64,000 nt of DNA from Jatrophihabitans sp. GAS493 (GTDB lineage Bacteria > Actinomycetota > Actinomycetes > Mycobacteriales > Jatrophihabitantaceae), in NCBI RefSeq assembly GCF_900230215.1, contig NZ_LT907982.1, forward strand, positions 1,426,001 to 1,490,000. Direction: 5' to 3'. How positions within the stretch are numbered: position 1 is the first letter of the stretch; each line of letters begins with the position of its first letter. The translations under genes were made by a program, and so were the position numbers. Positions 1 through 64,000 of the stretch are shown piece by piece. The notes beneath the pieces are model-generated. The model was not told the DNA's origin, did no database searches, and saw only the letters and a list, made by a program, of their open reading frames with translations.

Positions 1-1
1 A

Positions 2-1726
2 CGGGTGCACGTCGGGGTCAACGCCACCGTCGGCTCCCGCAGCACCCTGGCCCCCGGGGCCCGGGTCGGCCGGGACGCCCAGGTCGAGGCCGGCTCCTGG
101 GTGACCGGGCAGGTCGGCGATGGCGAGAAGTGGGCCGGAGCGCCGGCCGCGTACGAAGGGCTGGCCAAGGACGACTGGCCGCATCAGGTGCCACGGCGAC
201 GGCGCTGGGTGATCGCCTACGCCCTGGCGTCGGCGGTCTTCGCGCTGCTGCCGGTGCTGGCGCTGCTGCCCGGCCTCGCCCTGGTCGCCCGCCTGGTGCA
301 CGAGGCCGACACGCTGGCGGCGGCGACGCGGGCGGTGGCGATCGCCGTGCCCGCGGTGGCATTGAGCTGGCTGGTCGGCTATGCGCTCCTGACCCTGCTC
401 ATCGTGCGGGCCCTCGGCATCGGCGTGCGGGCCGGCGAGTTCCCGGTCCGCAGCCGGATCGGTTGGCAGGTGTGGGCCACCGAGCGGCTGATGGACTCGG
501 CCCGCTCGCTGCTCTTCCCGATCTACTCGAGCCTCTTCACCCCGATCTGGCTGCGGGCGCTCGGGGCGCAGATCGGTCGCGGGGTCGAGGCGTCCACGGT
601 GCTGCTGCTGCCCAAGATGACCCAGGTGAACGACGGCGCCTTCCTGGCCGATGACACCATGATCGCCTCCTATGAGCTCGGTCGCGGCTGGCTGCGGATC
701 GCGCCGGCCAAGGTCGGGAAGAGGGCGTTCCTCGGGAACTCCGCCATGGCCGCGCCCGGACGCTCGGTGCCGAAGAACGGCCTCATCGCCGTCCTCTCCG
801 TCTCACCGGAGAAGGCGAAGAAGGGCTCCTCCTGGCTGGGGAGTCCGCCGGTGCAGCTGCGTCGCTCGGCCGACGAGGCGGACCGGGCCCGCACCTTCGC
901 CCCGAGCCGGCGGGTCCGGCTGGCCCGCTCCCTGGTCGAGCTCTGCCGGGCCATCCCGCTCATCGTCACCTTCGCCGTCGGCGCCGGGGTGCTGCTCGCC
1001 CTGCAATGGCTGGCCGTGCAGCGTGGCTACTGGCTGGCCGCTCTCTGCGGCGGGCTCGTCCTGCTGGCCGCCGGTGCGGTGGCCGGTGCGATCACCACCG
1101 CGGCCAAGTGGCTGCTCGTCGGGCGGCTGCGGGTCGTCGAGCACCCGCTGTGGAGTTCCTTCGTCTGGCGCAACGAAGTCGTCGACACCTTCGTCGAGAT
1201 GGTGGCCGCCCCATGGTTCGCCCGGGCGGCGACCGGCACCCCGGTCCTCAACCTCTGGCTGCGGACGCTGGGGGCCAGGATCGGTCGGGGCGTCTGGTGC
1301 GAGACGTACTGGCTACCGGAGGCCGATCTGGTGCAACTGGGCGACGCGGTGACGGTGAACCGGGGGTGCGTCCTGCAGACCCACCTGTTCCATGATCGGA
1401 TTATGCGTATGGACACCGTCGAGTTGGCTGCGGGCGCAACGCTCGGGCCGCACGGTGTCATCCTGCCGGCCGCGGCGATCGGGCCCGGGGCCACCGTCGG
1501 ACCGGCGTCGCTGGTGATGCGCGGCGAGCTGGTGCCGGCCGGGACGCGCTGGATCGGCAACCCGATCTCCCCCTGGAGCGAGCCGCTCAACGAGCCGGCG
1601 GACGGGGTATCCGATCAGGGCCAGCCGGCCGAGTTGAGCCACCGCCTCCAGCAGCCCGAGCAGTCGTCACAGGCTGCCCAGCCCGAGCAACCGATCCGGC
1701 CGGCCCGCAGCGAGTTGGGGCTTTGA
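2..1726 (+). CDS. Pls/PosA-family peptide synthetase, C-terminal part (5' truncated by window)
   Basis: The reading frame is open from the first bases, so the true start and the adenylation and carrier domains lie upstream. The visible ~573 residues alternate hexapeptide (left-handed beta-helix) segments with membrane spans. There is an N-terminal hexapeptide run, two hydrophobic stretches near residues 68-95 and 105-135, a second hexapeptide-like block (~185-285), two more hydrophobic stretches (~317-372), and a third hexapeptide block (~420-520) ending in IGNPISPW. A Gln/Pro-rich tail follows. This arrangement is the C-terminal half of epsilon-poly-lysine synthetase-type (Pls/PosA) NRPS proteins, where membrane domains iterate amide-bond formation without a classical condensation domain. 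The product is unknown because the adenylation domain is outside the window. The stop overlaps the TTG start of the next gene. Confidence 0.8.
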   Translation, partial: RVHVGVNATVGSRSTLAPGARVGRDAQVEAGSWVTGQVGDGEKWAGAPAAYEGLAKDDWPHQVPRRRRWVIAYALASAVFALLPVLALLPGLALVARLVHEADTLAAATRAVAIAVPAVALSWLVGYALLTLLIVRALGIGVRAGEFPVRSRIGWQVWATERLMDSARSLLFPIYSSLFTPIWLRALGAQIGRGVEASTVLLLPKMTQVNDGAFLADDTMIASYELGRGWLRIAPAKVGKRAFLGNSAMAAPGRSVPKNGLIAVLSVSPEKAKKGSSWLGSPPVQLRRSADEADRARTFAPSRRVRLARSLVELCRAIPLIVTFAVGAGVLLALQWLAVQRGYWLAALCGGLVLLAAGAVAGAITTAAKWLLVGRLRVVEHPLWSSFVWRNEVVDTFVEMVAAPWFARAATGTPVLNLWLRTLGARIGRGVWCETYWLPEADLVQLGDAVTVNRGCVLQTHLFHDRIMRMDTVELAAGATLGPHGVILPAAAIGPGATVGPASLVMRGELVPAGTRWIGNPISPWSEPLNEPADGVSDQGQPAELSHRLQQPEQSSQAAQPEQPIRPARSELGL

Positions 1727-3033
1727 GCAGCGCTCGGGGCGTCGCCGATCCCTACGTTCCGGATAGCGGCGACCTCAGCTTCGACGTCCACCGTTACGAC
1801 CTTGAGCTGAGCTATCGCCTCTCCAGCAATCGATTGGCCGGCCGGGCGATCATCTCGGCCCGAGCCAACAGCGGTATCTCGATGTTCAGCCTGGACCTGG
1901 CGGGCATGCAGGTGAAGAAGGTGACCGTCGACGGCGCCCGGGTGAAGCGTTTCGTGCACGGCCGCCGCAAGCTCCAGGTGTGGTTGGCCCGAACGATCCC
2001 GGCCGGTGCGGGCTTCGTCGTCGAGGTGCACTACTCCGGTAACCCGAAGCCGTTACGCGGGGCCTGGGGAAGCATCGGTTGGGAGGAGCTCGATGACGGG
2101 GTCATCGTCGCCAGCCAGCCCAACGGCGCCGCATCCTGGTTCCCCTGCAATGACCGTCCGAGCAACAAGGCGAGCTACCGGATCACCTTCAGCACAGATT
2201 CGCCCTACCGGGTGGTCTCCAACGGAACCCTGCTCTCGCAACGGGCCGGCGCCGGGCAGACGACCTGGATCTTCGACCAGCCGGAACCGATGGCGACCTA
2301 CCTGGCCAGCGTGCAGGTCGGGCAGTATGAGCTGCTCTCCATCGCCAGCGCGCCGGTGCCACAGCTGGCCGCCCTCCCACCGCGGGTCCGGCCTCGGTTC
2401 GACGTCGACTTCGGGCGCCAGCCGCTGATGATGGAGATCTTCACCCGTCTCTTCGGGCGCTACCCGTACGCGCGGTACACGGTGGTGATCACCGACGACG
2501 CGCTGGAGATCCCGCTCGAGGCGCAGGGGATGTCGGTATTCGGCTCCAACTTCGTCGACGGGCGGCGCAGCTACGAGCGGCTGGTGGCCCACGAGTTGGC
2601 CCACCAGTGGTTCGGCAACAGCCTGACGGTGGCCGGCTGGCGTGACATCTGGCTCAACGAGGGATTCGCCTGCTACGCGGAGTGGCTCTTCTCCGAGTTC
2701 TCCGGTGGCCCGACGGCCCAGCAGTTGGCGGCGAAATACTTCGAGCGGTTGCGTGGTCTGCCGCAGAACCTGATCATCGCCGATCCGGGACCGCAGCTGA
2801 TGTTCGACGACCGCCTCTACAAGCGCGGTGCGCTCACTCTGCACGCGCTGCGGCGCCGTCTCGGAGATGCGGCCTTCTTTGAACTGCTCCTCTCCTGGAC
2901 CGCCGAGAATGCCCATGGCTGTGTGCGGACGGCCGACTTCATTTCGCACGCACAGGCTTGGAGCAGTCTCTCGCTCGACGAGTTCTTCGACGGCTGGCTC
3001 TTCAAGGGCTCGCTGCCCAACGCAATTCGTTAG
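1723..3033 (+). CDS. M1-family metallopeptidase
   Basis: This is a zinc aminopeptidase of the gluzincin M1 family, 436 residues. The zinc site is explicit: HELAH at residues 290-294 and the third ligand Glu313 in WLNEG, giving the family spacing HExxH-x18-E. EAQGMSVFG upstream stands where the exopeptidase GAMEN motif is expected, and an N-terminal beta-sandwich domain (~1-210) precedes the catalytic domain. It lacks the long C-terminal helical domain of full-size aminopeptidase N, as short actinobacterial members do. No signal peptide is evident. The TTG start shares TTGA with the synthetase stop, so the two are probably translationally coupled. The peptidase may process or protect against the synthetase product, but that is inference from position only. 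Confidence 0.85.
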   Translation: MSSARGVADPYVPDSGDLSFDVHRYDLELSYRLSSNRLAGRAIISARANSGISMFSLDLAGMQVKKVTVDGARVKRFVHGRRKLQVWLARTIPAGAGFVVEVHYSGNPKPLRGAWGSIGWEELDDGVIVASQPNGAASWFPCNDRPSNKASYRITFSTDSPYRVVSNGTLLSQRAGAGQTTWIFDQPEPMATYLASVQVGQYELLSIASAPVPQLAALPPRVRPRFDVDFGRQPLMMEIFTRLFGRYPYARYTVVITDDALEIPLEAQGMSVFGSNFVDGRRSYERLVAHELAHQWFGNSLTVAGWRDIWLNEGFACYAEWLFSEFSGGPTAQQLAAKYFERLRGLPQNLIIADPGPQLMFDDRLYKRGALTLHALRRRLGDAAFFELLLSWTAENAHGCVRTADFISHAQAWSSLSLDEFFDGWLFKGSLPNAIR

Positions 3034-3245
3034 GGTCGGGTTGAGTTGAGCTTGCGACGCGGGTAGACCAACGCCGCCCCCAGGCTGCCACGGATTTTGG
3101 TTGGGCCGGGCTGACGGCTACGCTCGCCGTGGGGCTCCGGACGGAGCAGTTGAAGCGGATTGTCTGCGGTACACATCACGCGTCCACCGAGCGGCGCAGG
3201 GAGCTGCACCCGGATCGGTCCATGACACGACGAAGAGAGTTTTCC

Positions 3246-4232
3246 TTGGCACGCGCGCTCATCACTGGAATCACAGGCCAGGACGGAATGTATCTCGCAG
3301 AGTTGCTGCTCTCGAAGGGGTACGAGGTGTTCGGCCTGGTTCGCGGGCAGAACAACCCGAAGCGAACGATCATCGAGAGCGTGCTGCCTGACGTCAAGAT
3401 CATCACCGGCGACCTCAACGACATGTCCAGCCTGATGCGCGCGTTGAAGGATTCGCAGCCGTCGGAGGTCTACAACCTCGGCGCGATTTCCTTCGTGCCG
3501 TATTCATGGGAGAACGCTCGGATCACCTCGGAGGTGACCGGCATGGGGGTTCTCAACATTCTCGAGGCCATTCGCCTGCACGCAGGTCCCGACGCGGCAG
3601 AGATTCGCTTCTACCAAGCATCTAGCTCGGAGATGTTCGGCAAGGTGCGTGAGGTTCCTCAGCGCGAGACGACTTTGCTGTGGCCGCGGTCCCCCTACGG
3701 TGTGGCGAAGGTTTTCGGCCACTACATGACGATCAACTATCGCGAGTCCTACGGCATGCATGCGTCTTCGGGCATGCTGTTCAATCATGAGTCCCCGCGC
3801 CGAGGGCCAGAATTCGTTACGCGCAAGATCAGCAAGGCAGTCGCGCGGATATCGTTGGGCCTGCAGGAGAACGTCGCACTCGGAAACCTCGAAGCCAAGC
3901 GAGACTGGGGCTTCGCCGGGGACTACGTCGATGCCATGTGGCGCATGTTGCAGCAGGACGTTGCCGATGACTACGTGATCGCGACGGGGGAGACCCACTC
4001 GATTCGTGAGTTTCTCGATGTCGCGTTCCGCCATGTCGGAATTGACGCCTGGGACACGTACGTGATCCAGGATCCGCGATTTTTCCGGCCTGCCGAGGTG
4101 GACCTGCTCGTCGGTGATCCAATAAAGGCGCATGAGCAGCTTGGGTGGAAACCGCAGGTCAGTTTTGATGAACTTGTCACGATGATGGTGGACGCAGACT
4201 TAGCACTTGAGCAGTCCACTCTGGACGACTGA
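3246..4232 (+). CDS. gmd: GDP-mannose 4,6-dehydratase (copy 1)
   Basis: Extended short-chain dehydrogenase of 328 residues that converts GDP-D-mannose to GDP-4-keto-6-deoxy-mannose. The NAD(P)-binding GITGQDGMYLAELL motif is at the N-terminus. Catalytic residues are Ser127/Glu129 (in ASSSEMFG) and Tyr151-x3-Lys155 (SPYGVAK), with the same 22-residue Glu-Tyr spacing as E. coli Gmd. The GMD signature NHESPRRGPEFVTRKI is intact. I chose TTG 3246 because the Rossmann fold begins right there and GAGAG lies 8 bases upstream; an in-frame ATG at 3222 is the alternative. The last codons include TTA, rare in this GC-rich genome. A paralogue follows one base after the stop. Confidence 0.88.
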   Translation: MARALITGITGQDGMYLAELLLSKGYEVFGLVRGQNNPKRTIIESVLPDVKIITGDLNDMSSLMRALKDSQPSEVYNLGAISFVPYSWENARITSEVTGMGVLNILEAIRLHAGPDAAEIRFYQASSSEMFGKVREVPQRETTLLWPRSPYGVAKVFGHYMTINYRESYGMHASSGMLFNHESPRRGPEFVTRKISKAVARISLGLQENVALGNLEAKRDWGFAGDYVDAMWRMLQQDVADDYVIATGETHSIREFLDVAFRHVGIDAWDTYVIQDPRFFRPAEVDLLVGDPIKAHEQLGWKPQVSFDELVTMMVDADLALEQSTLDD

Positions 4233-4233
4233 C

Positions 4234-5202
4234 GTGCCGCGTGCCCTGATCACCGGGATCACCGGCCAGGACGGTAGGTATCTCACCGAAAAGCTTCTCG
4301 AACTCGGATGGGATGTTCACGGTGTAGTACGCGAAGGTGACACGGAGATCAGACATCTCCCGGAGAGCGTCCCGAAAGAGAGTCTTCATTTCGGTGATCT
4401 CTCGAACTCGTATCGCGTCCAGGAGATCGTAGACGCGGTCCAACCTGACAACATCTTCAATCTAGGTGGCATTAGCTCAGTCGCGCTGTCATGGCAACAG
4501 CCCTTGATGACGGTTGAGGTTACTGGCCTTGGCGCCGCCGCGGTCCTTGAGGCGGCGTGGCAGCTTCAGGAGCGCTCCGGCCGTCAGGTGCGTGTCTTGC
4601 AAGCGTCGAGTGCCGAGATATTCGGAAGTCCGTGCGAGTCGCCACAGACCGAGCTGACGCCGATCAGACCTTCCACACCGTACGGTGCAGCGAAGTCGCT
4701 GGCCCACCACCTGGTGAGCGTATATCGCGGGCGGGGACTGTTTGCCAGTAGCGTGATCCTGTACAACCACGAATCGCCTCGGCGACCTGAAACCTTCGTC
4801 ACCCGAAAGATCACCAGCTCGGTCGCTCGCATCGCGGCGGGAAAGCAGGATCACCTGACGCTGGGCAATCTAGAGGCTCGGCGTGACTGGGGGTGGGCAC
4901 CAGATTATGTGGATGCGATCTACGGCACCATTAGCGCTGAGATTGCCGATGACTTTGTCGTTGCAACCGGTGTGGCCCACTCAGTTCGTGACTTCGTCGC
5001 CGCCGCGTTCTCCCACGCCGGCATAGCCGACTGGGAATCGCTTGTCAGTTCAGATAGTCAATTCACCCGCTCCGGCGACGCTCCTGAGCTCGTTGGAGAT
5101 GCTACGAAGGCTCGTGAACGCCTCGGGTGGAGACCTGCAACGACGTTTGCCGAGATTGTCGGACGAATGGTCGATCACGATATCGAGCTGCTCAACGCTT
5201 AG
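4234..5202 (+). CDS. GDP-mannose 4,6-dehydratase-like SDR (copy 2)
   Basis: A second 322-residue extended SDR of the GMD subfamily, starting with GTG one base after copy 1. It has ITGITGQDGRYLTEKLL at the N-terminus, catalytic Ser126/Glu128 and Tyr150-x3-Lys154, and the GMD signature NHESPRRPETFVTRKI. It therefore looks like a second dehydratase rather than the reductase (Rmd) or epimerase/reductase (Fcl) that usually partners Gmd. Differences from copy 1 lie mainly in the substrate loops, for example SAEIFGSPCESPQ against SSEMFGKVREVPQ. Possible roles are a heteromeric partner, a dehydratase for a different NDP-sugar, or a neofunctionalised enzyme. The family call is firm and the exact substrate is not. 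Confidence 0.8.
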   Translation: MPRALITGITGQDGRYLTEKLLELGWDVHGVVREGDTEIRHLPESVPKESLHFGDLSNSYRVQEIVDAVQPDNIFNLGGISSVALSWQQPLMTVEVTGLGAAAVLEAAWQLQERSGRQVRVLQASSAEIFGSPCESPQTELTPIRPSTPYGAAKSLAHHLVSVYRGRGLFASSVILYNHESPRRPETFVTRKITSSVARIAAGKQDHLTLGNLEARRDWGWAPDYVDAIYGTISAEIADDFVVATGVAHSVRDFVAAAFSHAGIADWESLVSSDSQFTRSGDAPELVGDATKARERLGWRPATTFAEIVGRMVDHDIELLNA

Positions 5203-5415
5203 CTCTTTTCAATCTTAGGACTCCGCTCTTCTCCAGTCGTCTTAACGGCTCGGGCGTTGCGATGGCCGGCGTTACGGCCGCGTTTGCCGGCCATCAACGC
5301 CCAGGCCTGCGTGACGACGGCAGGCCCATTCCGCATCCGCAGGCCCGGAGCAGTGTCGAGTCATGAAAATTCTTTGGTGGCTGGTTGGGCCAGGTTCGCT
5401 GCCAACCGCGATTGG

Positions 5416-6204
5416 TCAGCGTGTTCCGGCAGCGGCCGAGGGTCCGGCTTGCGTCGATGTCTTCGGTTTGCGGAGCACACAGACCGATTGTCCGAACTGG
5501 TAGGTCGGCGGTAGCCCACTGATGTCGAAGATGGGGGACGGCTTGCCTGAGCGTGGAAGGTCAGCCGAACCGTCGATGAAGCTCACATCATCGAATCCGA
5601 CCTGAGTACCGAAGAGTGTGAGCACATCTTTGGTTGTGAACTTGAGGATGTCGCCGTGGCCCTGACGGTGGTAGCGGCTGTGGCTGAAGAATGAGGCCTG
5701 GTGCACCGGTAGGTTGAAGTCCATGAAGGAGAAGATCGCGATTCCCCCCGGGTGTAAGACGCGGTACGCCTCCTGGATGCATTCGAACACTTCCTCATCC
5801 ATCAGATGCGTAATGAGGGAGAAACCGACCACCATGTCGACCGATTCGCCAGGCTCGGGGATTTGGCACTCGACAGATATCTCGAATCGGAACCGTCGGT
5901 CATCGCCAGCCGTCGCGACCGCCTGCTCGAGGATCTCCGGGATGATATCGAGCCCGAGGTAGTGGCCGATGGGTTCGTGCACGAGATATTGGGTCAATCG
6001 ACCGATGCCGCACCCCACGTCCACGACCGAGAGACGATCTAGCTCCGAGAAGGTCTCGATCAGTTCAAGCTCCTTGTGCCCGACCTCGAGCGGGTCGCCG
6101 TCGCCCACATAAGTACGGCCGACCTCATCGGCTGGGAGCGAGTTGACTAGATGCTCGTACTTCGCCCGGTGACCGGCGACGTTGTCTGACAGAGCGGCTG
6201 GCAT
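5416..6204 (-). CDS. class I SAM-dependent methyltransferase
   Basis: 262 residues with a canonical SAM-binding motif I, VVDVGCGIGRLTQYL, at about residues 60-74. The post-I acidic position follows in YLGLDII, then ESVDMVVGFSLITHLMDEEVFECI and VLHPGGIAIFSFMDF, typical of Methyltransf_11/25 proteins. It faces the two GMD genes tail to tail across a ~210-base gap and lies downstream of a glycosyltransferase on its own strand. An O-methyltransferase acting on a sugar or glycan terminus is a reasonable inference; the substrate cannot be read from the sequence. Confidence 0.75.
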   Translation of the reverse strand: MPAALSDNVAGHRAKYEHLVNSLPADEVGRTYVGDGDPLEVGHKELELIETFSELDRLSVVDVGCGIGRLTQYLVHEPIGHYLGLDIIPEILEQAVATAGDDRRFRFEISVECQIPEPGESVDMVVGFSLITHLMDEEVFECIQEAYRVLHPGGIAIFSFMDFNLPVHQASFFSHSRYHRQGHGDILKFTTKDVLTLFGTQVGFDDVSFIDGSADLPRSGKPSPIFDISGLPPTYQFGQSVCVLRKPKTSTQAGPSAAAGTR

Positions 6205-6326
6205 GGCACTCCTTTTCAGTAATTGAACTTGCTCCAGTTAGCCTAGCTGGACGCCGGTATTCGACGGCGGTACGGTGACTCGTCCGCGGCGCTCGTAGGC
6301 CGCACGCGAACAACCGGTGTTTGAGG

Positions 6327-8156
6327 TCACCTCGCCTGACCGGGCGACGCTTGTGCGCTGTACGCGTCTTGCGCATCGTTAGCGCGTTCGGCCAGGACGG
6401 ACCTTGTTCGTTCGGGATCGAGCTCATGCAGGCCCACGTCAGGCGTCGCTGTCCATAGGCGCAGACCGATAGCCCGGCTAAGGCTCGTCGTGGCCGCGCG
6501 CTCGGCACTTCGCCACCAGAAGTCATGATCGACGTACTGCTCGAGGTATGGGTCCTCAGCGAACCCGCCGAGCGATTCCAGCCAGCGTCGCCGCACGAGG
6601 TAGCCGCGGGTCAGGTAGGCGCGGGATCGTAACCTTCGCAACTCTGGAATGAGGACATTGGCCATCGCGGACCGACCGTCCGCCGCCATCGCGAAAGCAA
6701 TGTCAATGTCAGAGTCCGTGCTCATCACATCGACGAGCTGCGCCAAGCTGGCACCGATCAGCTCGTCGCCGCCATTGACGATGAAGATCAGATCAGCCGA
6801 CGAATTGCTGACCAGCATGTTCCGCGCTCGACCTCGGCCGATCGGCAGATCACAACTCAGATGGGTCGCCCAGCGCGGGTCGGTCTCGCTGATCGCTCCG
6901 ATGCCGTTCGAGGCGACGTGCAACGCATAGCTCGAGTCCAACGGACCGGAGAGACTCTCCGTGGTCAGCGAAAGAGGACCATCGCCCTGCTGACGGACAC
7001 AGATAATGTCGACCTTCGTGCCGGGTCCCTGAGCGAGAGTCTCGATGCGAGTGAACGACCGCTCCGATTTCAACTGGATCAGAGATCGCCGGAGCTCTGT
7101 TGTCTCGATATCGGCCGCATGCGTGGCTCCACTGAGCGTGTAGTCGCCCGGCAACCAGACAGCCATCGGCGGCTGACTCAACGTCATATTGGGCGGCGGC
7201 GGAAGGGAACCGCTTGGATACGGCAGCGATCTTAGCGGCAGCGCAAGCTCGACCAGTCGCTCGGCAGAGAGCGTCATCGAAAGAGTTTCGCGCGCAAACG
7301 TGTAAGCATTTCGTGCGATCTGAGCAATTCGAACGGGGTCTCCCAGCGCAGCTCGGACCACAGCGCCCAACCGTTCTTCACGGGCGACGAGCAGGTGCTC
7401 ACCTGGTACGAGACGGCCGATATCGGTACTGGGTTCGGTGACGACGACGCAACCGTTGCCCATCGCCTCCAAGGCTCGAACCCACTCGAACGCAGTCTTG
7501 CCGTCGCGATGAAGATTGATCAGAAGTTTTGTGCGAGCCAACAACTGCCATTTGGCTTCGCCGGTAAGAAAGTCGGGACGATTGGCAGTCATAGGCTCGT
7601 GCGGAGGAATGAGGAGTTCAGTTCGCAGACCCCTGAACTCGTCGGCGAAACCCGCCAGCAGGCCGAGTCGGCGAGCGTCCGACGTCCCGAGATACGCGAC
7701 ATCAATGTCTCGCGGCGCGTTACTCTGGTGCCACCGATCCCACCCGGATGAATAGCCAAGCGAATACAGAGTCGAGTCGCGGCCACGCCGACGCATCTCC
7801 TGCACGGAGTCCACGCTAATTTGCATGTCCGCACCCAAGGGCGCGGCAGCGCGCACTGACGATTCGAAGGTTTCCGTGCCGGGATGCTCGACCCCAAATC
7901 CAATGGTGCGGGCGTACAGCGCCGGATGCTCGGCTGCGGTCACGGCAAAGTATTCGTGCGGGACGACGACGAATACCGTGTCCGAATCTGCAACGTCGGT
8001 TATGGCGCCCCGGTGACTCGTGACCGCGACGCCGGTGGCGGACACTGCGGCCGCTACTCCGGCCAGCAACTCCTCCATGAATATGCTAGACCCGGGAGCC
8101 GAGACGAACGCGATGCGGACGGACGTACCGCGCACGGTGTCAGCTGATCCTGCCAT
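6327..8156 (-). CDS. two-domain glycosyltransferase (CgeB/GT4-like plus GT2-like)
   Basis: 609 residues. The N-terminal half (~1-320) resembles the CgeB/YkvP-type GT-B domain: a Rossmann-like start (VRIAFVSAPGSSIF), DVAYLGTSDARRLGLL, and a C-terminal nucleotide-sugar subdomain with INLHRDGKTAFEWVRALEAM and GCVVVTEPSTDIGRLVPGEH. The C-terminal half (~375-590) looks like a GT2 (GT-A) domain: DLPIGRGRARNMLVSNSSAD, a metal-site-like IVNGGDELI, and YLVRRRWLESLGGF followed by VDHDFWWR. Fusions of this kind assemble surface polysaccharides by adding two sugars. It overlaps the upstream methyltransferase gene by 17 bases, so it is probably in the same operon. No membrane span is apparent. Confidence 0.75.
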   Translation of the reverse strand: MAGSADTVRGTSVRIAFVSAPGSSIFMEELLAGVAAAVSATGVAVTSHRGAITDVADSDTVFVVVPHEYFAVTAAEHPALYARTIGFGVEHPGTETFESSVRAAAPLGADMQISVDSVQEMRRRGRDSTLYSLGYSSGWDRWHQSNAPRDIDVAYLGTSDARRLGLLAGFADEFRGLRTELLIPPHEPMTANRPDFLTGEAKWQLLARTKLLINLHRDGKTAFEWVRALEAMGNGCVVVTEPSTDIGRLVPGEHLLVAREERLGAVVRAALGDPVRIAQIARNAYTFARETLSMTLSAERLVELALPLRSLPYPSGSLPPPPNMTLSQPPMAVWLPGDYTLSGATHAADIETTELRRSLIQLKSERSFTRIETLAQGPGTKVDIICVRQQGDGPLSLTTESLSGPLDSSYALHVASNGIGAISETDPRWATHLSCDLPIGRGRARNMLVSNSSADLIFIVNGGDELIGASLAQLVDVMSTDSDIDIAFAMAADGRSAMANVLIPELRRLRSRAYLTRGYLVRRRWLESLGGFAEDPYLEQYVDHDFWWRSAERAATTSLSRAIGLRLWTATPDVGLHELDPERTRSVLAERANDAQDAYSAQASPGQAR

Positions 8157-9435
8157 GCCGACCCATCACGCGAACGCGCCGCAGTGGTTTCGTTATCCTC
8201 CAGCTGATCGTACGAACATGAGCGTCCAGTTCCGCCTCCAGATGGGCGTTTCGCTCGATCGCGGAGTTGAGCCTGTCGCGCAACTCGGCGAATGCGGGAT
8301 CGGGCAGAGTCGATGCTGGCGTGCTCTCAGTGAGAAGCGGAGTGACTTTCGCGAGCGCCTGCTCGCACGATACGAGAGCAGCGGCGAAGTGGTCCCTGTC
8401 GTTCACACACTCCGACAACCGCTGTGCGACCTTCCCGAGCTCCTGCTTCTCCGATATGAGCGTCGCTGCGAGGTGGTTTCTCTCGTCCTCGACCGCTGAC
8501 AATCCGGCCACCTGTTTGCTGAATTTCTCAGCTTGCGCTACCAGTGCCGCATTCTCGGACATCAGGTCACGCATGGACGTGTCTGCCGCACTCAGCTGCT
8601 CGAGCAGCCGGACTCGCTCCTCCAGGATGCGCCGATGGTCGGCGTGAATCGATTCGCGTTCTTCGGTGAGCGCCGCCGCGAGTGCGCCGAGGTTATCAAG
8701 TTGACCGGATGGCGCGACGGTCTGCTGGCTTCGAAGCTCAGGCAGCGTAGCGTTGCTCGCTACCGCGACGGAGTAAGGATCATGTCCCGGCGTTATCGCG
8801 CCAATGGAATAGGTTTCGCAGTTCAGCTGCTGGGGGTCGACTTGGTCTGCTGCATCGCCGGCTGTGTCGGGGAAAAGAAGCGATGACAGGTGCAGGTGCT
8901 GACGGAACAGTTCGACATGGGCGAACCGAGCGGCTACATCTGCTTCAAGTTCCTCCGGAACCATCTCGTGAAGATGGAACGGATTTCCAGCCGGATACAC
9001 CCGCGGATTTGGCGACGATACGAAAAGTACGCCATCCGCTCGCAGCACGCGCGCCAATTCGTCTAAGGTTTTACCGGTGTCCGACGTGTGCTCGAGCGCT
9101 TCGAAACAAACGACGACATCGAATTGTCCGTCTTCGAAAGGCAGGTCCATCAGATCGCCAACCTCAAACGAGGCATCCGGTACGCGGGCTACTGCGTTGG
9201 TGATGGCTTCTTCGGAGATGTCGAGACCGGTCACCTTCAGCGCGCCGGCGTCGAGCAGAAGCTGCGACCCCCATCCGACCCCACATCCGGCGTCCAGCAC
9301 GGCCTTGCCCCGCACGTAGGGCAGCGCGAATCTGTAGCGAAGCTGGTGTTCGGCCTCGATGAGATCGCCACCCATCGCCTCCGGGATGAATCGTTCACCG
9401 GTGGCTTCCAGCGCCATGGCTTTAGGGTCCTGCAT
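8140..9435 (-). CDS. methyltransferase with long C-terminal coiled coil
   Basis: The N-terminal ~200 residues form a class I methyltransferase: motif I AVLDAGCGVGWGSQLLL, then VTGLDISEEAI, FDVVVCFEALEH and VLRADGVLFVSSPNP. Residues ~250-400 are heptad-rich (TEERESIHADHRRILEERVR and onward) and predict a coiled coil. The protein closes with ISWRITKPLRRVR, a basic tail seen at the ends of many actinobacterial glycan-cluster proteins. I prefer ATG 9435 because GGAG sits nine bases upstream; ATG 9450 and an upstream start at 9489 are alternatives. It follows the GT4 gene by 12-27 bases and overlaps the next gene, consistent with one operon. Confidence 0.75.
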   Translation of the reverse strand: MQDPKAMALEATGERFIPEAMGGDLIEAEHQLRYRFALPYVRGKAVLDAGCGVGWGSQLLLDAGALKVTGLDISEEAITNAVARVPDASFEVGDLMDLPFEDGQFDVVVCFEALEHTSDTGKTLDELARVLRADGVLFVSSPNPRVYPAGNPFHLHEMVPEELEADVAARFAHVELFRQHLHLSSLLFPDTAGDAADQVDPQQLNCETYSIGAITPGHDPYSVAVASNATLPELRSQQTVAPSGQLDNLGALAAALTEERESIHADHRRILEERVRLLEQLSAADTSMRDLMSENAALVAQAEKFSKQVAGLSAVEDERNHLAATLISEKQELGKVAQRLSECVNDRDHFAAALVSCEQALAKVTPLLTESTPASTLPDPAFAELRDRLNSAIERNAHLEAELDAHVRTISWRITKPLRRVRVMGRHGRIS

Positions 9436-9461
9436 AACTAAACGCTCCATATTTTCGGGGT

Positions 9462-11516
9462 TCAAACGAACTCGACCGGCTTGCGGCAACTGCGGATCAT
9501 TCTCAGGTATTCGTCGGCGTAACCCTGGCCGTCAAAGGACTTCGCATCGTGCTCGCACTGCGCACGGATCGCAGCTAGTTTTTGAGGGGAGACGCCCAGC
9601 GCTCGACGAAGACCGGCCAATAGAGACGTCCCGCTGCGTGGTTGACACAGCCAGCCGTTCTCGCCGTCGCGTATGACCTCATTGAGACCGAAGACATCGA
9701 CCGCGAGCGTGGGTAGCCCAAACGCCATGCTCTCGAGCACCGATCGTGGCAGCGACTCGACATCGGAGGCGCTAACCAGAATGTCAGCCGCCTGATACCA
9801 GGGGTAAGTTTCAGGCTGGATCGGAATGATCCTGATGAACTCGTCAAGCCCTAGGGCGGCGACAATCTGCCTCACGCAGGCCGCATATTCTGTTGGATGG
9901 TCGCCGACCAGGACGAGTCTTGCGTCGGGGAACACCTGTGCGATTTCGGCATAAGCCATCACCAGCGCCAGTTGGGACTTGCGCTCCTGAAAGACCCCCA
10001 TGCAGAGAAGTACACGATGCTTGCGCTCGAATCCCAGCGAGGTGCGGATCTCGTCACGATCATTGGCGCCCCGGTAGTCGGCGATCCGCTGAAGGTCGAT
10101 GCCGTAGCGCACACACCGCCCGTCGAGATCGGGCACCTGCTCGGCGTACATCTTCAAGGTGGCCTCGGCCTCGAAGATCGTCTTCGCCTGGGTGAGACTG
10201 CGATGCCAGTGCTCGGTGATCGCGGGGTGAATCCCATGCTCACCGAAGTTCAGGTAACTGAAGACTTCGAGCGTGAACGACTCATGGATGGCCCAGAAAA
10301 CCGGAAGTCCGGCCAGCAGCGCCGCCTCCACCATCTGGAAAACGCCGAGAGTGTTGGCGATAACCACCTCGGTGTTCCAGGCACGCAGCAGGTAGACGAG
10401 TTCGGTGACTCGCCCAAGGTAGTGAGCCGGGCTCGGCCCCTGCTGGAAGGCCAGGTGGACGGTGATTCCGGCATCTTCGAGTTCCTGCCGCAGCGGTCCA
10501 TCGTTCGGCGACACGACGAGCAGCTCGACGTCCGGAGCCTCCGCCATCCGCAGGAGCAACTCCTGAAGGTACAGCTCCCCGCCGCCCAGATTCAGCGAGT
10601 GGGTGAAGACGCACACCTTGATGGGAGTGCCCGTCTCGCGCGGTACGTCCGGCCGAGCGGGCAGAGACGACAGCAGCGGTGACGGCTGGAGCCGGCCTAT
10701 CGCCGGAGGGGCTTCGATGATTCGAAGGGATGCCGGGGGAGAGATCCAGGTGCTTCCGGTGGCGGAGGTGGCCCTGACCTGTGCGGTCACCTCGGTCCCA
10801 GCCCAGTGTCGGGGAATCGCGACCAGTTCGGCGAAACCAGCGCCGATGGCGTACGGCTCGGTCTCGCCGATCGCTTCAGCCAGGTCGGCCCGACCCTCCC
10901 CGCGACGGACCAGGAGGGGGGGTTCGTCACCGAGGAAGAGTTCGATCCGGTCGGCTGGTCGACCGGCAATCAGTATCCATCCGGAGACGTGAATGACCCC
11001 GCCCGCGCTGAAGGTGCTGCCATCCATCGGGTAGTCGAGAGCACCCTCGGTCCGAAGCAGGGGGAGGGTTGGCTGGGGGCGGCCCTGCACCCTGCGCGTT
11101 CCCAATACCCTGCGTCCGTTTCGGTCGGAGGTCACGACTTCGATCGTGGCGCCGCGGTCGGCCGCGGTCAGCGTCAGGATCGTCGACCAACGCCCTCCGA
11201 CCCGATCTTCATTGGTGAATTCAGCCGAGCCGGCGCCATCGGCGGGCGTCTCGAAGCTGGCGATGACGCTCGCATCACGGATGATCTGAACGCGGCTCGG
11301 GCCGGCTTCGTGGCTGGTCGCCGACCACCCGGCGAAGAGGACATCGCCCTCGGGATAGATGCCGTCGGTCACTGGGAAGTCCCAGTAACCGTCGAGGGAA
11401 TCTTCTCGGAGCTTGGCTGATAGCCGGTTGCGACCCTTGCCCAGGAGACGACGGGCGCTGCCCTGTGCGGTCATGTAGCTACCTGGCTCCGGCGACGAAC
11501 GCTCGCGTGGCGCCAT
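9462..11516 (-). CDS. GT4-family glycosyltransferase with tandem N-terminal beta-sandwich domains
   Basis: 684 residues. Residues ~45-150 and ~155-270 look like two copies of an Ig-like beta-sandwich: both start with an aromatic-P...G segment, then a (F/S)GW motif (LFAGWSAT and HVSGWILI), and end in a short basic strand. A GT-B glycosyltransferase follows from ~300: VCVFTHSLNLGGGELYLQEL (acceptor domain), MGVFQERKSQLALVMAYAEI, LVLVGDHPTEYAACV, and the donor-site signature SDVESLPRSVLESMAFGLPT. The latter is typical of GT4 retaining transferases. The N-terminal duplication may bind carbohydrate or position the enzyme on its glycan. It stands first in, or near the top of, the minus-strand glycan operon. 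Confidence 0.8.
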   Translation of the reverse strand: MAPRERSSPEPGSYMTAQGSARRLLGKGRNRLSAKLREDSLDGYWDFPVTDGIYPEGDVLFAGWSATSHEAGPSRVQIIRDASVIASFETPADGAGSAEFTNEDRVGGRWSTILTLTAADRGATIEVVTSDRNGRRVLGTRRVQGRPQPTLPLLRTEGALDYPMDGSTFSAGGVIHVSGWILIAGRPADRIELFLGDEPPLLVRRGEGRADLAEAIGETEPYAIGAGFAELVAIPRHWAGTEVTAQVRATSATGSTWISPPASLRIIEAPPAIGRLQPSPLLSSLPARPDVPRETGTPIKVCVFTHSLNLGGGELYLQELLLRMAEAPDVELLVVSPNDGPLRQELEDAGITVHLAFQQGPSPAHYLGRVTELVYLLRAWNTEVVIANTLGVFQMVEAALLAGLPVFWAIHESFTLEVFSYLNFGEHGIHPAITEHWHRSLTQAKTIFEAEATLKMYAEQVPDLDGRCVRYGIDLQRIADYRGANDRDEIRTSLGFERKHRVLLCMGVFQERKSQLALVMAYAEIAQVFPDARLVLVGDHPTEYAACVRQIVAALGLDEFIRIIPIQPETYPWYQAADILVSASDVESLPRSVLESMAFGLPTLAVDVFGLNEVIRDGENGWLCQPRSGTSLLAGLRRALGVSPQKLAAIRAQCEHDAKSFDGQGYADEYLRMIRSCRKPVEFV

Positions 11517-11528
11517 CGGGTGGGCCTA

Positions 11529-12599
11529 TCAATTGTTGACCACACCGGGAATCCTCGGAAGCCTGGGCAGCGGGAGGTCCTCGGCGGCGAGGCGGGAGAC
11601 GTCGTGCCAGGTTCGCGCCAATCCGGCGCGAATATCGGTGGGTTGATAGCTGATCAAGCTCTGCAGCGAACGACTGTCGAGCACGCTGTGGCGAACGTCG
11701 TAGGAGCGGGCATCGTGAAATCTGAGCTTTATCCGGTGACCGGTGATTTCGCGCACGATCTGGACCAATTCCACGATGCTGTGGCCGGCACCCGAACCGA
11801 CGTTCAAGATGCGGGGGGCATCGTCGCGCTCAAGTAGTTCGGCAACCGCGAAGGCGATGTCGTCGACGTAGATGTAGTCGCGGGTGTAGTCACCCGGTCC
11901 GTAGACCGGAAGCGTCTCGTGATTGATCGCGCAGCGCATAAGCCGGGCGACAATGCCCTGCCCTCCGGCCCATGATTGGCCGGGACCGTAGGCGTTGGCG
12001 ATTCGCAGAATTCGAATCGGCAGACCGTACAGGTTGGCGTACATCGAGATGTACCGTTCGGCCGTCAGCTTGAGAATGCCGTACGAGCTGATCGGCTCCG
12101 GGGTGGTCGACTCATCGGTCGGTACCTGTTCGACGTTGCCGTACACCGCGCCGCCGGAGGACAAGTAGGTCAAGCGCACCTGGGGTCGCAAGCGCAGCAG
12201 TTCGAGCAGTCGCACCAGCGGCGGGATCACCACCGACACATCGCTGGCCGGGTCGAGGTCGGACTCCGTGGGAGATGAGGATCCGACGGCGTAGATCAGA
12301 TGGTCCACATCGGCCAACGAGCCGGCGATGGTGCTCATCTGGGTCACGTCACCGAGCACCACCGAGGCGCCGGCCAGTAGCGGAGCCACTTCTGGTGATG
12401 GTGCTGTCCGGGTTACCACGTCGACGTCGTACCCGCGATCGACAAGTGCGCGAATAACCCGCGCGCCGATGAAACCGGCGCCGAGTACCAGTACTCGCCC
12501 GGTTGCCTGATGCGTGTCGTTGACCGGAGAGAGGCGCCGGGGGCGGCTGGATGTTCGTGGCGTCCTTGGCGTTCTGGGCGTTCTGGGCGTTTTGGCCAC
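11529..12599 (-). CDS. NAD-dependent epimerase/dehydratase (extended SDR)
   Basis: 356 residues with the NAD-binding motif VLVLGAGFIGARVIRALVDR and the catalytic SSYGILK (Tyr-x3-Lys), followed by IRILRIANAYGPGQ and DYIYVDDIAFAVAELL. This is a nucleotide-sugar epimerase/dehydratase of the GalE/WcaG type; the substrate is unresolved. The GTG start at 12599 is supported by GGAGG six bases upstream, so the odd N-terminal extension is probably translated. That extension is a fourfold Thr-Pro-Arg repeat encoded by a 9-bp DNA repeat. An internal GTG at 12524 would remove it. The gene is probably first in the minus-strand glycan operon and is divergent from the WbdD-like gene. Confidence 0.8.
   Translation of the reverse strand: MAKTPRTPRTPRTPRTSSRPRRLSPVNDTHQATGRVLVLGAGFIGARVIRALVDRGYDVDVVTRTAPSPEVAPLLAGASVVLGDVTQMSTIAGSLADVDHLIYAVGSSSPTESDLDPASDVSVVIPPLVRLLELLRLRPQVRLTYLSSGGAVYGNVEQVPTDESTTPEPISSYGILKLTAERYISMYANLYGLPIRILRIANAYGPGQSWAGGQGIVARLMRCAINHETLPVYGPGDYTRDYIYVDDIAFAVAELLERDDAPRILNVGSGAGHSIVELVQIVREITGHRIKLRFHDARSYDVRHSVLDSRSLQSLISYQPTDIRAGLARTWHDVSRLAAEDLPLPRLPRIPGVVNN
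12560..12595. repeat. 9-bp tandem repeat (4 units) encoding Thr-Pro-Arg repeats
   Basis: Four consecutive 9-bp units, consensus GCGTTCTGG on the plus strand, with one or two mismatches in the outer units. On the minus strand they code for the (Thr-Pro-Arg)4 stretch right after the GTG start of the epimerase. Short in-frame repeats next to a ribosome binding site can vary in copy number without frameshift. Confidence 0.85.
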
Positions 12600-12803
12600 C
12601 TATCACCTCCGTCAAGAGAGGGGGCGATATGCCTTCCGAATAGTGTGCAATCCGTGCCCTCCAGGGACATTAGTGTAACCACGCGCACCTGCCGCTTCGG
12701 GGGGACCCGCCGCAGATCGGCAATCCTCGACCAAGCCCGCTCGCGCAGTAGTCTTCGCATTGGCCGAAGTTCGGCGAACAGAACGACGGAGACCGCAGAC
12801 GTC

Positions 12804-14867
12804 ATGCAGGACAAGCAGGATCTTGCCAGTGCCACGCCCCTGCGCCGGGAGGGTGTACGACATGCTCTCGGTTACATCCTGCTCAACGATGTCGGCTACG
12901 CCTATCGAGATGGTGCCGAGTCGGTTTTGCTGGATCGAATACGGGCCGCCTCCGACATCTCGTCGTTGAGTGACGAGCTGAGTTCATCGGCTCAGAACTG
13001 GCCTGAGCAGGCTCACCTCGACACCGCCCGGGCAAATGTGATCCGGGCTTTCGACCTGCCGGCGCAGGCCCGAGTGCTCGAGATCGGTGCCGGCTGTGGG
13101 GCCGTGACCCGCTATCTGGGCGAGGTCTGCGCCGTCGTTGACGCTTTGGAGCCGGTCGCCGAGCGGGCGGCCATCGCGCGCGAGCGCACACGGGACCTCG
13201 CGGGCGTCGAGGTCTTCGTCGGGGATCTTTCGGATATTCCGGATAGTCCGACCTACGACGTTATCGTCGTCGTCGGCGTGCTCGAATACGTCGGCTCAGG
13301 TAGTGCTAACCTGACGTACTACCAGGATTTCCTAACCGCCATTCGGCGGCGCTTGATCGACGGCGGAACCCTCATCCTGGCCATCGAGAACCGGCTGGGA
13401 ATCAAGTATTACGCCGGTGCTCCCGAGGATCACAGCGTGCGGGTCTTCGACTCCGTCGAGGGGTACCCGCACGCACAGACGCCGGCGCGGACCTTCTCCC
13501 GTCAGCAACTGGTGTCGCTCATGCGCGACGCTGAACTCGACCCGACCGTCTACCTCGCGTTCCCGGACTACAAGCTGACGCGGGCGGTGATGGACCCGCA
13601 GATGCCGCCCCATCTCAACAGCCTTCTCTACCGGATTCCCACCTTTCCGAGTCCGGATTGGTCCCGCCCCCGCCCCAGACTCGCCGACGAGCGCGCGCTC
13701 TGGCGTACCTCGGTCGAGGCCGGACTCGCGGCCGAGCACGGGAACTCCTTCGTCGTGGTCGCTCGCAAATCCGGGGCCGAGGCGCTGACGTTGTGGCCGG
13801 CTAATCGGGCCGTCTGCTACTTCTCGGTCGGGCGTCGGGCATCCGTCGCTGAGCAGACCACCGTCGACGTCGATGCTGACGGGGAAGCCGCGTGGTTCAA
13901 CCGTCGGCAACTGCTACCGCCGGACGGCGAGCTGACCAGCGCCCGATTCGTGCCCGGCGAGGATTTTGTGGATGCTTTCCTCGCCTCGCCCGACAGTGAG
14001 CGCGCCGCCCTGATGCAGGAGTGGGGCGCCATTGTGGACAACTACGCAGGGCGCGGCGAACTCTCCATGGATATCGTGCCGCACAACTTGATTCGCGGCC
14101 TCGACGGCGCACTGCACGTCATTGACATAGTGTTTGAGTCAATTCCGGTCACGGCGCAGCAGGTGCTCGCCCGTGGCGTCTACTGGCTGGCGAATCGGCT
14201 GGCCAACGAGACTGCTGCCGACCGGTGGCCCGGCGCACAGTCGATTCGTGATCTGGCCAGTTGGCTCGGATCCCTCGTTGGCCTCGCTGCGGATGGTTCC
14301 TGGTTAGAGACCTTCTACGTAGAGGAGGTCGAGATTCAAGCTAGATTCGGCTACCCGCCTGCTGGTCAGGGTGAGGACGCGTGGCGGGCCAGTCTGGCGG
14401 CCCGCCTGCGCAGCTGGGGCGAGCGATCACTCACCGAGATGACCCTCGGTACCCGAGACTTCGAAGTGCAGGCCGATGTCGAGCAGTCGAATGCAGTCAT
14501 GAGCGCCGAGTCCGAGTTGATGCGCGGTCAGTTGGCCGAACTGGATAAGCGTCTGGACGATGCCCGGGCCGAGGTCGAGCAGCTGACCATCGAGCAGGCT
14601 GAGTTGAGCGCAGAGCGCAGTGCGCTCGCCGCTGATCGGGCCGCGCTTCAGACCAACCTCAGCGACCTGACGACGGCGCAGCGGTCAGTCCTGGCTGAGC
14701 GCGACGCGGCCCGGGCCAGTCTCGCCGGTGCCGCGGACGAGCTCGCTCAGCTGCAGGCGTCGCGGTGGCTGCGGGCCGCCCGAGGCTACCGTCGAGGCTT
14801 GGAGCGGTTACTGCCGAACGGCTCGCTACGACGTCGCGTCTACGGCAAAGTTCTTGGTCGGCGCTGA
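12804..14867 (+). CDS. WbdD-like methyltransferase / kinase-like / coiled-coil protein
   Basis: 687 residues from ATG 12804. A class I methyltransferase comes first (motif [10 protein letters not shown] at 91-99; [32 protein letters not shown]). The middle region (~320-480) contains MDIVPHNLI with Asp423 and Asn428 spaced as in the kinase catalytic loop HxDxxxxN, then VIDIVFE with Asp441 in the DFG-aspartate position. This reads as an APH/WbdD-type kinase fold with the loop His missing. Residues ~564-653 are strongly heptad-patterned (coiled coil), followed by a basic tail ([12 protein letters not shown]). E. coli WbdD, which caps mannan O-antigen and uses a coiled coil to set chain length, has the same order and a similar size. 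Function here is inferred from architecture and from the GDP-mannose genes nearby. Confidence 0.7.
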
Positions 14868-15006
14868 CCCGTCGAGCGAGAGCCGCTTTCGACGGAAATC
14901 GGCTCTCAGAGTTCATCAAGTCAACGAGATTCGTCGTAGATCAGCGAATTGTTGCGGTGTAGCGTTGCGAGAAGCGAGTTACCGCCGACCTCACAGGAGC
15001 CGCCCG

Positions 15007-16434
15007 ATGTCGAAGACCATCCAGAACTTCATCGGGGGCGAGTCCCGGGACGCGCTCAGCGGAGCCCGCGCCGATGTGATCAACCCGGCCACCGGGCTGG
15101 CCCTCGGCTCGGCCCCGGTCTCCGACGAGCAGGACATCGACCTGGCCTACAAGGTCGCCGCCACCGCCTTCGAGTCCTGGCGGGACACCACCCCGAGCGA
15201 GCGGCAGCAGGCGCTGCTGAAGTTCGCCGACGCCATCGAGTCGCGGGCCGAGGAGATCATCGCGGTCGAGTGTGAGAACACCGGCAAGCCGCTGGAGATG
15301 ACCCGCACCGAAGAGATCCCCCCGATGGTCGACCAGATCCGCTTCTTCGCCGGCGCCGCCCGGCTGCTGGAGGGGCGCTCGGCCGGTGAGTACATGGCCG
15401 GACACACGTCCTACGTCCGTCGCGAACCGGTGGGCGTCTGTGGCCAGGTCGCCCCCTGGAACTACCCGATGATGATGGCGGTCTGGAAGTTCGCCCCGGC
15501 CCTGGCCGCGGGGAACACCATCGTGCTGAAGCCGTCGGACACCACCCCGGCCTCCTCGGTGCTGTTGGCCGAGATCGCGTCGGAGTTCTTCCCGCCAGGC
15601 GTCTTCAACGTGGTCTGCGGTGACCGGGACACCGGCCGGGCCCTGGTCTCTCACAAGATCCCGGCGATGGTCTCGATCACCGGCTCGACCCGCGCCGGCA
15701 TCGAGGTGGCCCGCTCGGCCGCCGAGGACATCAAGCGCGTTCACCTCGAGCTCGGTGGCAAGGCGCCGGTCGTGGTCTTCGACGACGTCGACATCGAGGC
15801 GGCGGCCGAGGCGATCGCCGTCGCCGGATACTTCAACGCCGGTCAGGACTGCACCGCGGCCACCCGGGTACTGGCCCGCGAGGGCTTCGCCGACGAGTTC
15901 GCGGCGGCGCTGGCCGAGCAGGCCCGCAACACCCGCACCGGCCGGCCGGACGAGGACGTCCTCTACGGTCCGCTGAACAACGCCAACCAGCTGGCCCACG
16001 TCTCCGGGCTGGTCGATCGCCTCCCGGATCACGCGTCGCTGCTGGCCGGTGGGCATCGTCAGGGTGAGAGCGGCTACTTCTACGAGCCGACGGTGCTCTC
16101 AGGCATCAAGCAGGAGGATGAGCAGATCCGCACCGAGATCTTCGGCCCCGTCATCACCGTGCAGTCCTTCAGCGACGAGGACGAGGCGGTGCGCTGGGCC
16201 AACGACGTCGAGTACGGCCTGGCCTCCTCGGTCTGGACCCGCGACCACGGTCGGGCGATGCGGGTGACCCGCCGGCTGGACTTCGGCTGCGTCTGGGTCA
16301 ACACCCACATCCCGATCGTGGCCGAGATGCCGCATGGTGGCTTCAAGCACTCCGGCTACGGCAAGGACCTGTCGATGTACGGGCTCGAGGACTACACCCG
16401 CATCAAGCACGTCATGCACAACATCGACTTCTGA
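15007..16434 (+). CDS. aldehyde dehydrogenase, probably aminobutyraldehyde type
   Basis: 475 residues, standard ALDH length, beginning [12 protein letters not shown] with AGGAG ten bases upstream of ATG 15007. It has NAD-binding [21 protein letters not shown] and ITGSTRAG, catalytic Glu in [14 protein letters not shown], nucleophile Cys in [14 protein letters not shown], and C-terminal EIFGPVITV. It is most like gamma-aminobutyraldehyde/betaine-aldehyde dehydrogenases. Followed by a biotinyl carrier gene and a GABA aminotransferase gene on the same strand, it suggests putrescine/GABA catabolism, with the aldehyde oxidised to GABA and then transaminated. Confidence 0.85.
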
Positions 16435-16491
16435 CACCTCCACCGCTTCACCTCCGCAAGCTAATCCCCCGGCGAAAGATAGGGAAAATCG

Positions 16492-16716
16492 ATGGCACAT
16501 ACCGTCTCCGCGGAGCTGGTCGGCAGTATCGGGCAGGTCTCCGTGCAGGTGGGGGACACGGTGCTGGCCACAGACACCCTGGTCATCATCGAGTCGATGA
16601 AGATGGAGATCCCGGTGCTGGCCGAGGTGCCGGGGGTGGTCTCGGCGCTGGCCGTCGAGGTCGGTAGCCAGGTCACCGAGGGTGACGTGATCGCCGTAAT
16701 CGAAGCAGCGAGCTAG
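16492..16716 (+). CDS. stand-alone biotinyl/lipoyl carrier protein
   Basis: 74 residues forming a single biotinyl domain. The attachment motif ESMKMEIPV places the modified lysine at residue 37; Met-Lys-Met with a preceding Glu-Ser points to biotin rather than lipoate. It matches the size of small actinobacterial biotinylated proteins such as mycobacterial TB7.3. No carboxylase, transcarboxylase or biotin ligase is encoded nearby, so it probably works with partners elsewhere or has a separate role. It lies between the aldehyde dehydrogenase and the aminotransferase, nine bases before the latter. Confidence 0.85.
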   Translation: MAHTVSAELVGSIGQVSVQVGDTVLATDTLVIIESMKMEIPVLAEVPGVVSALAVEVGSQVTEGDVIAVIEAAS

Positions 16717-16725
16717 GGAGTCCAG

Positions 16726-18057
16726 ATGAGCGTCAGCCAGCAACGAATCCTCAAGACCGCGATCCCGGGGCCGCTCTCCGCCGAGTTGCAGGCCCGCAAG
16801 CTGGCGGCCGTGGCGACCGGCGTGGGCACCACCCTTCCGGTCTACGTCACCGCCGCCGGGGGTGGAATCGTGGTGGACGTCGATGGCAATCAACTGATCG
16901 ACTTCGGCTCGGGGATCGCGGTGACCTCGGTTGGCAACGCCGCGCCGCGAGTCGTCGCCCGGGTGCAGGAGCAGGTCGCCGACTTCACCCACACCTGCTT
17001 CATGGTGACGCCCTACGAGGGGTACGTCGCGGTGGCCGAGAAACTCAACGAACTGACCCCCGGCACTCACGAGAAACGCACCGCCCTCTTCAACTCCGGT
17101 GCCGAGGCGGTGGAGAACGCGATCAAGATCGCCCGGGTCGCGACCGGACGGAGCGCGGTGGTCGCCTTCGACCACGCCTATCACGGACGAACCAACCTGA
17201 CCATGTCGCTGACGGCGAAGAACATGCCGTACAAACAAGGCTTCGGCCCCTTCGCCGGTGAGGTCTACCGCACCCCGATGGCCTACCCGTACCGCTGGCC
17301 GACCGGGCCGGAGCACTGCGCCGAGGAGGCCTTCGAACTCTTCGTCTCGCAGGTTCACGCCCAGGTCGGAGAGCAGAACACGGCCGCCGTCATCATCGAA
17401 CCGATCCAGGGTGAGGGCGGGTTCATCGTGCCGCCGGAGGGATTTCTGCCCCGGCTGGCTGACTGGTGCGCCCAGCACGGCATCGTATTCATCGCCGATG
17501 AGATCCAGAGCGGCTTCTGCCGAACCGGTGACTGGTTCGCCTGTGACCACGAAGGGGTGGTGCCCGACCTGGTCACCACGGCCAAGGGCATAGCCGGTGG
17601 GCTGCCGCTGGCCGGTGTCACCGGCCGGGCCGAGATCATGGATGCGGTGCACGCCGGGGGCCTCGGCGGAACCTATGGCGGCAACCCGGTCGCCTGTGCG
17701 GCCGCCCTCGGCTCGATCGAGACGATGCAGGCCGAGGACCTCTGTGGGGCGGCGAGGCGCATCGAGTCGGTGATGCGGCCCCGGCTTCAGCTGCTGGCCG
17801 AGAAGTTCGAGGCGATCGGGGACGTCCGGGGGCGCGGTGCGATGCTGGCCGTCGAGCTCGTCCAGCCGGGGAGCAAGACGCCCGACCCGGCGCTGACCGC
17901 GGCCGTCGCGTCGGCCTGCCACCGGCAGGGACTGATCGCGCTCACTGCCGGCACATTCGGAAACGTGCTGCGTTTCCTGCCGCCGCTGGTGATCGGCGAC
18001 GAGCTGCTGAGCGAGGGCCTGGACATTTTGGACGCCGTCTTCGCGGCCGAAAGCTAG
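16726..18057 (+). CDS. gabT: 4-aminobutyrate aminotransferase
   Basis: 443-residue class III PLP aminotransferase. Family landmarks: FNSGAEAVENAIKIAR (phosphate binding), FDHAYHGRTNLTMSLT, IIEPIQGEGGFI, FIADEIQSGFCRTG (cofactor Asp) and the PLP lysine in TTAKGIAGGLPLAGVTG. The combination is that of bacterial GabT, which transfers the amino group of GABA to 2-oxoglutarate to give succinate semialdehyde. ATG 16726 has a GGGAG site seven bases upstream. It is the third gene of the ALDH-carrier-GabT group. Confidence 0.88.
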   Translation: MSVSQQRILKTAIPGPLSAELQARKLAAVATGVGTTLPVYVTAAGGGIVVDVDGNQLIDFGSGIAVTSVGNAAPRVVARVQEQVADFTHTCFMVTPYEGYVAVAEKLNELTPGTHEKRTALFNSGAEAVENAIKIARVATGRSAVVAFDHAYHGRTNLTMSLTAKNMPYKQGFGPFAGEVYRTPMAYPYRWPTGPEHCAEEAFELFVSQVHAQVGEQNTAAVIIEPIQGEGGFIVPPEGFLPRLADWCAQHGIVFIADEIQSGFCRTGDWFACDHEGVVPDLVTTAKGIAGGLPLAGVTGRAEIMDAVHAGGLGGTYGGNPVACAAALGSIETMQAEDLCGAARRIESVMRPRLQLLAEKFEAIGDVRGRGAMLAVELVQPGSKTPDPALTAAVASACHRQGLIALTAGTFGNVLRFLPPLVIGDELLSEGLDILDAVFAAES

Positions 18058-18129
18058 CCGGTTGGGCGCCGGAGAGTAGGGATCTGCCCGGCGGCTAAGT
18101 ACGCTAGCTGGGGTGAGGGGAGAACTCCG

Positions 18130-18780
18130 GTGGCCATGACGAGCGGGGGGTTCGGCTCCGGTCCGACCCGACCGCCGCCGGACGAGGAACCGCGGTGGCT
18201 CTTTGGCGCCGATTCGGAGCCGGGCACCGCAACCGCGAACTCGCCGTATGACCCGTCATATCCGGCTGGACCCGTCGGTGTCGATTTCGCCGAGGCGTAC
18301 CGCATCCATTCGCTGGCCATCGCTCGCCTGTCGGTGCTGCTCACCGACGACCGGGCGCACGCCGCCCAGGTCACTCAAGCCGCATTCGTCGCCCTGGATC
18401 TGCATCTGAGCGAGTTCGGCGATCTGGCTGATGCGCTGGGGTACCTGCAGCGGAAGGTGATCGAGAAGGCCCGAATCCAGCGACGGCACGAGAAGCACCC
18501 GCCTCCGGTCGGTGATCCCTTGATCGACGCGCTGCGGGCGCTGCCGGGTGAGCAGCGCGAAGCGATGGTGCTTGGGCACTGGGCCGGGCTCGGCCAGGCC
18601 GACTCAGCGGAACTGCTCGAGGTTCCGCTCGAGGAGGTCGAGCGGCTCAACCGCGAGGCGCGGGCGTCGATAGCGGCGGCCCTGGGGATCGCGCCGCCGA
18701 CCCCAATGCCCCGCGAACCAATGCCCCCCGAGCCCGTGCCCCCCGTACCGGTGCCACCGGTTCAGCGAGGCAGCGCATGA
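18130..18780 (+). CDS. ECF-sigma-like regulatory protein
   Basis: 216 residues. Residues ~55-120 resemble a sigma-70 region 2 helix bundle (DFAEAYRIHSLAIARLSVLL ... AFVALDLHLSEFGDLADALG). Residues ~135-185 resemble region 4, with ALRALPGEQREAMVLGHWAG, then ADSAELLEVPLEEVERLNRE as the helix-turn-helix. Region 2 is divergent: the expected acidic -10-binding stretch is poorly conserved. A disordered N-terminus and a Pro-rich tail flank the core. GTG 18130 has GGGGAG nine bases upstream; ATG 18136 is possible. The stop overlaps the next start as ATGA, so it is probably co-expressed with the membrane protein as a sigma/partner pair, though no anti-sigma motif is visible there. Confidence 0.6.
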   Translation: MAMTSGGFGSGPTRPPPDEEPRWLFGADSEPGTATANSPYDPSYPAGPVGVDFAEAYRIHSLAIARLSVLLTDDRAHAAQVTQAAFVALDLHLSEFGDLADALGYLQRKVIEKARIQRRHEKHPPPVGDPLIDALRALPGEQREAMVLGHWAGLGQADSAELLEVPLEEVERLNREARASIAAALGIAPPTPMPREPMPPEPVPPVPVPPVQRGSA

Positions 18781-19604
18781 GCGGCGGTTGGGGCCCGTCC
18801 GGTGCGGATCGTGACCCGCTCGACCAGTGGATCAGCGGCGGCCTAAACGCTTTCGCGCAGCGACAGGTGCCGGCCGGTTCGATGCCGCCGGAGATGATCT
18901 TTCCGATCGACGACGAGCCGGACGGGCACCGGGTGGCGAGTTGGATTGCGCTGTCTTTTGCGGCCGTCATCGTCGTCGCCATCGCCGTCACCGTGACGGT
19001 TGTCGGCGCTCGCAGCCACCGCCACCCCACGGCCCAGACCCTGGCGTTCTCGGCCACCCCGACCCCCGTTCCGGTGGCCGTTGTGCCGTTCGCGATCACC
19101 CCTACACCGACTCCGCTGTTGCGTCCGTCGCCCAAGCCGACGCCGAAGCCGAGCCCGACGCGTCGACCGTCGCCGTCTCCGAAGGCCACGGCGAAGCCAA
19201 CGCCGACCTCGCGACCCACCCCGACTCCTCGGCCCAGGGTGGCGACTCCGAAGCCGACGCGGGCGCCGGCCGGGTCGGTTTCGGCCGGCATCGGTGACGC
19301 CGGCGGCACCATCTCGCTGGTCGTCGGGCAGCGACTCGTGGTGAGCCTCGGTGACGGTCAGCCGGGCGGGGCGGACTGGCGGATCCGCAAGGGGACGCCC
19401 GGGTCGGTGCTGGATAGCAATCCGCAGAACGTCGACTCGAGTACCGGCCCCGGCTGCTCGCCGGCCGACGACTGCGGGTCGGTCACTCGTAGCTTCACCG
19501 CACTGCAGCCCGGCGTCGCCGGCATCTCGGCGACTCGGGACTGCGGGGCGGCCCCCTGCTCGGGTCCCTCCGACTTCCTGCTCGTGGTCATGGTCAGCGA
19601 CTGA
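18777..19604 (+). CDS. single-pass membrane protein with extracytoplasmic chagasin-like domain
   Basis: 275 residues. A cytoplasmic N-terminus (~1-58) leads to one transmembrane helix (IALSFAAVIVVAIAVTVTVV). A Pro/Thr/Lys-rich spacer (~85-160) of repeated TP/PKP units, typical of wall-spanning linkers, follows. The C-terminal ~100 residues (ISLVVGQRLVVSLGDGQPGG ... GSVTRSFTALQPG ... DFLLVVMV) have the strand pattern of chagasin-type (I42) protease inhibitors, with four Cys suggesting disulfides; this fold call is tentative. The gene overlaps the sigma-like gene by four bases. It may sense a ligand outside and hold the regulator at the membrane, which is inference from the pairing. Confidence 0.55.
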   Translation: MSGGWGPSGADRDPLDQWISGGLNAFAQRQVPAGSMPPEMIFPIDDEPDGHRVASWIALSFAAVIVVAIAVTVTVVGARSHRHPTAQTLAFSATPTPVPVAVVPFAITPTPTPLLRPSPKPTPKPSPTRRPSPSPKATAKPTPTSRPTPTPRPRVATPKPTRAPAGSVSAGIGDAGGTISLVVGQRLVVSLGDGQPGGADWRIRKGTPGSVLDSNPQNVDSSTGPGCSPADDCGSVTRSFTALQPGVAGISATRDCGAAPCSGPSDFLLVVMVSD

Positions 19605-19684
19605 ACTCCTCGGTGAACATTTCGATTGGCCGCGGCGGGTAAACTCAGGCGTTGGAAATCGTCATCCGCTCGAGAGGACACCCG

Positions 19685-21990
<2,306 letters not shown>

Positions 21991-22000
21991 ACCCCTCCCG

Positions 22001-22045
22001 CTTTTGGCACACCTGCAGGGATAGTCCCTGCAGGTGTGCCAAAAG
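22001..22045. terminator. perfect 21-bp palindrome after asd
   Basis: Left arm 22001-22021 and right arm 22025-22045 are perfect reverse complements around a three-base TAG spacer. The outer arms read CTTTTGGCAC / GTGCCAAAAG, giving A/T runs at both ends as in a bidirectional terminator. A second copy with three left-arm changes lies at 22978-23022, so this may also be a mobile or repeated palindromic element. Confidence 0.7.
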
Positions 22046-22113
22046 TTTTGCGGACGGTGCCCCTGTGGACAACCGAATCCACGGTTGCGCAAAATTAGCC
22101 ACAATCGGCAGCT

Positions 22114-23001
22114 GTGCACTGGGCCGACATCTCCCGACGCCAAGCCGGCGTGCTCTCCAGGAGCCAGCTGCTCGCAGCGGGCGTCGGCCGGGTCCGGATC
22201 GATGAGCTGATACGCCGCGGTCGGTTGGGCGCGACTCGGTGGAGTGCGGTCTATCTCGCGGCGGGGGCGCCGATGACACCGGAGGCGGTTCAGTGGGCCG
22301 TCGTGCTCGATACCGCGTCGGTCCTCAGCTACGTCTCGGCTGCTCAATGGTGGGCGCTGCCGGTGGGCAGCGACGGGCGCGTGCACGTCACGGCTCCGGA
22401 CCGTCGGCGAACCAGAATGCCTTCGGGTGTGCGGGTGCATCGCGTGCAGTTGGCCGCGTCAGCGGTGACGGAACGATTCGGTATGCCGATCACCACCCGA
22501 ACCGAGACCCTGCTGGACTGCGTCGGGTGGTTGCCCCTGCGCGAGGGAAGCACGCTGCTCGATCGGTCGATGCAGCAGCGTTGGTTGACCGCTCGCGACG
22601 TAGAGCAGCGGCTGGAGGAGCAGCCCGGACGGTGGGGCAACCGCCCACTGAGCACCCTTCTGCGGCAGTCTGGTGATGGCGCGCACGCCGAGTCCGAACG
22701 TCGAATGATCCGAATCCTGCGTGCGGCGGGACTGACGGGATGGGGCGTCAACGTCGCGGTAACTGTGGCTGGGTCGCGGTTCGTTCTCGATTTCGCCTTC
22801 GTCGCCGCGCGGATCGCGATCGAGGTCGACGGGTGGGCCTTCCACTCCGACGTAGACCGATTCCGCGCTGACCGGCGGAAGGGCAACGCACTGGTGGCGG
22901 ATGGCTGGACGTTGCTTCGGTTCACCTGGGCCGACCTGTTCGATGACAGCAGCCGAGTTGTGGCCACCATCGTCGCGCTTTTGGCACAGGCGCAGGGATA
23001 G
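22114..23001 (+). CDS. DUF559 (Vsr-like nuclease fold) protein with AbiEi-like N-terminus
   Basis: 295 residues. The N-terminal ~50 residues (ISRRQAGVLSRSQLLAAGVG ... RIDELIRRGRLGATRWSAVY) are a winged-helix segment like the AbiEi antitoxin N-domain common on actinobacterial DUF559 proteins. The C-terminal ~105 residues are DUF559: AESERRMIRILRAAG, VLDFAFVAARIAIEVDGW and DRFRADRRKGNALVADGW, matching the PD-(D/E)xK/Vsr fold with Asp, Glu and a following charged helix. It may be a DNA-acting accessory enzyme, but no function is established for this group. GTG 22114 is the first sensible start and no strong RBS is visible. The TAG stop sits in the loop of a palindrome. Confidence 0.7.
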   Translation: MHWADISRRQAGVLSRSQLLAAGVGRVRIDELIRRGRLGATRWSAVYLAAGAPMTPEAVQWAVVLDTASVLSYVSAAQWWALPVGSDGRVHVTAPDRRRTRMPSGVRVHRVQLAASAVTERFGMPITTRTETLLDCVGWLPLREGSTLLDRSMQQRWLTARDVEQRLEEQPGRWGNRPLSTLLRQSGDGAHAESERRMIRILRAAGLTGWGVNVAVTVAGSRFVLDFAFVAARIAIEVDGWAFHSDVDRFRADRRKGNALVADGWTLLRFTWADLFDDSSRVVATIVALLAQAQG

Positions 23002-23022
23002 TCCCTGCAGGTGTGCCAAAAG
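22978..23022. terminator. second palindrome copy, stop codon of the DUF559 gene in its loop
   Basis: Same design as 22001-22045: right arm 23002-23022 is identical, and left arm 22978-22998 differs at three positions. The TAG spacer at 22999-23001 is the stop codon of the DUF559 gene, and the left arm encodes its last seven residues. The peptide deformylase gene ends five bases beyond on the other strand, so this hairpin can serve as a shared terminator for two convergent genes. Confidence 0.65.
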
Positions 23023-23026
23023 CGGG

Positions 23027-23542
23027 CTAGGCGTTCCAGGCGAAGGGTTCCATTGCCCGCAGTACCTTGCGACGCCGGTTTCGCGGCAGGTGGTCGATGT
23101 AGAGGATCCCGGACAGATGCTCGGTCTCGTGGATCAGGCAGCGAGCGAAGAAGCCGGTCCCGGTCACCTCCAACGGCGCCCCGGTCTTGTCCACCCCGCG
23201 CACGGTCACCGACGACGGCCGATCCAGCTCCTCAAAAGGCCCCGGCACAGACAGGCACCCCTCCTCGCCGTCGTCGATCGGCCCCGCGGTCGCCACCACG
23301 ACCGGGTTCACGACGTGCCCCACGTGCCGGTGGTGGTCGGAGTCGATGCAGTCGTAGACGAAGACGGCCCGGTCCACCCCGATCTGGGTAGCGGCCAGCC
23401 CGACCCCCTCGGCCACGTACATACTCGCGAACATGTCGTCGATGAGATCGCTGAGTTCGGCGTCGAACTCGGTTACCGGCCGGGTGACGGCGTGCAGTAC
23501 CGGATCGCCGACAACTCTGACCTTGCGTGCGGTTCCAGACAC
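23027..23542 (-). CDS. def: peptide deformylase
   Basis: 171 residues; removes the formyl group from the N-terminal Met of new proteins. All three family motifs are present: GVGLAATQIG at 46-55 (usual GVGLAAPQIG, with Pro changed to Thr), EEGCLSVPG with metal ligand Cys96, and HETEH with His138/Glu139/His142. The usual HExDH has Thr-Glu in place of the variable residue and Asp. Length is normal. Several actinomycetes carry more than one def, and the motif I and III changes hint that this may be the divergent copy. Confidence 0.9.
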   Translation of the reverse strand: MSGTARKVRVVGDPVLHAVTRPVTEFDAELSDLIDDMFASMYVAEGVGLAATQIGVDRAVFVYDCIDSDHHRHVGHVVNPVVVATAGPIDDGEEGCLSVPGPFEELDRPSSVTVRGVDKTGAPLEVTGTGFFARCLIHETEHLSGILYIDHLPRNRRRKVLRAMEPFAWNA

Positions 23543-23586
23543 GGCTGCCGAGTCTAGCGGCGCCGCCGGTCGCTCTCCGACGCGTG

Positions 23587-23644
23587 CTCTGGAGGCTGGT
23601 CGGACGGCTGGTCTGGAGGCTGGTCGGACGGCTGGTCGGACGGC
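23587..23644. repeat. 24-bp tandem repeat upstream of def
   Basis: Two exact 24-bp units (23587-23610 and 23611-23634), starting CTGGAGGCTGG, with a partial third unit to 23644. It lies in the ~480-base gap between the divergent def and cold-shock genes. No coding sense is evident. Confidence 0.75.
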
Positions 23645-24024
23645 TGTTCACCGCCTAGACGGGACGCCCGGACGAGGCAAACCTGCAAAATTGCACGTAA
23701 CCCAGAGTTTGTCCAGGGTTTTCTCGTCAACGTTCCGTTGCAGGGCGATCACCGTGCTACCGTTGTAAGCGGTTGCCTGCAAGGCATCCCGGTGATTGGC
23801 TGACCGCAAGGTCGAAGGTCATCGGGGTTAAAGGCAGCGAGTTTCTTGTTCTTAGTTTTGGGGCCTTGTTTCACGTACGGCCACGGCGCAAGCCGCGGAA
23901 GTATCAAAGGCGCGCTCCATGTTGGGATAAGCGATCACGCGGCAACCCGTGGTTCTGCACGGTGCAGCGCCGCGATCATCGCCCCACCTGCCTCACAAAG
24001 GCCCCCTCAAGGGAGAAAAACAGC
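23645..24024 (+). other. long intergenic leader upstream of the cold-shock gene
   Basis: About 380 bases with no recognisable gene. It is less GC-rich than its neighbours and contains several A/T-rich tracts around 23690-23735 and 23830-23880. It probably holds the divergent promoters and a long 5' untranslated leader of the cold-shock gene. Structured leaders are common in cold-shock genes, but I could not identify a specific motif. Confidence 0.45.
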
Positions 24025-24228
24025 ATGACCCAGGGAACCGTTAAGTGGTTCAACTCGGAGAAGGGCTTCGGCTTCATCTCACCCGACGGCGGAGGACCGG
24101 ACGTCTTCGTTCACTACTCGGCAATCGCGTCTGACGGCTACCGTAGCCTCGACGACAACCAGCGCGTGGAGTTCGACACCACGCAGGGCAAGAAGGGCCC
24201 GCAGGCGGAGAACGTCCGCCCGGTCTGA
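24025..24228 (+). CDS. cold-shock domain protein (CspA family)
   Basis: 67 residues, one OB-fold cold-shock domain binding single-stranded [24 protein letters not shown] is RNP1-like (KGFGFI) and DVFVHYSAI is RNP2. The C-terminal half, [14 protein letters not shown], is typical of actinobacterial CspA proteins. ATG 24025 has AAGGGAG ten bases upstream. It is monocistronic, followed at once by a strong terminator. Confidence 0.95.
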
Positions 24229-24245
24229 TCTAAGACTTAGATCGC

Positions 24246-24284
24246 CACAACAACCCCCGACCCACTCGGTCGGGGGTTGTTGTG
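24246..24284 (+). terminator. rho-independent-type terminator after the cold-shock gene
   Basis: A perfect 16-bp inverted repeat: 24246-24261 pairs with 24269-24284 across a 7-base loop. It lies 17 bases after the csp stop. The stem ends in TTGTTGTG rather than a pure T run, as is usual for GC-rich actinobacteria. Confidence 0.85.
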
Positions 24285-24509
24285 CATTCAGGGCATATGC
24301 GGCATCCCCTCGCATACCGTGCAGGGTCCTAGGGCGGTTGGCGCGTTCCAGTCCGCTGCGGGGTTACTGAGCATCCGTGTAAGGACTGCGTTTTGTGGCT
24401 GCCTGGGTGGTCGATCACGGTAAAGTCTGCGCATTGGTTGAACATGCGTATGAAATCGCGTGAGGAATGAGGTCCCCGCACGCCCGTGACGTCGGAAGGT
24501 TGGTAGAGC

Positions 24510-27500
24510 TTGAGTCGTCATGCTGCCATCCCGGCGAACCGGTCGAAGGCGGCCCGTCCGGCCGACCCGGTCCCGGCGTCGGCGTCGGCGTCGGCGTCCG
24601 GCTCCGGATCCGTCCGTAGCGACTCCGGTCGCCGGAGCACCCCAGGGCTGAGCCGAAGGCAAGCCGGGGCGCTGCTCTGCGCCCTGCTGCTGCTCGTCGG
24701 GGCGGTGGTGGCCGCCTCGTCCCTCGTCAAGCCGAGCAAGGCCCGTGCCTTCGACCTCTTCCACGGCTCGATCTTCCTCGGCGATGACCGAGCTCCGGTC
24801 GCCGTCGATCTGACCAACGGAAAGCCCACCGTCCGGCTGCTTAACGCCTACGCCCAGGTCAGCGCCGAGAGCGAGACCGGGATCGACGTCGTGCCGCTCA
24901 ACTCGGGCACGCTGCTGGTGAACAAGGCGACCGGTGAGTTCAATGTGGTCGACACGGCGGGATTCGTCGTCAAGACCACCGACGGTGGCGTGGCGCTGCC
25001 CAAGGTAGCCGGGCAGAGCGGAACCCAGGCCGTCCCGGCCGGCGACTCGGCCTACGTCATCCAGTCCGGCGCCCAGAACACGGCCGTCTACCTCGTCGGT
25101 CAGACGACGGTCGAAGCCGCCCGCACGGCCTCGGCCCAGGTCCGACCACGGGCCTCGGTGAAGATCGCCGAGTCCACCGCCGGCGCCGCTGGGTCGGCCG
25201 TCAGCGCGAATGGCGACCTCTGGATCCTCTCCGGGTCAGCCACCGGCGACCGGACGCTGCGCCAGCTGAGCCTCCCGGCCAACTCCACCGACGGCGTGGA
25301 GCTGACGACGGTCATCCGGGGATCCGCCCCGCAGCTGGGGGCACTGGCGGTCAGCTCCAGTGAGGCGACGGGCTCCACGACCGGCACCAGCAATCCCGGC
25401 AGCCTCGGCAGCGGTGATTCCATCGCCCTGGCGACGGCGACCACACTGACCCGCTACACCCAGGATGCACAGGATGGCACTGGTTACCACGCCAGCCGTT
25501 TCACGATCTCCGGCCTGCCGGGCACCGACCGGATCCTGCCGGCCACCGGCGGGGTCGGGGCGCAGCGATTCCTGTTCCACGGCCCGCAGGGCTGGTCTCT
25601 GGTCACTACCCCGTCCTCGGGGCAGTCGGCCGAGCTGACCCGTCTGACCGGAGTCGCGGGCGACGCCGACCTGGTGGCGCCGGCGATCAGCAACGGCACG
25701 CTGTACACACTTGACCGGACGAACGGCACGCTGCTGGCCGTCGACCTCGGCAGCGGGCGGAGCAGCGGGGTCGCCGGGATGGCGAAGTACCCGGTGGTGG
25801 CCGACGCGACCGGAAAGGCGCTGGAATCGGCCGACTTCGTCGACACCTACATCTTCGCCCGTGGCAGCCGCATCGTGGTGAACTCGCCGAATCACCGCCT
25901 CGCGGTCATCCTCTTCACCGACGGAAAAGCCAAGCCGCTCTCGATCGACAAGAGCACCGCGGTCGACCTGAACGCGGCCGGCGGCGCGGCGGCGGTGGCT
26001 GACACCCGGACGGCCGAGCAGCGCCGGCAGCATCCGGCCCCGGCCCCGGGGCAGCCGACGCCGGCGATCGCGGCCCCGGCCCAGCAGGTGAACAACACCG
26101 CCCAGTGCACTACGACGACCCAGATTCCGCACATCCCGAAGATCACCACGGTTACGCCGGCCGCCCGCTCGGTGAACCTGCTCTGGAGCTACCCGCTGCT
26201 CGACAGCCAGGACTGCATACCGTCGACGTACACCGTTGCGGTGACCCTCGTCGGCGGGTCGGCCCCGAAGCCGCCGGGCGCCCTTACCGTGCAGGGACAG
26301 AGCGGGGCCAACTTCACCGGCCTCTATCCGAACTCCCGCTACCAGGTGGTGGTGACGGCCTTCATCAACGGCCGGGGCACCTCCTCGACTCCGACGACGT
26401 TCACGACCGGACGCGAGGGGCCGGCCGCGCCGACGGCGGTGCAGACGTCGGCCGACAGCAGCGGAGATTGGACCGTCACCTGGAACGCCTGCAACTCGAC
26501 CCTCAGCGGCTGTGTGCAGGCGGCCAACTGGTCGATCACCCCGACGTTCTGTGACGGCGCAGGGCTGTCGTCGCCGCTGTCGCCGTTGGTGATCACCGCC
26601 GATCCGACGCTCTCCAAGGTCACCGCTACCTACCCGGGCACGGCCTCCACCCTCGGTCGCGGGGTGAGCTTCGCCGTGCAGGGCATCGGCCCGCAGGGCG
26701 ACGCCGGCGCGACGACGGCCGACAGTTCGTGCGTCTACAGCTGGTCTCCGCTGGTCGCTTCGGCTTACTCGCTGCGGGCTAGCCAACCACCGACGACCGG
26801 CTTCGGGGAGACCTCGACCTCCACGTTCACCCTGTCGATCACCGGTGATCCGGTGGTCGTCGGGGGCGGCGCCGGGGTTCAGTACAACTACAAGCTGCTC
26901 TCCGACGGCAACACCGTGAACAGTCAGGGTCCGACCTCCAAGACCTCGGTCGTCTTCTCCGGGCTGATAGCCGGGAAGGAGTACCAGGCCGAGGTGCTCG
27001 TCGTCCCGCCGCCGCATTCGCCGGCCAGTGGCGTCGTCGTCGGCCCGATCGCGATGACCCCGGCTGCTTCGGCCTGGCCTGCCCTCACCGCCACCTCGAC
27101 CTTCCAGAGCGATGATGATGCGACCACCGGAACGCTGTCGGTCGCGATCGGCGGCCTCGGCGACGGCGCGGCCGGGAGCGAGCGGTACCACCTCGGCAGC
27201 GGAACGCTCACCTGCGGGAACACGAGCATGAATCTCCCCCAGGACGGGTCGTTTGACCCGTCAACCCCACTGGTCTTCAACAACATCAACCGGCTGCTCT
27301 ATCGAGGCTCATGCACGGTGGCCGGACTCACGCTCACGGAGGCCGGGACTGGTTCCTACTTCGGCGGAACCACGTCGCCTTCCTTCGCCGACGACGGGGT
27401 GGATCTCGGTCAGCCACCTTATGCCGGCGGCCCGAACGACTTCACCGCCAGCTTCGATGCGACGGCGACCAACGTTCTGGTCAAGTACGTCGGCCATGAT

Positions 27501-27788
27501 CCGGCGGCGAGTCTTTACCAGGGCTTCGTCGTGTCGGTCAGCCGTAACGGCACGCCCTGCGGCACCGCCAGTTACCCCAGCTCGACGCCGAGCGGCACCT
27601 ACACCGTTGCCCTCACCGACACCGATGACTGCCGTGACAGCCCGGGAGATGCGGGCACCTGGTCGGCGAGCGTCAAGTACACCTTCCTCACCGCGGCGAA
27701 GAGTGCGAGCGCCCCGGTCACCGGGTCACCACCCTCCTTCATCCCGGTGACGCCAACCCCTGAGCCCACCCCCGAACCGACTCCCTAA
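24510..27788 (+). CDS. large secreted/anchored protein with fibronectin type III domains
   Basis: 1092 residues. A basic, Ala/Ser-rich cytoplasmic tail (~1-48) precedes one hydrophobic span (AGALLCALLLLVGAVVAASSL), so it is exported and N-terminally anchored. Residues ~75-510 contain repeated short beta segments (GTLLVNKATGEFNVVDTAG, GTLYTLDRTNGTLLAVDLGS) that look like a beta-propeller. After a Pro/Ala-rich hinge come fibronectin-III-like modules (from ~550: TTVTPAARSVNLLWSYPLLD; GLYPNSRYQVVVTAFINGRG; then GLIAGKEYQAEVLVVPP). It ends in a TPEPTPEPTP tail. The TTG start has GGAAGG upstream. It heads the MoxR-DUF58-TgpA operon, so it is a likely cell-surface client or scaffold of that system. 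Confidence 0.7.
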   Translation: MSRHAAIPANRSKAARPADPVPASASASASGSGSVRSDSGRRSTPGLSRRQAGALLCALLLLVGAVVAASSLVKPSKARAFDLFHGSIFLGDDRAPVAVDLTNGKPTVRLLNAYAQVSAESETGIDVVPLNSGTLLVNKATGEFNVVDTAGFVVKTTDGGVALPKVAGQSGTQAVPAGDSAYVIQSGAQNTAVYLVGQTTVEAARTASAQVRPRASVKIAESTAGAAGSAVSANGDLWILSGSATGDRTLRQLSLPANSTDGVELTTVIRGSAPQLGALAVSSSEATGSTTGTSNPGSLGSGDSIALATATTLTRYTQDAQDGTGYHASRFTISGLPGTDRILPATGGVGAQRFLFHGPQGWSLVTTPSSGQSAELTRLTGVAGDADLVAPAISNGTLYTLDRTNGTLLAVDLGSGRSSGVAGMAKYPVVADATGKALESADFVDTYIFARGSRIVVNSPNHRLAVILFTDGKAKPLSIDKSTAVDLNAAGGAAAVADTRTAEQRRQHPAPAPGQPTPAIAAPAQQVNNTAQCTTTTQIPHIPKITTVTPAARSVNLLWSYPLLDSQDCIPSTYTVAVTLVGGSAPKPPGALTVQGQSGANFTGLYPNSRYQVVVTAFINGRGTSSTPTTFTTGREGPAAPTAVQTSADSSGDWTVTWNACNSTLSGCVQAANWSITPTFCDGAGLSSPLSPLVITADPTLSKVTATYPGTASTLGRGVSFAVQGIGPQGDAGATTADSSCVYSWSPLVASAYSLRASQPPTTGFGETSTSTFTLSITGDPVVVGGGAGVQYNYKLLSDGNTVNSQGPTSKTSVVFSGLIAGKEYQAEVLVVPPPHSPASGVVVGPIAMTPAASAWPALTATSTFQSDDDATTGTLSVAIGGLGDGAAGSERYHLGSGTLTCGNTSMNLPQDGSFDPSTPLVFNNINRLLYRGSCTVAGLTLTEAGTGSYFGGTTSPSFADDGVDLGQPPYAGGPNDFTASFDATATNVLVKYVGHDPAASLYQGFVVSVSRNGTPCGTASYPSSTPSGTYTVALTDTDDCRDSPGDAGTWSASVKYTFLTAAKSASAPVTGSPPSFIPVTPTPEPTPEPTP

Positions 27789-27827
27789 TCACGCCAGCAG
27801 ATGAGTAACCCAGCAAGCAGGAGAGAC

Positions 27828-28802
27828 ATGACGAATCCGGACACCGCGGCCACCAACATCGCCCGCGCCGTCGATCGGCTCTGCACCAACATCGGCCAGG
27901 TCATCCAGGGCAAGCCCGAAGTGATCCGCAATGCGGTCATCTGCCTGCTGGCTGAGGGACACCTGCTGATCGAGGACGTCCCGGGCACCGGCAAGACCTC
28001 GCTGGCCCGGGCGCTGGCATCCTCGATCTCGGTCACCTGGAACCGCATCCAGTTCACCCCCGATCTCCTTCCCTCCGACGTCACCGGGGTGGCGATCTTC
28101 AACCAGGGCACGTCGGAGTTCGAGTTCCGTCCCGGCCCCATCTTCGCCAACATCGTGCTGGCCGACGAGATCAACCGCGCCTCCCCCAAGACGCAGTCGG
28201 CGCTGCTGGAGGTGATGGAGGAGGCGACCCTGAGCACCGACGCCACCGTCTACCCGATGGATCGTCCGTTCATGGTCGTCGCGACCCAGAACCCGATCGA
28301 CATGGAGGGCACCTACGTCCTGCCCGAGGCTCAGCTCGACCGGTTCCTGATGAAGCTTACGGTTGGCTACCCGTCGGCGTCGGCCGAGGCGGCGGTGCTG
28401 CGCACCCAGAAGATGGAAGCCACGGTCATCCGGCTGAGGCCGGTCCTCACCGCCAACGACATCGAACGAATCATCAATGAGATCAAGCTGAATGTCGATG
28501 TCTCACCGGTGATCGAGGACTACATCGTCGCGATCGCCGCGGCCACCCGCACCTACTCCGAGCTACGTCTCGGGGTCTCGCCGCGAGGCAGCCTGGCCCT
28601 GCTCCGGGCCGCCCGCGCCGCCGCCGGGGTGGCCGGCCGTTCCTACGTCACACCGGAGGATGTCAAGGAGATGGCGCCGGTCGTGCTCGCCCATCGGTTG
28701 ATCCTGCAGCCGGAGGCCGAGTTGCAGGGACGCACCGCCGCCGAGATCATCACCCGCGCGCTGCAGAGCGTTCCGGTGCCGCGTACGGCGCCCGTCGGAT
28801 AG
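27828..28802 (+). CDS. MoxR-family AAA+ ATPase
   Basis: 324 residues from ATG 27828, with AGGAG five bases upstream (an in-frame ATG at 27801 lacks such a site). Walker A is in EDVPGTGKTSLARALA, Walker B in IVLADEINRASPKTQSALLE. Sensor 1 is in FMVVATQNPIDMEGTYVLPE, and the sensor 2/lid helices include LGVSPRGSLALLRAARA. MoxR ATPases act as chaperones that assemble or activate partner proteins, usually encoded next door with DUF58 and vWA/transglutaminase-type membrane proteins, exactly as here. Confidence 0.92.
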   Translation: MTNPDTAATNIARAVDRLCTNIGQVIQGKPEVIRNAVICLLAEGHLLIEDVPGTGKTSLARALASSISVTWNRIQFTPDLLPSDVTGVAIFNQGTSEFEFRPGPIFANIVLADEINRASPKTQSALLEVMEEATLSTDATVYPMDRPFMVVATQNPIDMEGTYVLPEAQLDRFLMKLTVGYPSASAEAAVLRTQKMEATVIRLRPVLTANDIERIINEIKLNVDVSPVIEDYIVAIAAATRTYSELRLGVSPRGSLALLRAARAAAGVAGRSYVTPEDVKEMAPVVLAHRLILQPEAELQGRTAAEIITRALQSVPVPRTAPVG

Positions 28803-28805
28803 TCC

Positions 28806-29939
28806 ATGACTCGGACCGGGATCATCGCGCTGATCGCCGCGTTGGGAATGCTGACAACGGGGCTCTGGCTGAATTGGGTTGCCTTCTCGGCGATCGGAAT
28901 CAGCTTATTTCTGTTGCTCATTCTCGGTGGAATCAGTGTCGCCCGTCCCTCGCAGCTGACCATTGATCGGCAGATCCAGCCGCCCCGGGTGCCGAAGGGT
29001 TCTCCGGCGATCGCCTTCCTCACCTTCGCCAACCGCGGTCGCAGTAGCGTCGGGGTGACGGTTGCCCGGCAGCCGTTCGGCTCGATCAACGTCCGCACCG
29101 TGATCCCCCGGCTGCGTCGCGGCGAACGGGGGATGCGCACCTATCGCCTGCCGACCACACACCGCGGCATCTTCGACGTCGGGCCGGTCGAGGTGAATCG
29201 GGCCGACCCGTTCGAACTCTTCCGCGTATCCCGCCGCTACGCCGAGGTGGAGCGGATCTGGGTCTATCCGCGGCTGCTCCCCTTCCGTCCGCTTCCGTCG
29301 GGTCAGATCCGCCACCTCGAGGGCCCCTCCTCGGACACCGCGCCGCAGGGCAACATCACCTTCCATCGACTCCGCGACTACAACGTCGGTGACGATCTAC
29401 GTTTGGTTCATTGGCGATCCTCGGCCCGCACCGGCCGGCTGGTCGTGAAACACAACGTCGACACCTCGCAGCCCTACAGCGTGGTGCTGCTCGATCAATC
29501 TTCGTCGGTCTACACGCCTGCGACCTTCGAGTCGGCGGTCGACGTCTGCGCCTCGGTGCTCACCGCCGTCTCCAGCAACAAGGCTCCGGCCGAACTGCGC
29601 AGCACCGACGGGACGATTCTCGGTGGCCCGCGGCTGCGGGACGTGACATCGCTTATCGACTATCTGACCGGTATCAAGGCGTCCGACGCCGCGCCGTTGG
29701 AGGCTCAGCTCCTTGCCCTGCGGCGAGCGCATGGCGGCACGTCGCTGGTGGTCGTCACCGGAGTACTGGACCCCGCCGACCTCCCCGCCGTGGCGGCGCT
29801 GCGGCGTCGCTTCGAGCGGCTCGTCGTCATCTCCATCACCTCGCAGCAGAAAACGCCGATCTCCTTTGCCGGTGTCCGGGTGATCGTCGCCGAGGACGCC
29901 GACGAGGCGTGCGCGCTCTGGAATGTGCAGGGGCGCTAG
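28806..29939 (+). CDS. DUF58 domain-containing membrane protein
   Basis: 377 residues. Two closely spaced hydrophobic helices lie at ~5-45 (GIIALIAALGMLTTGLWLNW; AIGISLFLLLILGGISVA). Next comes a beta-rich segment, then the DUF58 signature around GNITFHRLRDYNVGDDLRLVHWRSSARTG (quoted in part: YNVGDDLRLVHWRSSAR), after which a vWA-like fold runs to the end (VVLLDQSSSVYTP). It is the standard partner of MoxR ATPases. It starts three bases after the moxR stop and ends directly at the TgpA start. Confidence 0.88.
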   Translation: MTRTGIIALIAALGMLTTGLWLNWVAFSAIGISLFLLLILGGISVARPSQLTIDRQIQPPRVPKGSPAIAFLTFANRGRSSVGVTVARQPFGSINVRTVIPRLRRGERGMRTYRLPTTHRGIFDVGPVEVNRADPFELFRVSRRYAEVERIWVYPRLLPFRPLPSGQIRHLEGPSSDTAPQGNITFHRLRDYNVGDDLRLVHWRSSARTGRLVVKHNVDTSQPYSVVLLDQSSSVYTPATFESAVDVCASVLTAVSSNKAPAELRSTDGTILGGPRLRDVTSLIDYLTGIKASDAAPLEAQLLALRRAHGGTSLVVVTGVLDPADLPAVAALRRRFERLVVISITSQQKTPISFAGVRVIVAEDADEACALWNVQGR

Positions 29940-32339
29940 ATGATTCGTCGCCTGATGCCCATGTGCATCTTTCCGCTCGCGGTGATTGCCAACGGCTTCG
30001 CCAGTTCGCCGTGGCTGCGCGCGTTCCCGGCCGCCACACTGGCCCTGCCGCTCTTCGGCGCGGCGCTGATCAGCGTCCTCCTCCCGCTGGTGACGGCCCG
30101 GCTGGGTGCGTCGCTGCTGCGTGGGGTCATCGTCGACATCGCCGCGTTCGTCCTCTATTCACTGGTCGTCGTCCTCGGCGAGCCGCTCGGGTTCGGTGAC
30201 CTCGTGGACGGGCTGGTGCACGGGCCTTCGCAGCTGCTCACCTTCGCCCTGCCGCTGGTGAGCCCGCCGACCCTGATGGTCACGCCGGTGGCGATCTGCT
30301 GGCTGGCCGGGGCGATCGGGGGCGAGGTGCTGAGCCGCCGCCCGAGTTCGCTGGTGCCGTACGCGGGCTGGCTGATCGCATTTGGTATCTCCTACGCCGC
30401 GACCGAGCGGGCCACCGGCATCGACCTGGGCGCCGCGCGGATCATCGAGGCGGAACTCGCCGGAGGACTACTGGCCACGATGGCGCTGCTGCGCCTCGTG
30501 CAGGTATGGACCCGGGACTCAGTCGGGCGGGACGCGACCGAGGGGGATGGCGAGCTCCCGTTACGGCCGCTGCTGGTCGGGGTCGTCTCAACCGTGGTGG
30601 TTGCGGTGCTGGCGGGATTCCTCGTGCAGGCCGATCTCTTCGGGGGAGTGCCGAAGGCGCCGGAGCGGGTGCCGGCGGTGAACCAGGCGGCGCCGGTGAC
30701 GCCGTTGGCCTTCGTCTCGTCGCTTCGGCCGGCGGCCGGTGCCCCGGTTGGCCCGGCGCTGTTCACCGTCTCCACCGATCGGGCGTCGAACGGATACTTC
30801 GCGCTGGCCAGCGTGGATCTCTACGACGGCGACAGTTGGTCGTTCAACCGGACATTCCGCCCCTCGGGAGGTGTCGTACCGGCCGACGTCGACCCGACCC
30901 TGACCCCGGATGTGCAGGAGATATCGCAGGTTTACCGGGTCGCCTCGCCGACGCTGGTCAATTCACCCTGGATGCTCTACCTCAACCGGCCGATGAGCGT
31001 CACCGACCTCGGCATCAACGTCGACTCGATGAGCGGCATGATCGTCCCCGCTGAGGCAGTGCGGGCCGAAGCCAGCTACCAGGTCTCCTCGCTGGCTGAT
31101 GCGCGCACTCTCGCCGGGCTGCCGACGACCTCGCAGCTCGAGGTGGGGGGTGCCCCGATCAACACCCAGCTGCCGGCGTCCATCCGCGCCACGATGCTGA
31201 AGGTGGTCGACTCCTTCTCCAACGAGACCGGCAAGTCAGCCACCTCCTCGGTCGAGTTCCTGCAGGCCCTGGCGGCCGACCTGCGGAACAACTATGGGCT
31301 CTCCGGCGGTCCGTCGACGGCGTCGTCCTCGCCGGCGTCAGACGCCGTCCCCGAGTCGGGGACGCACACCGGCGGCACCAACTTCTCCGACGTGGTGGCC
31401 TCGATCATCGGGCCGCAGCGGGCCGGCACCCCGGAGCAGTTCGCCACCATCTTCGCCCTGGTCGCGCGGCAGCTCGGGGTCCCGGCCCGGGTGGTGACCG
31501 GATTCCGAGTGCAGCCCAGGGGCAGCGATGTGCCCGCCGGTACCTATTCGGTGACGGCGACCCAGGCGACGACCTGGGTCGAGGTTCCGGTGCAGGGCGT
31601 CGGTTGGGTTCCCGTCGACACCGTCCCCGCCTCCTACCTCAACCAGCAGCAGAGCCGCGGTATTGGTGCCGCGGTCCCCACCCCGGCCGCGACGGCGCCC
31701 CCCAGCCAGAATGCGCTGATCGACACGAACAACGGCGGTCACGCGGTCGCCGGCAAGAGCGCAGTGCCGGGCAGCGGCGGCTCCTCCGTGCTACTGACGA
31801 CCCTGCTGGTGGTGGCACTGGCGCTGCTGTTGGCGGCGCTCGTCGTCACGCTGCTGCTACTGCGCAAACGCCGTCGCCGGCGGCGGCGCTCGCAGCTGGC
31901 CGATCCACGGCAGCGACTCATCGGCGCCTGGGCCGAGAGCCTCGACCTGCTGGCCGAGTCCGGCCTCAGTGACATCACACACCTCACCGGCGCTGAGATA
32001 GCGACGCAGACGGCGCTGCACTTCGGTGATGAGTCGGGCGGGCAGATAGCAACACTGGCCCGCTCGGCCGACCGCGCCCTGTACAGCCCGCGGAGCACGA
32101 TCGGTGAGGACGCGGCCGACGATGCCTGGCAGACGCAACTCGCGCTCGCCCGGTCGGTACACGAACAGCTCGGTCGGCGGGAGCAGCTTCTCGCCATGCT
32201 CCGACACTCGACGGTCTCCAGGCCCGCGGCAGGGCCGGAGGGCCCAGCCTCGTGGGATCGCCCGCTGCTGGAAGGCGGGGCGGGGTCTCGATCTGGGCGG
32301 TTAGGGCGACTCTTCGGGTTCTTCGGCCGTCGTCACTGA
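29940..32339 (+). CDS. TgpA-like membrane protein with catalytically degenerate transglutaminase domain
   Basis: 799 residues. N-terminal membrane helices (~1-195) and another span at ~215 precede a large extracytoplasmic domain with the transglutaminase core near 495-565. A second span (~620-642) leads to a basic cytoplasmic tail with a DUF4129-like helical domain. In active members the core reads G-x-C-E-x-F-A. Here it is GTPEQFA with Pro498 in place of Cys, and the DAHAW motif is QATTW with Thr544 in place of His; only Asp560 (GWVPVD) remains. Neighbouring structure (ARQLGVPARVVTGF) is intact. It is therefore probably a pseudoenzyme. It begins immediately after the DUF58 stop, completing the operon. 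Confidence 0.82.
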   Translation: MIRRLMPMCIFPLAVIANGFASSPWLRAFPAATLALPLFGAALISVLLPLVTARLGASLLRGVIVDIAAFVLYSLVVVLGEPLGFGDLVDGLVHGPSQLLTFALPLVSPPTLMVTPVAICWLAGAIGGEVLSRRPSSLVPYAGWLIAFGISYAATERATGIDLGAARIIEAELAGGLLATMALLRLVQVWTRDSVGRDATEGDGELPLRPLLVGVVSTVVVAVLAGFLVQADLFGGVPKAPERVPAVNQAAPVTPLAFVSSLRPAAGAPVGPALFTVSTDRASNGYFALASVDLYDGDSWSFNRTFRPSGGVVPADVDPTLTPDVQEISQVYRVASPTLVNSPWMLYLNRPMSVTDLGINVDSMSGMIVPAEAVRAEASYQVSSLADARTLAGLPTTSQLEVGGAPINTQLPASIRATMLKVVDSFSNETGKSATSSVEFLQALAADLRNNYGLSGGPSTASSSPASDAVPESGTHTGGTNFSDVVASIIGPQRAGTPEQFATIFALVARQLGVPARVVTGFRVQPRGSDVPAGTYSVTATQATTWVEVPVQGVGWVPVDTVPASYLNQQQSRGIGAAVPTPAATAPPSQNALIDTNNGGHAVAGKSAVPGSGGSSVLLTTLLVVALALLLAALVVTLLLLRKRRRRRRRSQLADPRQRLIGAWAESLDLLAESGLSDITHLTGAEIATQTALHFGDESGGQIATLARSADRALYSPRSTIGEDAADDAWQTQLALARSVHEQLGRREQLLAMLRHSTVSRPAAGPEGPASWDRPLLEGGAGSRSGRLGRLFGFFGRRH

Positions 32340-32404
32340 CATCGCCAACGGTCCCGGACCGTCTGAGGCACCAGAGTCGACTCCGGGCGGGAGGGCGATC
32401 TGCG

Positions 32405-34999
32405 CTAGTGGGTGGCGCGGTCCGACTTTCGCGGCGCGAGGGACTCGCCGATCCGATACCGCTCCTGATAGCCCTCGACGATCGCCAATAGTCGATTGGT
32501 CGCTGTCGTCGCTCCGGCCGTCGGCCAGAGCAGCGTCTCGTCGTCGGTGGCGTGGGCGACCAGGAGGCTGCGGTCGCTCTCGGTGCGGCTGTCGGGCAGC
32601 GGCCGGAGTTGAATGCTCCGCACGTCGCTCCAGTCGAGGGTGACGCTGCGGAAGCCGTCGCGCGTCCGTATCCCGACGTCATCGACCGTCAGCGTGCGGC
32701 GGGCTTTGACGCACACCAGGCTGGTGACGAGCGCAAGTGCGACGACCACCAGCAGGACCAGGCCGGTGTGGGAGGTGGAGCCGCCGAGGCTGGCGATCGC
32801 GTAGAGGAAGAGCGAGATGAGGACGGCACCCCACAGGATTCCGCCGACCCAGAAGACCCCGGGATTGTCGGCCGCCGTGTGTGACCAGGACTTCAGTAGC
32901 AGGTGCGGAGGCAGTGACTTGACGTCGACTGGCTCGGTGGAGTCAGCCGGTCGGGCGGAGATCGCTTCCGTGCGCACGGCCGGGGCAGCCTGGTTGAAGG
33001 CCGGAGGTGCCAGCGGAGTCGAGGCCGTCGGAATCAGCGCTGGATGGGTGGTCGCCTCGGCTTCGTCGTCGGTCGCGTCGACTGCCGGCTCGCTGACCGT
33101 CTCGTTGGGCTGCTCCGGGACCTGCTCGGACGGGTGCGCAACCATGTCCAACCCGGAGTGCGCACGCGCGGGCTCATCGGTAAGCCCGGGCTCGGGGGTG
33201 AGGTCGTAGGTACCCGGTTGAGCCGGCCGGGGGTGGGCCGACTCGACCTCCAACTCGTCCATGCCATCGAAGAGGTCGGGCCCACGGTGCTGGCCGGCGG
33301 CCTGGGTGGGCGGTATCCCGATGGGCGGTATCCCGATGGGCGGAATCGGGTACTGCACGATCACAGGTTCGGACCAGGAACTGCTCGCCGCCGCCAGCAC
33401 CGGCGCGGGGGGCGCAGTGTGGGCCGCGCGGAGCGGTTCCGGCTCTGGCTCTGGCTCTGGTTCTGGGTCTGGTTCTGGTTCGGGCTCTGGTTCGGTTTCG
33501 AGCTCTGGTTCTGCCGGTGCCGCCGCCGGTTCGGCCGCTGCCTCCGCATCGGTCGGGGCTTCCGGCTTGGCCGGAGCACCAACGTCGATCGCTTCCGCGG
33601 CCTGAAACTCCTCTCGGGAGGCGGCCAGCGGGTCCACAAACTCGGTTGTTCCGGGATTCACGACGAGCATCCGCACGAAGGGAATCGGTGTCGGGGGTGC
33701 GGCGACCGACGGCGTGGGGGCCGCGGTAGCGAATACCGTCGAAGCGATCAGCGGCTCGGTTGCTATCGCGGCCTCCGCGACGGCGGGTTTTTCGGCGGCG
33801 ACCGGGGCATCGGCGGCGACCGGGACTTCAGCAACTACTGGTTCGTCGGCGACGACTGGGACTTCAGCAACTACTGGGTCGTCGGCAACGACCGGTTCTT
33901 CGTGAGGGGGCCGGGTTTCGATGAAGCTGGATTCGAACCTGTCGACCGCGGGCGCAGGCGTGGCCTCCGGAGCGGGCGGAATGAATACGGGCTCGGGCTC
34001 GACCATGGCGACCGGCTCGATTGCCGGGATCGGCTCGGGCACGGCGATCACCTCGCGGTGCTTGACCGGTCCCGGCAGCCGGCTGATCGACGGCTGGCTC
34101 CCTATCGTCGCCGTACCCCCGGCCCCGCGAACCAGGAACTGGGTCTGCGGCCACCCCTGCGCCTGCTCGACCTGCGCAAGTTCGGCCGCGAACTCGGCAG
34201 CCGTCTCCGGACGGTGATCCTTGTCCTTCGACATCGCCGCGATGAGCAGATCGGAGAGCTGGACGGGCACGCCTTGGGCCAGCACCGGGCGCACCGGGTC
34301 TCGCAGAATCCGTAGGATCACCGACGCTGGCGACTCACCCTCGTAAGCACGAAAAGCGGACTGTCCGGAGACCAACTGGTAGAGGGTCGAGGCCAACTCA
34401 TAGACGTCTGTCGCGGCGGAGGTCTGCTTCCCCTCCAGCAACTCCGGTGCGGCGTGCAGCGTGGTGAAGTCGAAGAGGCCGGCCGTCGTCTCGCTGGCCG
34501 ACTGCAGCATCGCAACCCCGAAATCGGCCAGGGCCGGCTCTCCGAACTCGGTGATCAGGATGTTCTGCGGCTTGACGTCGCGGTGCAGTATCTGTGAACG
34601 GTGGGCCGTCTCCAGTGCCCCCGAGACCTTGATCGCGATCGACACGGCCTCGTCTGCTGGCATCCCCTCGCCGCCGCGAATCCGGTCGGAGACCGAACCG
34701 ACACAGAGCTCCAATACGAGCACGGGCCGCCCGTCGGGGGTCTGAAAGGTTCGATAGAGCGTGACGATGTTGGGGTGCGAGCTCAGCGCCCCGAGCGCGA
34801 TCGACTCACGGTGAAACGACTCCAGCGCCCGAGGCGAGACGTCGCGCACGTTCAACAGTTTCAGGGCGACCGCGCGCCCGGTGCTGCTCTCCTTGGCGCG
34901 GAAGACCGTCGCCAGGCTGCCGATGCCGATCTCCGACACGTCGACGAAGCCAGGGAAGAGCGACGTCTCGCCGCCCCGCTCCCTGCGCCAGCGTGCCAT
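32405..34999 (-). CDS. membrane serine/threonine protein kinase with repeat-rich linker and C-terminal PH-like domain
   Basis: 864 residues. Kinase domain ~15-275: glycine loop IGIGSLATVFRAK, Lys47 (AVALKLL), HRD at 139-141 with Asn146 (LHRDVKPQNILI), DFG from Asp159, and APE as HAAPELLEG. Residues ~300-690 form a low-complexity linker with Val-Val-Ala-Asp/Glu-x-Pro repeats, a long (Pro-Glu)n tract and a Pro-Ile-Gly-Ile-Pro repeat. Two hydrophobic spans (~735-790) follow (VGGILWGAVLISLFLYAIAS; GLVLLVVVALALVTSLVCV). A small PH-like domain comes after them (RRTLTVDDVGIRTRDGFRSV, LDWSDVRSIQL). It converges on the MoxR-DUF58-TgpA operon, and such kinases often sit in or beside these loci. Relevant substrates are unknown. 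Confidence 0.85.
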   Translation of the reverse strand: MARWRRERGGETSLFPGFVDVSEIGIGSLATVFRAKESSTGRAVALKLLNVRDVSPRALESFHRESIALGALSSHPNIVTLYRTFQTPDGRPVLVLELCVGSVSDRIRGGEGMPADEAVSIAIKVSGALETAHRSQILHRDVKPQNILITEFGEPALADFGVAMLQSASETTAGLFDFTTLHAAPELLEGKQTSAATDVYELASTLYQLVSGQSAFRAYEGESPASVILRILRDPVRPVLAQGVPVQLSDLLIAAMSKDKDHRPETAAEFAAELAQVEQAQGWPQTQFLVRGAGGTATIGSQPSISRLPGPVKHREVIAVPEPIPAIEPVAMVEPEPVFIPPAPEATPAPAVDRFESSFIETRPPHEEPVVADDPVVAEVPVVADEPVVAEVPVAADAPVAAEKPAVAEAAIATEPLIASTVFATAAPTPSVAAPPTPIPFVRMLVVNPGTTEFVDPLAASREEFQAAEAIDVGAPAKPEAPTDAEAAAEPAAAPAEPELETEPEPEPEPDPEPEPEPEPEPLRAAHTAPPAPVLAAASSSWSEPVIVQYPIPPIGIPPIGIPPTQAAGQHRGPDLFDGMDELEVESAHPRPAQPGTYDLTPEPGLTDEPARAHSGLDMVAHPSEQVPEQPNETVSEPAVDATDDEAEATTHPALIPTASTPLAPPAFNQAAPAVRTEAISARPADSTEPVDVKSLPPHLLLKSWSHTAADNPGVFWVGGILWGAVLISLFLYAIASLGGSTSHTGLVLLVVVALALVTSLVCVKARRTLTVDDVGIRTRDGFRSVTLDWSDVRSIQLRPLPDSRTESDRSLLVAHATDDETLLWPTAGATTATNRLLAIVEGYQERYRIGESLAPRKSDRATH

Positions 35000-35031
35000 T
35001 CACTCTCCCGACTCACTGAGACCGATTCTCC

Positions 35032-35056
35032 GGCGCGCGCCCTTAGGCAGCGCGCC
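35032..35056. terminator. short GC hairpin between the VOC and kinase genes
   Basis: 7-bp arms GGCGCGC (35032-35038) and GCGCGCC (35050-35056) flank an 11-base loop in the 129-base gap. No T run follows, so it may be a weak terminator or a chance hairpin in GC-rich DNA. Confidence 0.3.
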
Positions 35057-35128
35057 CGCTCACTGGCAGGGTATCAACGGCCGCGCTAACGGGCACCACA
35101 CATCGGTGCGGACTCAGTACGCCAGCGG

Positions 35129-35917
35129 CTAACCCGCCTCGGCCGGGGCCTGTAGGAGTCTGAACGCGGCGCCGGTCGGATCGACCATGTCGGCGACCCG
35201 TCCGAACGGAGTGTCTTCAGCCGCGCGAACCACCGTGCCGCCGAGTTCGACCGCTTGGGCCACCGCCGCGTCGGTGTTGGCGACGGCGAAGTAGACGGCC
35301 CAGTGCGACGGCACCTCGGCCGGCAGGAATCCGCTTGAATCCATCATCCCGGCGACGGCCTCGCCGTTCACCGTGCCGGTGGAGTAACGGAAGTCGTCGG
35401 CGTCGGACATGACATCGAGCTTCCAACCGAAAACGGTCGTGTAGAACGATGTCGAGGCGGCGTAGTTCTTGCTGTGGAACTCGTCCCACGTGACTGAACC
35501 GGGTTCGTTGTACTTCTGGAACCCGGTGTGTTTGCCAGGCTGCCAGAGCCCGAACATGCCGCCGGCCGGGTCTTGCAAGATAGCCATCGAGCCAAGGTCC
35601 ATGACCTCCATCGGCGGCGAGATGACCTGCGCGCCCGCCGCGCTCGCGGAGGCCGTCGTGGCGTCGATGTTGTCGGTGGAGATATAGGTGTTCCAGCGGT
35701 CTGGACCCATCTCAGACGGATTGGCGTTCTCCATCATGCCGGCCACGCCGTGGCCGTCGGAGAAGAAGTTCACGTAGCCGCCGAAATCGGGGCCACCGTC
35801 GACGTTGGTCCAGCCCAAGATGCCACCGTAGAAGGCCTTGGCCTTCTCGACATCTGAACTGAGCAGGTCGACCCAGCAGGGTGTTCCGGGTGCGAAGGGT
35901 GTGTCTCTGGTGGTCAT
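35129..35917 (-). CDS. VOC-family (glyoxalase-like) protein, two domains
   Basis: 262 residues from ATG 35917, chosen because AGGAG lies nine bases upstream; the longer frame to 35989 has no such site. Two vicinal-oxygen-chelate modules are visible: GTPCWVDLLSSDVEKAKAFY with VNFFSDGHGVAGMM, and VTWDEFHSKNYAASTSFYTT with TVNGEAVAGMM. It is close to the actinobacterial group annotated as hydroxylases or 27-kDa antigen-like proteins (CFP-30 type). The metal ligands cannot be assigned with certainty and the substrate is unknown. Confidence 0.82.
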   Translation of the reverse strand: MTTRDTPFAPGTPCWVDLLSSDVEKAKAFYGGILGWTNVDGGPDFGGYVNFFSDGHGVAGMMENANPSEMGPDRWNTYISTDNIDATTASASAAGAQVISPPMEVMDLGSMAILQDPAGGMFGLWQPGKHTGFQKYNEPGSVTWDEFHSKNYAASTSFYTTVFGWKLDVMSDADDFRYSTGTVNGEAVAGMMDSSGFLPAEVPSHWAVYFAVANTDAAVAQAVELGGTVVRAAEDTPFGRVADMVDPTGAAFRLLQAPAEAG

Positions 35918-36028
35918 GTCAGTTGCTCCTGAGCGTAGGGCGATAGGCAAGGCGCGAACAGAAACAACCCTAGGCCGGGGGTACGACATGGTCGAGAGTC
36001 ATAAGACCCTTCGAAGGGCGCGCCTCGG

Positions 36029-36337
36029 TCACGCCGGAGGTTTCCCTTCGACGACGTTCAGGAACTCCACCTCGATGCCATCGAGATGCTGCTCGCGGGC
36101 GGTGAGGAAGTCCCGTACGTGCGGCTGGCGCTCATGCTCGGCGAAGGCCTGCTCGTCGCGATATAGCTCGTAGAAGACCCGAATCCTCGGTTCACCGGCG
36201 ACCGCATGCGACAGATAGACCAGCGTCCCCGGCTCCAGCTCACGGATGCGAGCTGCTGCCGTCGCCGCTAGGCGATCGAACTCCGGTTCGTGACCAGCCT
36301 TCACGATGTGCCGAACAATTAAGCCGAAGCCCTCCAT
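36029..36337 (-). CDS. antibiotic biosynthesis monooxygenase (ABM) domain protein
   Basis: 102 residues, one ferredoxin-like ABM domain: FGLIVRHIVKAGHEPEFDRL, then EPGTLVYLSHAVAGEPRIRV and FYELYRDEQAFAEHERQPHV. This is the pattern of small cofactor-free quinol monooxygenases (YgiN-type) and related dimeric proteins. The gene lies just downstream of the caspase gene on the same strand, 19 bases apart, so it may be read through from that operon. No functional link is known. Confidence 0.78.
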   Translation of the reverse strand: MEGFGLIVRHIVKAGHEPEFDRLAATAAARIRELEPGTLVYLSHAVAGEPRIRVFYELYRDEQAFAEHERQPHVRDFLTAREQHLDGIEVEFLNVVEGKPPA

Positions 36338-36356
36338 GGTGTCCTCCGACTCTGTC

Positions 36357-37994
36357 TCAGGATCCGCTCCCGGAGCCCTGCGCGGCGATGCCGACGATGA
36401 TCAGCAGGATAAGGCCGACGATACCGATCCATCCGATGATCCGGCCGGCGGTGGCCAGGCCACTACCGCTCTGGCCGGTCTGCGCGATCTGCCGCTTTGC
36501 CTTGCGGGCGAAGACGATGGCCAGGACGCTGCCGATGCCGTAGATCCAGAACAAGCTCAGCACTAACGAAGCGACAGCCATTCCATTGGTTCCGGTCTTC
36601 GTGCCGGAAGTGAGCGGTGCCCGGTAGACCGGCGGGGGCTGCGGGCGCTGCGGGGGCTGCGCGGGCTGTGGGTGATACGGCGGCGGCGCACTGTAGGTCG
36701 GGTTGTAGGGCGGTTGGTTACCGTACGGCGGCTGGCTGCTGTACGGCTGGTTGGTGTACGGAGGTGGACTCTGGTTCCAGGCCGGCGCATTCGGGGGCTG
36801 CGGTGGTGGTGCCCGGTAGGCCTCCGATGGGGGAGGTGGCGGGGGTGGCGGCGGTTCCGTGGTCGGCTCCGGTCGGCGCGCCTCGCCGCGGGCGGCCGTT
36901 GCGGCGGCGTCCGGCGGCGGTTCAGCTGCCGGTGGGACCGCCTTCGGTGGAGCCGGTCGCACGAAGGCCTCCACCCGCAGGATCTGCACGCTGCCCGTGA
37001 GTCGATCGCGAACCAGGACCTTTCCCCGGTTATTGCCCGGCACGGGGGAGAGCGTCACGACCAACTTGTCGCCGATGAGCGCGACGTTCAGCCAGTCGTC
37101 GAAGGTCTCAGCCGTGATCGAGATGTCATCGTCGCTGAACCGGAGGATCTCCACAATCTCCGGACGAAGCTTCTCGTCGTGGTCGACGTCGCGAAGGGTG
37201 ATCACGCTCTCCGACAGGCCGAATGGCGCCTCTGGCGTGTGCCGTGACCTGGTCGGTTCGGCGGCGATCGCGATCGGCGGGGACGGCTGCTTGATCCGGG
37301 CCAGCGATATGTCACCGTCACCGTCGAATCGGCTGTGCGGGATCTGCTTACTGGTCTCAGCCAGTCGCTTCTTGACGTAGTCGTAGATCTCGTGAAGATC
37401 GATCAGCCCGTCACCGTTCGAGTCGACCGCCCCACCGAGCAGACCCTCCACGAGGTGTTCGGTGAAGAGGCTGGTGCCGGTCGGTGATTGGGAATCGTTG
37501 GCGAGCGTCTTACCGCGGGCACTCGACACCACGTAGCGGCCCGGTCCGCCGAGCTGGGTGTCGATGGCCCCACCTTTGAACATGCCGCTGCTACAGCAAT
37601 CCAGCACGAGGATGGTGCGCATCGACGACGCGCCGCGGATGAAGTCGTTGATCGTCTCGTCGCTGATGCCGGTACGCGGTAGCCGATCGGAGCGGGTGTC
37701 CCGCCCGCAGAGGTAGAGATGGCTGTGGTCGTCCAGGAGTCCGTGCCCGCTGTAGTAGAGGAGCATCAGGTCCTCGCGCCCACCGGAGGCGAAGAACTCG
37801 TCGAGTTCGTCGAGGATCTCGTCGTGCTTTCGCTCGGTGACCAGGCGGACGTTCTCGTCGCTGAACAGGCCCGTCTCGGAGTCGACGAGGGCGCGATGCA
37901 ATCTTGCGACGTCCTTGGTGGGTGCGTTCAGCGGGTTGAGGCCGGCGTCCGCCTCGAACGTGCTGTTGCCTATCAGCAGGGCGCGATAGGTCAT
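36357..37994 (-). CDS. caspase-family (C14) protease with EF-hand, Pro-rich linker and membrane anchor
   Basis: 545 residues. Caspase-like domain ~1-185: MTYRALLIGNSTF, catalytic His84 in YYSGHG and the Cys pair 133-134 in LDCCSSG (Cys134 the likely nucleophile). Residues 191-202 form an almost ideal EF-hand loop (DSNGDGLIDLHE). A small beta-rich domain follows (~255-345: ESVITLRDVDHDEKL ... VLVRDRLTGSVQIL). Then come ~120 residues of Pro/Gln/Tyr-rich linker and a DUF4190-like C-terminus with two membrane helices (MAVASLVLSLFWIYGIGSVL; IIGWIGIVGLILLIIVGIAA). The start overlaps the EACC1 stop as ATGA. The architecture suggests a calcium-responsive, membrane-tethered protease in a conflict or cell-death module; that role is inferred. 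Confidence 0.85.
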   Translation of the reverse strand: MTYRALLIGNSTFEADAGLNPLNAPTKDVARLHRALVDSETGLFSDENVRLVTERKHDEILDELDEFFASGGREDLMLLYYSGHGLLDDHSHLYLCGRDTRSDRLPRTGISDETINDFIRGASSMRTILVLDCCSSGMFKGGAIDTQLGGPGRYVVSSARGKTLANDSQSPTGTSLFTEHLVEGLLGGAVDSNGDGLIDLHEIYDYVKKRLAETSKQIPHSRFDGDGDISLARIKQPSPPIAIAAEPTRSRHTPEAPFGLSESVITLRDVDHDEKLRPEIVEILRFSDDDISITAETFDDWLNVALIGDKLVVTLSPVPGNNRGKVLVRDRLTGSVQILRVEAFVRPAPPKAVPPAAEPPPDAAATAARGEARRPEPTTEPPPPPPPPPSEAYRAPPPQPPNAPAWNQSPPPYTNQPYSSQPPYGNQPPYNPTYSAPPPYHPQPAQPPQRPQPPPVYRAPLTSGTKTGTNGMAVASLVLSLFWIYGIGSVLAIVFARKAKRQIAQTGQSGSGLATAGRIIGWIGIVGLILLIIVGIAAQGSGSGS

Positions 37995-38389
37995 GACGTC
38001 GCCTCGATCTTGCGAGCCAGGGCTTCGACCAGCGGGGCCAGCGTCGTCGAATCGGCGTTCTCGGCCGACAGCGTGACTTCGCGACTCGCGCCCTGGTCGT
38101 CGGTCCAGACCGCATGTACGGAGCGAGTTCGGTCCCGGGCCAGCCAGATCCGCAGCATCTCGATGGTGGTGGTGAACGCGCCGGCCGACCCGAGGGAGAG
38201 GATGATCTGGTCCAGGCCACCCTTCATGCCCGGCGTCGGCACTGCTGCTACCTGGACGCAGCCGGTCTCGACTCGTAGTTCGTGGCGAAACTCTGCGACC
38301 TGAGCGAGCCAGCGATCATCGTTCTCGTCATACCGGTCGGTCTGCGCCGTGACCGTTATCGCGAGGGCATCGGAGCTCATGAGCGTCAT
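37991..38389 (-). CDS. EACC1-like effector-associated component
   Basis: About 132 residues from ATG 38389; ATG 38380 and an upstream GTG at 38416 are alternatives. The protein has the features of EACC1 proteins described in computational work on caspase/NLR conflict systems: an early strand (ALAITVTAQT), an LRVETG segment, and a helix after GGLDQIILSLGSAGAF. TTIEMLRIWLARDRTRSV, a strand ending in VTLSAENAD, and a final helix (LAPLVEALARKIE) complete the pattern. EACC1 genes typically stand immediately upstream of caspase-like peptidase genes, as here with a four-base overlap. Its biochemical role is not established; it is proposed to couple sensing to effectors. Confidence 0.7.
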   Translation of the reverse strand: MTLMSSDALAITVTAQTDRYDENDDRWLAQVAEFRHELRVETGCVQVAAVPTPGMKGGLDQIILSLGSAGAFTTTIEMLRIWLARDRTRSVHAVWTDDQGASREVTLSAENADSTTLAPLVEALARKIEATS

Positions 38390-39029
38390 CCCCAAGGCTA
38401 GGCAGCGCCCGGGCACGGGTCAGTATTGGCCGTGTTGCGGGCAGTATCCATCTTGAGCCATCGACCACCGATTTGATACACCTCGGCGCGATTGGCCGGG
38501 CAAACGACAGGCCCAGACGCACCGACACCGGTATCGGCGAAGCGTCAGCTCGCTTCTCACTCAGAGCGGACTCAGCCCAAGGATGTGAGAGCGTCTATGG
38601 CTCGCCGCTTGAAAGTGCAGACATTGCAGCGGTCTGCCGGGACGCTATGGCTACTCCGGTCAATCCACCCACCCGGTTCGACCGCGCGGAAGCGATCGCC
38701 GGATGCCAATACGGAGAATGGGTCTACGACAACTGACTCTTTGTCGGAGGTCGGTCCCGGCCGGCCCCAGATATGTGGAGGGTGCGCGCTATACGCAAGC
38801 CAGCACTGCAGACCGTATCGAGATCGACTCGGCAAATCCCCTTGGACCTACGGGTCCGTGCGCTTTCGAGGACCGGCCGGGGCGTGCGCGCCGCCAGGTC
38901 CGGAGCGGGGACGTTGGCCAATCGGGCCGCGCCGGCGTTCGTTTGACCGGTGCCGGCCAACTGCGGCCGTTCTCGGTTTCGTGCCGGGAGGGTGAGACGC
39001 TCGTCAGCGGCGTAGTTGAGGCTTCCGGT
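38390..39029. other. 640-base gap with no recognised gene
   Basis: Lies between the divergent EACC1 and DUF1254 genes. Several short open frames exist on both strands, but none has a family signature, a good ribosome site or actinobacterial third-position bias throughout. It presumably contains the two divergent promoters. I see no inverted repeat, tRNA or transposon end. Confidence 0.5.
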
Positions 39030-40364
39030 ATGACCGATACCGATGAGCTGGCTGCCGAGGCCTACCTGTACTACTACCCGCTGGTGGAGAACCTTCGTCA
39101 AGTCGTGCGGTATGTGACCACGGGAGTTGGGTCGAACCCACCACGGGACTTCAACACGTTCTCCCACGCCCGTAAATTGGCCGGGCCGCAAGACACATTT
39201 GTCACGATCAACAACGACACGCTGTATTCGATCGCCCAGCTGGATCTCTCGGGCGGTCCCGTGCTCGTCGAGGTTCCCGACACCGGTGACCGGTACTACG
39301 TGCTGCAGTTCGTCGACGCGTGGTCGAACAACATTGCCTACATCGGGACCAGGTCGACCGGGTCAGGCACTGGTCGGTTCGTGGTCGTCCCCCCGCGTGG
39401 TGCCGACGGCTTGCCCGACGGGTACACCGCGGTCACCGCCTCGACGAACATCGTGTCCATCGTGGGGCGGTTCGCCTGCGCTGGTCCCGACGACGTCAAA
39501 GCGGCCAACGCCGCACAGGACGCATTGGTGCTGCGCCCCTTGGTAGAGGCCGCGTCGTACATCGGCATTCCATCGGTCGGGGATGGGTTGTCTCATGAGC
39601 TGCGGTTCTGGGAGCAGGCCAGGGTCTGGTCCCAGACATTCCCCGCACCGGCTGGCGACGACGAGTTCACCGACAAATACCGCCCTCTCGGGATCGTGGA
39701 AGGGGAGTCGCCCTATCTCGAACCCGGCGAGTTCACCGACGCGATGAGTGCCGGCTATCGCAGCGGAATCGAGAAGCTGGAGTACCTCACCCATCACGGC
39801 AGTTCGCCGGTGAACAACGGCTGGACCGTCGGCATGCATATGTTCGACTACAGCGTCTACAACCTCGGGCTCGGCACCCGCGACGAGGTGGAATGGAAGA
39901 TCGGCGACCCGGCGCGTCGCATCGTCGAGCGTGCCGTGGCCGATCGCCTCGGTCTGTGGGGCAATCACGGTTACGAAGCCGTGTACGCCCAAGCCTTCAC
40001 CGACATCAGCGGCGCGCCGCTCGTCGGTGAGAAGACCTACGCCGCGACGTTTGACGAACCGCCACCAGTGGGCGCGTTCTGGTCGATCACCCTGTACAAC
40101 ATCCCTCAGTACTACCTGGTTGAAAACGCCATCGACCGCTACTCCATCGGCGACCGCACACCCGGGATCCGGTACGACGCTGACGGCAGCCTCACCATCA
40201 CGTTCAGCCATACCGAACCCACCGACCCAACCAGCCGCGCCAACTGGCTGCCGACCCCCAGCGGCCCCTTCCGTCTCGTCCTGCGGCTCTACATCCCCGG
40301 AGACCCCGTCCTCGACGGCACCTATCAGCTCCCAGCTATCACGGAAGGTGTCGGGCATCGGTGA
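39030..40364 (+). CDS. DUF1254/DUF1214 domain-containing protein
   Basis: 444 residues from ATG 39030, with GAGG eight bases upstream; the longer open frame has no good start. The N-terminal DUF1254 part reads AYLYYYPLVENLRQVVRYVT, FNTFSHARKLAGPQDTFVTI, NNDTLYSIAQLDLSGGPVLV and YVLQFVDAWSNNIAYIGTRS. The C-terminal DUF1214 part reads FWSITLYNIPQYYLVENAID and PFRLVLRLYIPGDPVLDGTY. These are conserved beta-rich proteins of unknown function, often secreted elsewhere, though no signal peptide is visible here. It stands alone on its strand before the tRNA. Confidence 0.85.
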   Translation: MTDTDELAAEAYLYYYPLVENLRQVVRYVTTGVGSNPPRDFNTFSHARKLAGPQDTFVTINNDTLYSIAQLDLSGGPVLVEVPDTGDRYYVLQFVDAWSNNIAYIGTRSTGSGTGRFVVVPPRGADGLPDGYTAVTASTNIVSIVGRFACAGPDDVKAANAAQDALVLRPLVEAASYIGIPSVGDGLSHELRFWEQARVWSQTFPAPAGDDEFTDKYRPLGIVEGESPYLEPGEFTDAMSAGYRSGIEKLEYLTHHGSSPVNNGWTVGMHMFDYSVYNLGLGTRDEVEWKIGDPARRIVERAVADRLGLWGNHGYEAVYAQAFTDISGAPLVGEKTYAATFDEPPPVGAFWSITLYNIPQYYLVENAIDRYSIGDRTPGIRYDADGSLTITFSHTEPTDPTSRANWLPTPSGPFRLVLRLYIPGDPVLDGTYQLPAITEGVGHR

Positions 40365-40440
40365 GCGAAAGCGAACCCCTACAGTGACGCCGCAGGCGAA
40401 CTTAACGGTGGACCAATTTGAGGGCCCGGAGATGCACGAA

Positions 40441-40468
40441 GGCCCGTGTCTCCGAGGAAACACGGGCC
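40441..40468. terminator. hairpin between DUF1254 gene and tRNA-Pro
   Basis: Nine-base arms GGCCCGTGT (40441-40449) and ACACGGGCC (40460-40468) with a 10-base loop. It lies 21 bases downstream of the tRNA 3' end on the minus strand and ~75 bases after the DUF1254 stop, so it could end both transcripts. Confidence 0.65.
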
Positions 40469-40489
40469 CTGTGTCGGGAAGTTGTTCTG

Positions 40490-40563
<74 letters not shown>

Positions 40564-40723
40564 CTCTGTCTGATCACAGCCAGTGGCCACGATCAGCACA
40601 ACCGCTCCAGCATAGCCTGTCCAAAAGCGAGTCGCGAAATGAGCCCTGGCCCAGCCGTGCGGAGGCACCGTCACACCCGCCGCGCCCAGCCCTCGCGTTC
40701 CCGTCTGACCGCATACTGGGCCT

Positions 40724-41200
40724 ATGGACGATCTCACCTTCTCAGCCTCGATCACGGTGGCCCGCAGTGCCGATGACCTCTACGACCTCGTCGCCGACGT
40801 GACCAACATGGGCGACTGGAGCCCGATCTGCAAGGCCTGCTGGTGGGAAGAGGAGCCCGGCGGCCCCGCCGTCGGGGCCTTCTTCCGGGGACGCAACGTC
40901 ACCCCGGAGCGCACCTGGGAGACGCGGTCGGAGGTCGTCGCGGCCGAGCGGGGCCGGGAGTTCGCCTTCGAGGTAACGACGTCGCGGGTGCGCTGGGGCT
41001 ACACCTTCCGCGCCCTGGGCGACGGGCCGGACGCCGGCACCGAGCTGACCGAGCGGTGGGACTTCCCCGGGTCGGCGTTCGCGTTCTTCCAGGAGCGGTA
41101 CGGCGACCAGGCCCAAGCCCAGATCGAGGAGAGGACCAGAGCCGCTCACGAAGGGATCCCCGAGACGCTGGCCGCCATCAAGGCCGCCGCCGAGAAGTGA
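40724..41200 (+). CDS. SRPBCC-family (polyketide cyclase/dehydrase-like) protein
   Basis: 158 residues with the START/SRPBCC pattern: MDDLTFSASITVARSADDLY, VTNMGDWSPICKACWWEE, VGAFFRGRNVTPERTWETRS and GTELTERWDFPGSAFAFF, ending in a long C-terminal helix (EGIPETLAAIKAAAE). Such helix-grip proteins bind hydrophobic ligands and many in actinobacteria are uncharacterised. No partner gene helps to define the ligand. Confidence 0.82.
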   Translation: MDDLTFSASITVARSADDLYDLVADVTNMGDWSPICKACWWEEEPGGPAVGAFFRGRNVTPERTWETRSEVVAAERGREFAFEVTTSRVRWGYTFRALGDGPDAGTELTERWDFPGSAFAFFQERYGDQAQAQIEERTRAAHEGIPETLAAIKAAAEK

Positions 41201-41211
41201 GCTCGGCTAGC

Positions 41212-41254
41212 TTCGATCCACTAATCTGTTCGATCCACTAATCTGTTCGATCCA
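41212..41254. repeat. 17-bp tandem repeat at the end of the metallophosphoesterase gene
   Basis: Unit TTCGATCCACTAATCTG occurs twice exactly (41212-41228, 41229-41245) with a third partial unit to 41254. The stop codon of the minus-strand metallophosphoesterase falls inside the second unit; the other copy extends into the intergenic gap. It looks like recent slippage or duplication of the gene's 3' end. Confidence 0.85.
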
Positions 41255-42134
41255 CGAGAGTCAGTAGTGACGCCTCCGGGCGGCAGGCGATCCGGATCGG
41301 CATGTACGGACTGGTGCCCAGACCGGCGCAGACGTGAAACCACATCTTCTCGTCCCATTTGTGCAGCCAGCGGGCCCGGTGCACGTCGATTCCGCAGTTG
41401 GTGACCAGCGCCGGGCCGAAAGGCACCCGCACCTGCCCGCCATGTGTGTGTCCGGCCAGCACCAGGTCGTAGCCGTCAGCGGCGAATCGGTTTAGCAGCG
41501 CGGGCTCCGGAGAATGCAGCACGCCGATCCGCACCACCGCGTCCGGCTCGGCCGGGCCCTCGATGAGCGAGTAGCGAGCACGCTTCAGGTGCGGGTCGTC
41601 GGTACCGGCCAGCGCCACTTGCGCCCCCTGCGCCCCGACCTTCACCGTCGTCCGGACGTGCGTGAGATCGTGCCACCCAGCGTCACTGATCGTCGCCGCG
41701 ATCGCCGGCCAGGGCAGCCGCTCGCCGTGGGTGAACTCCTTCTGCGGCTCGAAGTATCGGGTCGGGCTCTTGGGCTTGGGGGCGTAGTAGTCGTTGTTCC
41801 CCGGCACGAACGCGCCGGGGTACTCCATCAACGGCTCCAGCGAGCGCATCAACGCCGGAACCGCCCGCACCGAGGAGAGGTGATCGCCGGTGTTGATCAC
41901 CAGGTCAGGTTTGAGACGGGCCAGGTCGCGGATCCAGGCCTGCTTGCGCCGTTGATTCGGCATCATGTGCAGATCGGAGAGATGCAGCAGCCGGATCGGG
42001 CGGCTACCCGGCGTCAGGACCGGCACCTCGAACTCACGCAGCGTGAAGGCGTTCCGCTCGATCAGCGAACCATAGGCGGCGGTCGCCACCCCGGCCGCAG
42101 TCCCCGCGGCGAGGGCTCGGAGGAAGACGGACAC
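41238..42134 (-). CDS. metallophosphoesterase
   Basis: 298 residues of the calcineurin-like YaeI/YkuE type. Metal-site motifs in order: RLLHLSDLHM (DxH), LVINTGDHLS (GDx), FVPGNNDYYAPK (GNND, where GNHD is usual), and the C-terminal DLVLAGHTHGGQVRVPF (GHTH). An N-terminal hydrophobic stretch (ALAAGTAAGVATAAYGSLI) may anchor it in the membrane, as for related UDP-diacylglucosamine hydrolase-like or wall-associated phosphoesterases. It lies downstream of the cation transporter gene by 20 bases on the same strand. Confidence 0.88.
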   Translation of the reverse strand: MSVFLRALAAGTAAGVATAAYGSLIERNAFTLREFEVPVLTPGSRPIRLLHLSDLHMMPNQRRKQAWIRDLARLKPDLVINTGDHLSSVRAVPALMRSLEPLMEYPGAFVPGNNDYYAPKPKSPTRYFEPQKEFTHGERLPWPAIAATISDAGWHDLTHVRTTVKVGAQGAQVALAGTDDPHLKRARYSLIEGPAEPDAVVRIGVLHSPEPALLNRFAADGYDLVLAGHTHGGQVRVPFGPALVTNCGIDVHRARWLHKWDEKMWFHVCAGLGTSPYMPIRIACRPEASLLTLVDRTD

Positions 42135-42154
42135 CCGATCAGCCTACGTGCCGG

Positions 42155-43201
42155 CTAGGCGGGGTCGCGCAACTCTCGCTCGTCGGCCAGGCTTCGCCCG
42201 TAGCGGGCCACCACCCGGGCCCGGACCGCGGCGTCCGAGCGGGCGGTGGGCTGGATGAAGATCTCGTCGAGCTCGCTGAACTCCTCGCGCAGCGTGCGGT
42301 CGATGCGGACGCAGGCATCCTCTAGCTCCCCGGCGGTGAAGGTGTCGACGAAGTCGGCCCGGACGCAGAGCAGCACCTGGTCGGTGCCGACCATCATGGT
42401 GAGGACGTCGACGACTGAATCGATCTCGGGCTGCTGAGCCAGTCGATCGTCGACGGCCTGGATGAGTCTGACGTCGGCCTGCTGCCCGATGAGCAGGATT
42501 TCGCAGGTGCGGGCCAGCAGGAAGGCGACGATGACGAGGAGCAGGCCGATCAGCAGTGACGCGGCGCCGTCCCAGAAGGCCGACCCGGTGATCTGGTGCA
42601 GCGCCACCCCGGTTGCGGCGATGACCAGACCGATGATGGCGGTGGTGTCCTCGAGGACGACACTCTTCACCGTCGGGTCATCGGGATCGTGCAGGTAACC
42701 GACGAGGCTGCGGCCGTGACGACGGGCCGCCCCCCGGGCCTGCCGCACCCCCTGGCGCAGCGATAGCCCCTCCAGCACCCCGGCGATGATCAGCACCGGA
42801 TAGTTGATCCAGAGGCTCTCACTGGCTCGTTCGTAGTGCCCGAGCATCGTGTGCAGGCCTTCATAGATCGAGAAGGCGGCGCCGGAGGCGAAGATGCCGA
42901 TCGCGGCGAAGAGCGACCAGAAGTAACGCTCCTTGCCGTATCCGAAGGGGTGAACGCGATCGGCTCGCCGCTTCGATTTGCTCAGGGCGGTGAGGAGCAA
43001 GACCTCGGTCGAGCTGTCGCCGAAGGAGTGCGCGGCCTCTGAGAGGAGAGCGCTCGATCCGGTGAAGAGCCCGGCCGCGAGTTTGGCTAGCGCGACTCCG
43101 ATGTTGGCGGCCAGCGCAAGGAGCACCGTCAGCCGGCTCTCGCCGCCACTCGGCGGTGCGGCGCTGGTATCGTCCGACGTTCCCGTTGAGGCTTCGCTCA
43201 C
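42155..43201 (-). CDS. cation diffusion facilitator transporter
   Basis: 348 residues with about six membrane helices in the first ~230. The metal-site helix has SEAAHSFGDSSTEVLLL (HxxxD) and the basic/His loop HPFGYGKERYFWSLF; a second site lies in SVVLEDTTAIIGLVIAA. The C-terminal cytoplasmic domain (~255-330: QPEIDSVVDVLTMMVGTDQV) is the usual dimerisation fold. It exports divalent cations such as Zn2+, Mn2+ or Fe2+ by proton exchange; specificity cannot be told from the sequence. Confidence 0.9.
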   Translation of the reverse strand: MSEASTGTSDDTSAAPPSGGESRLTVLLALAANIGVALAKLAAGLFTGSSALLSEAAHSFGDSSTEVLLLTALSKSKRRADRVHPFGYGKERYFWSLFAAIGIFASGAAFSIYEGLHTMLGHYERASESLWINYPVLIIAGVLEGLSLRQGVRQARGAARRHGRSLVGYLHDPDDPTVKSVVLEDTTAIIGLVIAATGVALHQITGSAFWDGAASLLIGLLLVIVAFLLARTCEILLIGQQADVRLIQAVDDRLAQQPEIDSVVDVLTMMVGTDQVLLCVRADFVDTFTAGELEDACVRIDRTLREEFSELDEIFIQPTARSDAAVRARVVARYGRSLADERELRDPA

Positions 43202-43219
43202 CCCACGATGCTACGTGGC

Positions 43220-44710
43220 TCAGGCTGGTGCGGCCGCGGCGCCGGCCGCAGCGGGCGGGGTGCTGCTGCGGCTCACCGACAGCGGATTGGCTATATCTTC
43301 CAGGGATTTCCGCTCGGCATCGACGCCGAAGTACCAGGCCACGACGCCGCCCAGGATCATGATCACCCCGCCGATCACGTAACCCCAGGACAGCGGCGTC
43401 CGATCCGGATTGGGGTTGTTGGCCCCGCCGATGAGATGGCCGAAGAGGAACGGTGCCACCACTCCGCCCGCACCCTGCGACAGGGCGAAGAAGAACGAGA
43501 TCGCCTGACCGCGAAGCTCCAACGGGAAGATCTCACTCACGGTCAGGTACGCCGAGGAGGCTCCGGCCGAGGCGAAGAAGAAGATGACGCACCAGAAGAT
43601 CGTCTGGGTGGTGGCGTTGAGCAGCCCGGCGTGGAAGAAGTAGGCCGAAACCAGCAGCAGCAGGCCGGAGAGGGTGTAGGTGAAGCAGATCATCCGGCGC
43701 CGGCCGACCGTGTCGAAGAGGTGCCCGAGAAGCAGCGGACCGAGGAGATTGCCGAGGGCGAAGGGGAAGAAGTAGTAGCTGGTATGCGCCTTTGACACCC
43801 CATAGAAATTCTCCAGAACAAGCGCGTAGGTGAAGAAGATGGCGTTGTAGAGGAACGCCTGCGTCACCATCATGCTGAAGCCGAGGAAGGACCGGGACGG
43901 GTACTGGCCGAAGAAGATCTTTCCCATCTGGATGTACCCGACGTTCGGCACCGGGGTGACGTCGAGTGCCTTGCTGTCGGGCACCGGCTCCAGCTTCTTC
44001 CCCTCGGCCTCGACCCGCGCCTCGATGTCGTCGACGGTGCGTTCGGCCTCCTCCTCGCGCCCGTGGGTCATCAGCCAGCGCGGGCTCTCCGGAATGTGGC
44101 GCCGCAGCCCGATCACCGCCAAGCCGATGAGCGGTCCGATGAAGAATCCGAGACGCCAGCCAATATTTTCCGGCACATTGTCCGACAGCAGATAGAGGTT
44201 GGCCATGGCGCCGAGCGCAGCGCCGCCCCAGTAGGTTCCGTTGATCGCGATGTCGACCCGGCCCCGGTAGTGCGACGGGATGAGCTCGTCGATGGCCGAG
44301 TTGATGGCGGTGTATTCGCCACCGATGCCGAGGCCGGCGACGAAGCGGAAGAGGAGCAATGACCATAGATCCCAGCTGAATCCGGCCAGGCCGCTGGCGA
44401 TGAGGTAGACCCCGAGGGTGATGATGAACAGCCGTCGACGACCCAGGCGGTCGGTGATGCGCCCGAAGACGAGGGCTCCGATCACCTCACCGGCAAGGTA
44501 GACGGAGCCGACGGCCCCGACCTGCCCGTTGCTCAGACCGAGGGAATCCTGGTAGCCGGCCTGCGACACGATCTGGATCTCCAGGCCGTCGAGAATCCAG
44601 GCGACGCCCAGGCCGACGATCACCAGCCAGTGGAACCGGCTCCAGGGCAGACGATCGAGTCGAGCCGGCACGAGGCTGCGGTGCGATTGAGACAACGTCT
44701 GGTTTGCCAC
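43220..44710 (-). CDS. MFS transporter (metabolite:H+ symporter type)
   Basis: About 496 residues from GTG 44710, with GGAAGAG eight bases upstream; an upstream start at 44749 is less likely. Twelve hydrophobic spans. MFS motif A is in GRITDRLGRRRLFIITLG and the sugar-porter-like motif in VAGLGIGGEYTAINSAIDEL, with the central cytoplasmic loop ESPRWLMTHGREEEAER. The second half has LLGHLFDTVGRRRMI. Substrate unknown; related proteins carry organic acids or sugars. It is 19 bases upstream of nothing co-directional but the CDF gene, so the pair may share a transcript. Confidence 0.87.
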   Translation of the reverse strand: MANQTLSQSHRSLVPARLDRLPWSRFHWLVIVGLGVAWILDGLEIQIVSQAGYQDSLGLSNGQVGAVGSVYLAGEVIGALVFGRITDRLGRRRLFIITLGVYLIASGLAGFSWDLWSLLLFRFVAGLGIGGEYTAINSAIDELIPSHYRGRVDIAINGTYWGGAALGAMANLYLLSDNVPENIGWRLGFFIGPLIGLAVIGLRRHIPESPRWLMTHGREEEAERTVDDIEARVEAEGKKLEPVPDSKALDVTPVPNVGYIQMGKIFFGQYPSRSFLGFSMMVTQAFLYNAIFFTYALVLENFYGVSKAHTSYYFFPFALGNLLGPLLLGHLFDTVGRRRMICFTYTLSGLLLLVSAYFFHAGLLNATTQTIFWCVIFFFASAGASSAYLTVSEIFPLELRGQAISFFFALSQGAGGVVAPFLFGHLIGGANNPNPDRTPLSWGYVIGGVIMILGGVVAWYFGVDAERKSLEDIANPLSVSRSSTPPAAAGAAAAPA

Positions 44711-44772
44711 GCCGGTACTCTTCCCGTCCCGGATGGGCTCTAAACACAACCGGCGAAATTCAGCTAACCCGC

Positions 44773-45690
44773 CTAGTTTTCTTCACCTTCGACGAGTTCC
44801 TCTCGAGCCTGCACCGCCTTCTCGAGCGCGCGCTTCGCCTGCCGGGTGGCGAGCTCGTGACGCTGCAGCTGAGTCTGACGCCGACGGGCCTCTCGTTCGG
44901 CCGATCGCTGCCCGTCGAGTGCCTCCTCCAGCTCGTTACGCAGGCGCTCCACCTCGGCCGCCGCAGTCTCCTCGGCCGTCTGGGCCTCGGCGAAGGCGCC
45001 CCGGGCCGCGGCGAGATCCTCACTCACCGCCTCGGCGTGGGTCATCGCCTCGTTGAGGTTGCTTTCGGCCCGTTCCAGCGCCGCCGCGTTGCGTCGGACC
45101 GCGGGATCCGTAGCGGGTTCTGCGGCGATTCCGGCGGACGCCACCAATCGCAGTTTCGGGCGGGCGGATCCAGTGGCGCCGGCGATCAGCTCGGCCTCCT
45201 CTTCGCCGAAACCGCTGCGCCGCAGCGGGCCGGTCAGCCGCCCGGCCAGCAGTTGCTGGGCCGCCTGCTCGTCGGCCAACGCCGCGTGCAGGGTCGCCTC
45301 CAGCCCCCGTCGGTTCTCCTCGCTGAGGCTCTTCTGCACGGCCGTCGCGATCACTTTGGCCTGCCCGACAAGGGCATTCACCAGCTGTCGCTGCCTGGCG
45401 GTGAGGTCGCGCAGCTGATCCATGCTCAGCTGCCTGGTCGCCTCCCGCATGGCGGCGCCGATGTCGATCAGCGGCGCCAGCTCGTCGGCGTGTTGACGGG
45501 CCAGTTGGTTGGCCAGCCAGCCGACCATGTTCGGTTTGCCGAGGGCCCGGATCGCAACGGCGAGCTCGGCGTTGCCGGCCGACTTCGCCAGCTTCTCCCG
45601 GTCATTGCGGGCGGCGATGAACTCCTCCGGCAGCAGGGCGTAGAGGTCGTCGGCAATCTCGTCGAGTTCCCCGGATGCATCATCGGCCAC
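44773..45690 (-). CDS. conserved actinobacterial coiled-coil protein, function unknown
   Basis: 305 residues. The first ~170 are helical with LYALLPEEFIAARNDREKLA, VAIRALGKPNMVGWLANQLA and QLRDLTARQRQLVNALVGQA. This pattern recurs in unnamed actinobacterial proteins. From ~200 to the end it is a long heptad-patterned coiled coil rich in Ala, Glu and Arg (ERAESNLNEAMTHAEAVSED onward). No signal peptide, membrane span or catalytic motif was seen. A cytoplasmic structural role is possible; I do not recognise a specific family name. Confidence 0.75.
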   Translation of the reverse strand: MADDASGELDEIADDLYALLPEEFIAARNDREKLAKSAGNAELAVAIRALGKPNMVGWLANQLARQHADELAPLIDIGAAMREATRQLSMDQLRDLTARQRQLVNALVGQAKVIATAVQKSLSEENRRGLEATLHAALADEQAAQQLLAGRLTGPLRRSGFGEEEAELIAGATGSARPKLRLVASAGIAAEPATDPAVRRNAAALERAESNLNEAMTHAEAVSEDLAAARGAFAEAQTAEETAAAEVERLRNELEEALDGQRSAEREARRRQTQLQRHELATRQAKRALEKAVQAREELVEGEEN

Positions 45691-45717
45691 GGTGGCGCTC
45701 CGCCTCTAGCTGACTGA

Positions 45718-46185
45718 TCAGTCGTCGTCGGTTGGCGGGGGAAAGCCGCCGGTGGCGATCGGGCCCCAACGTGACGGGGTGATCCGGATGAGCGACTTGT
45801 TCTGACGCACCATCGCCTCGCGGTACTCGTCCCAGTCCGAATGTTCGCCGGCGATCACCCGAAAGTATTCGACGAGTGGCTCCACCGCCTCCGGAACATC
45901 GAGCACCTCGGCCGCCCCGTCAACCTGCACCCACGGGCCGTTGAAGTCGTCGGAGAGCACCAGGATCGAGGCCCGCCCGCGGTGCCGGGCGTTGGACGTC
46001 TTGGCTCGCTGCGGGTAGGTGGCGACGACGATCCGCCCTTGCCCGTCCACACCGCAGGTGACCGGCGAGGTCTGCGGGGAGCCGTCGCCCCGCTCGGTGA
46101 TGAGGATGCCTCGGTGGCGAGGACGCAGGAACTCCAGCAGCCCGTCGAGGTCAACCTTGGTGTTCGTCGCTATCTGTGGGGCCAT
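45718..46185 (-). CDS. PPOX-class F420-dependent oxidoreductase
   Basis: 155 residues from ATG 46185, which has GGTGGA upstream; the frame extends to 46224 without a better start. Split beta-barrel flavin-fold landmarks: LEFLRPRHRGILITERGDGS, SPVTCGVDGQGRIVVATYPQ, RAKTSNARHRGRASILVLSD and GPWVQVDGAAEVLD. The RAKTSNARHRG stretch fits the cofactor phosphate site in F420-binding members. Such enzymes reduce small substrates with F420H2 (or, in some, bind heme or biliverdin). Substrate unknown. Confidence 0.85.
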   Translation of the reverse strand: MAPQIATNTKVDLDGLLEFLRPRHRGILITERGDGSPQTSPVTCGVDGQGRIVVATYPQRAKTSNARHRGRASILVLSDDFNGPWVQVDGAAEVLDVPEAVEPLVEYFRVIAGEHSDWDEYREAMVRQNKSLIRITPSRWGPIATGGFPPPTDDD

Positions 46186-46262
46186 GGTTTCCACCCTAGC
46201 GATCGTCGAGTTGACGTGCGTCATCGTGAGTATTGGCTGGCCGTGGTCACTAACCTAGAGAC

Positions 46263-46715
46263 ATGTCTGACTTGAAGGCTCGTCTACGCGCCGACCTGAC
46301 CACCTCCATGAAGGCCCGTGACGAACTCGCCACCGCCACCATCCGGATGACACTGACCGCCATCGCCACCGAGGAGGTCTCCGGTAAGGCGGCCCGCGAA
46401 CTGGGTGACGACGAGGTGCTGCGGGTCATCACCAAGGAGGCGAAGAAGCGGCGCGAAGCGGCCGAGGCCTTCGCCGCGGCCGGGCGCACCGAGCAGGCCA
46501 CGCGGGAGACCGCCGAGGGCGACTTTCTGGAGACCTACCTGCCCAAGCAATTGGGTGACGACGAGCTGGTCGCCATCGTGACGGCCGCGGTCGCGGAGTC
46601 GGGTGCGACCGAGGCCCGTCAGATGGGCCTGGTGATGAAGCTCGTATCGCCCCGGGTAGACGGCCGGGCCGATGGCAAGCGGGTCAGCGACGAGGTCCGC
46701 CGCCAGCTCTCCTGA
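46263..46715 (+). CDS. GatB/YqeY domain-containing protein
   Basis: 150 residues. N-terminal helix (MSDLKARLRADLTTSMKARD), then ATIRMTLTAIATEEVSGKAA, VLRVITKEAKKRREAAEAFA and LETYLPKQLGDDELVAIVTA. The C-terminus ends GRADGKRVSDEVRRQL. This is the stand-alone YqeY form related to the C-terminal tRNA-binding domain of GatB; its role outside the amidotransferase is not settled. It is convergent with ponA, 19 bases between stops. Confidence 0.92.
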   Translation: MSDLKARLRADLTTSMKARDELATATIRMTLTAIATEEVSGKAARELGDDEVLRVITKEAKKRREAAEAFAAAGRTEQATRETAEGDFLETYLPKQLGDDELVAIVTAAVAESGATEARQMGLVMKLVSPRVDGRADGKRVSDEVRRQLS

Positions 46716-46734
46716 GCTCCGCGATGCGCGAGCG

Positions 46735-49245
46735 TCAGTGAGCCGGAGCGCCCGGGGCGTGGCCCGGCTTCGGCGTCGGGTTGGGCTTGGGAGTAGGCGC
46801 GCCCGGCTTCGGCGTCGCGGCACCGGGCTTGGGGGTGGCCGCGCCCGGCTTAGGCGTCGCGGCCGGCTGCGGCCTCGGCGTCGGAACGTAGGCCCGGACG
46901 CCGCTGCTCAGGCACACCGAGACCGTTGCGCCGGCCGGTGCGATGCCGGACGGCGACTGGTAGCCGACGTCGCCGGGGCCGGCGTTGGAGGCGCAGGTGA
47001 GGCCGGTGTACGGGCTGCCGTCGGCCTCGGTATAGCCGGCGCTGTACTCCTTCAGCTTGAAGCCCGCCGCGGCCAGCTTGGCCGTCGCCACGGCCTGACT
47101 CTCGCCCACCACGTTCGGCACCGAGACTCCGTTGGCCATCACCTGCGGCGACTGCCAGTCCCAGGTCGACTGCTTCAGCGTCGAGCCGAGTGCCTTCATC
47201 CAGAGCGTGGCCGCCGTCGTACCGGTGGCCTGCCCGTTGGCTGCGCCCGGCACGTCGAGCACCGGATTGCTCGGCGCGTTCGGGTCGAAGATCGCCATCG
47301 AGGCGGCCAGGTTCGGCGTGGTGCCGACGTACCAGACGGCCGAGTTCTGCTTGGAGTTCTTGCCATCGGCGGCCTGCGTTCCGGTCTTGCCGGCCACCGT
47401 CGAGCCGCCGTCGTTGTAGTAGTCGTGGAAGGCGGGTGCCGCCGTGCCGACTCCCACGGACTCGGCGTTCATGATCTGCACCATCTCGCGGGCGACCTGC
47501 GGATCGATGACCTGGGCGCAGGCGGCGCGCTTCACCGGTAGTGAGTTGCCGTCGGCGTTGGTGACCGAGAGAACCGGCGCGGGCGGGCAGTAGGTGCCGT
47601 CATTGGCCGACGCCGCGTACGCGCTGGCCAGTTCCAGCGGACTGGTGGCCGGGGAGCCGATCGTGAAGGAGTACTGCTGCGTCGCGATGTACTTCTCGGC
47701 CACGGTCTGGGACTTCGGGTTGTTCGGGTCGGTGAGGTCGTTGAGTGACGTCAGGCCCATCTGGACGGCGGTCTGTACCACGGGGGTCAGATCGCACTGG
47801 TAGAAGAACTTGTCTTCCATGCCGACGAAGTAGGTGTTCGACGAGCGGGCGAAGGCGTCCTTCATCGTCGTCGTGGTCGGGATCGACGTGGAGTCGTTGG
47901 AGATGGCCTTGTCGCCGCCGCAGGAGGTGGGCTTGTACGGGCTGGGGGCGCTCAGGATGAAACTCGGCGAGACGCCGGCCTTCAGTGCGGCCAGCGCGGT
48001 GAAGTACTTGTAGGTGGAGGCGCCGGCGGCGCTGGCGTCGGTGAAGAGCAGGTTCTCCGACTGGTTGGGGGCCACCCCGTACTGCTTGTTGGTCGCCATC
48101 GCCAGCACGTTGCCGGTCTTCGGATCAACCACCGGCAGGATCGCGGTGGATCGGGCCTTGGTCGACATCGCCTTCGACAGTGACGTCTGCACGGTGGTCT
48201 GCAGTTTCGCGTCCATTGTCGTGATGATCTTCAGACCCGACGTGTAGAGGGTGTGGTCGGTGACGGTCTTGTTGGCCTTCAGCCAGTTCGTGACGTAGGC
48301 GCAGAAGAAGCCGGCGTTGGCGACGACCGCGCTTGTGCAGTCCGAGCGCACCACGGGCGGCGAGGAGTTGGTGAGGGTGAGCGGCTGGGCCTTGTACTTG
48401 TCGGCCTCGGCCTGGCTCAGTTTTCCGACCTCGACCAGGTTCTGGATCACGACGTTTCGTCGCTGCTTGGAGGCGACCGGGTGCAGGTACGGGTCGTAGT
48501 CGCTGGGCGCCTGCAGTGCGCCTACCAGCACGGCCGACTCGGGGAGGGTCAATTTGCTGACGTCCTTGCCGAAGAAGTTCTGCGCGGCCGACTCGATGCC
48601 GTAGGAGTTCTCCCCGAAGAAGGCGATGTTCAGATAGTTGTCTAGGATCGTGTCCTTCGACTCGTGCTTCACGTTCTCCAGGTAGAGGGCACAGTTCGCA
48701 TCCTCGATCTTGCGATCGATGTTCTGGCTGATCGCCGCGGCCTGCAGCTTCGCGGCGGCCTCTTTCTCGGCCTCCGTCGAACTGGGAGTGGTGACCGCCT
48801 GGTAGTACCGCACCTGCTTGACGTACTGCATGGTCAGCGTGGAGCCACCCTGAGTGTCGCCGCTGCCGGTGCTGAAGGCGGAGCGCAGCAGCCCACGCAT
48901 GTCGACCCCGGTGTGGCTGTAGAAGCGCCGGTCCTCGGTGGCCACCAGGGCCTGCACAAGGTAGTTCGGGACCTGGGAGAGCGGCACCGGCTGGCGGTCC
49001 TGGGTGAAGAGCGTGGCGATCACGGTCTTGCCGTCGTTGGCGTACAGCGTCGTCTTCTGCGGCGGAGCCGTCTCCTGCAGGTCGCAGCTGGTGGTCAGGA
49101 ACTTGTCGGTCTGCGTCTTGGCGGCCAGTCCGATGCCGCCGACGACGGGGAGAATTGATCCCGCGACGAGGACTCCGGCGACCACGACGAGTCCTACGAG
49201 TTTGAAAATGGCTTTGTTTCGGTCGCGCGTTGAGTCAGCTGGCAC
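46735..49245 (-). CDS. ponA: bifunctional penicillin-binding protein (PonA type) with PASTA domain
   Basis: 836 residues. One membrane anchor (LVGLVVVAGVLVAGSILPVV) near 14-33 precedes the GT51 transglycosylase: ATEDRRFYSHTGVDMRGLL (catalytic Glu) and GGSTLTMQYVKQVRYYQ. The transpeptidase has the Ser nucleophile in ASTYKYFTAL (SxxK), RSSNTYFVGM (SxN) and VAGKTGTQAADG (KTG). A PASTA domain (VPNVVGESQAVATAKLAAAG) is followed by a Thr-Pro-Lys-Pro-Gly-Ala repeat tail. It synthesises and cross-links peptidoglycan outside the membrane and corresponds in position to mycobacterial PonA2. In relatives a WhiB-type gene separates it from the ArsA pair; here the gap is only 65 bases and codes for nothing. 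Confidence 0.93.
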   Translation of the reverse strand: MPADSTRDRNKAIFKLVGLVVVAGVLVAGSILPVVGGIGLAAKTQTDKFLTTSCDLQETAPPQKTTLYANDGKTVIATLFTQDRQPVPLSQVPNYLVQALVATEDRRFYSHTGVDMRGLLRSAFSTGSGDTQGGSTLTMQYVKQVRYYQAVTTPSSTEAEKEAAAKLQAAAISQNIDRKIEDANCALYLENVKHESKDTILDNYLNIAFFGENSYGIESAAQNFFGKDVSKLTLPESAVLVGALQAPSDYDPYLHPVASKQRRNVVIQNLVEVGKLSQAEADKYKAQPLTLTNSSPPVVRSDCTSAVVANAGFFCAYVTNWLKANKTVTDHTLYTSGLKIITTMDAKLQTTVQTSLSKAMSTKARSTAILPVVDPKTGNVLAMATNKQYGVAPNQSENLLFTDASAAGASTYKYFTALAALKAGVSPSFILSAPSPYKPTSCGGDKAISNDSTSIPTTTTMKDAFARSSNTYFVGMEDKFFYQCDLTPVVQTAVQMGLTSLNDLTDPNNPKSQTVAEKYIATQQYSFTIGSPATSPLELASAYAASANDGTYCPPAPVLSVTNADGNSLPVKRAACAQVIDPQVAREMVQIMNAESVGVGTAAPAFHDYYNDGGSTVAGKTGTQAADGKNSKQNSAVWYVGTTPNLAASMAIFDPNAPSNPVLDVPGAANGQATGTTAATLWMKALGSTLKQSTWDWQSPQVMANGVSVPNVVGESQAVATAKLAAAGFKLKEYSAGYTEADGSPYTGLTCASNAGPGDVGYQSPSGIAPAGATVSVCLSSGVRAYVPTPRPQPAATPKPGAATPKPGAATPKPGAPTPKPNPTPKPGHAPGAPAH

Positions 49246-49310
49246 GGCTTTGAGGGTACGGCAGGAACCTTAAGGGAAGCTGATTGCGGCATTTGTCGGA
49301 ATCGTTGACG

Positions 49311-50534
49311 CTAGCTGTCATCGCCGGTGAGCAGGGCCCCGATCTCGCGTAGCCCGTCCAGGTCGTGGACGTCGCTGGGCAGCGCCCGGACACTCACCCG
49401 GGGCACCTCGGGGTGGGCCGAGGCGAAGCGTTTGATCATCCGCTGATCGTGTTCGGCCGAGAGCGCGACCTCCACCTGGACCCGCAGCGCCGCCTCGGCC
49501 AGCTGCAGGTCGGCGGCCTTCACCCGGCGCTCTGGTCGCTCGCCGGCCAGCGTCTTGCCGGCGGCTGGGCGATGCCCCGACCCGCGGGAGGTCGTGCCGC
49601 TGCCGGCGATCAGCTCCTCGGCCCCGGCCTCGGCTCGGCTGGAGGAGAGGCCGTCGACGGCGAAGTGCACCCGATTGACGACCAGCCCGGCCAGCGGCAT
49701 CTGATCGGCGCTGAGCCGCTCGACGAAGTAGGAGGCCTCGCGGAGGGCATCGGGTTCCGGGGCGGCGACGACGACGAAGAGCGTCCCGGGGGCCTTCAAG
49801 AGCTGGTACGTGTGGTCGGCCCGCTCCCGGAAGCCCCCGAACATCGCCTCCAGCGAGGAGACGAAGGAGGCGACGTCGGTGAGCAGCGCGCTGCCGAGAA
49901 TCTTCGACAGGATCCGGGTCACCACGCTGAAGGACGCTGTGACGACCTTCAGGTAAGCCTTCCCGCCGACCCGGGCCGGAGCGGTGAGCAACTTGATCAG
50001 CCGGCCATCCAGGAAACGCCCGAGCCGCTGCGGCGCGTCGAGGAAGTCCAGCGCGGAGCGCGACGGCGGCGTGTCCACCACGATCAGGTCCCAGGTATCG
50101 ACCCCGTCGGTGCTCTGGGCCTCGCGAAGCTGTCCGAGCTTCTCCATCGCCATGTACTCCTGGGTTCCGGCGAAGGAGCTGGAGAGCGCCTGGTAGAAGG
50201 GATTCTCGAAGATGGCCTGGGCCCGGTCCGGCGTCGAGTGGGCGGTCACCACGTCGTCGAAGGTCCGCTTCATGTCGAGCATCATGGCGTGCAGGTTGCC
50301 GTCGGTGCCCGGCACCTCCCGGGGGGTGTTGTCGAGCTCGGTGAGCCCCATCGACTGGGCGAGCCGGCGCGCCGGGTCGATGGTGAGGACAACCGTGCGG
50401 CGGCCGGCCTCAGCTGCCTTCATCGCCAGCGCCGCCGCGGTGGTGGTCTTCCCGACGCCGCCGCTGCCGCAGGTCACGATGATCCGGGTGGCCGGATCCT
50501 TGATGAGGCTGCCGAGATCGAGCGTGTCACTCAT
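49311..50534 (-). CDS. ArsA/Get3-like ATPase (second of pair)
   Basis: 407 residues with the deviant Walker A of the ArsA/Get3/MinD class, IIVTCGSGGVGKTTTAAALA, switch I DPARRLAQSMGLTEL and switch II LIVVDTPPSRSALDFLDAP. In the middle, FVVVAAPEPDALREASYFVE and LAGLVVNRVHF complete the fold. The ATP-binding half is complete, so both pair members look active. Actinobacterial homologues (the mycobacterial pair beside whiB4) are thought to form a Get3-like complex with roles in stress survival. The start overlaps the preceding gene by eight bases. Confidence 0.88.
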   Translation of the reverse strand: MSDTLDLGSLIKDPATRIIVTCGSGGVGKTTTAAALAMKAAEAGRRTVVLTIDPARRLAQSMGLTELDNTPREVPGTDGNLHAMMLDMKRTFDDVVTAHSTPDRAQAIFENPFYQALSSSFAGTQEYMAMEKLGQLREAQSTDGVDTWDLIVVDTPPSRSALDFLDAPQRLGRFLDGRLIKLLTAPARVGGKAYLKVVTASFSVVTRILSKILGSALLTDVASFVSSLEAMFGGFRERADHTYQLLKAPGTLFVVVAAPEPDALREASYFVERLSADQMPLAGLVVNRVHFAVDGLSSSRAEAGAEELIAGSGTTSRGSGHRPAAGKTLAGERPERRVKAADLQLAEAALRVQVEVALSAEHDQRMIKRFASAHPEVPRVSVRALPSDVHDLDGLREIGALLTGDDS

Positions 50535-51576
50535 TGGGGCCGCCGGACGGGGCGGTGAGGAAGTACTCGGAGAGTTCGTGCAGCTCGCCGACCGTCACCG
50601 GTGGGGCGAGCTCCGGCAGCACGATGCGCGGGGCCCCGATCGAGGAGAGTGCCTCGGTGTTGGCCAGCTGTGAGCCCTGGTGGCGGGCGTACTCGGCGAG
50701 CTGCTGCGCGAGCGCCCCGGCCAGCGCCGGGTCGATGTTGCTTCCCTTCAGACCGCGAGCCAGGGAGGCGGCGTCGACACTGCCGTCGGCTCCCACCTGG
50801 CCGGCTTCGACCAGCTGCGGCCGCGCGCGGTTCACGATCACACTGCCGAGCTGATACCCCGCCCCGGTGAGATCCGCAGCCGCCTCGACCGTCTCCTGCA
50901 CCGGCATCTCCTCCAGCAGGGTGACCAGGTGCACCGACGTCCGAACGCTATGCAGCAGGTCCATGACGCCCTTGCTCTGCCGGTTGATCGGGCCGACCTT
51001 GGCCAGGTTGGCCACCTCGGTGGTCGCCTCCAGGAAGGGCCGGATCCGGCCGGTCGGGGGTGCGTCGAGTACCACCGCGTCATAGACGGGACGGCCGTTG
51101 CCGTCACTGCGCACCGCCGCCTCCTTCACCTTTCCGGTGAGCAGGACGTCACGGACGCCCGGCGCCAAGGTGGTGACGAAGTCGATGAGACCCATCTTGC
51201 GCAGCACCCGGGCCGACCGACGCAGGTTGTAGAACATGTCCAGGTAGTCGATGAAGGCCTCCTCCGGGTCGATCGCCAGCCCGACCACCGTCCCACCCCC
51301 GGCCACCGTCGCCAGCTGATGCTCGGCGTAGGGGAGGGCCGGCACGTCGAAGAGCTGGGCGAAGGCCTGCCGCCCCTCGACCTCGATGAGCAGCACCCGG
51401 CGCTTACCGCGGGCCAGGGCCATGGCCAGCGCCGCGGCGACGGTCGTCTTCCCGGTGCCACCCTTGCCGGTGACGATGTGCAGCCGGGCCGCGCTGGAGA
51501 TGCCAGGCGCCAGCGAACGAGGTGCGGTTGCGGCGTCAACGGATGCCGCGGGTGCTGATGCTGCGCCTCGGGCCAT
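50527..51576 (-). CDS. ArsA/Get3-like ATPase (first of pair)
   Basis: 349 residues. Walker A LHIVTGKGGTGKTTVAAALA, IEVEGRQAFAQLFDVPALPY, AIDPEEAFIDYLDMFYNLRR, switch II in YDAVVLDAPPTGRIRPFLE, and a late LGSVIVNRARPQLVE. It is shorter than its partner and probably dimerises with it, since the two genes overlap and always travel together in actinobacteria. No Cys-rich arsenite site or arsenic genes lie nearby, so arsenite transport is unlikely. Confidence 0.88.
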   Translation of the reverse strand: MARGAASAPAASVDAATAPRSLAPGISSAARLHIVTGKGGTGKTTVAAALAMALARGKRRVLLIEVEGRQAFAQLFDVPALPYAEHQLATVAGGGTVVGLAIDPEEAFIDYLDMFYNLRRSARVLRKMGLIDFVTTLAPGVRDVLLTGKVKEAAVRSDGNGRPVYDAVVLDAPPTGRIRPFLEATTEVANLAKVGPINRQSKGVMDLLHSVRTSVHLVTLLEEMPVQETVEAAADLTGAGYQLGSVIVNRARPQLVEAGQVGADGSVDAASLARGLKGSNIDPALAGALAQQLAEYARHQGSQLANTEALSSIGAPRIVLPELAPPVTVGELHELSEYFLTAPSGGPNE

Positions 51577-51694
51577 ACATTCACCCTAGTCACCGTCGCG
51601 GATCCGAATGATTCACGGGCTTTACAGCTGGCCTTGCCGCCGCGTTTACGACTGCCTATACAGCTGGCTTTACATCTGGGGCAAGAATAGGGGC

Positions 51695-52153
51695 ATGACC
51701 TCCCCCCTCGCTCGACTCGCAGAACTCGGCGTGCGCCTCCCCGCGGTCGCCGCACCCGTCGCCGCGTACGTTCCCGCCGTCCGCAGCGGATCGCTGGTCT
51801 ACACCTCCGGTCAGCTCCCGTTCGTCGACGGTGCCCTGCCGGCGACCGGCAAGGTCGGCGCGGAGGTGGATGCGACGGCGGCCGCGGGTCACGCCGAACT
51901 CTGCGCGCTGAACGCACTGGCCGCGATCGATGCGCTGGTCGGGCTGGATTCGGTCGTGCGGGTGGTGAAGGTTGTGGGCTTCGTCGCCAGCGACCCCTCC
52001 TTCACCGGGCAACCCGGGGTGATCAACGGGGCCAGCAATCTTCTCGGCCGGGTCTTCGGCGATGCCGGAGCGCACGCCCGGTCGGCCGTCGGAGTCGCCG
52101 TTCTTCCGCTGGATGCCCCGGTCGAGGTCGAGCTCATCGTGGAGGTCTCATGA
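51695..52153 (+). CDS. RidA-family protein
   Basis: 152 residues from ATG 51695; the open frame upstream is not credible coding sequence. RidA/YjgF landmarks: VAAYVPAVRSGSLVYTSGQL, GKVGAEVDATAAAGHAELCA and VVRVVKVVGFVASDPSFTGQ. The usual C-terminal Arg of RidA deaminases is represented near DAGAHARSAVGVAVLP, so imine/enamine hydrolysis is possible. It is divergent from the ArsA pair and overlaps the NUDIX gene by four bases (ATGA). Confidence 0.88.
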   Translation: MTSPLARLAELGVRLPAVAAPVAAYVPAVRSGSLVYTSGQLPFVDGALPATGKVGAEVDATAAAGHAELCALNALAAIDALVGLDSVVRVVKVVGFVASDPSFTGQPGVINGASNLLGRVFGDAGAHARSAVGVAVLPLDAPVEVELIVEVS

Positions 52154-53010
52154 CCGAGTTCGACGCCGTCGACGGCGCCGACCCGGCGGCCACCGTGAAC
52201 GGCAGTGCCCCAGCGGTCGCAGTCAATGGCGCTGACCCGGTGGCCGCCGATGTGCCGATCCGCGATGCCGCCACGGTGGTACTGCTGCGCGACAGCGCGC
52301 ATGGCGTGCAGACGTGGCTGCTCACCCGGGTCGCCCAGATGGCCTTCGCCCCGCAGATGACCGTCTTCCCCGGAGGCCGGGTCGATCCGACTGACTCGTC
52401 GATCGCCCTCGTCGCCACCGAGGTGGCCGCCCGCTTCCGCTGCTCGGAGCTGGAGGCAAGAAGCCTGGTCGGGGCGGCGGCCCGGGAGACGTTCGAGGAG
52501 GCCGGAGTGCTGCTCACCTCGCCGCCCCTGCACCTGGGGGCCGACCGCTCGGAGGACGTCGAGGCCGGGCGGATCAGTTTCGGCGACCTGCTCCGTGAGC
52601 ACTTCGTGGCGGTTGATGAGTCGCTGCTGCGCCCCTGGGCCCGCTGGGTCACGCCGGCCGGGGAGACCCGTCGCTACGACACCCGCTTCTTCGTCGCGGC
52701 GATGCCGATCGGCGCCCACGCGGAGGACCTGACGACGGAGTCCTCGACGGCCAGCTGGGTCACCGCGCGCGATGCGATCGCCCAGTTCGAGTCCGGCGAA
52801 CGGTTGATACTGCCTCCGACGCTGGCGACGCTGCACTCGATCGCCGCCCACGACACGGTCGAGCAGGTGTTGGATGCCGCCGCCGGCCGGGATCTCTCCC
52901 CGGTGCGCCCGGCGGTCACCGTGGACTCCGACGGCATGCGGGTGACCTTGGATGACGGAACGGTGTATCAGGTTCAGGCACCGCCCGCAGCCCCGCCGGC
53001 CAGTGTCTGA
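52150..53010 (+). CDS. NUDIX hydrolase
   Basis: 286 residues. It has a long N-terminus with Ala/Asp repeats, then RDAATVVLLRDSAHGVQTWL, VFPGGRVDPTDSS and the helix AAARETFEEAGVLLTSP that carries the REtxEExG core of the NUDIX box. A long insertion separates the GG element from the helix. That spacing is typical of the larger NUDT19/RNA-decapping-like group rather than MutT. It is translationally coupled to RidA (ATGA), and the next gene starts inside its last codons. Confidence 0.85.
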   Translation: MTEFDAVDGADPAATVNGSAPAVAVNGADPVAADVPIRDAATVVLLRDSAHGVQTWLLTRVAQMAFAPQMTVFPGGRVDPTDSSIALVATEVAARFRCSELEARSLVGAAARETFEEAGVLLTSPPLHLGADRSEDVEAGRISFGDLLREHFVAVDESLLRPWARWVTPAGETRRYDTRFFVAAMPIGAHAEDLTTESSTASWVTARDAIAQFESGERLILPPTLATLHSIAAHDTVEQVLDAAAGRDLSPVRPAVTVDSDGMRVTLDDGTVYQVQAPPAAPPASV

Positions 53011-53872
53011 GGGCGGCGCAGCGGGCGCTGCGACGGACGGGTCGGACCAGTTTGCCTACGAGACACCGCGTCAGGTAACCGATTTAGCCAGTGTGGTGCT
53101 GGCCCGCAACCCGCACCCGATGACGCTGGAGGGGACCAACACCTGGATCCTGCGGGCGCCCGGAGAATCGAGCGCGATCGTCGTCGACCCAGGGCCGGAA
53201 GAGGAGCAGCACCTGGCCGCGGTACAGGCCGCCGCCGGACGGGTAGCGGTGATCCTGTTGACCCATGGGCATATCGACCACAGTGCGGGGGCCAGACGCC
53301 TGCACGAGATGACCGGCGCCGCGGTTCGCTGCCTGGATCCGGCCTTCCGCTTCGGCGGCAGCGGCCTGCAGGAGGGCGACGTGGTCGCCGCGGCCGGCAT
53401 CGAGGTGCGGGTCTGGGGCACCCCGGGGCATACCTCGGACTCACTGTCGTTCCTGCTCGAACCGGGGAGCCCGGCGGCCCGGGATACGCCCTCGGCGGCG
53501 GCCGCCGTGCTCACCGGTGACACCATTCTCGGGCGCGGAACCACGGTCGTCGCCTACCCCGACGGCGATCTGGGGCAGTACCTGACTTCGCTGCGACGCC
53601 TGGAGCAACTCGGCCCGGCGACGGTGCTACCCGGGCACGGGCCGGAGCTGGCGGAGGCGGGGGTAGTTGCCGGCATGTATCTGGCCCATCGACAGGCGAG
53701 ATTGGGTCAGGTCGATGCCGCGTTGAGCGAGCTCACGGCGGTCGCCGGATCGCCGGTTACGGCACGCCAGATAGTCGAACGGGTCTACCGCGATGTCGAC
53801 CAGGCGCTCTGGCCGGCCGCGGAACTATCGGTTGAGGCGCAGCTGCACTACCTGCGGGCCGGTCGAGACTAG
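53003..53872 (+). CDS. metallo-beta-lactamase-fold hydrolase
   Basis: About 289 residues from GTG 53003, overlapping the NUDIX stop; a start at 52952 is an alternative. It shows the glyoxalase II/LACTB2 pattern: NPHPMTLEGTNTWILRAPGE, VDPGPEEEQHL, the zinc motif LLTHGHIDHSAGARRL (HxHxDH), VWGTPGHTSDSLSFLLEP, LTGDTILGRGTTV, and LPGHGPEL. A C-terminal winged-helix-like tail (VTARQIVERVYRDVDQALWP) is also typical of LACTB2-like nucleases. Substrate unassigned. Confidence 0.88.
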   Translation: MSEGGAAGAATDGSDQFAYETPRQVTDLASVVLARNPHPMTLEGTNTWILRAPGESSAIVVDPGPEEEQHLAAVQAAAGRVAVILLTHGHIDHSAGARRLHEMTGAAVRCLDPAFRFGGSGLQEGDVVAAAGIEVRVWGTPGHTSDSLSFLLEPGSPAARDTPSAAAAVLTGDTILGRGTTVVAYPDGDLGQYLTSLRRLEQLGPATVLPGHGPELAEAGVVAGMYLAHRQARLGQVDAALSELTAVAGSPVTARQIVERVYRDVDQALWPAAELSVEAQLHYLRAGRD

Positions 53873-53887
53873 AGACGTTAGCGACCG

Positions 53888-53919
53888 GTTAGCGGGCCGT
53901 TAGCGGGCCGTTAGCGGGC
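53888..53919. repeat. 11-bp tandem repeat at the crp stop codon
   Basis: GTTAGCGGGCC is present three times (53888-53898, 53899-53909, 53910-53919 with the last base lost). The crp stop TAA on the minus strand is within the third unit, and each unit repeats a potential in-frame-looking TAA. Confidence 0.8.
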
Positions 53920-54585
53920 GCGGCGGGCCAATCGCTCGCGGTCGAGGATGACGACGCTCTTACCCTCCAGGCGCAGCCAACCGCGCTGGGCGAAGTCGGC
54001 CAGCGCCTTGTTGACGGTCTCTCGGGAGGCGCCGACGAGTTGCGCCAGCTCCTCCTGAGTGAGGTCATGCGTCACCCGAAGCTGGCCGCCGTCAACCGAG
54101 CCGAACTGCTGGGCCAGTTGCAGCAACTGCTTGGCGACCCGCCCCGGCACGTCGACGAAGATCAGGTCGGCCAGCATGGTGTTGGTGCGGCGCAGCCGAC
54201 GAGCCACTACGCGCAGCAGCTGCAGCGCGATCTCGGGACGGTCGTTGACCCACTTCTGCAGCGCGGACTTCGGGAGGCGGGCCAGCCGGGCGTCGGTGAC
54301 GACCACGGCCGTCGCGGTGCGCGGGCCGGGATCGAAGATGGAGAGCTCGCCGAACTCGTCAGCCGGGCCCATGATGGCGACCAGGTTCTCGCGCCCGTCG
54401 GTCGAGCGGCGTCCGAGCTTTACCTTGCCGGCGAGGACGATGTAGAGGCTGTCGCCCGGCTCGCCTTCGTGGAAGAGGGTAGTGCCGCGCGCCGCGTCGA
54501 AGATCTCGAACTGGCTTCCGAGCGCCTCGGCGTCGTCATCATCAACGCCTTGGAACAGGCCCGCTCTGCGCAGAATGTCGTCCAC
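53911..54585 (-). CDS. crp: Crp/Fnr-family transcriptional regulator
   Basis: 224 residues. Cyclic-nucleotide-binding domain ~1-115: [20 protein letters not shown] and [20 protein letters not shown] (the phosphate-binding cassette [13 protein letters not shown]). A long dimer helix is followed by a winged helix ~140-224 with the recognition segment [20 protein letters not shown]. Length and position between nth and the MBL gene fit the mycobacterial Crp orthologue, a global cAMP-responsive regulator. Confidence 0.92.
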
Positions 54586-54687
54586 TTTTTGCTCCCCTTA
54601 ACTCGCAGTAGTCATGCGAGCGCCATCACAGTTTAGATAATCGTACGGGTACTGTGCGCATAATGTCGCGCAGAGCGCCGCGGTCAC

Positions 54688-54993
54688 TCACACTTCAGGG
54701 CCTGTCGACCCTGGGCTGCGAGGCCCCGGTGCATTGGCCGGTGCGTTGGCTGGAGACGGACGTCTGCGGCCTGTGCGTGGGCGCCGCAAGCGTAGTCGAT
54801 TCCGGAATCGGCGTAGCGCCGAATCGGTTCCTTCGCGAACGAGTGTGTTCAGTTCCTCAGGGTTGGCGTCGTCGAGGAAGCGGGCAATGTCGTTCTCCGT
54901 GGTGACAGTGCGTAACGGCTCCTCGACTTTCTGCATGAACAGAATGAAGCCGAGCAGCGCGATCGGAAACAGCACAACGAGGAATCCAGCCAT
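54688..54993 (-). CDS. small single-pass membrane protein
   Basis: 101 residues from ATG 54993, preceded by AGGGTGGTGG. The N-terminal ~22 residues are a hydrophobic helix (MAGFLVVLFPIALLGFILFM). Next comes an acidic/helical part (NDIARFLDDANPEELNTLVR) and a basic, Pro-rich C-terminal tail. In mycobacteria a small membrane protein gene occupies the same place between crp and nth, which supports this being real. Function unknown. Confidence 0.65.
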   Translation of the reverse strand: MAGFLVVLFPIALLGFILFMQKVEEPLRTVTTENDIARFLDDANPEELNTLVREGTDSALRRFRNRLRLRRPRTGRRRPSPANAPANAPGPRSPGSTGPEV

Positions 54994-55103
54994 CACCACC
55001 ACCCTAGTCGCGCCCTACAGCCTCCGGTCGAAGGACTCTCCGCTGCGCGCTCACAGTGTTGAGGTCACTACGTTGTCGGCACGCCTGCGTAGGGTTACTT
55101 CTC

Positions 55104-55895
55104 GTGCCGGCTGACGCGACTCCACCCCGTTCCAACGCAGTGCCTAAATCAAGCACAGTGCCTAAATCAATCGCAGTGCCCAACTCTGTCGAGACGCCGC
55201 TGGCCCTGACCCGCCGGGCTCGCCGGATGGACCGCGAGTTGGCGCAGCTCTATCCGGACGCCCACTGCGAGCTGGACTTCATCAACGCCCTCGAGCTCTC
55301 CGTCGCCACCATTCTCTCCGCCCAGTGCACCGACAAGCGCGTCAACCTGGTGACGCCGGCCCTCTTCAACCGCTATCGCAGCGCGGCCGACTACGCCGGC
55401 GCCGAGCGCGGCGAACTGGAGGAGATGATTCGTTCCACCGGTTTCTACCGGAACAAGGCGAATTCGATAATCCGGCTCGGGCAGGAGTTGGTGGAGCGTT
55501 TCGACGGGGAGGTGCCGAACCGGCTCAAGGATCTGGTGACGCTGCCCGGATTCGGACGTAAGACGGCGAACGTCGTGCTCGGAAATGCCTTCGACGTCCC
55601 GGGGCTGACCATCGACACCCACTTCGGTCGGCTGGCCCGCCGCTGGGCCTGGACCAGCAACTCCGACCCGGTGAAGGTCGAATCCGACGTCGCGGCCCTC
55701 ATCCCCCGTAAGGACTGGACGCTGCTCTCGCACCGGGTGATCTGGCATGGCCGGCGGGTCTGCCACTCCCGTCGTCCGGCCTGCGGGGCCTGCGCGCTGG
55801 CCAAGCTCTGCCCCTCCTTCGGCGAGGGGCCGACCGATCCGCAGGTCGCGGCGAAGTTGCTGCGCACCGGAAGCCAGCTCGCGGATGCGGTCTGA
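55104..55895 (+). CDS. nth: endonuclease III
   Basis: 263 residues from GTG 55104 (AGGG nine bases upstream); starts within the repeat or at 55056 are possible. This base-excision glycosylase/AP lyase removes oxidised pyrimidines. The helix-hairpin-helix [20 protein letters not shown] contains the catalytic Lys, and [14 protein letters not shown] the catalytic Asp. The iron-sulfur loop is Cys-x6-Cys-x2-Cys-x5-Cys in [20 protein letters not shown]. The N-terminal ~30 residues are a repeat-derived extension. The NUDIX gene starts 13 bases after the stop. Confidence 0.93.
55136..55189. repeat. 18-bp tandem repeat in the nth N-terminus
   Basis: Two near-identical 18-bp units (55136-55153, 55154-55171) and a diverged third (to 55189). 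They encode a six-residue repeat around Val-Pro-Lys-Ser. The A/T-rich content contrasts with the flanking sequence. Confidence 0.75.
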
Positions 55896-55908
55896 TGCCG
55901 ACCCCCGA

Positions 55909-56547
55909 ATGCCGATGACCGAGGCTCCGCCCGAGTGGCTTCAGCCGCTGGCCAGCGCCGCGTCGACGGTCCGCGCCGACGAGATCACCCGTTTCTCGGT
56001 GGTCCCGGATGGTGTCACCGCTCGCCGATCGGCGGTGTTGATCGCGGTGAGCCAGACCGTGGCCGGCCCGTCGGTGCTGCTGCTCGAGCGGGCCGCGCGG
56101 ATGCGTAATCACGCCGGTCAGGTTGCCTTCCCGGGTGGGGCGCTGGACGAGACCGACCCCGATCTCACCTACACCGCACTGCGGGAGGCCAACGAAGAGG
56201 TCGGCCTGCGTCCGGAGTCGGTCGACGTGGTGGCGGTGCTGCCGGACCTCTTCCTGCCGCCGTCACGCTTCCTGGTCACCCCGGTGATCGCCTGGTGGCG
56301 CGGCCTGCACGAGGTCGGTGTGGTGGACGCCAACGAGGTGGCCCGGGTGGCCAACGTGCCCATCGCCGAACTCGCCGATCCGGCCAATCGCTTCCGGGTC
56401 AGCCACCCGTCCGGATTCCGCGGCCCGGGGTTCGCGGTCAGCGACCTCTTCGTCTGGGGCTTCACCGCCGGCCTCCTGGACGCCCTGCTGCGGCTGGGTG
56501 GCTGGGCGCAACCCTGGGACGAGACGGTCGAGCGTCCCATTCCGTGA
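55909..56547 (+). CDS. NUDIX hydrolase, CoA pyrophosphatase type
   Basis: About 212 residues from ATG 55909 (ATG 55915 also fits). The NUDIX box is complete: FPGGALDETDPDL followed by TALREANEEVGLRPESVDVV. The UPF0035/NudL-like extension is represented by LERAARMRNHAGQVAFPGGA. This is the CoA/dinucleotide pyrophosphatase type that sits between nth and marP in mycobacteria as well. It is in line with nth, 13 bases apart. Confidence 0.88.
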   Translation: MPMTEAPPEWLQPLASAASTVRADEITRFSVVPDGVTARRSAVLIAVSQTVAGPSVLLLERAARMRNHAGQVAFPGGALDETDPDLTYTALREANEEVGLRPESVDVVAVLPDLFLPPSRFLVTPVIAWWRGLHEVGVVDANEVARVANVPIAELADPANRFRVSHPSGFRGPGFAVSDLFVWGFTAGLLDALLRLGGWAQPWDETVERPIP

Positions 56548-56611
56548 CGCACCGCGGGGTGAGTAGCCGCTTAGAGTCGCCAGGCGTACTTGGGCATCAA
56601 TCTGTAGCGTC

Positions 56612-57046
56612 ATGCCCATGATGCGGCGAGTACACCCCTGCTCGCGTGCAGTCGGCCCACTGCTGGTGCTCGCTCTCGGCGCGACGCTGACCGGATGCCA
56701 GAGCGTCCCCCCGGTGAATCGGGGTGGACACTCCGGCGCCACCACGGCCACCGTCGTCAACGGCGTGCAGAGCGTCACGATCACCACCGACGACCATTAC
56801 CGCTTCGATCCGTCGACGATCACCGTGCACCCCGGCAAGGTGAAAATCACCCTCGTCAACAACGGGCACGGGGCGCCGCACGATCTGCAGGTCGTCGGTC
56901 TCCCCGGCGACTACGTGCCGCTCACGCAGGGCTCGTCGACTTCTGTCGCCACCTTCGACACCCCGGCTCCCGGCAAGTACACGTTCATCTGCACGATTCA
57001 CGTCAAGCAGGGTCAGACTGGGGTCCTGATCGTGCTGCCGAGCTAG
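56612..57046 (+). CDS. cupredoxin-domain lipoprotein
   Basis: 144 residues. A lipoprotein signal with lipobox Leu-Thr-Gly-Cys29 predicts attachment to the outer face of the membrane. The rest is one plastocyanin-like domain with type 1 copper ligands His90 (GAPHDLQ), Cys127 and His130 (FICTIHVKQGQ). The axial position, usually Met, is Gln135, as in stellacyanins. An electron-transfer or copper-handling role is probable but not specified by neighbours; it lies between the NUDIX gene and marP. Confidence 0.85.
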   Translation: MPMMRRVHPCSRAVGPLLVLALGATLTGCQSVPPVNRGGHSGATTATVVNGVQSVTITTDDHYRFDPSTITVHPGKVKITLVNNGHGAPHDLQVVGLPGDYVPLTQGSSTSVATFDTPAPGKYTFICTIHVKQGQTGVLIVLPS

Positions 57047-57051
57047 CGCCC

Positions 57052-58233
57052 ATGAATCTGGTCGACTTCCTCATCGTCGCGACAGCCTTCGCCTTCGCCC
57101 TCGGTGGATTCCGCAACGGTGCGGTGGTGGGTATCTGCTCGCTCGCCGGTTTCGTGCTCGGCATCGCCCTCGGCGCTCGAATCGCCGAGCCGGTCACCTC
57201 CCGATTCGTCAGCGGATCGGCTCAGGTCCCGGTCGCGATCGTCATCGTGGTCCTCACTGCGCTGCTCATCCAGGGTGGCGTGGTCTACCTGGGGCGGCTG
57301 CTGCGTCAGCGGATCACCTGGAGCTACGTACAGCGCGCCGACGCGGTGGTCGGAGCGGTCTTCGGCGTCGTCTCGGTGCTGGTGGCGTCCTGGATCATCG
57401 CCGTCCCGCTCGCCTCGGCGCCCTACCCCTCGATCGTCGCGGCCGTCCGGAATTCCGTCATCGTCCGCGACGTCGACGGAGTAATGCCCGACGGGGCGCG
57501 CAACATCTACTCCTCGCTGCGCACCTACCTCGATCGCAGTGGCTTCCCGCCGGTCTTCGGCGACCTGCAGGCCACCCAGATCGTAGACGTCCCGGCTCCG
57601 GATCCGTCGCTGGTGACCTCGGCCGCGGTGGTGCAGGCCCGCGCATCCGTGGTGAAGATCTACGGCATCGCCCGCTCGTGCGACCGGCAGATCGAAGGCA
57701 GCGGATTCGTCTACGCCCCGAACCGCATTCTGACCAACGCGCACGTCGTGGCCGGCACCTCGGAGGTGACGGTGCAGACCGCCTCCGGGTCGACCAGCGC
57801 GCGCGTCGTCGTCTACGACCCCGAACGGGATCTGGCGGTGCTGGCCGTCTCCGGCGTGAAGGCGCCGGCCCTGGAGTTCGCGGCGGATGAGGCGAAGACC
57901 GACGCCAACGCGATCGTGCTGGGTTACCCGGAGGACGGCCCGTTCGACGTGCGGTCGGCCCGGGTCCGCGAGCGGGAGAACCTGGTCGGGCGTGACATCT
58001 ACGGGGCCGGCCGGGTGACCCGTGAGATCTACTCGATCCGCGCCCTGGTCCGCAGCGGAAACTCCGGTGGCCCCCTCATCTCGACCGACGGCAAGGTTCT
58101 CGGGGTGGTCTTCGCGACCGCGCTCGACTCGACTGACACCGGCTTCGCGCTCACTGACGCCGAGGCCGCGCCGGACTACAACGCGGGCAAGACCGCGACC
58201 CAGCCGGTCAGCACCGGAAGCTGTACCAGCTGA
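57052..58233 (+). CDS. marP: MarP-type membrane serine protease
   Basis: 393 residues from ATG 57052. Four membrane helices occupy ~1-120 (CvpA-like region; LVDFLIVATAFAFALGGFRN). A chymotrypsin-like domain follows, with His231 (TNAHVVAG), Asp260 (PERDLAVL) and Ser338 (SGNSGGPL), very close to the M. tuberculosis MarP triad numbering. Cys210 and Cys391 match the MarP disulfide pair that controls activity, and no PDZ domain follows. MarP is needed for acid and oxidative stress resistance through cell-wall processing. It is convergent with the epoxide hydrolase gene. Confidence 0.92.
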   Translation: MNLVDFLIVATAFAFALGGFRNGAVVGICSLAGFVLGIALGARIAEPVTSRFVSGSAQVPVAIVIVVLTALLIQGGVVYLGRLLRQRITWSYVQRADAVVGAVFGVVSVLVASWIIAVPLASAPYPSIVAAVRNSVIVRDVDGVMPDGARNIYSSLRTYLDRSGFPPVFGDLQATQIVDVPAPDPSLVTSAAVVQARASVVKIYGIARSCDRQIEGSGFVYAPNRILTNAHVVAGTSEVTVQTASGSTSARVVVYDPERDLAVLAVSGVKAPALEFAADEAKTDANAIVLGYPEDGPFDVRSARVRERENLVGRDIYGAGRVTREIYSIRALVRSGNSGGPLISTDGKVLGVVFATALDSTDTGFALTDAEAAPDYNAGKTATQPVSTGSCTS

Positions 58234-58281
58234 CGAACCGGCCGGCTGACCGTGACCAGAGCCCTACCACGACCCAGCAGG

Positions 58282-59256
58282 TCAACCGAGTTTGGCCCAG
58301 CGGATCAGCTCGCCGCTGACCAGTTCCGGCGCCTCGTTCTGCGGGTAGTGCCCGACCCCGTCCAGCAGCCGCCACTCGTAGGCGCCGCTGACATAGCGTC
58401 CGGAGCCCTGGGCGGTCGAGGTGAGTACGCAGCCGTCGAAGTCACCGTGCAGGTGCAGCACCGGAGCGCTGATCGACTGCCGCAGCGACTGGGCGTAGCG
58501 GCGTCCGTCCCCGCGTGGGATGGAGCGGACCAGCCAACGGAACAACTCCAGCGAGCAGTGCGCCACCGGTGGGATCCGCATCGCCTCGGCATAGCGCTCG
58601 ACGTCGGCCTCATACTCCGGCGTGCCCCGCCACCGTGGGCCCGTCCAGGTCTGAAAGAGGCTGCGCACGTAGTCGGAGTTGCGGGTTAGCGACGACTCGG
58701 GACGGCGCGGGACCTGAAAGTGGCGAAGTGCGTAGGCCGACGCGTTCTGCTGCCGGCGGCCGCGATCGGGCTTCGGAGCGACGCTCGACTCGTTGTCGGC
58801 GCGCCCGATCCGGGGGCGGATGGCCTCACGCAGGCGAAGGGGGTGGGCCGCCCCCAGGACCGCGATTCGGCGCACCACCTGCGGGTGCGTCGCGGCGATG
58901 GTCCAGGCAAGCAGCCCGCCGACGTCGCTGCCAACAATCACCGCGTCCTGCTCGCCGAGCGAGGTGACCAGCGCGGCGATGTCGGCCGCCAGAGTCGGCA
59001 CGTCATACCCGCGGGGCGGTTTGTCGCTGGAGCCGTAGCCGCGCAGGTCGACCGCGACCGCCCGGAAGCCGGCGTCGGCCAGATCGATCATCTGCTGACG
59101 CCAGGTCCACCAGAACTGCGGAAAACCGTGCAGCATCAGCACCATCGGCCCGGCGCCCAGTTCGGCGACATGCAGTGCGATTCCATTGGCTCGTACCTTG
59201 CGGTGCGTCCATGGACCCTCGATGAGGACTATCGAGTCGTCTGGTGCTGAGGCCAC
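58282..59256 (-). CDS. alpha/beta hydrolase, epoxide hydrolase type (EphE-like)
   Basis: 324 residues from GTG 59256; the open frame runs further upstream only into the preceding gene. Oxyanion motif LMLHGFPQFWWTWRQ, nucleophile elbow VIVGSDVGGLLAW with Asp rather than Ser, and late LLDGVGHYPQNEAPEL with the catalytic His. Asp nucleophiles are found in epoxide hydrolases and haloalkane dehalogenases, and the syntenic mycobacterial gene is EphE. The acid partner is probably in FDGCVL. Substrate unknown. Confidence 0.86.
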   Translation of the reverse strand: MASAPDDSIVLIEGPWTHRKVRANGIALHVAELGAGPMVLMLHGFPQFWWTWRQQMIDLADAGFRAVAVDLRGYGSSDKPPRGYDVPTLAADIAALVTSLGEQDAVIVGSDVGGLLAWTIAATHPQVVRRIAVLGAAHPLRLREAIRPRIGRADNESSVAPKPDRGRRQQNASAYALRHFQVPRRPESSLTRNSDYVRSLFQTWTGPRWRGTPEYEADVERYAEAMRIPPVAHCSLELFRWLVRSIPRGDGRRYAQSLRQSISAPVLHLHGDFDGCVLTSTAQGSGRYVSGAYEWRLLDGVGHYPQNEAPELVSGELIRWAKLG

Positions 59257-59303
59257 GTTGATCTGTGTCTTCTGCGTTCTCGGGGGATTGAGAGGCTTGG
59301 AGA

Positions 59304-59789
59304 CTATGAGGCTTGGGTGGGATGGCGTAGGTAGGCGACCGTGTCCTTGGTGGTCTCGATCGTCCGAGTGGGTGCCCGAACCTTCTTGACCATCCGGTAA
59401 CCGATGAACGCGATCACCACGGCAACGACGAAGATCGCCAGGAAGACGATGAGGTACGCCAGCCAGCGGGGCACCACATTGGTCAGACCCTCCGCCGCGG
59501 AGATGAACGCGAAGGTGAGGGCGTAGAGAAAGAGCACACCGGCCAGGATGAAGAAGACGACGCCGACGCCGCCGCTCTTGATGCTGGCCCGCAGCTCCAG
59601 CTTGGCCAGCTCCACCTCGCCGCGGATGAGCGTCGAGATGTCCATCGTGGCGCCGTGAACGAGCCGGCCGATCGATGCGTCCGGGTCGAGGGCAGGGGCC
59701 TGCGGCGCCGGGACGGGGTTGCCGGCGGCGGTCGGCGCCGCCGTGGCCGTGCTGTGCTTCGGGCTCGGATGACTCGACTCGGTGCTCAC
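59304..59789 (-). CDS. holin-X/DUF1469-type membrane protein
   Basis: 161 residues. A disordered Pro/Ala-rich N-terminus (~1-40) leads to an amphipathic helix (ISTLIRGEVELAKLELRASI) and two membrane helices (GVGVVFFILAGVLFLYALTF; LAYLIVFLAIFVVAVVIAFI), with a basic tail. This matches the actinobacterial Holin-X/phage_holin_3_6 family, which are chromosomal integral membrane proteins rather than lysis proteins. It is upstream of the epoxide hydrolase on the same strand, as in mycobacteria. Confidence 0.87.
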   Translation of the reverse strand: MSTESSHPSPKHSTATAAPTAAGNPVPAPQAPALDPDASIGRLVHGATMDISTLIRGEVELAKLELRASIKSGGVGVVFFILAGVLFLYALTFAFISAAEGLTNVVPRWLAYLIVFLAIFVVAVVIAFIGYRMVKKVRAPTRTIETTKDTVAYLRHPTQAS

Positions 59790-59981
59790 GGGCAGCTCCT
59801 TCGTAACTCATTGCCTACCGCCACTCTAGGGCAGCGGCGGCTGGTCGCTGAGACGGTGCACCCCGATTGCCGAACCGGCCAAGGGAACGAATCCGTAGAC
59901 TGCGCTGAAACACGCTTCGGTTGTCGGCGGCCCGGACCCTGCCGCATCTGTGCGTTGGCAACTTGAGAGCGAGGCCGGTCG

Positions 59982-61195
59982 GTGCCCGACGAAGAGAGCC
60001 GCGTGGCTGTCCGCCGACCGATCTCGGCGATCGCCGAGGTGCTGCGGACCGAGACCGTCGGTGGATCGCTGCTGCTGCTGGCCGTGCTGGCGGCGCTCGT
60101 CTTCGCGAACACTCCGCTGAGCACCGCCTACGACAAACTCGCTCACTACGAGATCGGTCCGCACGTCGGGCACCTACATCTTTCCCTGGAGGAGTGGGCC
60201 GCCGACGGCTTGCTGGCCATCTTCTTCTTCGTCGCCGGACTGGAGCTCAAGCGCGAGTTCGTCGTCGGCGAGCTGCGGGATCCGCGCCGGGCGGCGGTCC
60301 CGGTCGTGGCGGCGATCTGCGGAGTGGCGGTGCCCGCGATCATCTACAGCGCCGTGGTCTGGCACGACCCGACGCTGCGCATCGGCTGGGCGATACCGGC
60401 GGCCACCGACATCGCGTTCGCGTTGGCCGTGCTGGCCGTGGTCGGCCGGCGGCTGCCGGGCGCGGTGCGCACCTTCCTGCTGACGCTGGCCGTGGTGGAT
60501 GACCTGATCGCCATCCTCATCATCGCGGTGGTCTACACCGACACCGTCCACTGGTGGCCGCTCCTCGGGGGTGTGCTGGCAGTGGCGGCCTTCGCGCTGG
60601 TCATCCGGATTCGATGGGCGCCGAGATGGTTGATGCTCTCCGGGGCTCTGCTGCTGGGTTGCCTGGCCTGGGCCTTCGTGCACGCCAGCGGTATCCACGC
60701 CACGGTCGCCGGTGTCGCGTTGGCTCTGGTCGTCCCGGTCCGTGCGCGGCCCGGCGAGGAGGTGTCGGTCGAGGAGTGGCTCGATCACCGCATCCGTCCG
60801 ATCAGCGCCGGCTTCGCGGTCCCGGTCTTCGCCTTCTTCGCCTCGGGCGTGGCGCTGTCGGGGGCGGCGCAGGCGCTGCACGATCCGGTGGCCTTCGGGG
60901 TGCTCTTCGGCTTGGTCGGCGGCAAGGCGATCGGCGTCTTCGCCGGCACCTGGCTGGTCGTCAAATTCACCGGTGCCGTGCTCGACCCGACCATCCGCTG
61001 GAGCGACTTGGCGGGCGTGTCGCTGCTGTCGGGCATCGGGTTCACCGTCTCGTTGCTGATCGGTGAACTGGCCTTCGGCAGCGACTCGATACACGACGAC
61101 GCGAGCAAGCTGGCCGTGCTGGCCGCGTCGGTGATCGCTGCGCTGCTCGGTGCGCTGGTACTGGGGCGATGGGGCAGCGAAGCGGCCGAACCGGG

Positions 61196-61199
<4 letters not shown>
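59982..61199 (+). CDS. nhaA: Na+/H+ antiporter NhaA
   Basis: 405 residues with about 12 membrane helices. GTG 59982 has GAGG eight bases upstream. NhaA landmarks include [40 protein letters not shown] and the ion-binding Asp pair in [15 protein letters not shown]. Further on is [20 protein letters not shown], then [18 protein letters not shown]. It exchanges external protons for internal sodium, regulating pH and salt. Its stop codon overlaps that of acs on the other strand. Confidence 0.93.
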
Positions 61200-63160
<1,961 letters not shown>

Positions 63161-63215
63161 GTGTCGAACCTAACTGGTCAAGTCGGGCGACTTCAATCGC
63201 CTACCCTGGTTCATC

Positions 63216-63959
63216 GTGACTGACCCGCTCGCACCACTGATGGACCTGCCCGGCGTCGCGGCCGGTGTCGACTCCGCCCGCAACGCGGTGGACACCCTCC
63301 TCAACAACCGGGTGCTGCGGCGCAAATCCACGGAGGTCTCGACTGAGTCTTCGCTGCGCGGGGCCTGGGCCTCGGCCTGGCTGTCGGGTGCAAAGCTCTC
63401 GCTGGACGATGTGCGCGCCGGGACATCGCCGGTGGTCAGCGATCCGACCCTGCAGGGCGCGCTGCGGGCGCAGGCCGCGATCGGCACCCTCACCGACACC
63501 TGGACCCGGGCGCCGCGGCAGGTGCTGGCCCGGCTGCACGTGCTGGCCGCCGCCGACCTGGTCGAGGATCGCGAGACGCTCGGTCGCCCGCGCGAGCTCG
63601 CCTCCACCCGGCTGGACATCCTGGCCGACGTGCTGGCCGCCACCTCCGCTCCGGCCGTGGTGGTCGGCGCGATCGTGCACGCCGAGGTGCTCTCACTGGA
63701 CGCCTTCGCCCCCGCCTCGGGCGTGGTAGCCCGGGTGGCGAACCGGCTCACCCTCATCGAGCGGGGCCTCGACCCCAATTCCCTGGTGGTGATCGAGGCC
63801 GGGCACCGGGAACTGGAGCAGGAGTACATCGAGGCCCTGGCTGCCTACCGGACGTCGACGCCGGCCGGTGTCGGCGTCTGGATTCGGCACTGCTGTGAAG
63901 CGGTCGTCACCGGAGCCCGCGAGACGACCGCCATCTGCGAGGCCATCGCCCGGGGCTGA
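63216..63959 (+). CDS. probable degenerate Fic-fold protein (often annotated oxidoreductase)
   Basis: 247 residues. The N-terminal SSLRGAWASAWLSGAKLSLD resembles the regulatory helix region of Fic proteins (Ser-Ser-x-Ile-Glu-Gly). Further on, LARLHVLAAADLV is followed by a core, VVVGAIVHAEVLSLDAFAPA-SGVVARVANRLTLIERG. This aligns by eye with the Fic motif HPFxxGNGRxxR, with His replaced (LDAF), GNGR reduced to SGVVAR, and the R/L-rich helix kept. It would be an inactive Fic fold. The tail ends WIRHCCEAVVTGARETT. It is divergent from acs across ~55 bases, a pairing I recall from other actinomycetes. The fold is inferred, not proven. Confidence 0.6.
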   Translation: MTDPLAPLMDLPGVAAGVDSARNAVDTLLNNRVLRRKSTEVSTESSLRGAWASAWLSGAKLSLDDVRAGTSPVVSDPTLQGALRAQAAIGTLTDTWTRAPRQVLARLHVLAAADLVEDRETLGRPRELASTRLDILADVLAATSAPAVVVGAIVHAEVLSLDAFAPASGVVARVANRLTLIERGLDPNSLVVIEAGHRELEQEYIEALAAYRTSTPAGVGVWIRHCCEAVVTGARETTAICEAIARG

Positions 63960-64000
63960 GCGATACTGGACCAGCCACCGGCTGCCACAACTTTCGCCGC

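Follow-up and report, generated by a model that had tools for sequence, protein, structure and literature searches.

The protein described here, from Jatrophihabitans sp. GAS493, is TgpA-like by its fold and by its gene order, and we class it as a pseudoenzyme belonging to a cluster of the PFNA type. In the window (the whole stretch of DNA analysed, 64,000 nucleotides in length), its gene closes a run of four that starts with an FN3-domain surface protein, and neither the catalytic cysteine nor the catalytic histidine of transglutaminases is found in its site. We consider it probable, with somewhat better than even confidence, that selection has maintained this protein to couple the MoxR and DUF58 proteins to the FN3 protein, presumably by binding. 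The features concerned are the following:

24510..27788, + strand: FN3-domain protein, 1092 aa, TTG start codon uncertain (ORF; Pfam fn3, 33.6 bits)
27801..28802, + strand: MoxR-family AAA+ ATPase, 333 aa (ORF; Pfam AAA_3, 205.4 bits)
28806..29939, + strand: DUF58 protein, 377 aa (ORF; Pfam PF01882, 44.3 bits)
29940..32339, + strand: TgpA-like pseudo-transglutaminase, 799 aa (ORF; Pfam; AlphaFold2 model; fold match)
31431..31433, + strand: Pro498 (codon CCG), catalytic Cys position (translation, alignments, crystal-sequence profile)
31434..31439, + strand: Glu499-Gln500, adjoining the lost Cys position (alignment)
31569..31571, + strand: Thr544 (codon ACG), catalytic His position (translation, alignments)
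31617..31619, + strand: Asp560 (codon GAC), the sole triad residue retained (translation, alignments)
32405..34999, - strand: Ser/Thr kinase with a C-terminal bacterial PH domain (Pfam Pkinase, 142.1 bits; bPH_6, 24 bits)

The FN3, MoxR, DUF58 and TgpA-like genes lie on the same strand with intergenic gaps of 12, 3 and 0 bases, the DUF58 stop codon abutting the start of the TgpA-like gene, and likely form one operon toward which the kinase gene is convergent. The MoxR protein carries the VPGTGKT, LADEIN and ATQNP motifs. The FN3-domain protein is beta-rich with a predicted helix at residues 52-71; its structural model is poor (pLDDT 65.1; the top Foldseek matches are animal FN3-type receptors at low TM-score) and may be informative only as far as the beta modules. 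This surface-protein gene was absent from the preliminary description of the locus. Further along the window, a caspase-domain protein (Peptidase_C14 and DUF4190 by Pfam; 36357-38416, - strand) adjoins an EACC1 protein, and a DUF1254/DUF1214 protein is encoded at 38703-40364 (+ strand). EACC1 stands for Effector Associated Constant Component 1, and caspase-domain/EACC1 pairs occur in described conflict systems.

A Pfam scan places a Transglut_core domain at residues 435-561 of the TgpA-like protein (52.3 bits, cut-off 23). The preliminary description had read Pro498 and Thr544 in place of Cys and His with only Asp560 kept, and translation, alignments and the crystal-sequence profile all agree with it: the Cys-His-Asp triad that defines an active transglutaminase is absent (P498, T544, D560). 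When a profile of 22 TgpA-like proteins is set against the crystal sequence of P. aeruginosa TgpA (6g49, E 8.9e-24), the TgpA residues Cys (in SGFCAHYA), His (in DAHAW) and Asp (in DPT) fall opposite Pro498, Thr544 and Asp560, and three alignments that include complete-triad TgpA proteins give the same placement of the columns. The sister genome G018 encodes a protein of 83% identity with an identical P/T/D site. Among 11 family-level members, the window protein included, residue 498 is Pro in 10 and Ala in one, residue 544 is Thr, Trp or Tyr (Trp in eight) and residue 560 is Asp in all, while E499, Q500, A502, T503, A543, T545, W546 and E548 are identical in 11/11. Since G018 and all 11 family-level members agree, the site is not due to chance or to a sequencing error.

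That the residues were misaligned, with an intact triad in another part of the domain, is very improbable, and nothing was found in favour of it. The only cysteines of the 799-aa protein are residues 9 and 120, both in the N-terminal membrane part, and a check of the whole protein sequence found none in the extracytoplasmic domain; a shifted Cys triad is thus ruled out. The only histidines between the membrane parts are 476, common to 3/11 relatives, and 601, which lies beyond the domain; no His column of the domain is kept in more than 3/11 relatives. The agreement of the three alignments with the crystal-sequence profile also speaks against an alternative alignment.

Structure prediction, which the preliminary description had proposed as a check, likewise revealed no shifted intact triad and showed that a TgpA-like fold is kept. 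The AlphaFold2 model, built from an alignment of 55 rows (mean pLDDT 82.1, pTM 0.76), predicts about eight long N-terminal helices, an extracytoplasmic domain at about 252-566, a long helix at 616-651 and a C-terminal helical bundle. In the region of the site (residues 481-560), seven of the eight ten-residue blocks average a pLDDT above 90, and Pro498 is the first residue of a helix spanning 498-511. For residues 252-566 of the model, the fold comparison gives Z 20.7 and 20.2 with the crystal structures 6g4h and 6g49 of P. aeruginosa TgpA, and Foldseek returned E values of 2.6e-9 and 6.4e-9 against the crystal structures of that protein. Pfam finds neither TgpA_N (PF11992) nor DUF4129 (PF13559) in the window protein at E up to 10; in the same genome, TgpA_N scores 142.8 bits in a complete-triad paralogue and 40.1 in a Cys-less paralogue, and DUF4129 scores 31.5 bits in the complete-triad paralogue. 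The C-terminal bundle (residues 643-751; 31866-32192) shows similarity to HEPN folds (up to Z 10.2, for 2hsb), at a Z level that is common for helical bundles.

The TgpA-like gene is under purifying selection. By a simple counting method applied to one genome pair (own genome and G018), dN/dS is 0.108/0.654 (about 0.16) for the whole gene, 0.062/0.66 for residues 435-566 and 0.042/0.61 (about 0.07) for residues 490-562, the lowest of seven stretches, with the disordered linker 567-615 nearly as low (0.064/0.83, about 0.08). That two catalytic residues are lost could be taken as a sign that the gene is decaying and heading for loss, which is scarcely credible in view of an open frame of 799 codons, of these low ratios over the gene and at the site, and of the Cys being missing in 102 of 185 related proteins. 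The earlier suggestion that the family may no longer cross-link is supported as regards the loss of catalysis: the domain has no Cys, the site has no His, the fold is kept and the gene is under purifying selection. The organism itself retains a cross-linking potential, because the same genome encodes a TgpA with a complete triad.

The loss extends well beyond this protein. The TgpA-like proteins compared came from genomes within the same family, class and phylum and within the order of another genome handle, together with named records; deduplication left 185 distinct cores (six matches with fewer than 200 residues ahead of the core were excluded). The Cys is present in 83 of them, all with a full triad (50 C-H-E and 33 C-H-D), and missing in 102; these figures are not a prevalence and the set is no census, because the wide genome searches used Cys-less queries throughout and scoring was limited to the top 3 to 15 candidates in each genome. 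In the 102 Cys-less proteins, the Cys column holds Asp (43), Ser (23), Pro (12), Glu (10), Ala (8), Gly (3), Val (2) or Thr (1). The His is kept in 23 and the Asp/Glu in 64; 31 have lost all three residues, and 16 retain both His and Asp/Glu, so that some Cys-less members may have another chemistry. Across the 155 genomes covered, Cys-less proteins occur in 87, Cys proteins in 76 and both in 8. A loss restricted to one lineage is rejected: of the 38 family codes in the set, 21 include Cys-less proteins, as do two genomes of other classes, G417 and G422. A search of largely open-access literature found no paper describing this Cys-less branch.

Several Cys-less genes may share a genome. The TgpA-like sites of the GAS493 genome read C-H-D, D-H-P and P-T-D; the second Cys-less gene (D-H-P; locus L075, C1:1957500-1973500) is likewise preceded by a giant Ig/FN3 ORF and by MoxR and DUF58 genes. 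Ten genomes (G000, G079, G117, G123, G140, G169, G236, G262, G310 and G312) carry at least two Cys-less TgpA-like genes of differing site type. In a D-H-D subgroup (L085, L086, L094, L120, L121, L124, L125 and L128), Asp replaces Cys and both His and Asp are retained, which could reflect a different chemistry rather than none.

As the preliminary description had suggested, actinobacterial TgpA homologues were aligned and the loss of the triad was mapped on trees. The three catalytic columns were excluded from the tree alignments and the Cys/Cys-less label was mapped on the best tree, which showed a single label change in each of five builds: (i), 152 rows with FastTree (support 99); (ii), 70 rows with an IQ-TREE mixture model (SH-aLRT 99); (iii) and (iv), 78 rows with an outgroup, in a quick search (support 89) and in a careful search (86/87, one change in 88% of bootstrap trees); and (v), 74 rows after removal of the four longest branches (72/87, one change in 72% of bootstrap trees), a tree in which the outgroup did not form one side of a branch. 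The outgroup proteins (Shewanella, Cupriavidus, Paenibacillus, Acetoanaerobium and Halorubrum) all have a complete triad, which suggests a loss rather than a gain, on a root branch that is weak (62). A single old loss is thus favoured by these trees and not proven, two changes being within the bootstrap range.

What is conserved in place of the Cys? A Glu-Gln pair directly follows the Cys column in 101 of the 102 Cys-less proteins (the remaining one has Glu-His) versus 26 of the 83 Cys proteins. Glu499 itself is found in 102/102, with a relatedness-weighted frequency of 1.00 as against 0.38 in the Cys proteins, where the first residue of the pair varies. Directly before Glu499, the Cys-less proteins have any one of eight amino acids. 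Because the pair is near-invariant in the Cys-less proteins, the constraint seems to have shifted next to the lost Cys. Upstream, 87/102 Cys-less versus 5/83 Cys proteins have His in the residue 481 column, a count that is alignment-dependent, since a stricter count (Gly-His no more than 26 residues before the Cys column) gives 71/102 versus 4/83. R517, G521, W546, E548 and W556 are fully conserved, being common to Cys-less and Cys proteins, and may be structural.

These patterns bear on two other explanations. The site could have been re-tooled rather than silenced, the invariant Glu499-Gln500 and the clade-specific upstream Gly-His making up a new catalytic or metal site. The fixation of Glu499 beside a varying residue and the enrichment of His in the 481 column speak for this idea; the drop to 71/102 under the stricter motif count speaks against it, as does the absence of Gly-His from the window protein, its family-level relatives and L262, and we regard it as quite unlikely. 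With Asn in the 481 column and no Gly-His, the window protein itself cannot be a case of it. The protein could also play a plain structural part in a MoxR-DUF58 membrane machine, the transglutaminase domain being a leftover fold with no ligand. The wide drift of the three catalytic columns across the clade speaks for such a role, and the five residues common to Cys proteins may be structural; however, no stretch measured has a lower dN/dS than the one surrounding the former site, even if the linker comes close, and eight residues around the lost Cys and His are invariant in all 11 family members. We hold this second alternative to be rather unlikely and keep the reading of a selected pseudoenzyme that couples the FN3 protein to MoxR and DUF58.

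The gene neighbourhood may point to a partner. We scored a locus as positive when an FN3/Ig-like ORF on the same strand ended no more than 1.5 kb before moxR, and as testable when the available sequence included moxR and no less than 2.5 kb before it, which dropped 17/75 Cys-less and 41/77 Cys proteins. Of the testable loci, 43 of the 58 without Cys were positive, as against 0 of the 36 with Cys (window not counted), by search models that may favour Cys-less loci, as they were seeded from these and from the window. The corresponding Fisher value, 3e-14, assumes independent loci, which these are not: the count is not independent evidence because it possibly reflects one old event inherited by the clade. 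In the other 15 testable Cys-less loci, no FN3/Ig gene was detected at that place. Pfam scans of hand-selected upstream ORFs, which are free of the seeding bias, found fn3 in 22 and Big_9 in 16 of 30 ORFs from Cys-less loci (kinases instead in 2), versus fn3 in none of 10 ORFs from Cys loci (carbonic anhydrases in 4, other families in 3, no match in 3).

A further 18 neighbourhoods, all Cys-less, have the FN3/Ig gene upstream of moxR in 16; in L266 it lies directly before DUF58 with moxR not detected, and L263 has none at that place. The arrangement recurs with variations. In Streptomycetaceae NBC_01309, fn3 precedes DUF58 and moxR is elsewhere; in Nonomuraea gerenzanensis (S-M-Y) and in one Embleya strain (S-L-Q), moxR is preceded by an fn3 ORF; and Actinomyces oris encodes an Ig-like protein, MoxR, DUF58 and a Cys-less protein with D-K-D in the catalytic columns, annotated as a transglutaminase-domain protein (WP_271289477.1). 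In G417 (L262), which belongs to another class, the order is FN3-MoxR-DUF58-TgpA with a P-W-D site and a kinase opposed as in the window.

The loss of Cys and His, together with this gene company in many actinobacteria, suggests that the protein holds or signals rather than crosslinks. The extracytoplasmic domain would bind rather than modify, its most likely ligand being the co-encoded FN3/Ig protein or the traversed cell wall. The membrane and cytoplasmic parts would relay the bound state inward, where DUF58 and the MoxR ATPase may respond, perhaps under control of the kinase, and MoxR/DUF58 would then assemble, place or release the surface protein. The preliminary description had imagined a binding scaffold, in this lineage, that receives a MoxR/DUF58 input. 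The input is consistent with the gene order, which is its basis, and the scaffold would fit the proposal made here; the restriction to one lineage proved too narrow, given the 21 family codes and the two genomes of other classes.

It is tempting to speculate further that MoxR, DUF58 and the Cys-less TgpA form a phylum-wide surface-assembly machine that handles giant Ig/FN3 proteins; that catalysis was lost once, early, with the constraint moving from the Cys to the Glu-Gln pair; that this pair, plus the new Gly-His outside the clade of the window protein, makes up a new binding or catalytic site; and that the PFNA cluster of Bifidobacterium, discussed for host contact, is one late member. Taken jointly, these four propositions are possible though doubtful.

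The MoxR/DUF58/TgpA trio is little understood and its Cys-less members are annotated as transglutaminase-domain proteins. If the branch cannot cross-link, enzyme-minded work on the PFNA TGM would be misdirected, and the evident candidate client would be the FN3/Ig surface protein. Genomes that carry both a complete-triad and a Cys-less gene allow the role of the trio in the absence of cross-linking chemistry to be tested directly.

How does this system compare with known ones? The window MoxR matches the bpMoxR model of the MoxR-vWA-beta-propeller ternary systems weakly (34.3 bits), but Pfam finds no vWA in the five proteins of the cluster, where DUF58 stands in its place. Human EPB42 and FBXO21 are eukaryotic, of another architecture and not known to have a MoxR/DUF58 partner. 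Like the window protein, they belong to the transglutaminase superfamily, and their transglutaminase-like domain is reported to be catalytically inactive (PMC10318531). The window protein shares the fold of P. aeruginosa TgpA (Z 20.7, as above) and, as in TgpA systems, combines a transglutaminase core with moxR and DUF58 genes directly upstream. In that species, we take PA2875 and PA2874 to be the MoxR- and DUF58-type genes. TgpA (PA2873) is reported to be co-transcribed with both, to have transglutaminase activity in vitro and to appear essential (PMC3507681). Unlike TgpA with its full triad, the window protein has neither the Cys nor the His, and its moxR comes after an FN3 gene.

The closest parallel in gene order is the PFNA cluster of Bifidobacterium, which comprises pkb2, fn3, aaa-atp, duf58 and tgm (PMC8430577, PMC6803598). 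The kinase Pkb2 of B. longum is reported to phosphorylate the MoxR ATPase (PMC8430577), and published accounts treat the TGM as an enzyme; in the main text of the two PFNA papers the terms "triad" and "active site" are absent and "cysteine" occurs in one sentence only. The mycobacterial moxR operon is noted to resemble PFNA, in passages that leave the TGM site aside (PMC12067865). The window shares with PFNA the order fn3 - MoxR - duf58 - tgm on one strand and an adjoining Ser/Thr kinase gene; it differs in that the kinase gene, first and co-directional in PFNA, is downstream, on the opposite strand and facing the operon.

Our own set may contain PFNA clusters proper. Seven genomes of family f92 gave a match and G495 (0.8 Mb), also of f92, gave none in the TgpA-like search; in the five that were fetched, the tgm-like proteins lack the triad (S-T-Y, S-T-Y, S-Q-Y, S-E-Y and S-Q-H), and in 5/5 their genes follow those of a giant FN3/Ig protein, of MoxR and of DUF58. 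A 16S primer that we assume to be Bifidobacterium-specific has an exact match in two of these five genomes and in none of 13 other genomes searched, which is why we presume f92 to be Bifidobacteriaceae. Six loci of family f94 (L249, L250, L252, L253, L255 and L256), from genomes without that primer, show the PFNA gene order, co-directional from kinase through giant Ig/FN3, MoxR and DUF58 to a Cys-less TgpA. If f92 is indeed Bifidobacteriaceae, the sequences would imply that the PFNA TGM is, like the window protein, not a cysteine enzyme.
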